From Acidobacteriota bacterium (GTDB lineage: Bacteria; Acidobacteriota; Vicinamibacteria; Vicinamibacterales; CAVVIG01), in the NCBI GenBank assembly GCA_017883165.1, contig JADGOC010000018.1, positions 1 through 38,149 of the forward strand: a stretch of DNA of 38,149 bases, read 5' to 3'. The translations under genes and the position numbers were made by a program. Shown one piece after another: positions 1 to 38,149 of this stretch. The notes under the pieces are model-generated. The model had not been told where the DNA came from. It did not search any database and saw only the letters and a list, made by a program, of their open reading frames with translations. How positions within the stretch are numbered: the stretch's first letter is position 1; every line of letters starts with the position of its first letter.

Positions 1-1
1 G

Positions 2-61
2 GAAGACGCCGATCAGATCGTCCGTATTGGCGGGATTACGGTTTTCGAAGACGTCGCCTGA
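2..61 (+). CDS. C-terminal end of an unidentified protein (partial, 5' cut by window)
   Basis: One frame is open from the left edge to a TGA at 59-61 and reads EDADQIVRIGGITVFEDVA. The mix of acidic and beta-branched residues looks like genuine coding sequence, and the other two forward frames give arginine-rich translations. Only 19 residues are visible, so no family can be named. It runs in the same direction as the receiver gene at 351 but is separated from it by a 289-nt gap, so they are probably not tightly coupled. Confidence 0.4.
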   Translation, partial: EDADQIVRIGGITVFEDVA

Positions 62-350
62 AACCGAAGGTATCCAGGAGCCGTCTATGAAGTTGTGGTA
101 GGTCGTGCTCTGCGCAGCTGCGGTGCCCATAGCCTCAGAGAGTGCCGTACTTGGACATCCTGTGCAACATGGGTTCGAAAGCCCAGCCCGAGAATGGTTT
201 ACGCGGACGCCCTCGCCGGCCCCTCGCGGGGTCAGACGGGAACGCTTCGGCGGAGTGCAGGCCCGGATGGGCCGGAAATCACAGGATTCAGGGCCTTCCC
301 CGTGGCACGAATCCTGAATTAGGAAATAGCGTTCGGGGAGACGAACCACG
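62..350 (+). other. Hairpin-rich non-coding gap, possible structured RNA or long leader
   Basis: The short frames crossing this stretch overlap each other and give low-complexity arginine/serine-rich translations, so I see no gene. It is rich in self-complementary segments. GGCCCC (218-223) pairs with GGGGTC (228-233) around a 4-nt loop. GGCCC (260-264) pairs with GGGCC (269-273) around GGAT. CAGGATTC (282-289) pairs with GAATCCTG (309-316). In the 5' half, CTATG (about 86-90) can pair with CATAG (about 129-133), or CCCAT (about 127-131) with a downstream ATGGG. The last strong hairpin lacks a T-tract. A small regulatory RNA (a 6S-like RNA was considered) or a 5' leader of the receiver gene are both possible; I could not match it to a known family. 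Confidence 0.35.
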
Positions 351-755
351 ATGATGACGAACCCTCTCACCACCGAGTCACGAGTCACGCAGCCCGTGCC
401 CGCACCGGTCGGCGCTCAGAAAGTGATGATCGTCAACGGCAGCACGGCGACCCTCGACCTGCTCGACACGGTGCTCGCGGCGGGCTGGTACGACGTTGTG
501 TTCGTCGAGTCGAGCGAGCGCGCGTACTCGCAGATCAAGCGCGTCATGCCGAACCTCGTGATTCTCTGCGTGCGCATCGAGAATCTGGATGGCTTCCAGG
601 TGCTCTCGATGCTGAAGCTGGACGACGAAACGCGCGACATTCCGGTCCTCACCTATACGACCGAGTACGAGGGGCAGGGCGCCGAGGACGAAGACGCCGC
701 CGAACCGTCGGGCACCGAGATATTCGCGCCAAAGCCGGCGATGCGGATGAATTGA
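351..755 (+). CDS. Degenerate response-regulator receiver-domain protein
   Basis: This is a single-domain protein of 134 aa. Residues 24-104 follow the CheY-like receiver pattern: a first strand (KVMIV), then NLVILCVRIENLDGFQVLSM around the phosphorylation loop, then an IPVLTYTT strand. The key acids are missing. The acidic pair after strand 1 is N29/G30, and the phosphoacceptor Asp position is C73. The conserved Thr/Ser is present (T101/T103), and no clear conserved Lys follows. It therefore looks like a non-phosphorylatable pseudo-receiver. The last 30 residues are acidic and fit no domain. A GGGGAG-like ribosome-binding site lies about 10 nt upstream of the tandem ATGs at 351 and 354. It precedes the PilZ gene by 25 bp on the same strand. 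It could act as a protein-interaction module for c-di-GMP-related output, but that rests only on context. Confidence 0.75.
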   Translation: MMTNPLTTESRVTQPVPAPVGAQKVMIVNGSTATLDLLDTVLAAGWYDVVFVESSERAYSQIKRVMPNLVILCVRIENLDGFQVLSMLKLDDETRDIPVLTYTTEYEGQGAEDEDAAEPSGTEIFAPKPAMRMN

Positions 756-762
756 ACCGCTG

Positions 763-771
763 TGCTATAGT
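763..771 (+). promoter_or_regulatory. Candidate extended -10 promoter of the PilZ gene (leaderless)
   Basis: TGCTATAGT reads as an extended -10 element (TGn plus TATAGT). It lies 9 nt upstream of the ATG at 781 and no Shine-Dalgarno sequence lies between. Transcription would begin within a few bases of the start codon. No good -35 hexamer is seen, which is compatible with an extended -10. Confidence 0.4.
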
Positions 772-780
772 CGGCGCCGC

Positions 781-1263
781 ATGGCGGTAAGGCGAAGACC
801 TGCGAAAGCCGCACGACCGAAGACATCTGCAAGACCGGCAAGACCCGTCAAACCCGTCAGATCTGAAAAACCTCGAACGCTCGCCACGCCTGTCGCACGG
901 AAACCGGCCGGCGCGTCTGGCCACGGAGACAAGCGCGACGCGGAGCGGATTCAGATCCTCGGCGAGTTTCACGGGGAAGTGATGGTGTTCCAGCCGATCA
1001 CGATCAAGGAGATCAGCCTCGGCGGCACCCAGGTCGAAACCCGCTTCCCTCTCCAGCTTGACTCCCTTCACGACTTCCGGCTGACGCTCGGCGGCCGCTC
1101 GGTCGTCATCAAAGGGCGCGTGGCGCACTGCAGCATCAGCGACGTCGATCAGGAGATGGTCGTCTACCGCTCGGGCATCCAGTTCGTCGACCCGCCGGAG
1201 CGCGTCTACTCGGTGATCGCCCAATTCATTGAGGCGATTATGGGTGGGAGGCGGGCGCCGTGA
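781..1263 (+). CDS. PilZ domain protein, probable c-di-GMP receptor
   Basis: 160 aa. Residues 1-45 form a basic Lys/Arg/Pro/Ala tail that is probably disordered. The PilZ domain follows. The N-terminal c-di-GMP motif RxxxR is present as RDAER (about residues 52-56), and the second motif appears as EISLGG, with Glu where Asp/Asn is usual but Ser and Gly kept. Beta-rich sequence continues to an amphipathic C-terminal helix (YSVIAQFIEAIM). PilZ proteins bind c-di-GMP and pass the signal to partner proteins. It follows the pseudo-receiver gene by 25 bp but may have its own promoter (TGCTATAGT just upstream). Its stop lies 12 bp from the convergent peptidase stop. Ligand binding is likely but not certain because of the Asp/Asn-to-Glu change. 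Confidence 0.8.
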   Translation: MAVRRRPAKAARPKTSARPARPVKPVRSEKPRTLATPVARKPAGASGHGDKRDAERIQILGEFHGEVMVFQPITIKEISLGGTQVETRFPLQLDSLHDFRLTLGGRSVVIKGRVAHCSISDVDQEMVVYRSGIQFVDPPERVYSVIAQFIEAIMGGRRAP

Positions 1264-1275
1264 ACGGCAGACGGC

Positions 1276-2670
1276 TTAACCGCCAGGTGGCGGCACGGTC
1301 TTGACCGGCGTCCCCGGACGAACCGGCGTGACGTAGGGTGCGACGAGGCTCTCGTGCCCCTCGGCATCGACGGCCGCGACGCCGAACACGAAGTCGTCGA
1401 TCTGCATGCCCGGCAGATTGACCTGCGTGACGTTCCCCACCAGTACATCGTGCTGCCAGTCGGGCCCCCACGCTTCGCGCCAGAAAATCCGGTACGCCAC
1501 CGCTCCAGGCGACGCCGTCCATCGGAGGTTCGCGTCGTAGCCTGACGGTTGGCGGCCGATCATCGGCTGCCCGCCCCGCTCGCTGTTGACCACCGGGGCC
1601 GGCGGCGCGAGCGCGAGCGAAGCCGCCGAGGCCGCGTTCACCCGCGCGTTCTGCGCCAGATACGCCGGCGAGATGCCCTCGAAAGTGTCGCGCACGTCGT
1701 GCTGCCGCGTGAAGTTCTCGCGCGATTCGCGGAAGCCGACCGCCGGAAAGCCGAACTGGTTGTAGGCGGAATGATCGCCGCCACGGCCGAAGCGATCGGG
1801 GCGCGCCATCAGGCGCACGGTGTGCGACGGCACGTAGCGCGCGCCCCACCGCTGGACGAACCGCGCCAGTTCGCGCGAAGGCGAATCCTCTGGCCCCTCC
1901 GAGTAGACCCGGATCGTCGCGCCGTCGATGATGCCGTTGCCGCCCTTGTCGTTGCCGACGATGTCGTTGTTCAGGACCGCGTCGATGCGGATTTTTTCCG
2001 TGGCGGCCTTTTCGGCGTGCAGCTTGGCGCCGAGCAGCCCCTGTTCCTCGCCGACGTGGCACATGAAGACGAGCGTGGCGTCGAAGTCGATGCCGCTCTG
2101 GCTGAAGACGCGCGCCAGCTCGATCGCGACCGACGTACCGCTGCCATCGTCGTTCACGCCGGGCGCGACGTTGTCGAGCGGCGCGTTCGGATCGACGGGG
2201 GACGGCGCCGGCGCGTCGGGATCGCGTGGCGCGGCGGCGGCATTGGCCGCTCCCTGCCCGCCTGCCCGCGCCAGCGAGTCGTAATGGCCGCTGACGTAAA
2301 TGCGCCGCGGACTCTTGCCGGGCAGCACCGCCATCACGTTGCGCACCTCGACGTCGCGCGTGATGCGTCCCTGTTTGGCGACCATGTAGGTGTCGAAGCT
2401 GACCTGGAGCTTCGGGCTGTAGCTTTTCATCTCGTCGAAGATCCACTGCCGCGCGGCGCCAATGCCGCGGTCCGGTTTGTCCTGCGACGACAACGTGCTG
2501 CGCGTGCCGAAGCTCTCCAGTTTTTTCAGGATCGCCGTCAACCGATCTTCCGACACCGACTGCACCAACTTCAGGATGCGCGGATCGAGGTCGCTTTGCT
2601 GCGCCGCGAGCGTGCCGCTGAAGCCGAAGAGGAGGGTGAGGAAGGCGACGCCCGACATGACCTTTTTCAT
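1276..2670 (-). CDS. Secreted M28-family zinc metallopeptidase
   Basis: 464 aa with a signal peptide (MKKVMSGVAFLTLLFGFSGT, cleavage near LAAQQ). The two-zinc M28 ligand set is complete: H129 (SGHYDS), D174 (GVNDDGSG), the E208/E209 pair (HVGEEQG), D236 (NNDIVG) and H324 (RQHDVRDT). H300 sits in the usual GGDHSAY stretch. The family contains aminopeptidases and carboxypeptidases; the substrate cannot be read here. Residues from about 355 on look like a fibronectin III-like or carbohydrate-binding beta domain (DANLRWTASPGAVAYRIFW). An Ala/Pro/Asp-rich insert at about 136-168 interrupts the peptidase domain before the D174 ligand. The ATG overlaps the stop of the upstream gamma-glutamylcyclotransferase-like gene (ATGA), so the two are coupled. 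It probably acts in the periplasm or outside the cell. Confidence 0.88.
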   Translation of the reverse strand: MKKVMSGVAFLTLLFGFSGTLAAQQSDLDPRILKLVQSVSEDRLTAILKKLESFGTRSTLSSQDKPDRGIGAARQWIFDEMKSYSPKLQVSFDTYMVAKQGRITRDVEVRNVMAVLPGKSPRRIYVSGHYDSLARAGGQGAANAAAAPRDPDAPAPSPVDPNAPLDNVAPGVNDDGSGTSVAIELARVFSQSGIDFDATLVFMCHVGEEQGLLGAKLHAEKAATEKIRIDAVLNNDIVGNDKGGNGIIDGATIRVYSEGPEDSPSRELARFVQRWGARYVPSHTVRLMARPDRFGRGGDHSAYNQFGFPAVGFRESRENFTRQHDVRDTFEGISPAYLAQNARVNAASAASLALAPPAPVVNSERGGQPMIGRQPSGYDANLRWTASPGAVAYRIFWREAWGPDWQHDVLVGNVTQVNLPGMQIDDFVFGVAAVDAEGHESLVAPYVTPVRPGTPVKTVPPPGG

Positions 2671-3068
2671 TTGATTTTCAGATGCTCGAGATAGTCGCCG
2701 GATTCGACGCGCTGCGCGCGGCCGAGCGGGGCGTTGTAGAAGTAGACCCAGGCGCTTTCGACGCGTCCATCGGCGAAGGTCACCGGCGTCTCGACTCGCC
2801 AGTACAGGCTCGTGTCGGGTTCGTTCGGCCGATAGCCTTCGATTTCGTCGAGCGCGGTCAGCACGTTTTCCGGGTCCGTCATGCCGTAGACCTCGCCCCA
2901 GACCTGACCGTCCGGCGCGGGAATCGCCGCGGGGTAAATGCCGAGATCGAACAGCGCCCCGCGAATCCAGCCGCGACCCTCCGCGCGAAGGTTGGGGTCG
3001 ATGCGTTCACGGCCGGGCCGCCGGAAGCCGCTCATGAGGGTGCCGTAGAAAAACACGCGGTTGGTCAT
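2667..3068 (-). CDS. Gamma-glutamylcyclotransferase-like (AIG2/GGCT fold) protein
   Basis: 133 aa, a normal length for the family. The N-terminus carries the substrate-loop motif as FFYGTLMSG (residues 6-14). The presumed catalytic Glu lies in LDEIEGY, and a tyrosine-rich strand (SAWVYFYN) follows, as in bacterial YtfP/AIG2-like proteins. The family cyclises gamma-glutamyl-amino groups to 5-oxoproline, but many bacterial members have no proven substrate. It is the first gene of a two-gene unit with the M28 peptidase, which it overlaps by 4 nt. Coupling with a peptidase suggests a shared role in peptide or gamma-glutamyl turnover, although the peptidase is exported and this protein appears cytoplasmic. 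Confidence 0.8.
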   Translation of the reverse strand: MTNRVFFYGTLMSGFRRPGRERIDPNLRAEGRGWIRGALFDLGIYPAAIPAPDGQVWGEVYGMTDPENVLTALDEIEGYRPNEPDTSLYWRVETPVTFADGRVESAWVYFYNAPLGRAQRVESGDYLEHLKIK

Positions 3069-3162
3069 GGACCGATATCAGTGAATGGTCATACTGGCCC
3101 GCGTGGAGGGGAGTTTACGCGAAAACGGTCTAGCGCGCAGGGAGACAAACTTTTACGTGGGA

Positions 3163-3186
3163 AGGGCGGACCAGCCGGTCCGCCCT
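3163..3186 (-). terminator. GC-rich hairpin, probable terminator after the 3200-4267 gene
   Basis: AGGGCGGACC (3163-3172) and GGTCCGCCCT (3177-3186) form a perfect 10-bp stem with a 4-nt loop. It starts 13 nt past the stop of the membrane-anchored protein. On the minus strand no strong T-run follows (TCCCACG), so it may act as a Rho-assisted or weak intrinsic terminator. Confidence 0.5.
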
Positions 3187-3199
3187 CACAGAACGGGCT

Positions 3200-4267
3200 T
3201 TAGTGGCCGACCGGACCGACCGGCTTCTGCGCCGGCTTCTTCGTCGTTCCCAAGGCGCCGAGGGCGTTAAACGCCTCGGCTGGAATCGCGAACGTCAGCT
3301 CGACCGTGTTGCCGGCGACGCTGACGTCGAGCGAGTGCATCATCCCCTGCAACTCGGGATTCGACCCCGCCTGCAGCTTGGCCAGCGCCACGAACCCGCC
3401 CACGACGTCGCGCAGATTGTTCGCCGCCTCGCTGTCGCGCGTTTCCGCGCGGACGGTGCCTCGGATGCCGCCGTTGACGTGGCTGCTGATCGAGAACCAG
3501 GTGATCGGCGGAATCTGGCTCGCCATGTTCGCGGGCAGATGGGCCTGTTTCCGAATGGCGTCGAAGCGGCCGACCGCCCACGCGTTCCCGCCCTCGAGCG
3601 ACCGCACGATCTTCATCATCTCTTCATTGCTCGTCACGTTCGGGCTGTTCTTCTGATCGATCGCGGCGCGCACCAAGCCCGCGTTGCCCACGGCGACCAG
3701 CCGCGGCTCGATGAAGGACACCGCGAAGTCGTTGGCGCCGGGGACGCCGACTCGATCGGGACGCGTGTCGGACGGCGCCATCCCGCGGTGCAGATCGGCC
3801 ATCGCGTTGTGCGCGCCGACCCGAATCACATGCACGCCTTTGTAATCCTCGACCCGCGCGCCGTGCTCCGACATGAGCGCTTCGATGCGCGGGACGTCGA
3901 AGGTTCCGCGCGCCAGCACCATCCCGCCGGGCCCGCCGGTCGAGCCAGGCTCCGCGAACGCGACGACGTGCTCGATGTCGGTTTCGATGTTGATGCCGGT
4001 CTCGTCCTGGAACTCCCGCTGACCGTTCTCCGACATCGGCACCGCGTCGTGGAGTTTCTGGCGCAATTGTGAGTGCATCACGTCCTGGACGTCGGCATAG
4101 GCGAGCACCGAGACGTCAGCCGGCACGTACTTGAACTCATCCGGGCCGCCCCGCCGCATGAACGCGCTCATCGGGTAGCTCGAGTAATAGGCCACCAGGC
4201 CCGAGCCCATCCCCACGCCGAGCACGAGAAGCGAAGCAATGACGAAATACCGCGTCTTGGTCGTCAT
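3200..4267 (-). CDS. Membrane-anchored protein of unknown function
   Basis: 355 aa starting at the ATG at 4267; a GAGGG ribosome-binding site lies about 9 nt upstream, and an in-frame TTG 15 nt earlier is the less likely start. Residues 8-27 form one hydrophobic segment (YFVIASLLVLGVGMGSGLVA), an uncleaved anchor or signal anchor. The rest is a soluble domain with alternating strands and helices and no recognised catalytic motif (DVSVLAYADVQDVM, FAVSFIEPRLVAVGNAGLV, ITWFSISSHVNGGIRGTVRA). This resembles the broad group of exported proteins that acidobacterial genomes annotate as hypothetical. It lies 38 bp after the ABC exporter block on the same strand but has its own candidate promoter in that gap. 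A hairpin follows its stop. Confidence 0.75.
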   Translation of the reverse strand: MTTKTRYFVIASLLVLGVGMGSGLVAYYSSYPMSAFMRRGGPDEFKYVPADVSVLAYADVQDVMHSQLRQKLHDAVPMSENGQREFQDETGINIETDIEHVVAFAEPGSTGGPGGMVLARGTFDVPRIEALMSEHGARVEDYKGVHVIRVGAHNAMADLHRGMAPSDTRPDRVGVPGANDFAVSFIEPRLVAVGNAGLVRAAIDQKNSPNVTSNEEMMKIVRSLEGGNAWAVGRFDAIRKQAHLPANMASQIPPITWFSISSHVNGGIRGTVRAETRDSEAANNLRDVVGGFVALAKLQAGSNPELQGMMHSLDVSVAGNTVELTFAIPAEAFNALGALGTTKKPAQKPVGPVGH

Positions 4268-4285
4268 GGAAAGGTCCCTCAACCT

Positions 4286-4316
4286 CTTATACGAAGCGGG
4301 CTTGCCTATTGTTCAA
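4286..4316 (-). promoter_or_regulatory. Candidate sigma-70-type promoter upstream of the 3200-4267 gene
   Basis: Reading the minus strand, TTGAAC (4316-4311) and TATAAG (4291-4286) are separated by 19 bp. The ATG is 18 bp beyond the -10 element, with a GAGGG ribosome-binding site between. The spacer is slightly long. The -35 element overlaps the last codons of the upstream permease. Confidence 0.35.
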
Positions 4317-5145
4317 GCACGTATTCGCGCCGCTCGACCGCGCGCCCGGCGGCCCAGAGGGTCACCAGCGTGATTGCGGCCAGCCAGGCCAGGCTTTCGG
4401 CCACGGGCGGCACCTCGTGGAACACCTGCATCAGGACGCTGACGGTGGAATCGTCCGGCATGGCGTGAGGCACGAGCGCCTGAAGATAATAGGCCACGGT
4501 CAGCCGCTTGAGGTAACCCGGAAAGAGGAGCACGCCCGGCTCCCAGCCGAACGCGAACACGAGGCCGATGACGAGCGGCCGCTTGAGGCGCGCGCCGACC
4601 CACGCGAACACGGCGCCGTACGCGGCCAGGCCGATCGCGAGCATCCCGAGGTCCTTGAGCAGCGCGGGGAACGATTCGCCGACGCTGCCGCCCACCGGCA
4701 CGATCGCGAAATAGACCAGCACGACCGACGGCAGGACGAGCAGGATCGTGCACCCCAGGTACGCGAGGTATTTCCCGACGAGCACGGCGCCGCGGGGAAT
4801 CGGACGCGTGAACAAGTACGTGATGGTCTTGTCGTCGACCTCGTCGGCAATCAGCGCGGTGCCGTAGAACACGCCGAGCACCGGAATGACGAAGCGGATG
4901 TACAGCAGCCACATCATCATGCCGAACAACGCGCCGCCGCCGACGAGCGCGCCGTTCACGCGCGGCAGCGCGTCCGGATAGATCAGCACCAGGCTGCGAA
5001 TCCCGACCGCCAGCAGCACCGGGCCGCCGGCGAGGAGCGCGAGGAAGACCGACCGGCGCGACCACAGCATCTGGCCGAGCGACAGATCGAAGATCCGCGC
5101 CGCCGAGGCGGCGAACGAGGGCTGGGTGCGCGGCGAGTCGCTCAT
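4306..5145 (-). CDS. ABC-2 type transporter permease (second pair)
   Basis: 279 aa with about six hydrophobic segments, the first at roughly residues 33-55 (SVFLALLAGGPVLLAVGIRSLVLI in part). The stretch ALIADEVDDKTITYLFTRPIPRGAVLVGKYL is typical of NosY/Gld-like ABC-2 permeases: a cytoplasmic loop that contacts the ATPase. Its start overlaps the stop of the ATPase gene at 5142-6083 by 4 nt (ATGA), so the two are translated as a pair. The substrate is unknown; family members export polysaccharides, lipids, peptides or drugs. Confidence 0.85.
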   Translation of the reverse strand: MSDSPRTQPSFAASAARIFDLSLGQMLWSRRSVFLALLAGGPVLLAVGIRSLVLIYPDALPRVNGALVGGGALFGMMMWLLYIRFVIPVLGVFYGTALIADEVDDKTITYLFTRPIPRGAVLVGKYLAYLGCTILLVLPSVVLVYFAIVPVGGSVGESFPALLKDLGMLAIGLAAYGAVFAWVGARLKRPLVIGLVFAFGWEPGVLLFPGYLKRLTVAYYLQALVPHAMPDDSTVSVLMQVFHEVPPVAESLAWLAAITLVTLWAAGRAVERREYVLEQ

Positions 5146-6083
5146 GCCTTCACCAGATACTGGAAGACCGCCTGGAGGTTGTCGTCGGGAGACGTCACCT
5201 CGTGGATCGTGCCGAGCTCGCCGGAAGCGGCCAGTTCGGTCAGCCGCGCGTAAAACGCGTCCGGGCGTCCGGTCTGGACGACCACCGCGTCGTCCTCGAA
5301 CTTCAGGCTCAGCACATCGTCGTACGCGAGGAACTGGCGCGCGAGCGCGCGCGGCTGCTCGGCCTTGATGTAGACCGTGTGCGGATGTTCGTCGATGAGG
5401 TCGCGGATCTGATGGACGTTGCCTTCGGCGAGAATCCGGCCTTGATTGATCAGCAGGATGTTCGACGTCATCGATTCGATCTCATGCAGGATGTGGCTCG
5501 AGACGATGACGCTCTTGCCGGCGCGGCCCCAGTCCTTGATCAGGCGAATCGTCTTGCGCCGCGCGATCGGATCCATGCCCCCGAGCGGCTCGTCGAGGAT
5601 CAGGAGATCCGGATCGTGCGCGAGCGCCTGCGCCATCTTGACGCGCTGCCGCATGCCCTTGCTGTAGGCGCCGATTTTCTTGCCGGCCGCATCGGCGAGG
5701 TCGACCATGTCGAGGGCGCGCCGCGCCATCGCGTCGGCCTCGGCGTCCGTGACGCCGTTCAGCCGCGACAGCGCGGTGATCCATTCGAGCCCGGTCATCC
5801 GATCGTAGAAGGCGTCCTGCTCGGGACAGAAGCCGATGCGGAAATACAGCTTCGGATTGCGCCAGATCGGCTCGCCGAGCACGGTGATGCCGCCTTTGCT
5901 CGGCTTGAGCTGGCCGGTGATGAGCTTCATAAACGTCGACTTGCCCGCGCCGTTCGGGCCGAGCAGCCCCGTGATGCCGGATGGCACCGTGAGGGTGACG
6001 TCGTTCAGGCCGATGACCTGCCCGTACCACTTGGAGAGATGCTCGGCACTGACAATATCCGGCGCCGCGGCGGTCGTCGTCAT
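5142..6083 (-). CDS. ABC transporter ATP-binding protein (second pair)
   Basis: 313 aa from the ATG at 6083, which overlaps the preceding permease stop (ATGA). Walker A is GPNGAGKST at 42-50, the signature is YSKGMRQR at about 140-147, Walker B is LLILDEP at about 160-166, and the switch His is in SSHIL. The Walker B context LGGMDP replaces the more usual TNGLDP. The C-terminal 80 residues form the ferredoxin-like extension seen in CcmA/NosF/Gld-type ATPases. It energises the ABC-2 permease it overlaps downstream. The related ATPase at 6950-7894 shares the same motif positions, suggesting duplication. Confidence 0.9.
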   Translation of the reverse strand: MTTTAAAPDIVSAEHLSKWYGQVIGLNDVTLTVPSGITGLLGPNGAGKSTFMKLITGQLKPSKGGITVLGEPIWRNPKLYFRIGFCPEQDAFYDRMTGLEWITALSRLNGVTDAEADAMARRALDMVDLADAAGKKIGAYSKGMRQRVKMAQALAHDPDLLILDEPLGGMDPIARRKTIRLIKDWGRAGKSVIVSSHILHEIESMTSNILLINQGRILAEGNVHQIRDLIDEHPHTVYIKAEQPRALARQFLAYDDVLSLKFEDDAVVVQTGRPDAFYARLTELAASGELGTIHEVTSPDDNLQAVFQYLVKA

Positions 6084-6949
6084 GCGACGATCTCCACGCC
6101 GCGGACGCGGCGCTCGAGCACCACGCCGGACACCACGACGAGCAGCACGATCATGAACAGCGACAGGAACAACGGCGAGTCGTGGCGCAGCGGCAGCCGG
6201 AAGATGGCATCGCCGACCTGCGCGAGGTCGGCCGACGGCGAGATCCACGACACGCCCGGCCGGCCCGCGCCCGCCTCGGCGTGCTGGAGACCCAGCGCGA
6301 ACGCCAGCACGCCCCAGAGGGCCGTCGTGAAGAAGATGAGCGCCGTATAGAGAATCCCGACATACCGGCTGCTGTTCGACAGCGACGAGAGCGCCAGCAT
6401 CGCCGCCGACACGGTCAGCGCCTGAACGAACGAGAAGAGCGTAATCGCGGGGAAGAGAAACAGATTCTCTTTGAAGAAGGTGAGGTTGCCGGCGAACATG
6501 ATCTGGAGGATGAGCAGCACGATCGCCGGCACCCACGTGACCAGCAGGAGAAACGTCGCCAGAATGACGAGCTTGCCGAAGACGTACTCCGCCCGCGTCA
6601 GCGGCTTCGACAGATAGAGCTGCAGCGCGTTCGCCCGGCGATCGTTGGCGATGAGGCCGGCGCCGACGTAGACGGTGATGAAGAAGACCCAGATGTTCTG
6701 CTGGTCGAGGAACTGACGGAAGGTCTCCGGCTTGATGGCGAGCAGCTGGCGGGCCTGCGGAAAATTCGCCGCCGCGTAGACCTGGACGGCGCGCACGAAG
6801 AAGGGAAACCAGGAAATCAGCAGCAAGCCCAGAAAGGCTTTCTTCGAGAGAAACGTGCGCAGGCCCGCCTTGGCGATGACGATCCACGCCTGCCCGCGCG
6901 GCGTGCGCGTGCCGCCATAGCGCCGATAGCCTTGATCATGAATCGGCAC
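6080..6949 (-). CDS. ABC-2 type transporter permease (first pair)
   Basis: 289 aa with a GTG start immediately next to the TAG of the upstream ATPase. The ribosome-binding site GGAGAAG lies inside that gene's end. It has about six membrane segments. The segment VYVGAGLIANDRRANALQLYLSKPLTRAEYVFGKL matches the second permease in layout: a membrane exit followed by a loop with LSKPLTR where the other has FTRPIPR. The N-terminus is a polar cytoplasmic stretch (YRRYGGTRTPRGQAW). It is probably the partner of the ATPase at 6950-7894, with which it is contiguous. Confidence 0.85.
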   Translation of the reverse strand: MPIHDQGYRRYGGTRTPRGQAWIVIAKAGLRTFLSKKAFLGLLLISWFPFFVRAVQVYAAANFPQARQLLAIKPETFRQFLDQQNIWVFFITVYVGAGLIANDRRANALQLYLSKPLTRAEYVFGKLVILATFLLLVTWVPAIVLLILQIMFAGNLTFFKENLFLFPAITLFSFVQALTVSAAMLALSSLSNSSRYVGILYTALIFFTTALWGVLAFALGLQHAEAGAGRPGVSWISPSADLAQVGDAIFRLPLRHDSPLFLSLFMIVLLVVVSGVVLERRVRGVEIVA

Positions 6950-7894
6950 CTACTCTTCTCCCACAGCCGTCGCGAAGACGTCCTCGAGCGTCGGCACGCT
7001 CGGACGCAGATGCCGCACCTGCACGCGCTCGGCCGCCGCCAGCGCGAACAGATCGCGCGCCCCGCCTTCCCCCGGCACGAACACCCGCATCACGTCCTCG
7101 TCGGTCGCCTGACAGGTCAGCCCGGCGGCGCGCAGCCGCTCGAGAAACGACTCCAGCTCGCTGACCGTCGTCTTCACGCGCAGCTCGTAGACGCGTCCGC
7201 GCGGCTGCTTCAGCGAGGCGATCGGCCCCTGCGCTGCGATGCGCCCCTTGTCCATCACCACCACCTGATCGCAGGTGTATTCGACGTCGGGCAGTAAGTG
7301 CGACGACAGGATCAGGTTGACGCCTTTGTTCCGCGACAGATCGCGCACGAGCTCGAGCATCTCGTCGCGGCCCTTCGGATCCATGCCGTTGGTCGGCTCG
7401 TCGAGAAACAGCACATCGGGATCGTGGACGAGCGCCTGCGCGAGCTTGATGCGCTGCTTCATGCCGGTCGAGTACGTTTCGACGTTGCGGTAGCGCGCCT
7501 CGCCGAGCCCCACATAAAAGAGGACTTCGTGCGCGCGCTGCATAGCGTCGACGCGCGGGAGCCCCGCCAGCTCGCCGCAGTAGCCGACAAAAGTTACGGC
7601 GTTCATGCCCGGGATGTGCGAGTCGCTTTCCGGCATGTAGCCGACGCGCGCGCGAATCTCGAGCGGCGAGGTAGCCACGTCGAGGCCGAGTACGTGCATC
7701 CGGCCGCGCGTGGGCACGACGAAGCCGAGGAGCGCCTTGATCATCGTGCTCTTGCCGGCGCCGTTCGGACCGAGCAGGCCGACGGCGCCGCCGGCAAACG
7801 ACGCGGTGACGTCGCGCAGCGCCAGGTTGCGCCCGTAGGCGACCGTCACCGCATCGAGCATAACGACGGCGGTGGTGTTCGCGGGATCAGGCAT
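6950..7894 (-). CDS. ABC transporter ATP-binding protein (first pair)
   Basis: 314 aa from the ATG at 7894. A longer frame from 7948 would run through the end of the HD gene and lacks support. Walker A is GPNGAGKST (42-50), the signature is YSTGMKQR (141-148), Walker B is VLFLDEPTNGMDP (161-173), and the H-loop is SSHLL. The C-terminal extension is typical of ABC-2 ATPases. It heads an ATPase-permease-ATPase-permease run with 0-nt or 4-nt junctions, indicating one operon. A TATATC hexamer lies 7 nt before the ATG and no Shine-Dalgarno sequence is seen, so a leaderless transcript from the 25-bp gap after the HD gene is possible. Confidence 0.9.
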   Translation of the reverse strand: MPDPANTTAVVMLDAVTVAYGRNLALRDVTASFAGGAVGLLGPNGAGKSTMIKALLGFVVPTRGRMHVLGLDVATSPLEIRARVGYMPESDSHIPGMNAVTFVGYCGELAGLPRVDAMQRAHEVLFYVGLGEARYRNVETYSTGMKQRIKLAQALVHDPDVLFLDEPTNGMDPKGRDEMLELVRDLSRNKGVNLILSSHLLPDVEYTCDQVVVMDKGRIAAQGPIASLKQPRGRVYELRVKTTVSELESFLERLRAAGLTCQATDEDVMRVFVPGEGGARDLFALAAAERVQVRHLRPSVPTLEDVFATAVGEE

Positions 7895-7919
7895 GCACTG
7901 AGATATACGGAATCGTGGA

Positions 7920-8495
7920 TTAGAGCGTTCCCCGAAGACCGAGCGCATCGGCGCGCTCGCGCATGAATGCGATGACGTTGGCGATATGCTCCTCGAGCGG
8001 CAGTCCCAGCAGCTCGGCGCCCGCGCGCAGATCCTCGCGCTTCACGGCGCGCGCAAAGGCCTTGTCTTTCATCCGCTTCACCACCGACTTCGCCTCGAGG
8101 TCGAGAATGCTCTTGCTGGGCCTCACGAGCGACGCCGCCGTGACGAAGCCCGCCAGCTCATCGCACGCGAACAGCGTCTTCTCGAGCCGGCTCTCCCTCG
8201 GGACGCCGGTATGGTCGGCGTGCGAGAGAATCGCGCGCATCACCCACTCAGGATAGCCCTTCTCCCGCAGAATCTCGCTTCCGCGATAGGGATGATCGTC
8301 GAGGCTCGGCCAGCGCTCGTAGTCGAAATCGTGCAGCAGCGCGACCACGCTCCATGCCTCTTCATCCTCGCCGAAGGTGCGCGCGTAGCCGCGCACCGCC
8401 GCTTCGACCCCCATCGCGTGTTTCAGCAGGCTGTCGCTCTTCGTGAACTCGGTCAGCAGCTGCCAGGCGTCGTTTCGATTCAAGGTCATGGCCAT
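7920..8495 (-). CDS. HD-domain phosphohydrolase-like protein
   Basis: 191 aa. HD-superfamily metal ligands are visible: H26 (LLKHAMGVE), the H55/D56 doublet (LLHDFDYE), H68 (DDHPYRGSEIL) and H92/H95 (LSHADHTG). A helical C-terminus follows (KSVVKRMKDKAFARAV). Such small HD proteins hydrolyse nucleotides or other phosphoesters. The order of motifs fits the HDIG-type metal-dependent phosphohydrolases often annotated near nucleotide or RNA-modification genes. The start could be either of two ATGs (8495 or 8489). It lies 9 bp after the Nudix gene and is the last gene of the mtnA-tsaD run. Confidence 0.85.
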   Translation of the reverse strand: MAMTLNRNDAWQLLTEFTKSDSLLKHAMGVEAAVRGYARTFGEDEEAWSVVALLHDFDYERWPSLDDHPYRGSEILREKGYPEWVMRAILSHADHTGVPRESRLEKTLFACDELAGFVTAASLVRPSKSILDLEAKSVVKRMKDKAFARAVKREDLRAGAELLGLPLEEHIANVIAFMRERADALGLRGTL

Positions 8496-8504
8496 AGCGG
8501 TCCC

Positions 8505-8969
8505 TTATTCGGCCTGCCAGTGTACTTCGCGCGGCGTCCACGCGCCGGCCTGCCGGTCGAAGCCTTTCCGGATGACGGTCACCGTCGCGTCGGCGACGCC
8601 CAACGCCGCGATCTCGTCGAGGGTCGCCCACGCCGCGGCGTCGGCGTCCGAGGCAGCGGCCAGCACGCCACTCGAGACCCGGCAGAGAAAATCGATCAGC
8701 ACGAAATGATACTTGACTCGTCCGTCGGCATCGTAGCGCAGCCGATCGAGCACGTCGACGATCGGGCCGACCTCGATCTCGAGGCCGGTTTCTTCCAGGA
8801 TTTCGCGCGCGATCGCACTCTCCAGCGTCTCGCCGACTTCGACCGCGCCACCCGGCAGACTCCATTCGCCGATGAGCGGCTCATGCGCGCGCCGCACGAG
8901 CAGCACGCGGTCGCGATCGATCACGACCGCACCGACGCCGACGACCGGCTGGGTGGGATATTCTCTCAC
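8505..8969 (-). CDS. Nudix hydrolase
   Basis: 154 aa from the GTG at 8969. The Nudix box GX5EX7REUXEEXGU is complete at residues 41-63 (GAVEVGE ... REILEETGL), preceded by the usual [10 protein letters not shown] strand and WSLPGG. The set of residues resembles ADP-ribose pyrophosphatase or MutT-like housekeeping enzymes; the substrate cannot be assigned. The start is set by a GTGA overlap with the stop of the short YjbQ-like remnant upstream. A longer reading frame upstream gives a His/Arg-rich nonsense translation of tsaD sequence, so it was rejected. Translation is probably coupled to the remnant. Confidence 0.88.
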
Positions 8970-9076
8970 TCGCCCATCACGCTCCTGGCAACGATGGCGG
9001 CGATCTCGCCGGTGATGCGGATGAATTCCTGCCGCGTCTTCGTGTTGAACCAGAGGTAGTCGGTGAAGACGGTCAT
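8966..9076 (-). pseudogene. Truncated YjbQ/UPF0047-family gene: N-terminal 36 codons only
   Basis: The ATG at 9076 overlaps the tsaD stop (ATGA). The product starts [20 protein letters not shown] and ends at VARSVMGE. As I remember it, this matches the first strand and helix of YjbQ proteins (MxVxTxYLWFxTKxRxEFINIT), which are normally about 130-140 aa with a conserved His-containing core. Everything after the first helix is missing. The stop TGA overlaps the GTG start of the Nudix gene. The reading frame is intact, with overlapping starts and stops at both ends, so it may still be translated as a coupling peptide. Confidence 0.7.
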
Positions 9077-10125
9077 AGCGCGAGCGCGGCATCGGCATTG
9101 AGATCGGACGGCGCGAGGACACCCTCCCGAAACTTGCGCAGCCCGGCGGCGGCGATCATCGCCGCATTGTCGGTCGCGAGCGCCAGGCTCGGCAAAAAGA
9201 TCGGCAGCTCGCGGCGTCCGCCGCGCGCGTCGAGCTCGGCCCGCAGCCGGCTGTTCGCCGACACGCCGCCGGCGATCCCGATGCTCTTCGCCTGGTACCG
9301 CCGCGCCGCGTCGAACAGGCGGTCGAGCAGCGCGGTGACGACCACGCGCTGAAAGCTGGCGCAGACGTCGGCCACCTCACCGTCGGACAGTGTCCCCGTC
9401 CCCTTCTTGCCGTTCACGTAACGCAGGACGGCGGTCTTCAGGCCGCTGAAGCTGAAATCGAGATCGCCCTTCAACTCCGGCGCGTTCCGGTCCGCGTGCG
9501 TCAGCCGCGTCGTCGGCAGCGCGACCGCGCGATCGTTGCCGCCTCTCGCGAGCCTGTCGACGATCGGCCCGCCGGGATAGCCGAGGCCCAGCAGCTTCGC
9601 GACTTTGTCGTACGCCTCGCCCGCCGCATCGTCGCGCGTGCGGCTCAGCAACTGATACCGGCCGGGCCGTTCGATGAGATACAAGCTCGTGTGCCCGCCG
9701 GACACGACCAGCACGACCGACGGCAGCGGCAACTCGCCGTTCTGCAGGACGAGCGATTCGATGTGGCCGGCAAGATGATGCACGGCGACGAGCGGCAAGC
9801 TCGCGGCCGCGGCGGCGGCCTTCGCAAACGAGACGCCGACCAGGAGCGATCCGACGAGCCCGGGGCCTTGCGTGACGGCGACGGCGCCCAGATCGGACCA
9901 GGTGGCGCCGGCCTCCTCAAGAGCGCGCTCGACGACGCCGCAAATATCGCGGATGTGCTGGCGCGAGGCGAGCTCGGGCACCACGCCTCCCCATTCGCGA
10001 TGGATGGGCACTTGCGACGCGACGACGTTCGAGCGGACCGCCCAGGGGCGCGCCGCGTCGCCGGTTTCCTCGACGACGGCCGCCGAGGTTTCGTCGCAGG
10101 AGGTTTCGATGCCGAGAATCAGCAT
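9073..10125 (-). CDS. tsaD: tRNA N6-threonylcarbamoyladenosine synthase subunit TsaD
   Basis: 350 aa, of normal family length. It opens with [19 protein letters not shown], the ASKHA phosphate-1 strand of TsaD/Kae1. The metal-binding HxxxH is H117/H121 in [24 protein letters not shown] and [14 protein letters not shown] are further family signatures, and the C-terminal [12 protein letters not shown] carries the last metal-ligand Asp. TsaD transfers the threonylcarbamoyl group from threonylcarbamoyl-AMP to A37 of ANN-decoding tRNAs, working with TsaB and TsaE, which are not in the window. It overlaps mtnA by 7 nt at its start and the YjbQ remnant by 4 nt at its end. Confidence 0.95.
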
Positions 10126-11174
10126 GGCTGCGGCGAAGCGAAGGCGCGCCGCAGCGATTCGACATATGGCGCACGGAAGATGCCGCGCTCGGTGATGATG
10201 CCGGAGATGAGGTGGTGCGGTGTCACGTCGAATGCCGGATTGCGGATGAGGGCGCCCACCGGCGTAAGCCGGCTGCCCCGCAGATGCGTCACCTCGCGCG
10301 GATTCCGCTCTTCGATCGGGATGTGATCGCCGTCCGGCGTGCCCAGATCGATGGTCGACAGCGGCGCCGCGACGTAGAACGGAATCTTGTGTTCGCGCGC
10401 GAGCACGGCGACGGTATACGTGCCGATCTTGTTGGCGGTGTCGCCGTTGGCCGCGATGCGATCGGCGCCGACGACGACGAGATCGATCTGCCCCATGCGC
10501 ATGATGGCGCCGGCCATGTTGTCGGTGATCACGGTCGTCTGAATCCCGTCGCGCACGAGCTCCCACGCCGTGAGGCGCGCGCCCTGCAGGAACGGCCGCG
10601 TCTCGTCGGCGAGCACCGTGACGCGCTTGCCGGCCTCCACCGCGCCGCGAATGACGCCGAGCGCCGTGCCGTATCCGGCCGTGGCGAGCGCGCCGGCGTT
10701 GCAGTGCGTGAGAATGCGCGCCTCATCGGGCACGATCGCGGCGCCGAAGGCGCCCATCGCCCGGCAGCTCGCGACATCCTCGTCGTGGATCGCCTGTGCT
10801 TCCAGGTCGAGACGATCCTGGATCTGCTCGACCGATGCGCCCGTTTCGGCGGCGGCGGCGAACGTCCGCTTCATCCGCTCAATCGCCCAGAACAGGTTCA
10901 CCGCGGTCGGGCGCGTCGCCGCCATCATCTCGCACGTCTTGTAGAACTCGGCGGCGAACTTCTGGGTGCCGGTGGCCTTGCTAACGCGCATCCCGAGCGC
11001 GATGCCGTACGCGGCGGCAACGCCGATCGCCGGCGCGCCGCGAATCACCATCGTCTTAATCGCGCGCGCAACCTCGGCGGCGGTCGTGCAGCGGACGTAG
11101 ATCTCTTCGCCCGGCAGCTTGCGCTGGTCGATCATGACAACGGCGTCGGCTTCGCGGACGATGGTCGGCAGCAT
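10119..11174 (-). CDS. mtnA: S-methyl-5-thioribose-1-phosphate isomerase
   Basis: 351 aa. [13 protein letters not shown] at about 45-57, the catalytic Cys C158 in [20 protein letters not shown], and the catalytic Asp D238 in [21 protein letters not shown] are all present. It converts methylthioribose-1-phosphate to methylthioribulose-1-phosphate in the methionine salvage pathway. Members can also act on ribose-1,5-bisphosphate-type substrates. No other mtn gene is visible; the nearby nucleoside phosphorylase looks like a PNP, not an MTA phosphorylase. The ATG abuts the inverted-repeat element at 11176-11410, so its 5' leader derives from the repeat. TAAATT lies 9 nt before the ATG and no Shine-Dalgarno sequence is evident. 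Confidence 0.93.
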
Positions 11175-11175
11175 G

Positions 11176-11410
11176 AAATTTACAATTTACAGGGGGAAGA
11201 ATCTACAAAGGGAATCGGGGATCACAGGCCCAGCGGATGTTTCGGAATCTCTGCGATTCTTCGGCGCCATCGGCCCAGGCTCCACGAGAACAGCGCCGCA
11301 CCAGAGCATCACGGCCAACGTCACCGCTCCGACCGCGACGTAGCTCAGCGCGAGGATCATCGGCGCCTCAGCGATCCCTTTGTCAATTCCCAATTGTAAA
11401 TTGTAAATTG
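11176..11410. repeat. MITE-like element with about 40-bp imperfect terminal inverted repeats
   Basis: AATTTACAATTTACA at 11177-11191 is repeated perfectly in inverted orientation at 11395-11409. The arms continue inward with a shared GGGAA and then ACAAAGGGA(A)TCG after small indels, giving about 40 bp of inverted similarity around a 150-bp core. The ends are AT-rich in a GC-rich genome. No target-site duplication is obvious and no transposase is present. The core carries one short frame (separate entry). It fills the whole gap between the cytidine deaminase and mtnA. Confidence 0.6.
11187..11360 (-). CDS. Small single-span membrane protein inside the repeat element (uncertain)
   Basis: 57 aa from the ATG at 11360, with a GAGG ribosome-binding site 5 nt upstream. 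Residues 2-25 are a plausible membrane span (ILALSYVAVGAVTLAVML in part), followed by a polar tail (GPMAPKNRRDSE). The stop TAA and last codons lie in the terminal repeat, so the tail sequence comes from the repeat. A longer form would start at GTG 11393 in the opposite repeat. It could be a real small protein or an accidental frame; nothing similar was recognised. Confidence 0.35.
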   Translation of the reverse strand: MILALSYVAVGAVTLAVMLWCGAVLVEPGPMAPKNRRDSETSAGPVIPDSLCRFFPL

Positions 11411-11414
11411 CCCG

Positions 11415-12257
11415 TTAGAGAAGCCGCGCGTCGAACGGGAGCGGCAGGAGATCCTTCAGCTGATGCTTCCCTTTTTCTTCCTTGAGGTTGGCGAGCAGGA
11501 TCTCGAGATTCCCGCCGAATTCCCAGAGGACCTGGCGGCACGCGCCGCACGGTGGGGTCGGCGCGGCCGTGTCGGCGACGATGGCGATGCGCGTAAAGGC
11601 GCGATGGCCCTCCGACAACGCCTTGAACATGGCCACCCGTTCCGCGCAGATCGTGAGACCGTAGGTGGCGTTCTCGATGTTGCAGCCCGACACGACCGTC
11701 CCGTCGGCCGCTTCGAGCGCGGCGCCGACCTTGAAGTGCGAAAAGGCCGCGTCGGCGAACTCACGCGCCCGGCGCGCGGCGCCGATGAGATCGATTTCGC
11801 CCGGATGATCGCGCAGCCGCCGCGGGCCAAGCCGGCGATCGCCGCCGTTCCGGCGCTCGCCCGTGGCGCGGCCCTGGTTCTTGCCCCGCCGATCGAATCC
11901 GGCGCGGCGATCCGCTTCGGCGCGGGCGCGCCGATCGTCCATCAAAAGGCGCAGCTGATCCGCGCGGCGCGCGCCGTTGACCACGTGCGTGATGCGCGCG
12001 ATCTGATACAGCTTCGCCGTCACCGCCTGGACGTCGGTGTCGCTGTGGCACTGCTCGGCCGCGGACGCGGTCGCCCAATGGCGGACGACGTAGTACCGCT
12101 GCGGCAGCGCCTCGTCGCGGATCGTCTCGGCGCGGCCGTAGCCTTTCCGCAGGATCAGCGACGCGAAGGTACGCGCCAGTGTCAGGAACTCGGCCTCGCC
12201 GCCCTCGTTCACATCCACGAGCGCGACCGACAGACGACTGTGATCAGAGTCGGCCAA
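11415..12257 (-). CDS. cdd: Cytidine deaminase fused to an N-terminal ABM-like domain
   Basis: 280 aa, about twice the length of a tetrameric cytidine deaminase. Residues 8-95 look like a dimeric alpha/beta-barrel (antibiotic biosynthesis monooxygenase, ABM) domain: SVALVDVNEGGEAEFLTLAR, then RYYVVRHWATASAAEQ and a final helix/strand. Residues 108-150 are a highly basic linker built of DRR/ERR units. Residues 150-280 are the deaminase with CNIENATYG, zinc ligand C204 and catalytic E206 (CAE), and the second zinc motif PCGAC (C237, C240). It converts cytidine/deoxycytidine to (deoxy)uridine for phosphorolysis. The start is TTG at 12257, chosen because GGAGGG lies 6 nt upstream, and it overlaps the PNP stop by 14 nt. 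It is last in the deoA-CNT-PNP operon. Confidence 0.88.
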   Translation of the reverse strand: MADSDHSRLSVALVDVNEGGEAEFLTLARTFASLILRKGYGRAETIRDEALPQRYYVVRHWATASAAEQCHSDTDVQAVTAKLYQIARITHVVNGARRADQLRLLMDDRRARAEADRRAGFDRRGKNQGRATGERRNGGDRRLGPRRLRDHPGEIDLIGAARRAREFADAAFSHFKVGAALEAADGTVVSGCNIENATYGLTICAERVAMFKALSEGHRAFTRIAIVADTAAPTPPCGACRQVLWEFGGNLEILLANLKEEKGKHQLKDLLPLPFDARLL

Positions 12258-13059
12258 TGATGCCCTCCAACAGTGCGATGAACTGCCCCCGGACGCGCCG
12301 GGCCGTCTCCATGACCTCCCGGTGATCGAGCGGTTGCGGCAGCACTCCGGCGGCCATGTTCGTGATGCACGAAATCCCGAGCACCTCGAGCCCCATGTGG
12401 CGCGCCACGATGGCCTCGGGCACGGTCGACATTCCGACCGCGTCCGCGCCGATCATCCGTAAGTATCGGATCTCAGCGGGTGTTTCGTAACTGGGTCCCA
12501 GGAGGGCCGCGTACACCCCGTGCGGCGGCGGTACCCCCAACTCCTTCCCCGCCTGGTCTGCCATTGTGCGCAATCGTGTGGAATACACCTCCGACATATC
12601 GGGAAACCGCGCGCCAAAACGATCATCGTTGGCGCCGACGAGCGGGTTGTCGCCCATGAGATTGATGTGGTCGTCGATGACCATCAGGGCGCCCGCCGCA
12701 AAGCCGGTGTTCACCCCGCCCGCCGCATTGGTCAGGATCAGCGTCTTGACCCCCAGCAGGCCGAGTACCCGCACCGCGAAGGTGACGGTGCCCAGATCGT
12801 GCCCTTCGTAGGCGTGGCACCGCCCCGACAGCGCCGCAACCTTGCGGCCGTTCACGGTGCCGACGACGAGCGTGCCGGCGTGGCCGATGACGTTCGACGT
12901 GGGCCAGTGCGGCAGATCGCCGTACGGAATCGAGACGGCGTCGCCGAGGCCGTTCGCGAAGTCGCCCAGGCCGGAGCCGAGCACAATCGCGATCCGAGGC
13001 AACTCGGGGACGCGCGCTCGAACCGCGTCAGCCGCTTCTTTGACCTGGTCGTAGCTCAT
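12244..13059 (-). CDS. punA: Purine nucleoside phosphorylase (trimeric PNP family)
   Basis: 271 aa from the ATG at 13059 (an in-frame GTG at 13074 is an alternative). Phosphate-binding GSGLG is at 28-32, SGRCHAYEGH at 79-87, NAAGG at 111-115, LLGPSYETPAEI at about 186-197, base-contact E215 in MSTVPEAIVARH, and N234 in ISCITN. Asn at that position is the PNP type; MTA phosphorylases carry Asp there. It cleaves guanosine/inosine to base plus ribose-1-phosphate. It sits 140 bp after the transporter gene, with a palindromic repeat in that gap, and overlaps the cytidine deaminase. Confidence 0.93.
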   Translation of the reverse strand: MSYDQVKEAADAVRARVPELPRIAIVLGSGLGDFANGLGDAVSIPYGDLPHWPTSNVIGHAGTLVVGTVNGRKVAALSGRCHAYEGHDLGTVTFAVRVLGLLGVKTLILTNAAGGVNTGFAAGALMVIDDHINLMGDNPLVGANDDRFGARFPDMSEVYSTRLRTMADQAGKELGVPPPHGVYAALLGPSYETPAEIRYLRMIGADAVGMSTVPEAIVARHMGLEVLGISCITNMAAGVLPQPLDHREVMETARRVRGQFIALLEGIIGRL

Positions 13060-13094
13060 GATCAACGCCCGCACATCACAAAAACACGACGACC

Positions 13095-13181
13095 AACGCA
13101 GAACTCGCTGAACTCGCAGAGCGACGAGGTTCGCAGCCCTAAGCAGTCTTCCTTCTCTGCGTGCTCCGCGGTTTCCGCGTT
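13095..13181. repeat. Palindromic intergenic repeat (NAETAEHAEKE type), 9-nt periodic arms
   Basis: The 27-nt left arm (13095-13121) pairs with the right arm (13155-13181) at 21 of 27 positions, with 33 nt between. Each arm is built of three 9-nt units (for example AACGCAGAA, CTCGCTGAA, CTCGCAGAG). Read on the minus strand the right arm translates as NAETAEHAEKE, a string I remember from spurious proteins across many environmental genomes, so this is probably a widespread REP-like element. It lies between the CNT transporter and PNP genes inside an operon and could modulate read-through or mRNA stability. Confidence 0.75.
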
Positions 13182-13198
13182 GATCGTCGTCGTACGGT

Positions 13199-14599
13199 CT
13201 ACAGCAGGAACCCGGCGATCGTCGCCGTCATGAAATTCGCCAGCGTGCCCGCCAGCATCGCGCGCAGACCGAGGCGCGCCAGATCGTGGCGGCGATTGGG
13301 CGCCAGCGCGCCGATGCCGCCGATCTGAATCCCGATCGAGCTGAAGTTGGCGAACCCGCACAGCGCGAAGGTGGCGATCGTGAACGACTTGGGATCGATC
13401 GCCGACCTCAGCGGCCCGAGCTGCGAGTAGGCCACGAATTCGTTGAGCGCCATGCGCGTGCCGAGGAGGTTGCCGATCGTCGGCGCGTCGCGCCACGGGA
13501 CGCCCATGCTCCAGGCGACCGGCGCGAACACCCAGCCGAAGATCTGCTGGAGGCTGAAGTTCTGGAGGCTGGTCACGCCCATGCGGGCCGCCTGATGGCC
13601 GAACACGCCGAGCACGTAGTTGACGAGCGCGACCAACGCCAAGAATGAAATGAGCATCGCGCCCACGTTGAGCGCGAGGTGCAGCCCTTCGCCCGTCCCG
13701 CGGCCGGCCGCATCGATGACGTTGACGTCGGTCTGCTCCACCTCGAGCCGCACCGTCCCCATCGTCTTCGGCACTTCGGTTTCGGGGACGAACATCTTGG
13801 CCATCATGATCGTGCCGGGCGCGGTCATGATCACGGCCGTCAGGAGATGCTTGGCCTCGATGCCGAACAGAATGTAGGCCGCCATGATGCCACCCGAGAT
13901 GTGCGCCATCCCCGACGTCATCACCGTCATCAGCTCGGATTGCGTCATCTCGGGCAGGTACGGACGGATCGTCAGCGGCGCTTCGGTCTGTCCCATGAAG
14001 ATGCTGGCCGCGACGTTCAGCGACTCCGCCCCGCTCGCCTTCATCACTTTGTGCATGAGCACGGCGAAGATGCGCACCACGATCTGCATGACGCCGAAGT
14101 AATACAGAATCGCGAAGAGCGCCGCGATGAAGATGATCGTCGGCAGCACCTGGAAGGCGAAGATCACGCCGTAGCGCGCGCCTTCGGGCCCGAGCGCGCC
14201 GTTCATCGCGCGGCCCCACACGCCGCTGTCGCCCAGCGGACCGAAGACAAACGCCGCGCCGACGCCGGCAAAGCCGAGAAGCTTGTTGATGCCCGCGCCG
14301 AGCGTCGAGAACACGCGCTGCCCGACCGTCGTCTTGAGGACGATCAGCGCAAAGACGATCTGCAGGCTGAGCCCCCAGGCGACCGTGCGCGCGTCGATCG
14401 CGCGCCGATCGGTCGAGCACGCGTACGCGATCCCGAGAATCACGATCGCGCCGACGAGCGGCTGCGCCTGCGGCACGCCCATCTGCGCGGCGAGCGCGGC
14501 CGCCACCGCCAGCACCGCCGCCGCCGCGACAATGATGAGGTCGGTCTGCTGCGTGCGGCGAGCCGGCCTGCCCGGCGGAGTGTCGAACTGAACAGCCAT
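13199..14599 (-). CDS. Concentrative nucleoside transporter (CNT/NupC family)
   Basis: 466 aa from the ATG at 14599, which shares one base with the deoA stop (TGATG). It is strongly hydrophobic throughout. CNT signatures are present: GQTEAPLTIRPYLPEMT at about 203-219 and ALNEFVAYSQL at about 384-394, the two helix-hairpin regions that bind nucleoside and the coupling ion. VVSG-type regulatory domains are absent. It imports nucleosides with Na+ or H+ into the cytoplasm, where the neighbouring phosphorylases and deaminase degrade them. A palindromic repeat separates it from the PNP gene. Confidence 0.92.
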   Translation of the reverse strand: MAVQFDTPPGRPARRTQQTDLIIVAAAAVLAVAAALAAQMGVPQAQPLVGAIVILGIAYACSTDRRAIDARTVAWGLSLQIVFALIVLKTTVGQRVFSTLGAGINKLLGFAGVGAAFVFGPLGDSGVWGRAMNGALGPEGARYGVIFAFQVLPTIIFIAALFAILYYFGVMQIVVRIFAVLMHKVMKASGAESLNVAASIFMGQTEAPLTIRPYLPEMTQSELMTVMTSGMAHISGGIMAAYILFGIEAKHLLTAVIMTAPGTIMMAKMFVPETEVPKTMGTVRLEVEQTDVNVIDAAGRGTGEGLHLALNVGAMLISFLALVALVNYVLGVFGHQAARMGVTSLQNFSLQQIFGWVFAPVAWSMGVPWRDAPTIGNLLGTRMALNEFVAYSQLGPLRSAIDPKSFTIATFALCGFANFSSIGIQIGGIGALAPNRRHDLARLGLRAMLAGTLANFMTATIAGFLL

Positions 14600-15903
14600 C
14601 AATGCACCTCACCCACGATGAGCGGCCGCGCGGCCGGTCGCGTGTCCCCGATCCCAATCGCCTCCGACGCCCGGCCGATCGCCTGCTGCAGCTTCGCCGG
14701 ATCGCGGTAGTGCAGCTCGAGAATCGGATCGCCTTCACGCACCGCGTCGCCGACGGTCGCCTTGATGATGATGCCGACCGCGGGATCGACCGCGTCGGCC
14801 ACGCGGTCGCGCCCCGCGCCGAGCGACACCGACGCGCGGCCGACCGATTCGGCGTCGAGCCTGGTCACGAATCCGCTCCGCGCCGCCGTGATCGCGTGCC
14901 GCTCGGGCGCCGACGGCAGCCGCGCGTAGTCGTCGGCCACGCGGGGGTCGCCGCCCTGGCGCTCGATGATCCGCCGGAAGCGCTCGAGGCCCTCGCCCGA
15001 CGCGATCGCCTTGCGGACCTGCTGCGCCGCACCCGCGCGATCGGACGCGACGCCGCCCAGCACGAGCATCCGCGCCGTCAGCTCCACCGACACGTCGGTG
15101 AGATCGGCGGGGCCGCGGCCTTTCAGCACCTCGAAGCACTCGATGACCTCGAGGGCGTTGCCGACCGCGCGCCCGAGCGGCACGTCCATCGCCGTGATGA
15201 TCGCCTCGGTACGGACGCCCGATGCGTTGCCGATCGAGACGAGCGACTCGGCCAGCCGGCGCGAATCGGCCTCGGTTTTCATGAACGCGCCGCTGCCGGT
15301 CTTCACGTCGAGCACGAGCGCGTCGATGCCTTCCGCGATCTTCTTGCTCATGATCGACGCGCTGATGAGGGGGATGCTCTCGACCGTGCCGGTCACGTCG
15401 CGCAGCGCGTAGAGGATCTTGTCGGCCGGCGCGATCTGGGCGGTCTGTCCGATCATCGCGCAGCCGACGGCGACGAGCGCGGCCTTCATCTCCTCGAGCG
15501 ACAGCTGCACGCGGAAGCCCGGAATCGCTTCGAGCTTGTCGAGCGTGCCGCCGGTGTGCCCGAGGCCGCGCCCCGACATCATCGGCACGACCAGCCCGCA
15601 TGCGGCGGCGAGCGGCGCGAGGATGAGCGACGTCTTGTCGCCGACACCGCCCGTGCTGTGCTTGTCGACCTTGGCGCCGGGAATCCCGGAGAGATCGACG
15701 CGTTCGCCGGAGTGCACCATCGCGTCGGTGAGCCACGCGGTCTCCTCGGTGCTCATGCCGCGCACGAGAATCGCCATGAGGAGCGCGGAGGCCTGGTAGT
15801 CGGGCAGCGTGCCGTCCGTCACGCCCGTGACGAAAAACCCGATCTCCTCCCGACCCAGCGTGCCGCCGTCCCGCTTCTTGATGATGATGTCGACTGCACG
15901 CAT
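14599..15903 (-). CDS. deoA: Pyrimidine-nucleoside (thymidine) phosphorylase
   Basis: 434 aa from the ATG at 15903. It begins with MRAVDIIIKKRDGG. The phosphate-binding KHSTGGVGDK is at 81-90, MSGRGLGHTGGTLDKLE at 108-124, KTGSGAFM lies mid-protein, and the C-terminal domain ends with a swivel-type region (DAVREGDPILELHYRD). It phosphorolyses thymidine/uridine to base plus (deoxy)ribose-1-phosphate. It is the first gene of the nucleoside operon and is divergent from the HEAT/HD-GYP run across only 27 bp. TATACT lies 9 nt before its start with no Shine-Dalgarno sequence, suggesting a leaderless mRNA. Upstream extension into the HEAT gene region was rejected. Confidence 0.94.
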   Translation of the reverse strand: MRAVDIIIKKRDGGTLGREEIGFFVTGVTDGTLPDYQASALLMAILVRGMSTEETAWLTDAMVHSGERVDLSGIPGAKVDKHSTGGVGDKTSLILAPLAAACGLVVPMMSGRGLGHTGGTLDKLEAIPGFRVQLSLEEMKAALVAVGCAMIGQTAQIAPADKILYALRDVTGTVESIPLISASIMSKKIAEGIDALVLDVKTGSGAFMKTEADSRRLAESLVSIGNASGVRTEAIITAMDVPLGRAVGNALEVIECFEVLKGRGPADLTDVSVELTARMLVLGGVASDRAGAAQQVRKAIASGEGLERFRRIIERQGGDPRVADDYARLPSAPERHAITAARSGFVTRLDAESVGRASVSLGAGRDRVADAVDPAVGIIIKATVGDAVREGDPILELHYRDPAKLQQAIGRASEAIGIGDTRPAARPLIVGEVH

Positions 15904-15912
15904 GCGCCGGGC

Positions 15913-15920
15913 AGTATACT
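15913..15920. promoter_or_regulatory. Palindromic AGTATACT: candidate -10 box for both divergent operons
   Basis: The 27-bp gap between the deoA ATG (15903) and the HEAT-gene ATG (15931) has AGTATACT near its centre. Because it is a palindrome it presents TATACT on both strands, 9 nt before deoA and 10 nt before the HEAT gene. There is no Shine-Dalgarno sequence on either side. Both transcripts would start within a few bases of their start codons. Confidence 0.5.
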
Positions 15921-15930
15921 TCGGGAAACC

Positions 15931-18144
15931 ATGTCTCAGGTTTCTCAGCTGTCCCCGGAATTGGCCCGGGGCGTGCTGCAATTGGCCCGGGCGCTGCTCG
16001 TCGCGGCCCGCAACTGGACGCTCTATCCGCCGGAACATCCGACCGTCGGCCTCTCGGTCGGCCGCTTCACTGACGCGATTCGCCAGTCGTCGATGGGCGC
16101 CGTCTTTTCGCTCGGCATCACACCCGATACGCTGATGGTCGAAGGCACGTTCGCCGACCCCGCCCAGAGCGGCATCGCCGAAGCGGCGCGCCTGCTCCAC
16201 GACTGCGACCTGCTGCGCGTCACGTTTGTCGGCGATGTGCCGACCAACGCCGTTCACGCGTTCCTGCGCGTCGTCACGCTGGATCCGGCGGAGCGCCGCC
16301 AGCTGGGCGGTCCGGCCACGATCTGGGCGACGCAGGGACACCCGTCGCTCGCGCTCGAGCAGATTGACTACGAGAAGGTCCTCGGGCGCGAAGAAGGCGA
16401 GATCACCGAGCCGGCCAGACGCGACGATCTCTGGCGCTCGATCGTCATGTCGATTGCCGGCGGCCAGCAGGCGGTCTTCGACGAGCGCGCGCAAGAGCGC
16501 CTGCTCGCGATCGCCGGCAGCCCGCTCGACATCACCGACCTCGCCGCCGCCGCCATGGCGCCCAAGCGCGCCGTCGACGGCTCGCCGATGATCACCTCGC
16601 AGGCAGCGACCGTGCTGGCCGCCTTCCGCCACCTGACGAGCATCGTCGGCGTGATGGCGCCCGAGCGGATGCCGGAGGTGATGAGCAACCTCGCCACCGC
16701 CGCCACCCGGCTCGACCCGCACGTCGTCATGCGGGTGCTGCAGACCGACGACGATCCGGCGGGCGGCATCGGCGTGGTGCGCGGCGTCGCGGCGGCGTTC
16801 GACGATGCCAAGGTCGCACAGCTGCTGGCGACGTCGCTCGCGATCGACGGTCAGGCGTCAGATCGCCTGGCAACGATTTTCAATACGATCGCGCCGGACG
16901 AGGATCGCAAGCGCCGCGTCCTGACGCTGACGCGCACGTTGCTGAACGAAACCGACTTCGGCAAGTCGGGGCAGTTTCAGGTGCTCTGGACGTCGATGGA
17001 GGAGCTGCTCATCTCCTACAACGACAAGCCGTTCGTGTCGGAGGCGTACCGCTCGGCGCTCGACGGCGTGGGCGAACGCGCCGAACGGATGGCGTCGATC
17101 GATCTACCGGAGGAGCTGTCGGAGTGGATGGACAGTCTCGGCCAGCAGAGTGTCCGCACGCTGTCGGTACGGATGCTGATCGACCTCCTCACCATCGAGA
17201 CCGACGCCGACCGCGCGGGCGACATCGCGCAGGACATGGAGGCGCTCGCCGAGGATCTGCTTATGGCGGGCGCGTACGACGACACGCAGGCCGTGACGCA
17301 GGCGCTCGCCGATCGCGCCGGCTCGGCGGCAGGCGTCGGGCGCGATGCCTGCCGGCATGCGCTCGACACACTCGGCGAATCGCTCGCCATGCTGGAAACG
17401 GCGGCGGTCCTGGGCGAGGTCGACGACAGCGGCTGGGACGCCATTCGCGCGGTCATGCAGATTATCGGGCTGCCAACCATCGAAGTGCTCAAGCCAGTCG
17501 TGGCGGTGGAGCAGGAAACGCTCGCGTCGCGCCGCGCCGAAGAGTTGATCCTGGGATGCGGGCCGGGGGCGGTCATGCGCCTCGGGTCGCTGCTCAGCGA
17601 TCCGCGATGGTTCGCGCAGTGCGCCGGGGCGCGTCTCCTCGGCCGCATCGGCTCCGCGACGGCGGTGCCGCTGCTGCAGCCGCTGCTGAGGCAGAACAAT
17701 CCTCGCGTGATCCGCGAGACGGTGACGGCGCTCGGCAGCATTCCCGATCCGTCGGCGGCGCGCGCGATCCATACGGTGCTGAGGGCGGCCACCGGCGCGG
17801 CGCGCCGCGCGGTCATCGACGCGCTCGTCGCCGACCGCGATCCGCGCGTCGTGCCGATGCTCATCCGGATCCTCGAGGAGAGCCAGCCGCTCGGTAAGGA
17901 TCACGACGTCGTGCTGGAGACGCTCGCCGCGCTCGGCACGGTCGGCAGCGAGACGGCGGTGCCGGCGCTCGCCTCCGCGATCCAGCGCCGCGGGTTCTTC
18001 GGCCGCAAGAAGCTGCGCGCCATCAAGGAACGGGGCGTCGCCGCGCTCGGGAGCATCGGCGGCCCGAAAGCGGACGCGACGCTCGAGCAGGCGTCTAGGA
18101 CCGGCGATCGCATGTTGAAGAAAATCGTCGCGGCAAGAAGATGA
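15931..18144 (+). CDS. HEAT-repeat protein, partner of HD-GYP (copy 1)
   Basis: 737 aa, no signal peptide or membrane span. Residues 10-100 contain an N-terminal domain with LYPPEHP at 31-37 and a later strand (GITPDTLMVEGTF), also found in the next three genes. The middle (about 100-540) is mostly helical with no recognised catalytic motif. Residues about 555-725 are HEAT/armadillo-like repeats (GARLLGRIGSATAVPLLQPL; TVTALGSIPDPSAARAI; VLETLAALGTVGSETAVPAL), an interaction scaffold. The stop overlaps the HD-GYP start by 4 nt (ATGA). The paralogue at 19499-21769 has the same layout. It probably scaffolds or regulates the HD-GYP protein. The function is unknown and inferred only from context. 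Confidence 0.8.
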   Translation: MSQVSQLSPELARGVLQLARALLVAARNWTLYPPEHPTVGLSVGRFTDAIRQSSMGAVFSLGITPDTLMVEGTFADPAQSGIAEAARLLHDCDLLRVTFVGDVPTNAVHAFLRVVTLDPAERRQLGGPATIWATQGHPSLALEQIDYEKVLGREEGEITEPARRDDLWRSIVMSIAGGQQAVFDERAQERLLAIAGSPLDITDLAAAAMAPKRAVDGSPMITSQAATVLAAFRHLTSIVGVMAPERMPEVMSNLATAATRLDPHVVMRVLQTDDDPAGGIGVVRGVAAAFDDAKVAQLLATSLAIDGQASDRLATIFNTIAPDEDRKRRVLTLTRTLLNETDFGKSGQFQVLWTSMEELLISYNDKPFVSEAYRSALDGVGERAERMASIDLPEELSEWMDSLGQQSVRTLSVRMLIDLLTIETDADRAGDIAQDMEALAEDLLMAGAYDDTQAVTQALADRAGSAAGVGRDACRHALDTLGESLAMLETAAVLGEVDDSGWDAIRAVMQIIGLPTIEVLKPVVAVEQETLASRRAEELILGCGPGAVMRLGSLLSDPRWFAQCAGARLLGRIGSATAVPLLQPLLRQNNPRVIRETVTALGSIPDPSAARAIHTVLRAATGAARRAVIDALVADRDPRVVPMLIRILEESQPLGKDHDVVLETLAALGTVGSETAVPALASAIQRRGFFGRKKLRAIKERGVAALGSIGGPKADATLEQASRTGDRMLKKIVAARR

Positions 18145-19496
18145 ACCAGCGCAAGGCCGAAGACCTTGTTCGCCGGCTGGCGGCCGCGCTGCGGGGCACC
18201 GAGCTCTACTCCCCGACGCACCCGCTCGTGCAGCGCGGCATCGATGCGCTCAGCGCCGCGGCGTCGGAGGCGCTGGCCGCGGCGCCCTCGATCGTCATCG
18301 CCTTCATCGGCGACGAGGTCATCGTCGACGCCGTGCGCCTGCCGCGCGGCGCGGCGACGCTCGTCGGCTTCGCGCGCGACCTGCGCGAACGCGACATCGA
18401 GAAGGTGACGTTTACGCGCGGCCTCACGCGCGACGAGCTGCGCGGCCTGATCGCCGCGCTCAGCGAGCGCACCTCGCAGACGCCGCTGCCCGATCGACTG
18501 ACCGCGCGCGGCATCCGCCACGTGACGCTCGGCAGAGTCGTCATCGAAGAGGTCAGCGACGATCAGACGGGCATCGCCGCCGCGCAGCGCATCTACGGGA
18601 CGGCCGTCGAGACGGCCGAGACGCTGTGGCAGGCGGCCAAGGCGGGCGATCAGCCGGATACGGGCGCGGCGCGCAAGATCATCGACGGCCTCGCGCGTCT
18701 GGTCACCCAGGATCGCACGTCGCTCATGGCGCTCACCGCGCTCAAGAAATACGACAACTACACCTTCACGCACATGGTGAACGTGTCGGCGCTGGCCATG
18801 GCCCAGGCGCGCGCGCTCAACGTCGACGGTGCGCTCCTGCGCGAGTTCGGCTTCGCGGCGCTGATGCACGACATCGGAAAGGTCCACACGCCGCTCGAGG
18901 TGCTCAACAAGCCCGACAAGCTCACGAAGGAAGAATTCGACATCATGAAGCGGCACGTCGTTGACGGCGCGCACATTCTGCGCCGCACGCCCGAAATGCC
19001 GGCGCTCGCGCCCATCGTCGCCTTCGAGCACCATCTCAAGCAGGATCTCAGCGGCTACCCGGAGAAGATCGGCAGCCGCAAGCTCAATCTCTGCACGATG
19101 ATCGTCAGCATCGCCGACGTCTTCGACGCGCTGCGCAGCAACCGGCCGTATCGGCAGGGTCTGGCGACGGCGCGCATCCGCTCGATCATGGGTGAGCAAG
19201 GCAACCCGGCGTTCAACCAGACGCTGCTGAAGCGGTTCGTCAACCTGATGGGCCTGTTTCCGGTCGGCAACCTCGTGCGGCTGAACACGGACGAGATTGC
19301 CGTCGTCACCGCCGAGCACCCGACCGACCCCTTCAGACCGCAGGTGAAGATCATCATGGACGCAAAGGGCGACACGGTCGAAGAGCCGCTGCTCGCCAAC
19401 ACGTGGGATCGGGACAGCAAGGGCGAGCATCCGCGCGCGGTGGTCGAGGCGGTCGATCCGGAACCGCTCGGCATCGATCCGCTGAAATACCTCTGA
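18141..19496 (+). CDS. HD-GYP domain protein, copy 1, with altered GYP motif
   Basis: 451 aa. Residues 1-135 are the shared N-terminal domain (LYSPTHP at 22-28; FIGDEVIVDAVRL). The HD-GYP domain follows: H211 (FTHMVNVS), H243/D244 in LMHDIGK, H272 (MKRHVVDGAHIL), H297/H298 (FEHHLKQD) and SGYP at 304-307. The usual motif HHExxDGxGYP reads HHLKQDLSGYP, so Glu is Leu299 and the first Gly is Leu303. Metal ligands appear to be kept. HD-GYP enzymes hydrolyse c-di-GMP (or cGAMP) to nucleotides. The altered loop could weaken this or change substrate. It is coupled to the HEAT gene upstream (ATGA) and lies 2 bp before the next HEAT gene. Confidence 0.88.
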   Translation: MNQRKAEDLVRRLAAALRGTELYSPTHPLVQRGIDALSAAASEALAAAPSIVIAFIGDEVIVDAVRLPRGAATLVGFARDLRERDIEKVTFTRGLTRDELRGLIAALSERTSQTPLPDRLTARGIRHVTLGRVVIEEVSDDQTGIAAAQRIYGTAVETAETLWQAAKAGDQPDTGAARKIIDGLARLVTQDRTSLMALTALKKYDNYTFTHMVNVSALAMAQARALNVDGALLREFGFAALMHDIGKVHTPLEVLNKPDKLTKEEFDIMKRHVVDGAHILRRTPEMPALAPIVAFEHHLKQDLSGYPEKIGSRKLNLCTMIVSIADVFDALRSNRPYRQGLATARIRSIMGEQGNPAFNQTLLKRFVNLMGLFPVGNLVRLNTDEIAVVTAEHPTDPFRPQVKIIMDAKGDTVEEPLLANTWDRDSKGEHPRAVVEAVDPEPLGIDPLKYL

Positions 19497-19498
19497 CC

Positions 19499-21769
19499 AT
19501 GGCGGACGACACCGAGGCCCCCGCTCCGCTCGCGCCTGAAGAGGCGGCCCGGCTCACCGACTTTGCGCGCGCGTGCAAGGCGGCCGCGCGCGCCGTCATG
19601 CTCTACCCGGTCGGGCATCCGGCGATCACCGCGACCCTCGGCCGCATCGTGCAGGTCACCTCTCCCACCAACCTCCGCTCCCCACTGAAGGTGAGCGTGC
19701 TGCCTGACGCGCTGCTGCTCGACGGCCGCGCGCCGGCGCGCCCTGATCAGGCCCTCGCCGAGCTCGCCGTCCTCTTGCACGATCACATGGTCGGCGAGCT
19801 GATCGTGCATCCGGGCGGCGACCTCGAGGCTTGGCGCAATTTCCTGCTGCTCGTCGGCCGGTCGGCGGAATCGGTCCGCGGGGAAGGCGGCATCGCCCGC
19901 CTGTGGACGACGATGGCCGGCCGCCACGTGGAGTTGCGCGAGATCGACTACGCGGAAGTGCTGCGCGAGCGCAGCGGCGGGGGATCGGCGACGTGGGACA
20001 AGGTCATCGCCAGCTGTCTGCAGGGCGACGCCTTCGCGCTCGACGACGAAGCGATCCGGGCCCTGCTCGATATTGTCGGCGACGCCGATCGGCTCGGCGA
20101 TCTCATGGCGGCGCTCGAAACGCGCGGGACCGAGGGCGGCGCGGGGGTCGGCGCGAAAACGACTGCCCTCCTGCGCATGCTGCACGGCATCGTCGAGGCG
20201 GTGTCGAAGAGCGAACCCGAGCGGCTGGATCCGGTGCTGCGCAACATGGCGTCCGCCGTCGGGCAGCTCTCCCCCGACATGATGATGGGCCTGCTTGCGC
20301 ACGGCAGCGGCACCCAAGGCGACACCGACGATGAAGAGACGCCGCGGCTCGTCAGCGCCGTGGTCAGCCGCATGTCGGAAGGGACGATTGCGCGGTTTGT
20401 CTCACGCAGCGTCATGACCGAGGGAACGGCGAGCAATCGCCTCGCCCAGGCGTTTCAGGCGCTCGTGCGCGACGTCGATCAGCGCGAGCGGATGCTGGCG
20501 CTCGCGCACGACGATCTCGCGGCGTCGCCGCTCGGTCGCACCGAGGAATTTCGGGGGGTCTGGAACCACATCACTGAAAAGCTGCTGACATCGTACTCGG
20601 ACGAGCCCTACGTGTCCGACCCCTACGGCCGTGAGTTGTCGCACGCCAGAACGCAAGCCATTCAGGTCGAACAGGTCAACGACGATCCGCCCGAACGGAT
20701 GACCGCCTGGATAAGCACGGTGGCGACGACGGCGCTGCGGGCGCTCGATTTGACGCTGCTCCTCGACCTGCTGCGGATCGAGCCCGACCCCGAGCGCTGG
20801 AAAGGGCTGATGACGCCGGTTGTCAGGCTGCTCGAGGATCTGCTGCTCGTCGGCGACTTCGAGGCGGCCGAGGAGCTCGTCGCCGTGCTGGTGCGCGAGG
20901 CCGGGCCGGGGGGGCATGACGCGCGGCGGCAGGCCGCGATCAACGCGATTGACACGCTGGTCGCGGGATCGATGATGCACCACATCGTCACGCACTTGGC
21001 GGCGATCGACGATGCGCAGTTCGCGCGCGTGAAGGCGATGTGCCTGTCGCTCGGAGAAGTCGTCGTGCGGCCGATCGCCGAGGCGCTGTCGACCGAGGAG
21101 AACAGCCGGACGCGCGAGCGGCTCACCGCGATCATCATCGCGCTCGGCGCGGTGGCGCGGCGGACGGTCGAGCGGCTCAAGAGCTCGCCGAACGCCGCCG
21201 TGCGGCGCACGGCGGTCGTGCTGCTGCGCCAGTTCGGCGGAAGCGAGGCGCTGCCCGACCTCACCGAGCTGCTCGACGACAGCGAGCCGCAGGTGCAGCG
21301 CGAAGCGGTGCGGGCGATCCTCAACATCGGCACCGATCACGCGTACCGCACGCTCGAGCAGGCGCTGGCGAGCGGCACCACGCGGTCGCGCGAGGCAATC
21401 ATGCAGGCGATTAGCAGCCTGCGCGACGAGCGCGCCGTCCCGCTCTTCACCTACATCCTCGGCCACGTCGATCACCGCGGGGCGCTCGGCACGATCTATC
21501 TGCGCGCGGTCGAATCGCTCGGCGCGCTCAAGGATCCCGACAGCATCGCGCCGCTGAAGGACGTCCTCTATCGCGGCGAGTGGTGGGCTCCGCGCCGCAC
21601 GGCGACGCTCAGAACGGCGGCGGCCGTCGCGCTCGCGCGGATCGGCACGCCCGAGGCGCGCGCCGTGCTGGAACAGGCGGCCGCCGCCGGATCGCGCGGG
21701 GTGCGGGCGGCCGCGCGCGCTCACGCCGCGCCGAGCCGCGGCCGCGCAGGACGGGAGGCGCGCCGATGA
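19499..21769 (+). CDS. HEAT-repeat protein, partner of HD-GYP (copy 2)
   Basis: 756 aa from the ATG at 19499, 2 bp after the upstream stop. A longer frame from 19403 runs inside the HD-GYP gene and was rejected. The N-terminal domain has LYPVGHP at 35-41 and VLPDALLLDGRAP. The middle aligns by eye with copy 1: EFRGVWNHITEKLLTSYSDEPYVS against QFQVLWTSMEELLISYNDKPFVS, and LLLDLLRIEPD against LIDLLTIETD. HEAT repeats run from about 543 to the end (AVRRTAVVLLRQFGGSEALPD and following). The C-terminus becomes Ala/Arg-rich. The stop overlaps the next HD-GYP start (ATGA). No enzyme motif was found. It is a paralogue of the 15931-18144 product. Confidence 0.8.
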   Translation: MADDTEAPAPLAPEEAARLTDFARACKAAARAVMLYPVGHPAITATLGRIVQVTSPTNLRSPLKVSVLPDALLLDGRAPARPDQALAELAVLLHDHMVGELIVHPGGDLEAWRNFLLLVGRSAESVRGEGGIARLWTTMAGRHVELREIDYAEVLRERSGGGSATWDKVIASCLQGDAFALDDEAIRALLDIVGDADRLGDLMAALETRGTEGGAGVGAKTTALLRMLHGIVEAVSKSEPERLDPVLRNMASAVGQLSPDMMMGLLAHGSGTQGDTDDEETPRLVSAVVSRMSEGTIARFVSRSVMTEGTASNRLAQAFQALVRDVDQRERMLALAHDDLAASPLGRTEEFRGVWNHITEKLLTSYSDEPYVSDPYGRELSHARTQAIQVEQVNDDPPERMTAWISTVATTALRALDLTLLLDLLRIEPDPERWKGLMTPVVRLLEDLLLVGDFEAAEELVAVLVREAGPGGHDARRQAAINAIDTLVAGSMMHHIVTHLAAIDDAQFARVKAMCLSLGEVVVRPIAEALSTEENSRTRERLTAIIIALGAVARRTVERLKSSPNAAVRRTAVVLLRQFGGSEALPDLTELLDDSEPQVQREAVRAILNIGTDHAYRTLEQALASGTTRSREAIMQAISSLRDERAVPLFTYILGHVDHRGALGTIYLRAVESLGALKDPDSIAPLKDVLYRGEWWAPRRTATLRTAAAVALARIGTPEARAVLEQAAAAGSRGVRAAARAHAAPSRGRAGREARR

Positions 21770-23139
21770 GCTCGCCGCGCCAGCAGCTCGCCGACGAGAT
21801 CCTCCGCCGCTTCGCCGCGGCGCTCCGTTCGTCGCAGCTTTATTCGGCCGGCCATCCGATCATCGCGCGCAATCTCGAAGGGCTCACGACCGCGATGCAG
21901 CTGCTGCACGCGATCGAGCCGGCGATCGTCATCGGCGTGGTCGGCGAGGAGATCATCGTCGACGACATGCCGATCGCAAAGGCGGACACGCAGGGCTCGC
22001 TCATCCGAAGACTGCAGCAGAGCGGCGTGGAGCGCATGACGATCGAACGGGGCGTCACCGGCGACGAGATCGCCGCATTTGTCGACGCCATGTCGAAAGT
22101 CCAGCCGCGAACGGGCAACGAGGAAGCAGCACCGTTCCCTGCGCTGCCGCACATTCGTGTCGGCCGCGTCAACATCGAGCAGCGGATCGAGGGCAGCCTC
22201 GCCGACATGGCGGCGATCCGGCGCCTCTATAACGACGCGGTCTCGGTCGCCGGCGACGTCTGGACCAGCGCGCAAACCGAGCAGAAGCCCGATGCGACGA
22301 TGGCGCGGACGATGATCGACGGGCTGGCGCAGGCGGTCGCGCAGAACCGTACCGCGCTCCTCGCGCTGACGACGCTCAAGAACTACGACAACTACACGTT
22401 CACACACATGGTGAACGTCTCGATTCTCACGATGGGCCAGGCGCGCGGCCTGGGGATCGACGGGCCGCTGCTGCGCGAGTTCGGCCTCGCCGCGCTGATG
22501 CACGACATCGGCAAAGTGCGTACGCCGCTCGAGGTGCTCAACAAGCCGGACAAGCTGACCGACGAGGAATTCACCATCATGAAACGGCACGTCGTCGACG
22601 GCGCAGAGATTCTGCGGCAGACGCCGGACATTCCGGCGCTCGCGCCGGTGGTGGCCTTCGAGCACCACCTGCGCCTGGACGGTACCGGCTACCCGCACGA
22701 AATCCGCCGCCCGTCGCTCAATCTGGGCACGATGCTCTGTGGCATCGCCGACGTGTACGATGCGATGCGCTCGCAGCGCCGGTACCAGCAGGCGTTTCCG
22801 ACCGAGCGCATCCTGGAAGTCCTGAAGCGCAACGACGGCACGCAGTTCGACCAGCATCTGATCCGCCGATTCGTCCAGCTCATTGGCATCTACCCGGCCG
22901 GCAATCTCGTGAAGCTCGACTCGGGAGAAATCGCCGTCGTGCTGAAGGTGTACGCGCCCGATCCGTATCGCCCGCAGGTGCGCGTCCTGTTCGATCGGCT
23001 CGGGAAGCGTCTGGATCTCGCCTACGACATCAACCTGTGGGAAAGCGACGGCGCCGACGGCCAGCCCAGCTCGATCGTCGCGCCGCTCGATCCGGCCGAC
23101 TATCAAGTGGACCCGCTGGCGCTCATGTCGATGACGTAG
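21766..23139 (+). CDS. HD-GYP domain protein, copy 2 (c-di-GMP phosphodiesterase-like)
   Basis: 457 aa from the ATG at 21766. The N-terminal shared domain has LYSAGHP at 25-31 and VVGEEIIVDDMPI. HD-GYP residues: H214, H246/D247 in LMHDIGK, H275 (MKRHVVDGAEIL), H300/H301 and DGTGYP at 305-310. The Gly lost in copy 1 is kept here, while the Glu after HH is Leu in both copies. The CxxD-type helix IADVYDAMRSQRRY follows. It is closely similar to copy 1 over the whole length, so the HEAT+HD-GYP pair was duplicated as a unit. It likely degrades c-di-GMP in the cytoplasm. The following MGMT-like gene starts 1 nt after its stop. Confidence 0.9.
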   Translation: MSSPRQQLADEILRRFAAALRSSQLYSAGHPIIARNLEGLTTAMQLLHAIEPAIVIGVVGEEIIVDDMPIAKADTQGSLIRRLQQSGVERMTIERGVTGDEIAAFVDAMSKVQPRTGNEEAAPFPALPHIRVGRVNIEQRIEGSLADMAAIRRLYNDAVSVAGDVWTSAQTEQKPDATMARTMIDGLAQAVAQNRTALLALTTLKNYDNYTFTHMVNVSILTMGQARGLGIDGPLLREFGLAALMHDIGKVRTPLEVLNKPDKLTDEEFTIMKRHVVDGAEILRQTPDIPALAPVVAFEHHLRLDGTGYPHEIRRPSLNLGTMLCGIADVYDAMRSQRRYQQAFPTERILEVLKRNDGTQFDQHLIRRFVQLIGIYPAGNLVKLDSGEIAVVLKVYAPDPYRPQVRVLFDRLGKRLDLAYDINLWESDGADGQPSSIVAPLDPADYQVDPLALMSMT

Positions 23140-23140
23140 C

Positions 23141-23440
23141 GTGGCGTCCGACTTCACCGCCCGCGTGCTCTCGATCGTGCGGCGCATCCCGCCGGGACGC
23201 GTCGCCACGTACGGCGACGTCGCCCGGCGCGCGGGCCGGCCGCGCGCCGCCCGCGCCGTCGGCAACATCATGCGGGTCTGCGGGCGCCCCGATGTGCCCT
23301 GCCACCGCGTGATTGCGGCCGGGGGGCGCCTTGGCGGCTATGGCGGCCGCGAGACGATGAAGCGCGCACTCCTGGCGGCTGAAGGAATCACCGTGTCAGG
23401 CTCGCGCGTCCGCCAACTCGACCGAATCCGGTGGTCCTGA
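23141..23440 (+). CDS. MGMT-family protein, C-terminal DNA-binding/active-site domain only
   Basis: 99 aa, GTG start one base after the HD-GYP stop. It contains the helix-turn-helix region of O6-alkylguanine-DNA alkyltransferases (IPPGRVATYGDVARRAG), the Arg-finger stretch ARAVGNIMR, and PCHRVIAAGGRLGGYGG with the alkyl-acceptor Cys at C54. The N-terminal domain of full MGMT/Ogt (about 80 residues) is missing, as in alkyltransferase-like (ATL) proteins. ATLs, however, usually have Trp in place of this Cys. It could therefore be a minimal active alkyltransferase or a lesion-binding protein feeding nucleotide excision repair. Position suggests co-transcription with the HEAT/HD-GYP run. Confidence 0.85.
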   Translation: MASDFTARVLSIVRRIPPGRVATYGDVARRAGRPRAARAVGNIMRVCGRPDVPCHRVIAAGGRLGGYGGRETMKRALLAAEGITVSGSRVRQLDRIRWS

Positions 23441-23473
23441 ACCCTCCGGCCGCGCTTTCTCGTATCTGCTTAC

Positions 23474-24064
23474 GTGACCGTGCCAAAGCAACGCCAGCCC
23501 CTGCTCTTCCCGTCTAAGTCAGTGACGGTCGGCGTCGGCGATACGGCTTTGGTGGCCAGAGTGCGGGCAGGTGACGTCGAGGCGTTCGAGGCGCTTTACA
23601 AACAGCACGCCGCGCGCATCTACAGCCTTGCGTCGCGAATGGCCGGGTCGCCCGACGAGGGCGAAGACCTCGTGCAGGAGATCTTCCTTCAGGCGTATCG
23701 CAAGCTCGGCAGCTTCAAGGGCGATGCGTCGGTCGGCACGTGGTTGTATCGCCTGGCGGTCAATCACTGTCTGGACTTTGTCCGCAGCCGCCGCGCGAAG
23801 ATGGGCCGGGTCACCGACACGCTCGACGCCGCCGGATCGTTCGAACCGGTGTCGCCGAGGGAGACGCCGCTCGCGCGCCTCGATCTCGAGCGCGCGATCG
23901 AACAGCTTCCCGCCGGATGTCGCGAGGCGTTCGTGCTGCACGACGTCGAGGGGTTCGATCACAAAGAGGTCGCTCGCCTGCTGGGGATCGCGGAGGGCAC
24001 CTCGAAGTCGCAGGTGTTCAAGGCGCGCATGAAGCTCCGGGGACTGCTCGCACGCCGGACGTGA
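23474..24064 (+). CDS. ECF-type RNA polymerase sigma factor
   Basis: 196 aa with a GTG start at 23474 (another GTG two codons on is possible). Region 2 is at about 25-95: AFEALYKQHAARIYSLASRM, DEGEDLVQEIFLQAYRKL and the -10-recognition part GTWLYRLAVNHCLDFVRSRR. Region 4 is at about 140-192: LPAGCREAFVLHDVEGFDHKEVARLLGI with the HTH ending GTSKSQVFKARMKLR. A short N-terminal extension precedes region 2. It sits directly before a zinc-finger anti-sigma gene, as in RpoE-like pairs, and probably responds to envelope or redox stress. The target promoters are unknown. Confidence 0.93.
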   Translation: MTVPKQRQPLLFPSKSVTVGVGDTALVARVRAGDVEAFEALYKQHAARIYSLASRMAGSPDEGEDLVQEIFLQAYRKLGSFKGDASVGTWLYRLAVNHCLDFVRSRRAKMGRVTDTLDAAGSFEPVSPRETPLARLDLERAIEQLPAGCREAFVLHDVEGFDHKEVARLLGIAEGTSKSQVFKARMKLRGLLARRT

Positions 24065-24096
24065 GTACGTAGTGTCCGGCTTTAGCCGGACTGATG
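24065..24096. repeat. Vicinamibacteria-type hairpin repeat (RLKPDTTY / SGFSRTD)
   Basis: GTCCGGC at 24074-24080 and GCCGGAC at 24085-24091 form a 7-bp stem with a TTTA loop, flanked by GTACGTAGT and TGATGT. One strand translates as SGFSRTD and the other as SVRLKPDTTYS. Both strings recur in my memory of predicted proteins from Vicinamibacteria and related Acidobacteriota, which is the basis for calling it a repeat. It begins at the last base of the sigma-factor gene and ends 2 nt before the anti-sigma ATG, so it may modulate that gene's translation. Confidence 0.55.
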
Positions 24097-24098
24097 TT

Positions 24099-24842
24099 AT
24101 GCATCCAAACGAGATCGTCATCAACGATTACGTGGACGCCGCGCTCGACCCGGCCGAGCGGGCCGACGTCGAGCGTCACCTGGCGGGCTGCATCGAGTGC
24201 CGAGCGCTCGTCGATGATCTCCGCGAGGTCCGCCGGCAGACGGCGGCGCTCCAGCCGATGGAGCCGCCCTCGCGCGTCTGGACGCGGATCGATCGGGCGC
24301 TGCGGCAGAATCCACGCTCGGCGCGCCCGATGTGGCAGTGGCTCCCGGTCGCCGCCCTGCTCGTGATCGGCACGGCGGTCGGCGTGCGCTACGTGACGTC
24401 GGCGCGGCCGGCGGCTCCGGCGCCGGCCGTCGCGGCCCCTTCGGCAAACGGCGGCGGCGCTGCGGCCCCAGGGAGTAACGACAGCGCTGCCAGCAGGGAG
24501 CTGGCCAAGTCGGTCGAAGACGATCTGCTGCAGGCCGAGCAGCACTATCAGCGCGCGATCACCGGGCTCGAGCAGATCGCCAACGCCGACAAGGGCGCGC
24601 TCGATCCGCACACGGCGGCCACGCTGCAGAAGAACCTGTCGGTCATCGATCAGGCCATCAACGAGAGCCGGGCGGCGCTGAAGGCGCAGCCCACCAGCGA
24701 GCCGGCGCAGCAGAGCCTGCTCGACAGCTTTAAGACAAAAATCGCACTCTTGCAGGATACCGTCGCACTCATCAACGAAATGCGAAAAGGCAACGACGCC
24801 GGGGCGGCGCGCATCGCCTCCGGCCTGAAGCAAAAGAGTTAA
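24099..24842 (+). CDS. Zinc-finger anti-sigma factor, membrane-anchored
   Basis: 247 aa from the ATG at 24099; a GTG at 24072 would translate the repeat and is unlikely. The zf-HC2 zinc motif HxxxCxxC is H27, C31, C34 (RHLAGCIEC). A transmembrane segment lies at about 81-99 (WLPVAALLVIGTAVGVRYV). The periplasmic part has an Ala/Pro/Gly-rich linker and then a charged alpha-helical, probably coiled-coil region (SVEDDLLQAEQHYQRAITGL). It should bind and hold the ECF sigma factor encoded 34 bp upstream and release it on an envelope signal. No periplasmic sensor domain could be named. Confidence 0.88.
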   Translation: MHPNEIVINDYVDAALDPAERADVERHLAGCIECRALVDDLREVRRQTAALQPMEPPSRVWTRIDRALRQNPRSARPMWQWLPVAALLVIGTAVGVRYVTSARPAAPAPAVAAPSANGGGAAAPGSNDSAASRELAKSVEDDLLQAEQHYQRAITGLEQIANADKGALDPHTAATLQKNLSVIDQAINESRAALKAQPTSEPAQQSLLDSFKTKIALLQDTVALINEMRKGNDAGAARIASGLKQKS

Positions 24843-24844
24843 TC

Positions 24845-25891
24845 ATGAGAATCCGATTGATCCCGATTGTCGTCTCCGGCGTGGCGCTCTTCGCCGCGCA
24901 GGCCTCGGCGCAGGACGCCGCGTCCATCCGCGAAACCGTCCGCCGCCTGCTCCCCACGGCGTATCAGGGGCGCAATCGCGGGCCGGAACAGACCGAGCAT
25001 TTCTCGCGCAAGATCAAGATGGGGCGTGACGGCCGCGTCAGCATCGCGAACATCGCCGGCGACATTGTCGTCACCGGGGTCACCGCCGGGTCTGGCGACG
25101 AGGTCTCGATCGAGGCGACGAAGCGGACGCGCGGCGACAAGAGCGAGTTCGAGAGGGTGCAGATCAACGTCGAGGAGCACGCGGGGCGCGTGGACGTCCG
25201 GACCGAGAACGTCCCACCGAACGATCACGATCGCGTGTGGGTCGACTTCACCGTCACCGTGCCCGCGTCGGCGTCGGTCGAGCTGCATTCGGTGTCGGGC
25301 AACCTGCGCATTTCCGGCGTGCAGGGGGTGGCCCGGCTGGAGACGGTGAGCGGCAACGTCACGGCATCGTCCACGCCGCGGATCGAGGTGGCGAAGTCGG
25401 TGTCGGGCGACGTGGATGTGAGCGGGACCTCGTCGGACGGCGACCTCGCGGCGAGCAGCGTGAGCGGCAACGTCCACATCAAGGGCGTCAAGGCGCGATC
25501 GATCCGGCTCGGCGCCATCAGCGGCGACGTCGGCGTGAGCGACGCGGCGTGCGACCGCGTGGACATGAAGTCGCTCAGCGGGAGCGTGGAATACGCGGGC
25601 ACGCTGGCGAAGGGCGGCCGCTACGACCTCACCTCGCACTCCGGCACGGTGCGCATGATCCTGTCGGGCGCGCTCGGGTTCGAGCTCGACGCGAGCACGT
25701 TCAGCGGCTCGATCAACTCCGAGCTGCCGCTGACGATCGGCGGCGACCCCGGGGCAAACGCGGCGAACGGACGGCGCCGTGGCATCAGCAACCGGTCGAT
25801 GCACGCGACCTTCGGCGACGGCAGCGCGGTGCTGACCCTGCGCACGTTCAGCGGGTCCATCGTCATCAGCAAGGGTGACAGCAAGCGCTGA
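24845..25891 (+). CDS. DUF4097-type secreted beta-solenoid protein
   Basis: 348 aa with a signal peptide (residues 1-22, cleavage near ASAQDA). From about 65 on it has repeated short strands with SVSGNV/SVSGDV/AISGDV/SLSGSV units about 20 residues apart, typical of the DUF4097 (putative adhesin) right-handed beta-helix. The C-terminus closes with LTLRTFSGSIVISKG. Such proteins are common next to sigma/anti-sigma genes in Acidobacteriota and Bacteroidota, with unknown biochemical role. It starts 2 bp after the anti-sigma stop and is probably co-transcribed with it, so it may be the regulated output. Confidence 0.85.
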   Translation: MRIRLIPIVVSGVALFAAQASAQDAASIRETVRRLLPTAYQGRNRGPEQTEHFSRKIKMGRDGRVSIANIAGDIVVTGVTAGSGDEVSIEATKRTRGDKSEFERVQINVEEHAGRVDVRTENVPPNDHDRVWVDFTVTVPASASVELHSVSGNLRISGVQGVARLETVSGNVTASSTPRIEVAKSVSGDVDVSGTSSDGDLAASSVSGNVHIKGVKARSIRLGAISGDVGVSDAACDRVDMKSLSGSVEYAGTLAKGGRYDLTSHSGTVRMILSGALGFELDASTFSGSINSELPLTIGGDPGANAANGRRRGISNRSMHATFGDGSAVLTLRTFSGSIVISKGDSKR

Positions 25892-25997
25892 CGAGGCTGT
25901 CGGGCTTCACTACGCCCGAGGCGGCAGACGTCGATTTCTCGTCAGGCATCTGACGCGCCCCAAGGCGTCGCCCGAAATGGCCGGCGTGTAAGTCCTT

Positions 25998-26019
25998 GGA
26001 TATCAGCAGCTTCATATCC
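25998..26019. repeat. Small hairpin GGATAT-N10-ATATCC in the gap before the secreted protein gene
   Basis: The 251-bp gap 25892-26142 shows no gene. It holds a 6-bp inverted repeat (GGATAT 25998-26003, ATATCC 26014-26019) with a 10-nt loop. It is preceded by GTAAGTCCTT, a string that also occurs at about 34997. No T-tract follows, so a terminator is not supported. Confidence 0.3.
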
Positions 26020-26073
26020 TGGCTTCAATGGACGACGAGCCAGGCGGTGGCATCCCGCTTGCTGAACCTTCTG

Positions 26074-26079
26074 TATAAT
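26074..26079 (+). promoter_or_regulatory. Consensus -10 box TATAAT upstream of the secreted-protein gene
   Basis: A perfect TATAAT lies 63 bp before the ATG at 26143. The -35 region is weak. The predicted leader of about 55 nt contains a good ribosome-binding site, GGAGGT at 26128-26133, 9 nt before the ATG. Confidence 0.45.
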
Positions 26080-26142
26080 TGAGGGGCAACGATAGCTCAG
26101 CCGTTCTTCAAACGCCACGAACGCCCCGGAGGTAACGTCGAC

Positions 26143-26619
26143 ATGATGAAGCAACTGGTTCTGGTGGGAGCCCTCGTGGGCGCGCTCGGTGCAGGCGCAT
26201 ACGCGCAAACGACCGGACACACCGCACCGAAAATGCAGCCGGAAACCGCGGCGACACCGACCGCGCCGACCGGTGAGGTCACCCTTCTTCCGGTCCACCT
26301 GACGAAGGCCGTCAAGGCCGATGGCAAGACGCTGCCGGCGGGGACCTATCAGGTGCGCCTGACCGCGCAGCAAGCCTCACCCGACGCGAAGGGCGAGACG
26401 GCGGGGCTCGAGCGCTGGGTCGAGTTCATGCAGAAGGGGCAGGTCAAGGGCCGCGAGGTCGTGTCGATCGTGCCGCAGTCGGAGATCGACAAGGTGCAGA
26501 AGGACACGCCGCCGCACGCCAACGCATCGAAGGTCGAGATGCTCAAGGGCGGCGACTACGTGCGCGTCTGGATCAACAAGGGCGGGAATCACTATCTGAT
26601 TCACCTGCCCCCGGCGTAG
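26143..26619 (+). CDS. Small secreted protein of unknown function
   Basis: 158 aa. The signal peptide (MMKQLVLVGALVGALGAGAYA) is probably cleaved after AYA. A Thr/Pro/Ala linker (about 22-45) precedes a compact beta-rich domain: KTLPAGTYQVRLTAQ, RWVEFMQKGQVKGREVVSIV, DYVRVWINKGGNHYLIHL. The LPAGTYQVRL opening resembles carboxypeptidase-regulatory or DUF2911-like exported beta-sandwich proteins of Acidobacteriota, but I cannot assign a family. A strong ribosome-binding site and consensus -10 box suggest good expression. It is followed by an imperfect palindrome and the convergent rng gene. Confidence 0.8.
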   Translation: MMKQLVLVGALVGALGAGAYAQTTGHTAPKMQPETAATPTAPTGEVTLLPVHLTKAVKADGKTLPAGTYQVRLTAQQASPDAKGETAGLERWVEFMQKGQVKGREVVSIVPQSEIDKVQKDTPPHANASKVEMLKGGDYVRVWINKGGNHYLIHLPPA

Positions 26620-26702
26620 GCAGGATCGGCAGGAAAGCCGGGAGGGGCCGGATGGTCTCTCCCGCGCTTTCACGCTGCACTCCGTCCTGCCCGTCCAGCC
26701 CT
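26620..26702. repeat. GC-rich imperfect palindrome between convergent genes, possible two-way terminator
   Basis: The outer arms (GGCAGGATCGGCAGGA near 26620-26635 and the inverse of CGTCCTGCCCGTCC near 26682-26696) are inverted imperfect copies. The inner hairpin CGGGAG (26639-26644) / CTCCCG (26659-26664) has further pairing inside. It lies between the stops of the secreted protein and rng and could stop transcription from both sides. A similar but longer palindrome is at 28275-28356 on the other side of rng. Confidence 0.45.
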
Positions 26703-26704
26703 TG

Positions 26705-28252
26705 CTATACCGCCATCACATCAAACTGCTCGTGATGCAGTTGCACGTCCGGCTTGATCGTCACGTCCTTGCCGATTGACTGCTTCAGGTCGCGCAGGAC
26801 GGCGCTCTCTTCTTCCTTGAGCGCGCGCGCGATGTCGGGGTTGACGCGCAGCAGCAGCCGGTGGCCGTTCAGATCCGGCCCGATCTTCTTCACCTCGCTC
26901 AGAATCTCGTAGCAGATCGTCGAGCTCGACTTGATGACCCCGGTCCCCGAGCAATAGGGACACGGTTCGGTCAGGACGCGCTCGAGGCTCTGCTTCACCC
27001 GCTTGCGCGTGATGATGACGAGGCCGAAGTCCGACACCTGCAGCGCCTTGGACGGCGAGCGGTCCTTCTTGAGCTCCAGCTCCACCGCCTGAAGGACCTT
27101 CTGGCGATTCTTCCGATCGTCCATGTCGATGAGATCGAGGACGATGATGCCGCCGAGATCGCGCAGCCGGATCTGGCGCACGATCTCCTTCACCGCCTCG
27201 AGGTTCGTCTTGACGATCGTGTCCTCGAGCCGTCCGCTGGTCTTCTTCCCCACGAAGCGTCCGGTATTCACGTCGATGGAGACAAGCGCCTCGGTCTGGT
27301 TGATGACGATCGATCCGCCCGACTTCAACCACACTTTGCTCTTGAGCGCCTTGTCGATCTCGGCCTGGACGCCGTATTCCTCGAAGATGGGGAACGGCTT
27401 CGTGTAAAGCTTCACCTTCGGGGCGAGGTTGGGCAGGATGTGTTCGACCAACTCGAGGATGCGCTGATGCTCCTGCGCGTTGTCGATCCGGATCGCCTGG
27501 AATTCCTCCGTCAGGAGATCGCGCAGGAGCTTGCCGACCAGGCTCGGCTCGCGGTAGACGACGACCGGCGCACGTGCCGACTCGGTCTTCTCCCGGATCT
27601 CGGTCCAGATCTTGTGGAACGCGTCGAGGTCGCTGACGATGTCTTCCTTCGGGCGTCCGGCGGCGGCAGTGCGGATGATGACGCCGCCGGTGAAGCCGTG
27701 CGCCTCGCGGAACTCGCGGACGATGCCGCGCAGGCGCGCGCGCTCCTCGCGTGATTCGATCTTGCGCGACACGCCGACGTGATCCACTGTCGGCATGAAC
27801 ACGAGGAAGCGTCCCGGCATGGTGACGTGCGAAGTGAGGCGCGCGCCCTTGGTGCCGAGCGGCTCCTTGACGACCTGCACGAGGATCTCCTGGCCTTCCT
27901 TGAGGAGGTCCTCGATCTTGGTCTGCGGCCGGCTCTGGTCATCGCGCTCGCGATCCTTCCCGGAGCGGGACGGCTCGCCGGCGCCGTCTTCGTCGGCCGA
28001 CTCGAGCTTCTCGAATTCCTCGAGCGTGTCGATGACGTCAGCGACGTACAGGAAGCCGTCGCGCTCGAGGCCGAGGTCGATGAAGGAGGACTGCATGCCG
28101 GGCAGCACCTTCGACACGCGCCCCTTGTAGACGTTGCCGACCACGCCGCGCTGGCGTTCGCGCTCGACAAAGATTTCGGCGACCAGGTCGTCTTCGAGAA
28201 TCGCCACGATCGTTTCGTGGCCGTTCGAGGAGATGATCATCTCCTTGGTCAT
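26705..28252 (-). CDS. rng: Ribonuclease E/G family protein
   Basis: 515 aa from the ATG at 28252. An N-terminal S1 RNA-binding domain (about 35-130: GNVYKGRVSKVLPGMQSSFIDLG) is interrupted by an acidic/charged insert at about 82-112. The catalytic core has Mg2+ ligands D327 (VSIDVNTGRF) and D373 (VLDLIDMDD), and the zinc-link CPYC at 431-434. The length and the absence of a long C-terminal tail fit RNase G rather than RNase E. It cuts single-stranded RNA in 5S/16S rRNA maturation and mRNA decay. It follows rodA after a palindromic repeat, the order mreBCD-mrdA-rodA-rng being common in bacteria. Confidence 0.93.
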   Translation of the reverse strand: MTKEMIISSNGHETIVAILEDDLVAEIFVERERQRGVVGNVYKGRVSKVLPGMQSSFIDLGLERDGFLYVADVIDTLEEFEKLESADEDGAGEPSRSGKDRERDDQSRPQTKIEDLLKEGQEILVQVVKEPLGTKGARLTSHVTMPGRFLVFMPTVDHVGVSRKIESREERARLRGIVREFREAHGFTGGVIIRTAAAGRPKEDIVSDLDAFHKIWTEIREKTESARAPVVVYREPSLVGKLLRDLLTEEFQAIRIDNAQEHQRILELVEHILPNLAPKVKLYTKPFPIFEEYGVQAEIDKALKSKVWLKSGGSIVINQTEALVSIDVNTGRFVGKKTSGRLEDTIVKTNLEAVKEIVRQIRLRDLGGIIVLDLIDMDDRKNRQKVLQAVELELKKDRSPSKALQVSDFGLVIITRKRVKQSLERVLTEPCPYCSGTGVIKSSSTICYEILSEVKKIGPDLNGHRLLLRVNPDIARALKEEESAVLRDLKQSIGKDVTIKPDVQLHHEQFDVMAV

Positions 28253-28274
28253 GCGCAAGCTCCGACGGGAGATG

Positions 28275-28356
28275 AGGCAGGACCGGCGGGAGAGGCTGGA
28301 TAGGCTGGAGGGGATTTCCCTTCCCGCCGTACCTGCCCATCCCGCCTGTCCTGCCC
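28275..28356. repeat. Long GC-rich imperfect inverted repeat between rodA and rng
   Basis: Left arm 28275-28314 (GAGGCAGGACCGGCGGGAGA...) and right arm 28317-28356 (inverse GGGCAGGACAGGCGGGATGG...) are imperfect inverted copies nearly filling the gap. Each arm is made of about four 9-nt units of the GGCAGGACA / GGCGGGATG kind. On the rodA-to-rng mRNA it would form one long hairpin, which may separate their expression or protect the 3' end of the rod operon mRNA. Confidence 0.6.
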
Positions 28357-28363
28357 GCTTCCG

Positions 28364-29461
28364 TCAATTGGTGAACCTGCGCATGCGGACGTTGAGCACC
28401 AGCCCGAAACCGGCGAGCGTGGCGATCATCGACGAGCCGCCGTAGCTCATGAAGGGCAGCGTAATCCCTTTGACGGGCGCCAGTCCGGCCGACATGGTGA
28501 TGTTGTAGACCACCTGGAAGGCAAAGCTGGCGAGCACGCCGAGCACGAGGTACGAGCCGAGACGGTCCTTGGCCAGGCGGGCCGCCTCGAGCGCGCGCAG
28601 AATCACGAATAAATACAAGCCGAGCGCCACGAGGACGCCGGCGAACCCCTGCTCCTCGGCCAGCACCGAGAAGATGAAATCGTTGTGGGCGACGGGCAGG
28701 AAGTTCAACTGGCCCTGCGTGCCTTTCTTGAAGCCCTTGCCCGTCAGGCCGCCCGAACCGACCGTAATGCGCGCCTGGATCTGCTGGTATCCGGCGCCTT
28801 TCGCATCCTGCGACGGGTCCCAGAACGTCGAGATGCGCGATTTCTGATAATCCTTCAACGCAAATTTCCACGCGACCGGCGCCGCGAGGACCAAGCACAG
28901 ACAGAGCAGGCCGAGAATGCGCATCGGCATGCCGGCCAGATAGGCCACGGCGAGAAACACCGGCACGAGCGTCAACGCGGTGCCGAGGTCGGGTTCCTTC
29001 GCAATCAACGCCAACGGCACCAGCGTCAGCGCGCCGCCGATGCCGAGATCCATCCACGTCGGCGACCCGCGATTCTCTCCGAAGAACTTCGCGAGGACGA
29101 GCGCAACGACGACCTTGGCGAACTCGGACGGCTGGAGGTTGAACATCCTGAGCGGAATCCAGCGGCGGGCGCCCATCTGGGCCATACCGAAGAAGATCAC
29201 ATAGAGCAGCATCGCCAGCAGGCCGATGTAGATCAAATGCGACTTGTCGGTGAAGGTGCGGTAATCGAGCGTCAGCATGAACACCATGACGCCGAGCCCG
29301 ATGACGATCGCGTAGATCTGCGTGACGTACATCGGGTGCAGCACGGTGCGCGTCGGATCGGAGCGCGTGCTATAGATCATCACGATGCCGAGCGCGCACA
29401 GCGCGAGCATGGCGATCACGAGCGCCCAGTCGATGTGGTAGTACAGCCGTCGCTCAAACAC
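28364..29461 (-). CDS. rodA: Rod shape-determining peptidoglycan glycosyltransferase RodA (SEDS)
   Basis: 365 aa, GTG start at 29461, 6 nt after the PBP2 stop. About ten membrane segments are visible. SEDS landmarks: ARRWIPLRMFNLQPSEFAKV, then AKEPDLGTALTLVP with the essential Asp of the EPDLGT loop, LNFLPVAHNDFIFSVLAEEQGF, and the terminal GITLPFMSYGGSSM. It polymerises lipid II into glycan strands for lateral wall growth, in complex with the PBP2 gene just upstream and the MreBCD scaffold. Downstream expression into rng may be attenuated by the palindrome. Confidence 0.95.
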   Translation of the reverse strand: MFERRLYYHIDWALVIAMLALCALGIVMIYSTRSDPTRTVLHPMYVTQIYAIVIGLGVMVFMLTLDYRTFTDKSHLIYIGLLAMLLYVIFFGMAQMGARRWIPLRMFNLQPSEFAKVVVALVLAKFFGENRGSPTWMDLGIGGALTLVPLALIAKEPDLGTALTLVPVFLAVAYLAGMPMRILGLLCLCLVLAAPVAWKFALKDYQKSRISTFWDPSQDAKGAGYQQIQARITVGSGGLTGKGFKKGTQGQLNFLPVAHNDFIFSVLAEEQGFAGVLVALGLYLFVILRALEAARLAKDRLGSYLVLGVLASFAFQVVYNITMSAGLAPVKGITLPFMSYGGSSMIATLAGFGLVLNVRMRRFTN

Positions 29462-29467
29462 AGGCCA

Positions 29468-31336
29468 TTACCCCATTGACGGATTGAGGTTGGGCACGAT
29501 CGCCGGCTTCGGCGGCAGCGGTTTGCCGTCCTTTTTCGCGAAGAACGTGTCGAGGATGTGGTGCACGATCAGCGCCGCATTGCCGCCGTGGACGCCGTGC
29601 TCGAGGAACACGACGCCGGCGATCTGCGGGTGGTCGCGCGGCGCGAAGAACACGAACCAGCCGTTGTCGCGCAGATCCTTGTCGGTCTTGCCGGCCGCCG
29701 CCTTGCCCTGGTTCGAGATGACCTGCGCCGTCCCCGTTTTTCCCGCGACATCGCGGCCGACGACTCTCGCCGCGCCGCCCGTGCCGCCCGGCTGGTTGAC
29801 CGCCGCCCACATGCCGTCGCGAATCGCCTGCAGCTTGTCCGGATCGATCTCGATACGGCCTTGCGGCGCGGGGGCGGCCACCGGCTTCCACCCGCTGCCA
29901 TCGTCGACCGCCTTGAGCAGGTGCGGCGTGACGCGCGTGCCGCCGTTCGCGATGGCCGCCATGTAGACCGCCATGGACACCGGCGTCACCGACACCTGCC
30001 CCTGACCGATGCCGACGGAAATCGTCTCGCCGGCGTACCACTTCTCGTGCATCTTCTCGCGCTTCCACTCCGTGGACGGCACGAGCCCCTGGACCTCGTT
30101 CGGCAGATCGATGCCGCTCTTGACGCCGAGGCCCAGCGCGGTCGCCCACTTGTTGATCTTGTCCACGCCGATCATGTTGGCGATCGTGTAGAAGTACACG
30201 TCGCACGATTCCTGGATCGCACGGCGCAGATCGACCGTACCGTGGCCGCCCTTGCTGAAGCGCCAGCACTTGAAATCGCGGCCGTAGAAGTTGGCGTGGC
30301 CCGGACAGTAGACCTTGAAGTCGGGCGTGATGATGCCTTCTTCGAGGCCGGCCAGCGCGACCGCCATCTTGAAGGTCGATCCCGGAGAATAACGCCCCTG
30401 GATGGCGCGGTCGGTCAGCGGCCGATCGCGATCCGTGTTGAGCGACGCCCACGTCGCGCGATCGATGCCGGCCGCAAAGGCGTTCGGATCGTACGCCGGA
30501 CGGCTGGTGAAGCCGAGCACGCCGCCATCCGCCGGATCGAGCACGACGGCCGCGCCGTTGAGGCCGATGGAATCAAACGCGTCTTCAATCGCTTTCTGGA
30601 CGTCGTAGTCGACCGTGAGCTGCAGCCGCTTGCCCTCGGTGGCCGGCTGTTCCTCGAGCGTGCGAATCTCGCGCCCCACGCTGTTGACGACGACGCGCCG
30701 CGCGCCGTCCTGGCCCATCAGGTCCGCGTTGTACACCTTCTCGATGCCCGACTGCCCGGTAATGTCGCCGCTCTTGAGGGCGTCATCTCCGGCCACTTGC
30801 GCGTCGTTCACCTCGCCGACATAGCCGAACAAATGCGCTGCGAGCGTGTCCGGATAGCGCCTCGTCGGCACCTGCTCGACGACGACGTCCGGCAGCTCGA
30901 AATCGAGCCGCCGCGCGACAACGGCCGCGACCTGCGCCAGCGAGGCGTCCTGAATGATGGTGATGGGCCGATACGTCGGCTCGCGGTGATGGCGGTCGAC
31001 GATCGACCGCACGCCGGCCTCGTCCAGCCCCAGGACCGAGGCCAGGAGCCGCACGGTCCGGTTCAGATCCTTGGTGTGCTCGCGGACGATCGAGATGCTG
31101 TAGGAATGACGGTTCTCGACGAGGACACGCAGGTCGCGATCGAACACGAGTCCGCGCGGCGCCCTGAGCGCGATGTTCCGCTGGTTGTTGTTCTCCGCCA
31201 TCTCCTCGAACTTGGCGTGCTGGACGACCTGGATCACCCAGAAGCCCACGGCGAGCACGGTGAAGATGACGACAACCAGATACTGCAGAATCGCGAGCCG
31301 GATCGTGACCTTGCGACGGTCTTCGTGAGTGGCCAT
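29468..31336 (-). CDS. mrdA: Penicillin-binding protein 2 (elongasome transpeptidase)
   Basis: 622 aa. An N-terminal membrane anchor is at about 15-37 (AILQYLVVVIFTVLAVGFWV in part), followed by a PBP dimerisation domain (IALRAPRGLVFDRD). The transpeptidase has active-site S320 in SPGSTFKM, the second motif S377-C-D in ESCDVYFYT, and KTGTAQ at 533-538. It crosslinks peptidoglycan during elongation and activates RodA. Its start is 3 nt after mreD. The C-terminal tail is Pro/Lys-rich. Confidence 0.96.
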   Translation of the reverse strand: MATHEDRRKVTIRLAILQYLVVVIFTVLAVGFWVIQVVQHAKFEEMAENNNQRNIALRAPRGLVFDRDLRVLVENRHSYSISIVREHTKDLNRTVRLLASVLGLDEAGVRSIVDRHHREPTYRPITIIQDASLAQVAAVVARRLDFELPDVVVEQVPTRRYPDTLAAHLFGYVGEVNDAQVAGDDALKSGDITGQSGIEKVYNADLMGQDGARRVVVNSVGREIRTLEEQPATEGKRLQLTVDYDVQKAIEDAFDSIGLNGAAVVLDPADGGVLGFTSRPAYDPNAFAAGIDRATWASLNTDRDRPLTDRAIQGRYSPGSTFKMAVALAGLEEGIITPDFKVYCPGHANFYGRDFKCWRFSKGGHGTVDLRRAIQESCDVYFYTIANMIGVDKINKWATALGLGVKSGIDLPNEVQGLVPSTEWKREKMHEKWYAGETISVGIGQGQVSVTPVSMAVYMAAIANGGTRVTPHLLKAVDDGSGWKPVAAPAPQGRIEIDPDKLQAIRDGMWAAVNQPGGTGGAARVVGRDVAGKTGTAQVISNQGKAAAGKTDKDLRDNGWFVFFAPRDHPQIAGVVFLEHGVHGGNAALIVHHILDTFFAKKDGKPLPPKPAIVPNLNPSMG

Positions 31337-31339
31337 GGC

Positions 31340-31849
31340 TTACCGGCGGATGCGGCTCCGGGCCGCCCGCCGCCTCTCCACCGCTCCAGGTAACAGTTCA
31401 ACCAAGTGAAACGCAATCACGCCGACGATGGCATTGCCCACCGCCTGCCCCGTCACCGCCGGCACGGGCGAGGGGAACTGCCGCAAATCGAGCAGCACGT
31501 ACAACCCGATGAACACCAGCGCGTGCAGCACCGTGGCGCCGAAAAAGACGACGAAGCGCGGCAACGGCTGCGCGACGATGAACTGGGTCCCGATGATGCC
31601 GGCCAGAAAGCCGACGATCGTCTTGGCCAGGCCGCCGATGCCGATCACGCCGCTCGACAGCGCATCCTGGACCAGCCCGGCGAGCGTGCCGGACAGCAGT
31701 CCGGTCACCGGACCGGAGGTCAGCGCGACGTAGATGACGACAACCAGGACGAGATCCACCGCGACGGTCCCCCGAATAACGAAGCGGGCCAGCGTGGTCT
31801 GCAGCGCGAGCGCCAGCGTAATCGCCAGGATCACCCCGGCAGTTTTCAC
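31340..31849 (-). CDS. mreD: Rod shape-determining protein MreD
   Basis: 169 aa with five or six membrane segments (VILAITLALALQTTLARFVI; VDLVLVVVIYVAL; LAGLVQDALSSGVIGIGGLAKTIVGF). The SGTLAGLVQDALSSG stretch is typical of MreD. GTG start overlapping the mreC stop (GTGA). The Arg-rich C-terminus (ERRRAARSRIRR) faces the cytoplasm. It is a membrane partner of MreC in the elongasome. Confidence 0.9.
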   Translation of the reverse strand: MKTAGVILAITLALALQTTLARFVIRGTVAVDLVLVVVIYVALTSGPVTGLLSGTLAGLVQDALSSGVIGIGGLAKTIVGFLAGIIGTQFIVAQPLPRFVVFFGATVLHALVFIGLYVLLDLRQFPSPVPAVTGQAVGNAIVGVIAFHLVELLPGAVERRRAARSRIRR

Positions 31850-32729
31850 TCGCTGCCCCCAGACGCCGGCCGTCCGGGTTGTTCGGGTGGTGCCGCCTGC
31901 CCCGCCTCGCGCGCGGGCGTGGGCGTCAGCACCACCAGCACGTTTTCAAGACTCCTGAAATCGACGGCCGGCTTCACGACGATGCGCTTGTAGGCGCCGC
32001 CGTTCTTCTCGACTGACTCCACCTGGCCGATGACGAAGCCTTTCGGGAAAATGCCGTCGATGCCCGAGGTCACGACGAGATCGCCCACGATGACGTCGGA
32101 CACCTCGGACACGTATTCCATCCGCAGCCGGTAGTCGCCGCCGCCGACGACGACGCCCTGGGCGCGCGACCGTTCGATGAGGGCGCCGGCCGCCGCGTTG
32201 CGATCGATGAGCAGCTGCACCTTCGCCGCACGCGCGCTCGGCACGACGATACGGCCGACGATGCCGGACGGAGCGAGCACGGCCATGTCGGACCGGAGCC
32301 CGTCGCGCGTCCCCTTGTCGATCGTCATCGTCCGGAAATCGGGCGTGGCGCTGTCGGCGATGATCTCGGCCGCGGTCGTCGAGAGGTTGGATCGATCGCG
32401 GAGCTGGAGCATCTGCTCGAGGCCGCGGCTGCGATCGGCCAGCGCGCGCTGCGCCTGAAGCTGAATCTGGGCGGCCGCGAGATCGCGTTTGAGCGTGTCG
32501 TTCTCGGCCCTGACCCCGCGCAGGCCGATGTAGCCGCTCCACCCGTGGCGCACGCCCGACACGACGGCCGACGTGGCGCGCTGAATCTCCGCGAAGACGC
32601 CAAAGGCGACCGCTTCGAGCACCGGCACGCCGGTGTGCGAGTTCACCTGCGCCGAAATCAGGATGATCTGGCCGAGTACGACGGCCAGGAACAGGTAGCC
32701 GCTCCGTTGACGGATGTCCAGCAGCGCCA

Positions 32730-32730
<1 letters not shown>
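31846..32730 (-). CDS. mreC: Rod shape-determining protein MreC
   Basis: 294 aa. It begins with a cytoplasmic stub and a membrane anchor (about 10-28), a coiled coil (about 70-115, ENDTLKRDLAAAQIQLQAQRAL), then the MreC beta domains: FRTMTIDKGTRDGL, AVLAPSGIVGRIVVPSARAAKVQLLIDRN, and DLVVTSGIDGIFPKGFVIG. GTG start sharing one base with the mreB stop. The Pro/Ala-rich tail varies. It bridges MreB/MreD to PBP2 in the periplasm. Confidence 0.94.
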
Positions 32731-33755
<1,025 letters not shown>

Positions 33756-33783
33756 AGGCGCGCACTCCTGTGGGGTTAGCGGT

Positions 33784-34968
33784 CTAGTTATCGGCCGCAG
33801 CGGGCGCGACGTGAATCCCGTTCTTGCCGGATTCCTTCACGTGATACATGGCCATGTCGGCGGCCTGCATCAGTTCCTCGACCGAGGCCGCGGCGTCGGG
33901 CAGCGTGGCCACGCCGAGCGAGGCCGTAAGGTGAATATCCAGGCCGTCGCCGGCTAGGAACTTGAAGGCCGCGATGCGCTCGCGAATGCGCTCGCCGACC
34001 GCGTAGGCGCCCTCGCCGCCCGTGTCGGGCAGCACGAGCGCGAATTCGTCGCCGCCGAAGCGCGCCACGACGTCGGTCTCGCGCGCGCTGCTGCGGATGA
34101 CCGCCGCCGCTTCGACCAGCGCCTTGCTGCCGAAGAGATGCCCGTGCGTGTCGTTGATGCTCTTGAATCCGTCCAGGTCGATGAAGAGCAGCGAGAGCGG
34201 CCGGCCGCTGCGCGACGCGCGCTTGGTCTCGCGTCGCAGTACGAGGTTGAGATAGCGCGAGTTGTAGAGACGCGTGAGGTCGTCGGTGACCGACAGCGCC
34301 TCGGCGCGTTTGAGGAGCAACGCGTTGTCGAGCGCGACCGAGGCCGGCTCGAGCAGCACGCGCACCGCGCGCAGGACCGCCGGCGCGAGCTGCGGCCGGC
34401 GCGACGACGGCGCGCGGTCGAGGCCGATGATCGCGCCGACGCGGCGCCCGCGGCAACTGAGCGGAAACGCCACGACCGTCGCGACGACCGCTTGATCCTT
34501 GAGGCGGTCGTCCTCGCGCAAGTCGGCCGTGACGAACTCTTCGCCGCGCTGGATCACCCAGGCGCCGATCGCCTGGACGGACGGCCCCATCTCCGGCTGC
34601 AGCCCGCGCTCGGCCAGCACCGTCAGCTCGCCGGAAATATCCGACGACAGCACCGCCCAGCACGGCGCCGGAATCCACGTCGCGGCGCGCTCGACGAGCG
34701 TCTCGGCAATCTTTTCGGGCTCGACTGTGGCATTGACCGCGCGCAAGAGATCGATGAGCGCCTCACGGCGTTCGACGCGGCTGCGCAGCGCGCGCTGAAA
34801 CACGCGCAACCGTGCCGCGAGATCGAGGCCCGGCGTCGTCAGCGAGATGTCGCCGGCGCGCCGCAGCTTCGAGCCGCGCTTACCTGGCGAACCCAAGGCT
34901 CGATAGAGGGCCATGGGCGCGCCGTCGCGCTCGGTCGCTCCTCGTCGCACAGTGGTCGCGCGGGGCAT
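33784..34968 (-). CDS. Diguanylate cyclase with N-terminal GAF domain
   Basis: 394 aa from the ATG at 34968 (an ATG at 34914, MALYRALG, is an alternative). Residues about 73-220 look like a GAF domain ([39 protein letters not shown]). The GGDEF domain starts with [14 protein letters not shown]. The active site is GGDEF at 305-309 with [16 protein letters not shown] for metal/GTP, and the inhibitory I-site RETD is at 296-299, five residues before. All catalytic residues are intact, so it should make c-di-GMP from GTP and be product-inhibited. It lies just upstream of mreB and may share a transcript. The GAF ligand is unknown. Confidence 0.92.
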
Positions 34969-34974
34969 CAGTAG

Positions 34975-34996
34975 GTGGTGTCCAATTCAGGTGGAC
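34975..34996. repeat. Small hairpin repeat-like element GTCCA-N7-TGGAC
   Basis: GTCCA (34980-34984) and TGGAC (34992-34996) pair around a 7-nt loop, preceded by GGTGGT. The outline resembles the hairpin at 24065-24096 (GTAGTGTCC ... GGAC), so it may be a divergent member of that family. It lies in the 133-bp divergent gap between the diguanylate cyclase and ppiD genes. No further gene is in that gap. Confidence 0.3.
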
Positions 34997-35046
34997 GTAA
35001 GTCCTTCTAACCACAGCAAATATACCACACGGGAGCCGGTAACTGC

Positions 35047-35076
35047 TTGCCACGCCGTAAGTTCATGGCATACGAT
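35047..35076 (+). promoter_or_regulatory. Candidate sigma-70 promoter of the ppiD-like gene
   Basis: TTGCCA (35047-35052, 5 of 6 matches to the -35 consensus) and TACGAT (35071-35076) are 18 bp apart. Transcription would start near 35083. A ribosome-binding site AAGGGA (35089-35094) precedes the ATG at 35102 by 7 nt. Confidence 0.45.
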
Positions 35077-35101
35077 GGATGTTTCTCCAAGGGATCAAAT
35101 C

Positions 35102-37018
35102 ATGACGATGCTCGACCGGATGCGCCGGCACAAGAGTTGGCTGAAATGGAGCCTTGCGCTCGTGTGCCTGGCGTTTGTCATCTTCTATATTCCGGACTTC
35201 TTGCGCGGCAGCGGCGCCGACGCGGCCGGCGACACGGTCGCGCGCGTCGAAGGCCACGAGATCAGCGCGGGCGAGTTCCGGCGCGTCTATCAAGCTCAGC
35301 TGCAGGCGTACCGGTCGGCGTACGGCGCGAACATGAGCGATCAGCTCCTGAAGCAGCTCGGCGTCGAGCAGCAGATCCTGCAGCAGATGGTCGACGAGCG
35401 CGCGGCGCTGGCTGAAGCGGATCGGCTCGGCATCCAGGTCAGCGACGAAGAGGTCCGGCAGCGCATCGTCTCGATGCCCGGCCTGCAGGAGAACGGACAG
35501 TTCATCGGCGAGAAACGGTATGAGCAGCTGCTGCGCGCGCAGCAGCCGCCGATGACGCCGACCGAGTTCGAGGACAACATCCGCAACAGCCTGACGGTCG
35601 AGAAGCTGCGGGCCTCGCTCACCGACTGGCTGACGGTCACCGATACAGAGCTCGAGCGGGAATACCGCCGCCGCAACGACAAAGTGAAGCTGGCCGTCAT
35701 CGGCTTCACCGCCGACACGTTCCGCGCACAGGTCACCGCGACCGACGCCGAGGTGGCGAGCTACTTCGAGGCGCACAAGGCCGACTTCAAGACGCCGGAG
35801 AAGCGCAAGATCCGGTACCTGCTGATCGACATCGAAGCGCTGCGCGCGAAAGTCACGGTGCCGCCTGCCGACGTCGAGCGCACCTACAACACGAATCAAG
35901 ACCAGTATTCGACGCCCGAACAGATTCGCGCGAGCCACATCCTGTTCAAGACCGAGGGCAACGACGACGCGGACGTCAAAGCCAAGGCCGAAGGCGTGCT
36001 CAAACAGGCGAAGGCGGGCGCCGATTTCGCCGAGCTCGCGAAGAAGTATTCAGAAGACGAAGCCACCGCCAAGCAGGGCGGCGATCTCGACTACTTCGGC
36101 AAAGGCAAGATGGTCGCGGAGTTCGACCAGGCCGCGTTCGCGATGCAGCCGGGGCAGACGAGCGACCTCGTGAAAACGCAGTTCGGCTATCACATCATCA
36201 AGCTGGTCGACAAGAAGCCGGCGACGACGCGAACGCTCGCCGAGGTGCGGCCGCAGATCATCGATCAGCTCTCGTACGAACGCGCGCAGGCGCAAGCGAC
36301 CGACATGGCGCAGACGCTCGCCAAGGACATCACCAAGCCGGCCGACCTGGACAAAGTCGCGAAGGCGAAGGGGCTGCCCCTCCAGGAATCGGGCTTCGTC
36401 GCGCGCGACGAACCGGTGATCGGCCTCGGGTCATCGCCGGAGGTTGCCGCGCACGTCTTCGACATGAAGCAGGATGAGGTCGCGGGTCCGGTCCGCACGT
36501 CGCGGGGGTTTGCATTTTTCACACTGGTCGGCAAACAGGATCCGTCCGTGCCCAAGCTCGAGGACGTCAAGGATCGCGTCCACGACGAAGTGGTCAAAGT
36601 GAAGGCGCGGGAGCTGAGCACGCAGAAGGCGGCGGAGATCGCCGCGAAACTCAAGGGCGCGCCGGACTTCGCTGGTGCCGCCAAGGCGGCGGGCGTCGAG
36701 GCGAAGACGACGGAGCTCCTCGTGCACGATTCACCGCTGCCCGACCTCGGCTCGGCGCCGGCGGTGATGGACGCGGCGTTCGCGCTGCCGGTCGGCGGCG
36801 TCAGCGACGCGATCGCGACCGACAACGGCACGGCGGTGGTGAAGGTGATCGAGAAACAGTCGGCCGGGCCGGCGGAATGGGCCCAGGCCAAGGCGCGCTT
36901 CAACGACGAGCTGCTCAACGACCGCCGCAACCGCTTCTTCAGTGCCTACATGATCAAGGCAAAGCAGCGGATGAAGATCGACGTCAACCGCGAAGCGCTG
37001 CAGAAGGTCGTCGGATAG
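35102..37018 (+). CDS. ppiD: PpiD/SurA-like periplasmic peptidyl-prolyl isomerase
   Basis: 638 aa from the ATG at 35102, chosen by the AAGGGA ribosome-binding site. One transmembrane anchor is at about 14-31 (LKWSLALVCLAFVIFYI), then a SurA/PpiD N-terminal helical domain (about 48-240). A rotamase (PPIC/parvulin) domain is at about 272-372 (ASHILFKTEG; GGDLDYFGKGKMVAEFDQAAFAM; TQFGYHIIKLVD). A second parvulin-like or degenerate repeat follows at about 400-510 (LGSSPEVAAHVFDMKQDEVAGPVRTSRGFAFFTLVGK), then a C-terminal region with related spacing. It is anchored in the inner membrane facing the periplasm and assists outer-membrane or secreted protein folding. Its stop abuts that of the convergent sppA gene with no gap. 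Confidence 0.9.
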   Translation: MTMLDRMRRHKSWLKWSLALVCLAFVIFYIPDFLRGSGADAAGDTVARVEGHEISAGEFRRVYQAQLQAYRSAYGANMSDQLLKQLGVEQQILQQMVDERAALAEADRLGIQVSDEEVRQRIVSMPGLQENGQFIGEKRYEQLLRAQQPPMTPTEFEDNIRNSLTVEKLRASLTDWLTVTDTELEREYRRRNDKVKLAVIGFTADTFRAQVTATDAEVASYFEAHKADFKTPEKRKIRYLLIDIEALRAKVTVPPADVERTYNTNQDQYSTPEQIRASHILFKTEGNDDADVKAKAEGVLKQAKAGADFAELAKKYSEDEATAKQGGDLDYFGKGKMVAEFDQAAFAMQPGQTSDLVKTQFGYHIIKLVDKKPATTRTLAEVRPQIIDQLSYERAQAQATDMAQTLAKDITKPADLDKVAKAKGLPLQESGFVARDEPVIGLGSSPEVAAHVFDMKQDEVAGPVRTSRGFAFFTLVGKQDPSVPKLEDVKDRVHDEVVKVKARELSTQKAAEIAAKLKGAPDFAGAAKAAGVEAKTTELLVHDSPLPDLGSAPAVMDAAFALPVGGVSDAIATDNGTAVVKVIEKQSAGPAEWAQAKARFNDELLNDRRNRFFSAYMIKAKQRMKIDVNREALQKVVG

Positions 37019-38149
37019 TCACCGAAGAAACGTAAACGGCATCAACGCCAGCGGCTCGCCGCGCCGGAACAGCGCGAGCGGGCCGCGGATCGTCCGTAGC
37101 GCGCCGATCTCGCTGTCGGTCAGGTTCGCCGAGAGCCACGCACCCGCCGCCATCTGATCGCCCGTCCCGCCGAACTGATCGCTCAGGATCTCGTAGAAGC
37201 TCTTGCGCGGCGGATAGACGACCAGCTCCACTTCGCTGTCGGGCGCAATCTTCGCGCGCTGTTTGGCGACGGCGACGGCGAGGTCGAGCCCGCCGAGCAT
37301 GTCCACCAGGCCATTGCTTTTCGCCTGCTGTCCCGTCCACACGCGGCCTTGCGCCAGCTGATCGATCTTCTCCGGCGTGCTGTGGCGCGAGTCGGCGACC
37401 TTCTCGACGAACTGATCGTAGAAGGCCTGGAGCTGATCCTGCAGCTTCTTCAGCTCCTCCGCGTTGTAGGGGCGCGCGGGCGAGTCGATCTCGGCGTGCC
37501 GGCCGATGCTGGTCGACTGAATGTGCGCGCCGATCTTCTCGTAGACGCCGCCGGTGACGATCTTGCCGCCGAAGATCCCGATCGACCCGGTGAGCGTCGA
37601 CGGCTGGGCGACGATCACCTGCGCCGGCAGCGCGACGTAGTAGCCGCCGGACGCCGCCAGATCCGACATCGACGCGATGATGGGCCGGTCGGCGCGTTCC
37701 TTCCTCGCGATCATCAGCTCGCGCCAGATCGCGTCGGACGCCGAAGCGGATCCGCCCGGGCTGTCGATGCGCAGCACGATCGCGCGCAGCGAGCTGTCGT
37801 GGCGCGCCTGGTGGATGTACTCGATGAGCGTGTCGGAGCCGGCCGTCGGGCCGTTCAGCGGATCGAAGCCGCTCTTCCCGCTGGTGATCGCCCCGGCCGC
37901 GTAGATCACGGCGATCCGCGGCCCCTTGTTCAGCCCGAGCGAGGTGTTGCTGACGCGCGCGTAGTCATCGCCGTCGATGCGGCGGTCGGTGATGCCCGGA
38001 CGGCTGCCGCGCAGCGCGTCCTCCACCTGGTCCTCGTACTTCACATCGTCGACGAGACCGGCGTGGAGCGCGTCTTCCGGCAGAAACGGACCTTCGTCGA
38101 GCAGCGCGCGCACCTCGGCCTCGTTCTTCTTCCGGCCGTCGGCGATCCC
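37019..38149 (-). CDS. sppA: SppA-type signal peptide peptidase, C-terminal part (5' end beyond window)
   Basis: The frame runs open to the right edge ([20 protein letters not shown]...), so the start is outside. About 376 residues are visible: the end of the first ClpP-like domain ([21 protein letters not shown]), then the second domain with [32 protein letters not shown] and the active-site Ser region [31 protein letters not shown] and [22 protein letters not shown]. The catalytic Lys of the 67-kDa SppA type resides in the N-terminal domain, which is missing here. It is an inner-membrane protease that degrades cleaved signal peptides. Confidence 0.92.

Follow-up and report, generated by a model that had tools for sequence, protein, structure and literature searches.

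The usual view of an HD-GYP protein is of a lone phosphodiesterase that carries a fused sensor. Among those with solved structures, PmGH (4mcw/4mdz/4me4), PA4781 (4r8z), and V-cGAP3 (5z7c) share the catalytic domain, the metal ligands, and the GYP motif with the two proteins described here as GYP1 and GYP2. None of the three matched the N-terminal domain (N-domain) of these proteins, and the papers found describe no HEAT partner for any HD-GYP phosphodiesterase. The loss of its metal ligands or catalytic lysine disables PmGH, while Bd1817 (3tm8/3tmb), which lacks the GYP tyrosine, is catalytically inactive (PMC4159591). DvhD (9rbz, 9rc0), a PAS and HD-GYP protein of a Desulfovibrio signalling system, is encoded in an adhesin-control operon; its HD-GYP domain binds c-di-GMP and acts as a receptor, and no HEAT partner is described for it (PMC13090378).

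A paired arrangement is known from Vibrio vulnificus, in which the adjacent genes rcbA and rcbB encode a non-catalytic partner (RcbA) and a c-di-GMP enzyme (RcbB); the partner binds the enzyme through a shared domain and releases its activity (PMC12282931). The locus described here likewise pairs adjacent genes whose products carry one common type of N-terminal domain. However, RcbB is a GGDEF cyclase and the domain shared in RcbAB is a TPR, and we rejected an RcbAB-type assignment, as none of the four proteins matched a TPR or GGDEF model in Pfam. RcbAB shows that such a mechanism exists, not that the present locus belongs to its type.

The window, meaning the whole stretch of DNA analyzed, comprises 38,149 nt (positions 1-38,149 of contig JADGOC010000018.1, assembly GCA_017883165.1) from an Acidobacteriota bacterium (Vicinamibacterales; CAVVIG01). 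The host is a soil bacterium. Four genes lie in the order HEAT1-GYP1-HEAT2-GYP2, all on the + strand, with the following features:

15931..18144, + strand: HEAT1, 737 aa, N-domain plus alpha-solenoid/HEAT, first gene of pair 1 (translation; Pfam HEAT_2 4e-14; type-1 HEAT clade)
15967..16383, + strand: N-domain of HEAT1, with the motif LYPPEHP (E 4.9e-41 to profile A1, which was built with the HEAT1 sequence included; independent profile comparisons)
18141..18144, + strand: ATGA stop/start overlap of HEAT1 and GYP1 (sequence)
18141..19496, + strand: GYP1, 451 aa, N-domain plus HD-GYP plus C-terminal beta domain, DLSGYP (translation; Pfam HD_5 3.5e-19; metal ligands conserved)
18147..18554, + strand: N-domain of GYP1 (profile A1 match; profile comparison)
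18714..19256 (approximate limits), + strand: HD-GYP catalytic domain of GYP1 (alignment A2; Pfam)
19499..21769, + strand: HEAT2, 756 aa, N-domain plus alpha-solenoid/HEAT, first gene of pair 2 (translation; Pfam HEAT_2 1.7e-18; AF2 pLDDT 90.5)
19544..19963, + strand: N-domain of HEAT2 (profile A1 match; AF2 elements at residues 13-148)
19985..21763, + strand: predicted alpha-solenoid of HEAT2, residues 163-755 (exclusively helical in the AF2 model; Foldseek returned HEAT/alphaRep/armadillo solenoids)
21766..21769, + strand: ATGA stop/start overlap of HEAT2 and GYP2 (sequence; recurs in relatives)
21766..23139, + strand: GYP2, 457 aa, N-domain plus HD-GYP plus C-terminal beta domain, DGTGYP intact (translation; Pfam HD_5 5.2e-20; AF2 pLDDT 92.8)
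21781..22182, + strand: N-domain of GYP2 (profile A1 match; AF2 elements at residues 4-133)
22348..22890, + strand: HD-GYP catalytic domain of GYP2, residues ~195-375 (alignment to PmGH; conservation; structural match to 3tmb, 4mcw, 4r8z)

The gene lengths, the ATGA overlap within each pair, and the 2-nt gap between GYP1 and HEAT2 (19497-19498) agree to the base with those given in the first-pass annotation. The 4-nt ATGA overlap between HEAT and GYP genes was also found in many relatives. No riboswitch or other RNA was detected in the window at the gathering threshold, and in a promoter and terminator scan the promoter matches were no commoner than in shuffled sequences. We discarded a fifth operon member, since the genes that relatives carry between GYP2 and an alkyltransferase-like gene vary and are mutually unrelated.

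HEAT1 and HEAT2 are 27% identical over 712 aa (E 5e-67), and GYP1 and GYP2 are 48% identical over 450 aa (E 4e-152). The HEAT and GYP trees each resolved matching type-1 and type-2 clades that are reciprocal and congruent, with a distance correlation of 0.94. As had been proposed from the window itself, these trees show a block duplication of the pair in the ancestor of the order, early in Vicinamibacterales; they also show that pair 1 was later lost in places.

In the HEAT proteins, the Pfam models HEAT_2/HEAT_PBS scored above their cut-offs (HEAT_2 at 53.1 and 67.1 bits, versus a cut-off of 27.7). The AF2 model of HEAT2 is helical throughout residues 163-755, implying a solenoid that exceeds the span of the Pfam matches. 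The Pfam scores of both proteins and the solenoid fold of the HEAT2 model identify them as HEAT-repeat proteins. HEAT repeats of the same kind as those at the C-termini of HEAT1 and HEAT2 occur in the PBS-lyase-type proteins NblB and CpcE; however, the scores (30.6 and 42.5 bits, versus a cut-off of 300 for NblB) are far below the family cut-offs, and the matches cover the C-terminal repeats alone.

All four proteins begin with the N-domain. Single-sequence BLAST between HEAT and GYP proteins was too weak to detect this relationship (best E 0.027). Profile-to-profile comparison gave E values of 1.3e-11 for HEAT1 versus GYP1 and 2.1e-10 for HEAT2 versus GYP2, and deeper HEAT and HD-GYP profiles aligned over 139 columns (E 1.8e-29, probability 99.8%). 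The N-terminal segments do align, as the first-pass annotation had anticipated in assigning one related domain to all four products, and the N-domains of the HEAT and HD-GYP proteins are homologous. In the AF2 models of HEAT2 and GYP2 the predicted order of elements is identical (a-a-b-b-a-b-a-b), and the motif LYxxxHP is conserved in both families.

We found no known family to which the N-domain could be assigned. A Pfam scan of 22 members of A1 returned scattered weak matches, none credible for the N-domain, and a profile search of the PDB gave biased or short partial matches only, with no solved structure found. The structure searches used whole models, in which the matches were filled by the HD domain or the solenoid and the N-domain fold itself was barely probed. 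A DUF3391-type HD-GYP protein was rejected: DUF3391 reached only E 0.23 (12.5 bits versus a cut-off of 27.8) in GYP2, and none of the 22 members of A1 matched it.

GYP1 and GYP2 exceeded the cut-offs of the Pfam HD_5/HD models (PF13487, 69.6 and 72.3 bits versus 27.2; PF01966, 59.9 and 51.4 bits versus 22). Alignment to PmGH placed the metal ligands of GYP2 at H214, H246, D247, H275, H300, H301, and D329. These ligands and the catalytic lysine (K250 in GYP2) are conserved in 57-60 of 60 family members, and the GYP motif in 55-58 of 60. The trinuclear PmGH has a glutamate (E185) where the N-domain HD-GYP family has a tyrosine, a residue associated with a predicted binuclear HD-GYP subgroup (PMC4159591); GYP1 and GYP2 keep all metal ligands of this Y/F subgroup. 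An HD domain above cut-off, the PmGH ligands with the lysine, and the GYP motif together mark both as predicted HD-GYP phosphodiesterases, with c-di-GMP as the most likely substrate. HHE is replaced by HHL or HHM in the family, and GYP1 keeps GYP with DL in place of DG (DLSGYP, compared with DGTGYP in GYP2). Both departures were counted against a two-subunit phosphodiesterase.

The HHL/HHM replacement would also fit a cyclic-dinucleotide receptor devoid of enzyme activity, the pair then being an effector complex that reads c-di-GMP in the manner of DvhD, which was among the structural matches of the GYP2 model. The best such match was Bd1817 (Z 25.4, rmsd 3.0, 224 residues, model residues 143-374). 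We regard a receptor as improbable, given that the ligands and lysine on which PmGH depends are kept in nearly all members, including both copies in the window. If the enzyme acted on a different cyclic dinucleotide, such as 3',3'-cGAMP, the partnership would stand as described and the signal would change. V-cGAP3, a cGAMP phosphodiesterase, is the second-best solved relative by sequence, and Geobacter, a lineage in which we found the pair, is known for cGAMP synthesis of the Hypr type (PMC8835794); PmGH, a c-di-GMP enzyme, nevertheless scores above V-cGAP3, and we hold this substrate unlikely. GGDEF domains occurred in 36/36 genomes tested, nearly all of which encode N-domain proteins, so a non-cyclic-dinucleotide substrate for want of GGDEF was rejected. 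GGDEF domains are common, and their presence is therefore weak evidence for the substrate.

We counted two genes as a pair if both products carry the N-domain and the HEAT gene immediately precedes the HD-GYP gene on one strand, as in both pairs of the window. A HEAT/N-domain gene lay immediately upstream of 133/133 checkable N-domain HD-GYP genes (115/115 and 18/18), a count of genes rather than of independent events, across Acidobacteriota, Desulfuromonadota/Desulfobacterota, Gemmatimonadota, Omnitrophota, and Planctomycetota. The corresponding number was 0/35 for HD-GYP genes without the N-domain, and the linkage over five phyla with this negative control rules out chance adjacency. One other HD-GYP gene in the control set is a broken GYP1 remnant. 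The HD-GYP genes are thus not scattered independently of HEAT genes, and the genomic evidence for the partnership is good. Because an N-domain HD-GYP gene was never seen without a HEAT gene in the genomes checked from five phyla, the pair probably represents a signalling partnership that is widespread and undescribed; the open-access papers searched contained nothing matching it.

The dedicated partnership suggested at the outset holds from the HD-GYP side and is looser on the HEAT side, where 34 of 143 N-domain HEAT genes, in a set that over-samples such partnerless loci, have no HD-GYP partner. The dependence is one-sided: HD-GYP is tied to HEAT, and the reverse is not strict. Therefore, the N-domain does not serve hetero-pairing alone. 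STAS, histidine-kinase, or plain HD genes adjoin some of these HEAT genes. N-domain HEAT segments also occur in fusions, either with GGDEF-AAA or with cNMP-binding-PilZ, and GGDEF-AAA-N-N-HEAT proteins carry tandem N-domains in a single polypeptide. We did not accept the fusions as proof of hetero-pairing, as the tandem N-domains score about equally on both types or nearer the HEAT type. The partnerless genes, the tandem domains, and the conservation of LYxxxHP in both families, as a shared binding site would predict, are compatible with HEAT and HD-GYP proteins that act in one pathway without contacting each other via the N-domain, which would instead homodimerize or bind a common third component or small molecule. 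Third-party binding alone, however, would not demand that the N-domain HD-GYP gene always accompany a HEAT gene, and we give this arrangement a rather low, though appreciable, likelihood.

We consider it fairly probable that each pair forms a cyclic-dinucleotide phosphodiesterase module of two subunits, with HEAT as the dedicated partner and regulator of HD-GYP. In favor of this reading are the strict linkage of HD-GYP to HEAT, the homologous N-domains, the matching trees, the translational coupling by ATGA overlaps, the conserved catalytic residues, the fusions of N-domain HEAT segments with GGDEF and PilZ, and the RcbAB precedent. The HD-GYP subunit would be an active metal-dependent phosphodiesterase, and the HEAT subunit its obligate partner, probably docking through the shared N-domain into a heteromer. 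The long HEAT solenoid would bind a further protein or ligand, and this binding would switch or position the phosphodiesterase. Given the block duplication and the divergence of the copies, the four genes probably yield two modules that differ in input or set-point.

Gemmatimonadota and some Omnitrophota carry the pair within the trp operon, whereas in other Omnitrophota its neighbors are pyrG and carAB. In Vicinamibacterales the adjacent genes encode a nucleoside phosphorylase and transporters. These neighbors raise the idea that HEAT might act as a sensor of a metabolite or of a biosynthetic enzyme. More speculatively, the N-domain might be an unrecognized assembly module of cyclic-dinucleotide signalling, with the pair coupling c-di-GMP breakdown to biosynthetic status; the N-domain was absent from 120 sampled Pseudomonadota genomes, which would explain why model-organism work missed it.

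The finding describes an entire HD-GYP subfamily, in at least five phyla, in which each gene is linked to one for a separate HEAT protein via a domain unnamed in Pfam. If the complex forms, many proteins labelled merely as HEAT repeat or HD domain would gain a function, and the Tyr and His of LYxxxHP are direct targets for mutagenesis. With the trp- and pyr-linked copies, a connection of biosynthesis to second-messenger turnover would become testable.

The four genes lie on the plus strand as two consecutive pairs, each comprising HEAT, in which an N-terminal domain (N-domain) precedes a HEAT/alpha-solenoid, and GYP, in which it precedes an HD-GYP domain.

Genes of the locus and its divergent neighbour
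14599-15903, minus strand: pyrimidine nucleoside phosphorylase gene, divergent from HEAT1
15931-18144, plus strand: HEAT1 (translation)
18141-19496, plus strand: GYP1 (translation)
19499-21769, plus strand: HEAT2 (translation)
21766-23139, plus strand: GYP2 (translation)

The order and junctions described in the first-pass annotation were exact: an ATGA overlap joins the genes within each pair, and 2 bases separate pair 1 from pair 2. Pfam identified HEAT repeats in HEAT1 and HEAT2 (27% identity over 712 residues) and HD domains in GYP1 and GYP2 (48% over 450 residues). The surroundings are syntenic across Vicinamibacterales. Divergent nupC and deoA flank the locus upstream; downstream, past a variable set of genes, come an alkyltransferase-like gene and an ECF sigma factor with the zinc-finger anti-sigma gene that belongs to it. 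The HEAT1 start codon is only 27 bp (15904-15930) from that of the pyrimidine nucleoside phosphorylase gene, a neighbour kept, with nupC, across Vicinamibacterales.

The first 130 residues of the four proteins gave nothing credible in Pfam. Single-sequence BLAST between HEAT and GYP was not significant, and profiles were therefore needed to test the alignment previously made by eye. The N-domain profiles aligned for HEAT1 and GYP1 (E 1.3e-11), for HEAT2 and GYP2 (E 2.1e-10), and in a deeper comparison of 123 HEAT-type with 105 GYP-type N-domains (E 1.8e-29 over 139 columns), which substantiates the earlier proposal of a domain common to all four proteins. Of 60 GYP proteins, 59 keep the Tyr of its LYxxxHP motif and 53 keep the His; all of 61 HEAT proteins have the Tyr, and almost all have the His. 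The AlphaFold2 models of HEAT2 and GYP2 (mean pLDDT 90.5 and 92.8) give the N-domain the same element order, a-a-b-b-a-b-a-b. The N-domain had no credible match to any Pfam family or solved structure, the structure searches being run with the full-length models.

N-domain profile matches occurred in 64 of 199 Acidobacteriota, 41 of 61 Gemmatimonadota, 24 of 78 Omnitrophota and 29 of 79 Planctomycetota genomes, in 46 of 99 genomes of a Desulfuromonadota/Desulfobacterota sample, and in none of 120 Pseudomonadota genomes, each sample taking its phylum name from the record title of its central genome. Same-strand pairs spaced 1.3-2.4 kb apart account for 65-70% of the matches in the Acidobacteriota and Desulfuromonadota samples. 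The suggestion that HEAT and HD-GYP genes co-occur as neighbours held under profile search. Counting genes rather than independent events, a HEAT/N-domain gene lies immediately upstream of the N-domain HD-GYP gene in 115/115 cases with enough upstream sequence, in 18/18 further cases from Omnitrophota and Planctomycetota, and in 1/36 cases where the HD-GYP gene lacks the N-domain, the one being the broken GYP1 of L028, a locus from another genome. Linkage from HEAT to GYP is looser: an HD-GYP gene follows 109 of 143 N-domain HEAT genes, a count in which lone HEAT genes are over-represented, having been deliberately fetched; the remainder are lone or fused.

In two phyla, some pairs lie inside the tryptophan operon or close it off. 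A second Gemmatimonadota pair type lies between trpB and trpA in all six fetched loci (L224, L225, L231, L232, L235, L239; array trpC-trpF-trpB-HEAT-GYP-trpA, with trpF not detected in L225). In Omnitrophota L040, L240 and L241, the pair immediately follows trpA; trpB and trpF are seen too where the contig reaches far enough. In Omnitrophota L244-L248, with neighbours named by eye from the sequence, it adjoins pyrG (CTP synthase), mostly with carA/carB (carbamoyl-phosphate synthase) and glutamate-synthase-like genes.

In protein trees built from 59 pairs, types 1 and 2 (pairs 1 and 2 of the window) form separate clades for both HEAT and GYP; the two trees branch in much the same way, and their distances correlate at 0.94. 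This agreement shows that the pair was copied as a block, as the first-pass annotation had supposed, and that this happened before the sampled Vicinamibacterales families split. In several genomes pair 2 was the only one found, most plausibly because pair 1 had been lost. In L028 (2417-5753), HEAT1 and GYP1 are split over frames beside an intact pair 2, likely reflecting pair-1 decay or an assembly error. A tandem HEAT-GYP-HEAT-GYP array resembling that of the window occurs in Gemmatimonadota (L220, 3145-9396).

The GYP2 model starts with the N-domain, from which a long helix leads to the HD-GYP domain (about 195-375); a small beta domain follows. The HD-GYP part of the model matched the known HD-GYP proteins Bd1817, DvhD, PmGH and PA4781. 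Alignment to PmGH gave the ligands H214, H246, D247, H275, H300, H301 and D329; almost all of 60 family members retain these residues as well as the lysine K250. On the basis of this conservation, GYP1 and GYP2 are both predicted to be active enzymes. The PmGH E185 position is Tyr in the family, and Tyr or Phe there marks a predicted binuclear subgroup (PMC4159591). In most members HHE becomes HHL or HHM, and the GYP motif reads DLSGYP in GYP1 and DGTGYP in GYP2. Alternatively, the HD-GYP domain of the pair could be a receptor, for which DvhD offers a precedent (PMC13090378), or the enzyme's substrate could be cGAMP.

The HEAT2 model is all helical solenoid over residues 163-755, longer than the HEAT region recognised by Pfam. 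The Desulfuromonadota/Desulfobacterota sample also contains fusion proteins in which GGDEF and an AAA ATPase precede the N-domain HEAT unit, in some cases with the N-domain doubled.

N-domain HEAT proteins in other architectures and lone loci
GGDEF - AAA_16 ATPase - one or two N-domains - HEAT: L194 5500-9771, L197 5435-9073, L200 567-4109 (by Pfam); L196 5313-9608 (by the same architecture)
Ending in cNMP-binding and PilZ domains: L195 6984-12053, L202 6815-9673
Lone HEAT loci with signalling neighbours: L150 5471-5827, L152 7626-8354, L172 10447-11607

These fusions to GGDEF-AAA and cNMP-binding/PilZ domains assign the HEAT half, as well as the HD-GYP half, to c-di-GMP signalling. GGDEF domains occurred in 36/36 genomes tested, weak evidence by itself. 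Neighbours of lone N-domain HEAT genes include a STAS gene, a plain HD-domain gene and a histidine kinase. In Desulfuromonadales and Omnitrophota (L130, L131, L183, L184, L190, L240-L243), a short HEAT gene of about 150-260 aa converges on the end of GYP.

In the most economical reading, HEAT would be a dedicated partner of the HD-GYP phosphodiesterase, the two meeting through the N-domain, and the solenoid would offer a surface for an input or anchoring partner. Alternatively, the N-domains might form homodimers or contact the same third component. Contact between HEAT and GYP would resemble RcbA/RcbB of Vibrio vulnificus in mechanism, not in family: these two adjacent proteins interact through an N-terminal repeat domain that they share, and one controls the c-di-GMP enzyme of the other (PMC12282931). 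The open-access literature searched contained no such pair of HEAT repeats with HD-GYP or c-di-GMP; subscription literature may contain an earlier description. Within that coverage, the system joins a well-known enzyme family to an obligate partner in a way not described before, and the domain common to both has no name.
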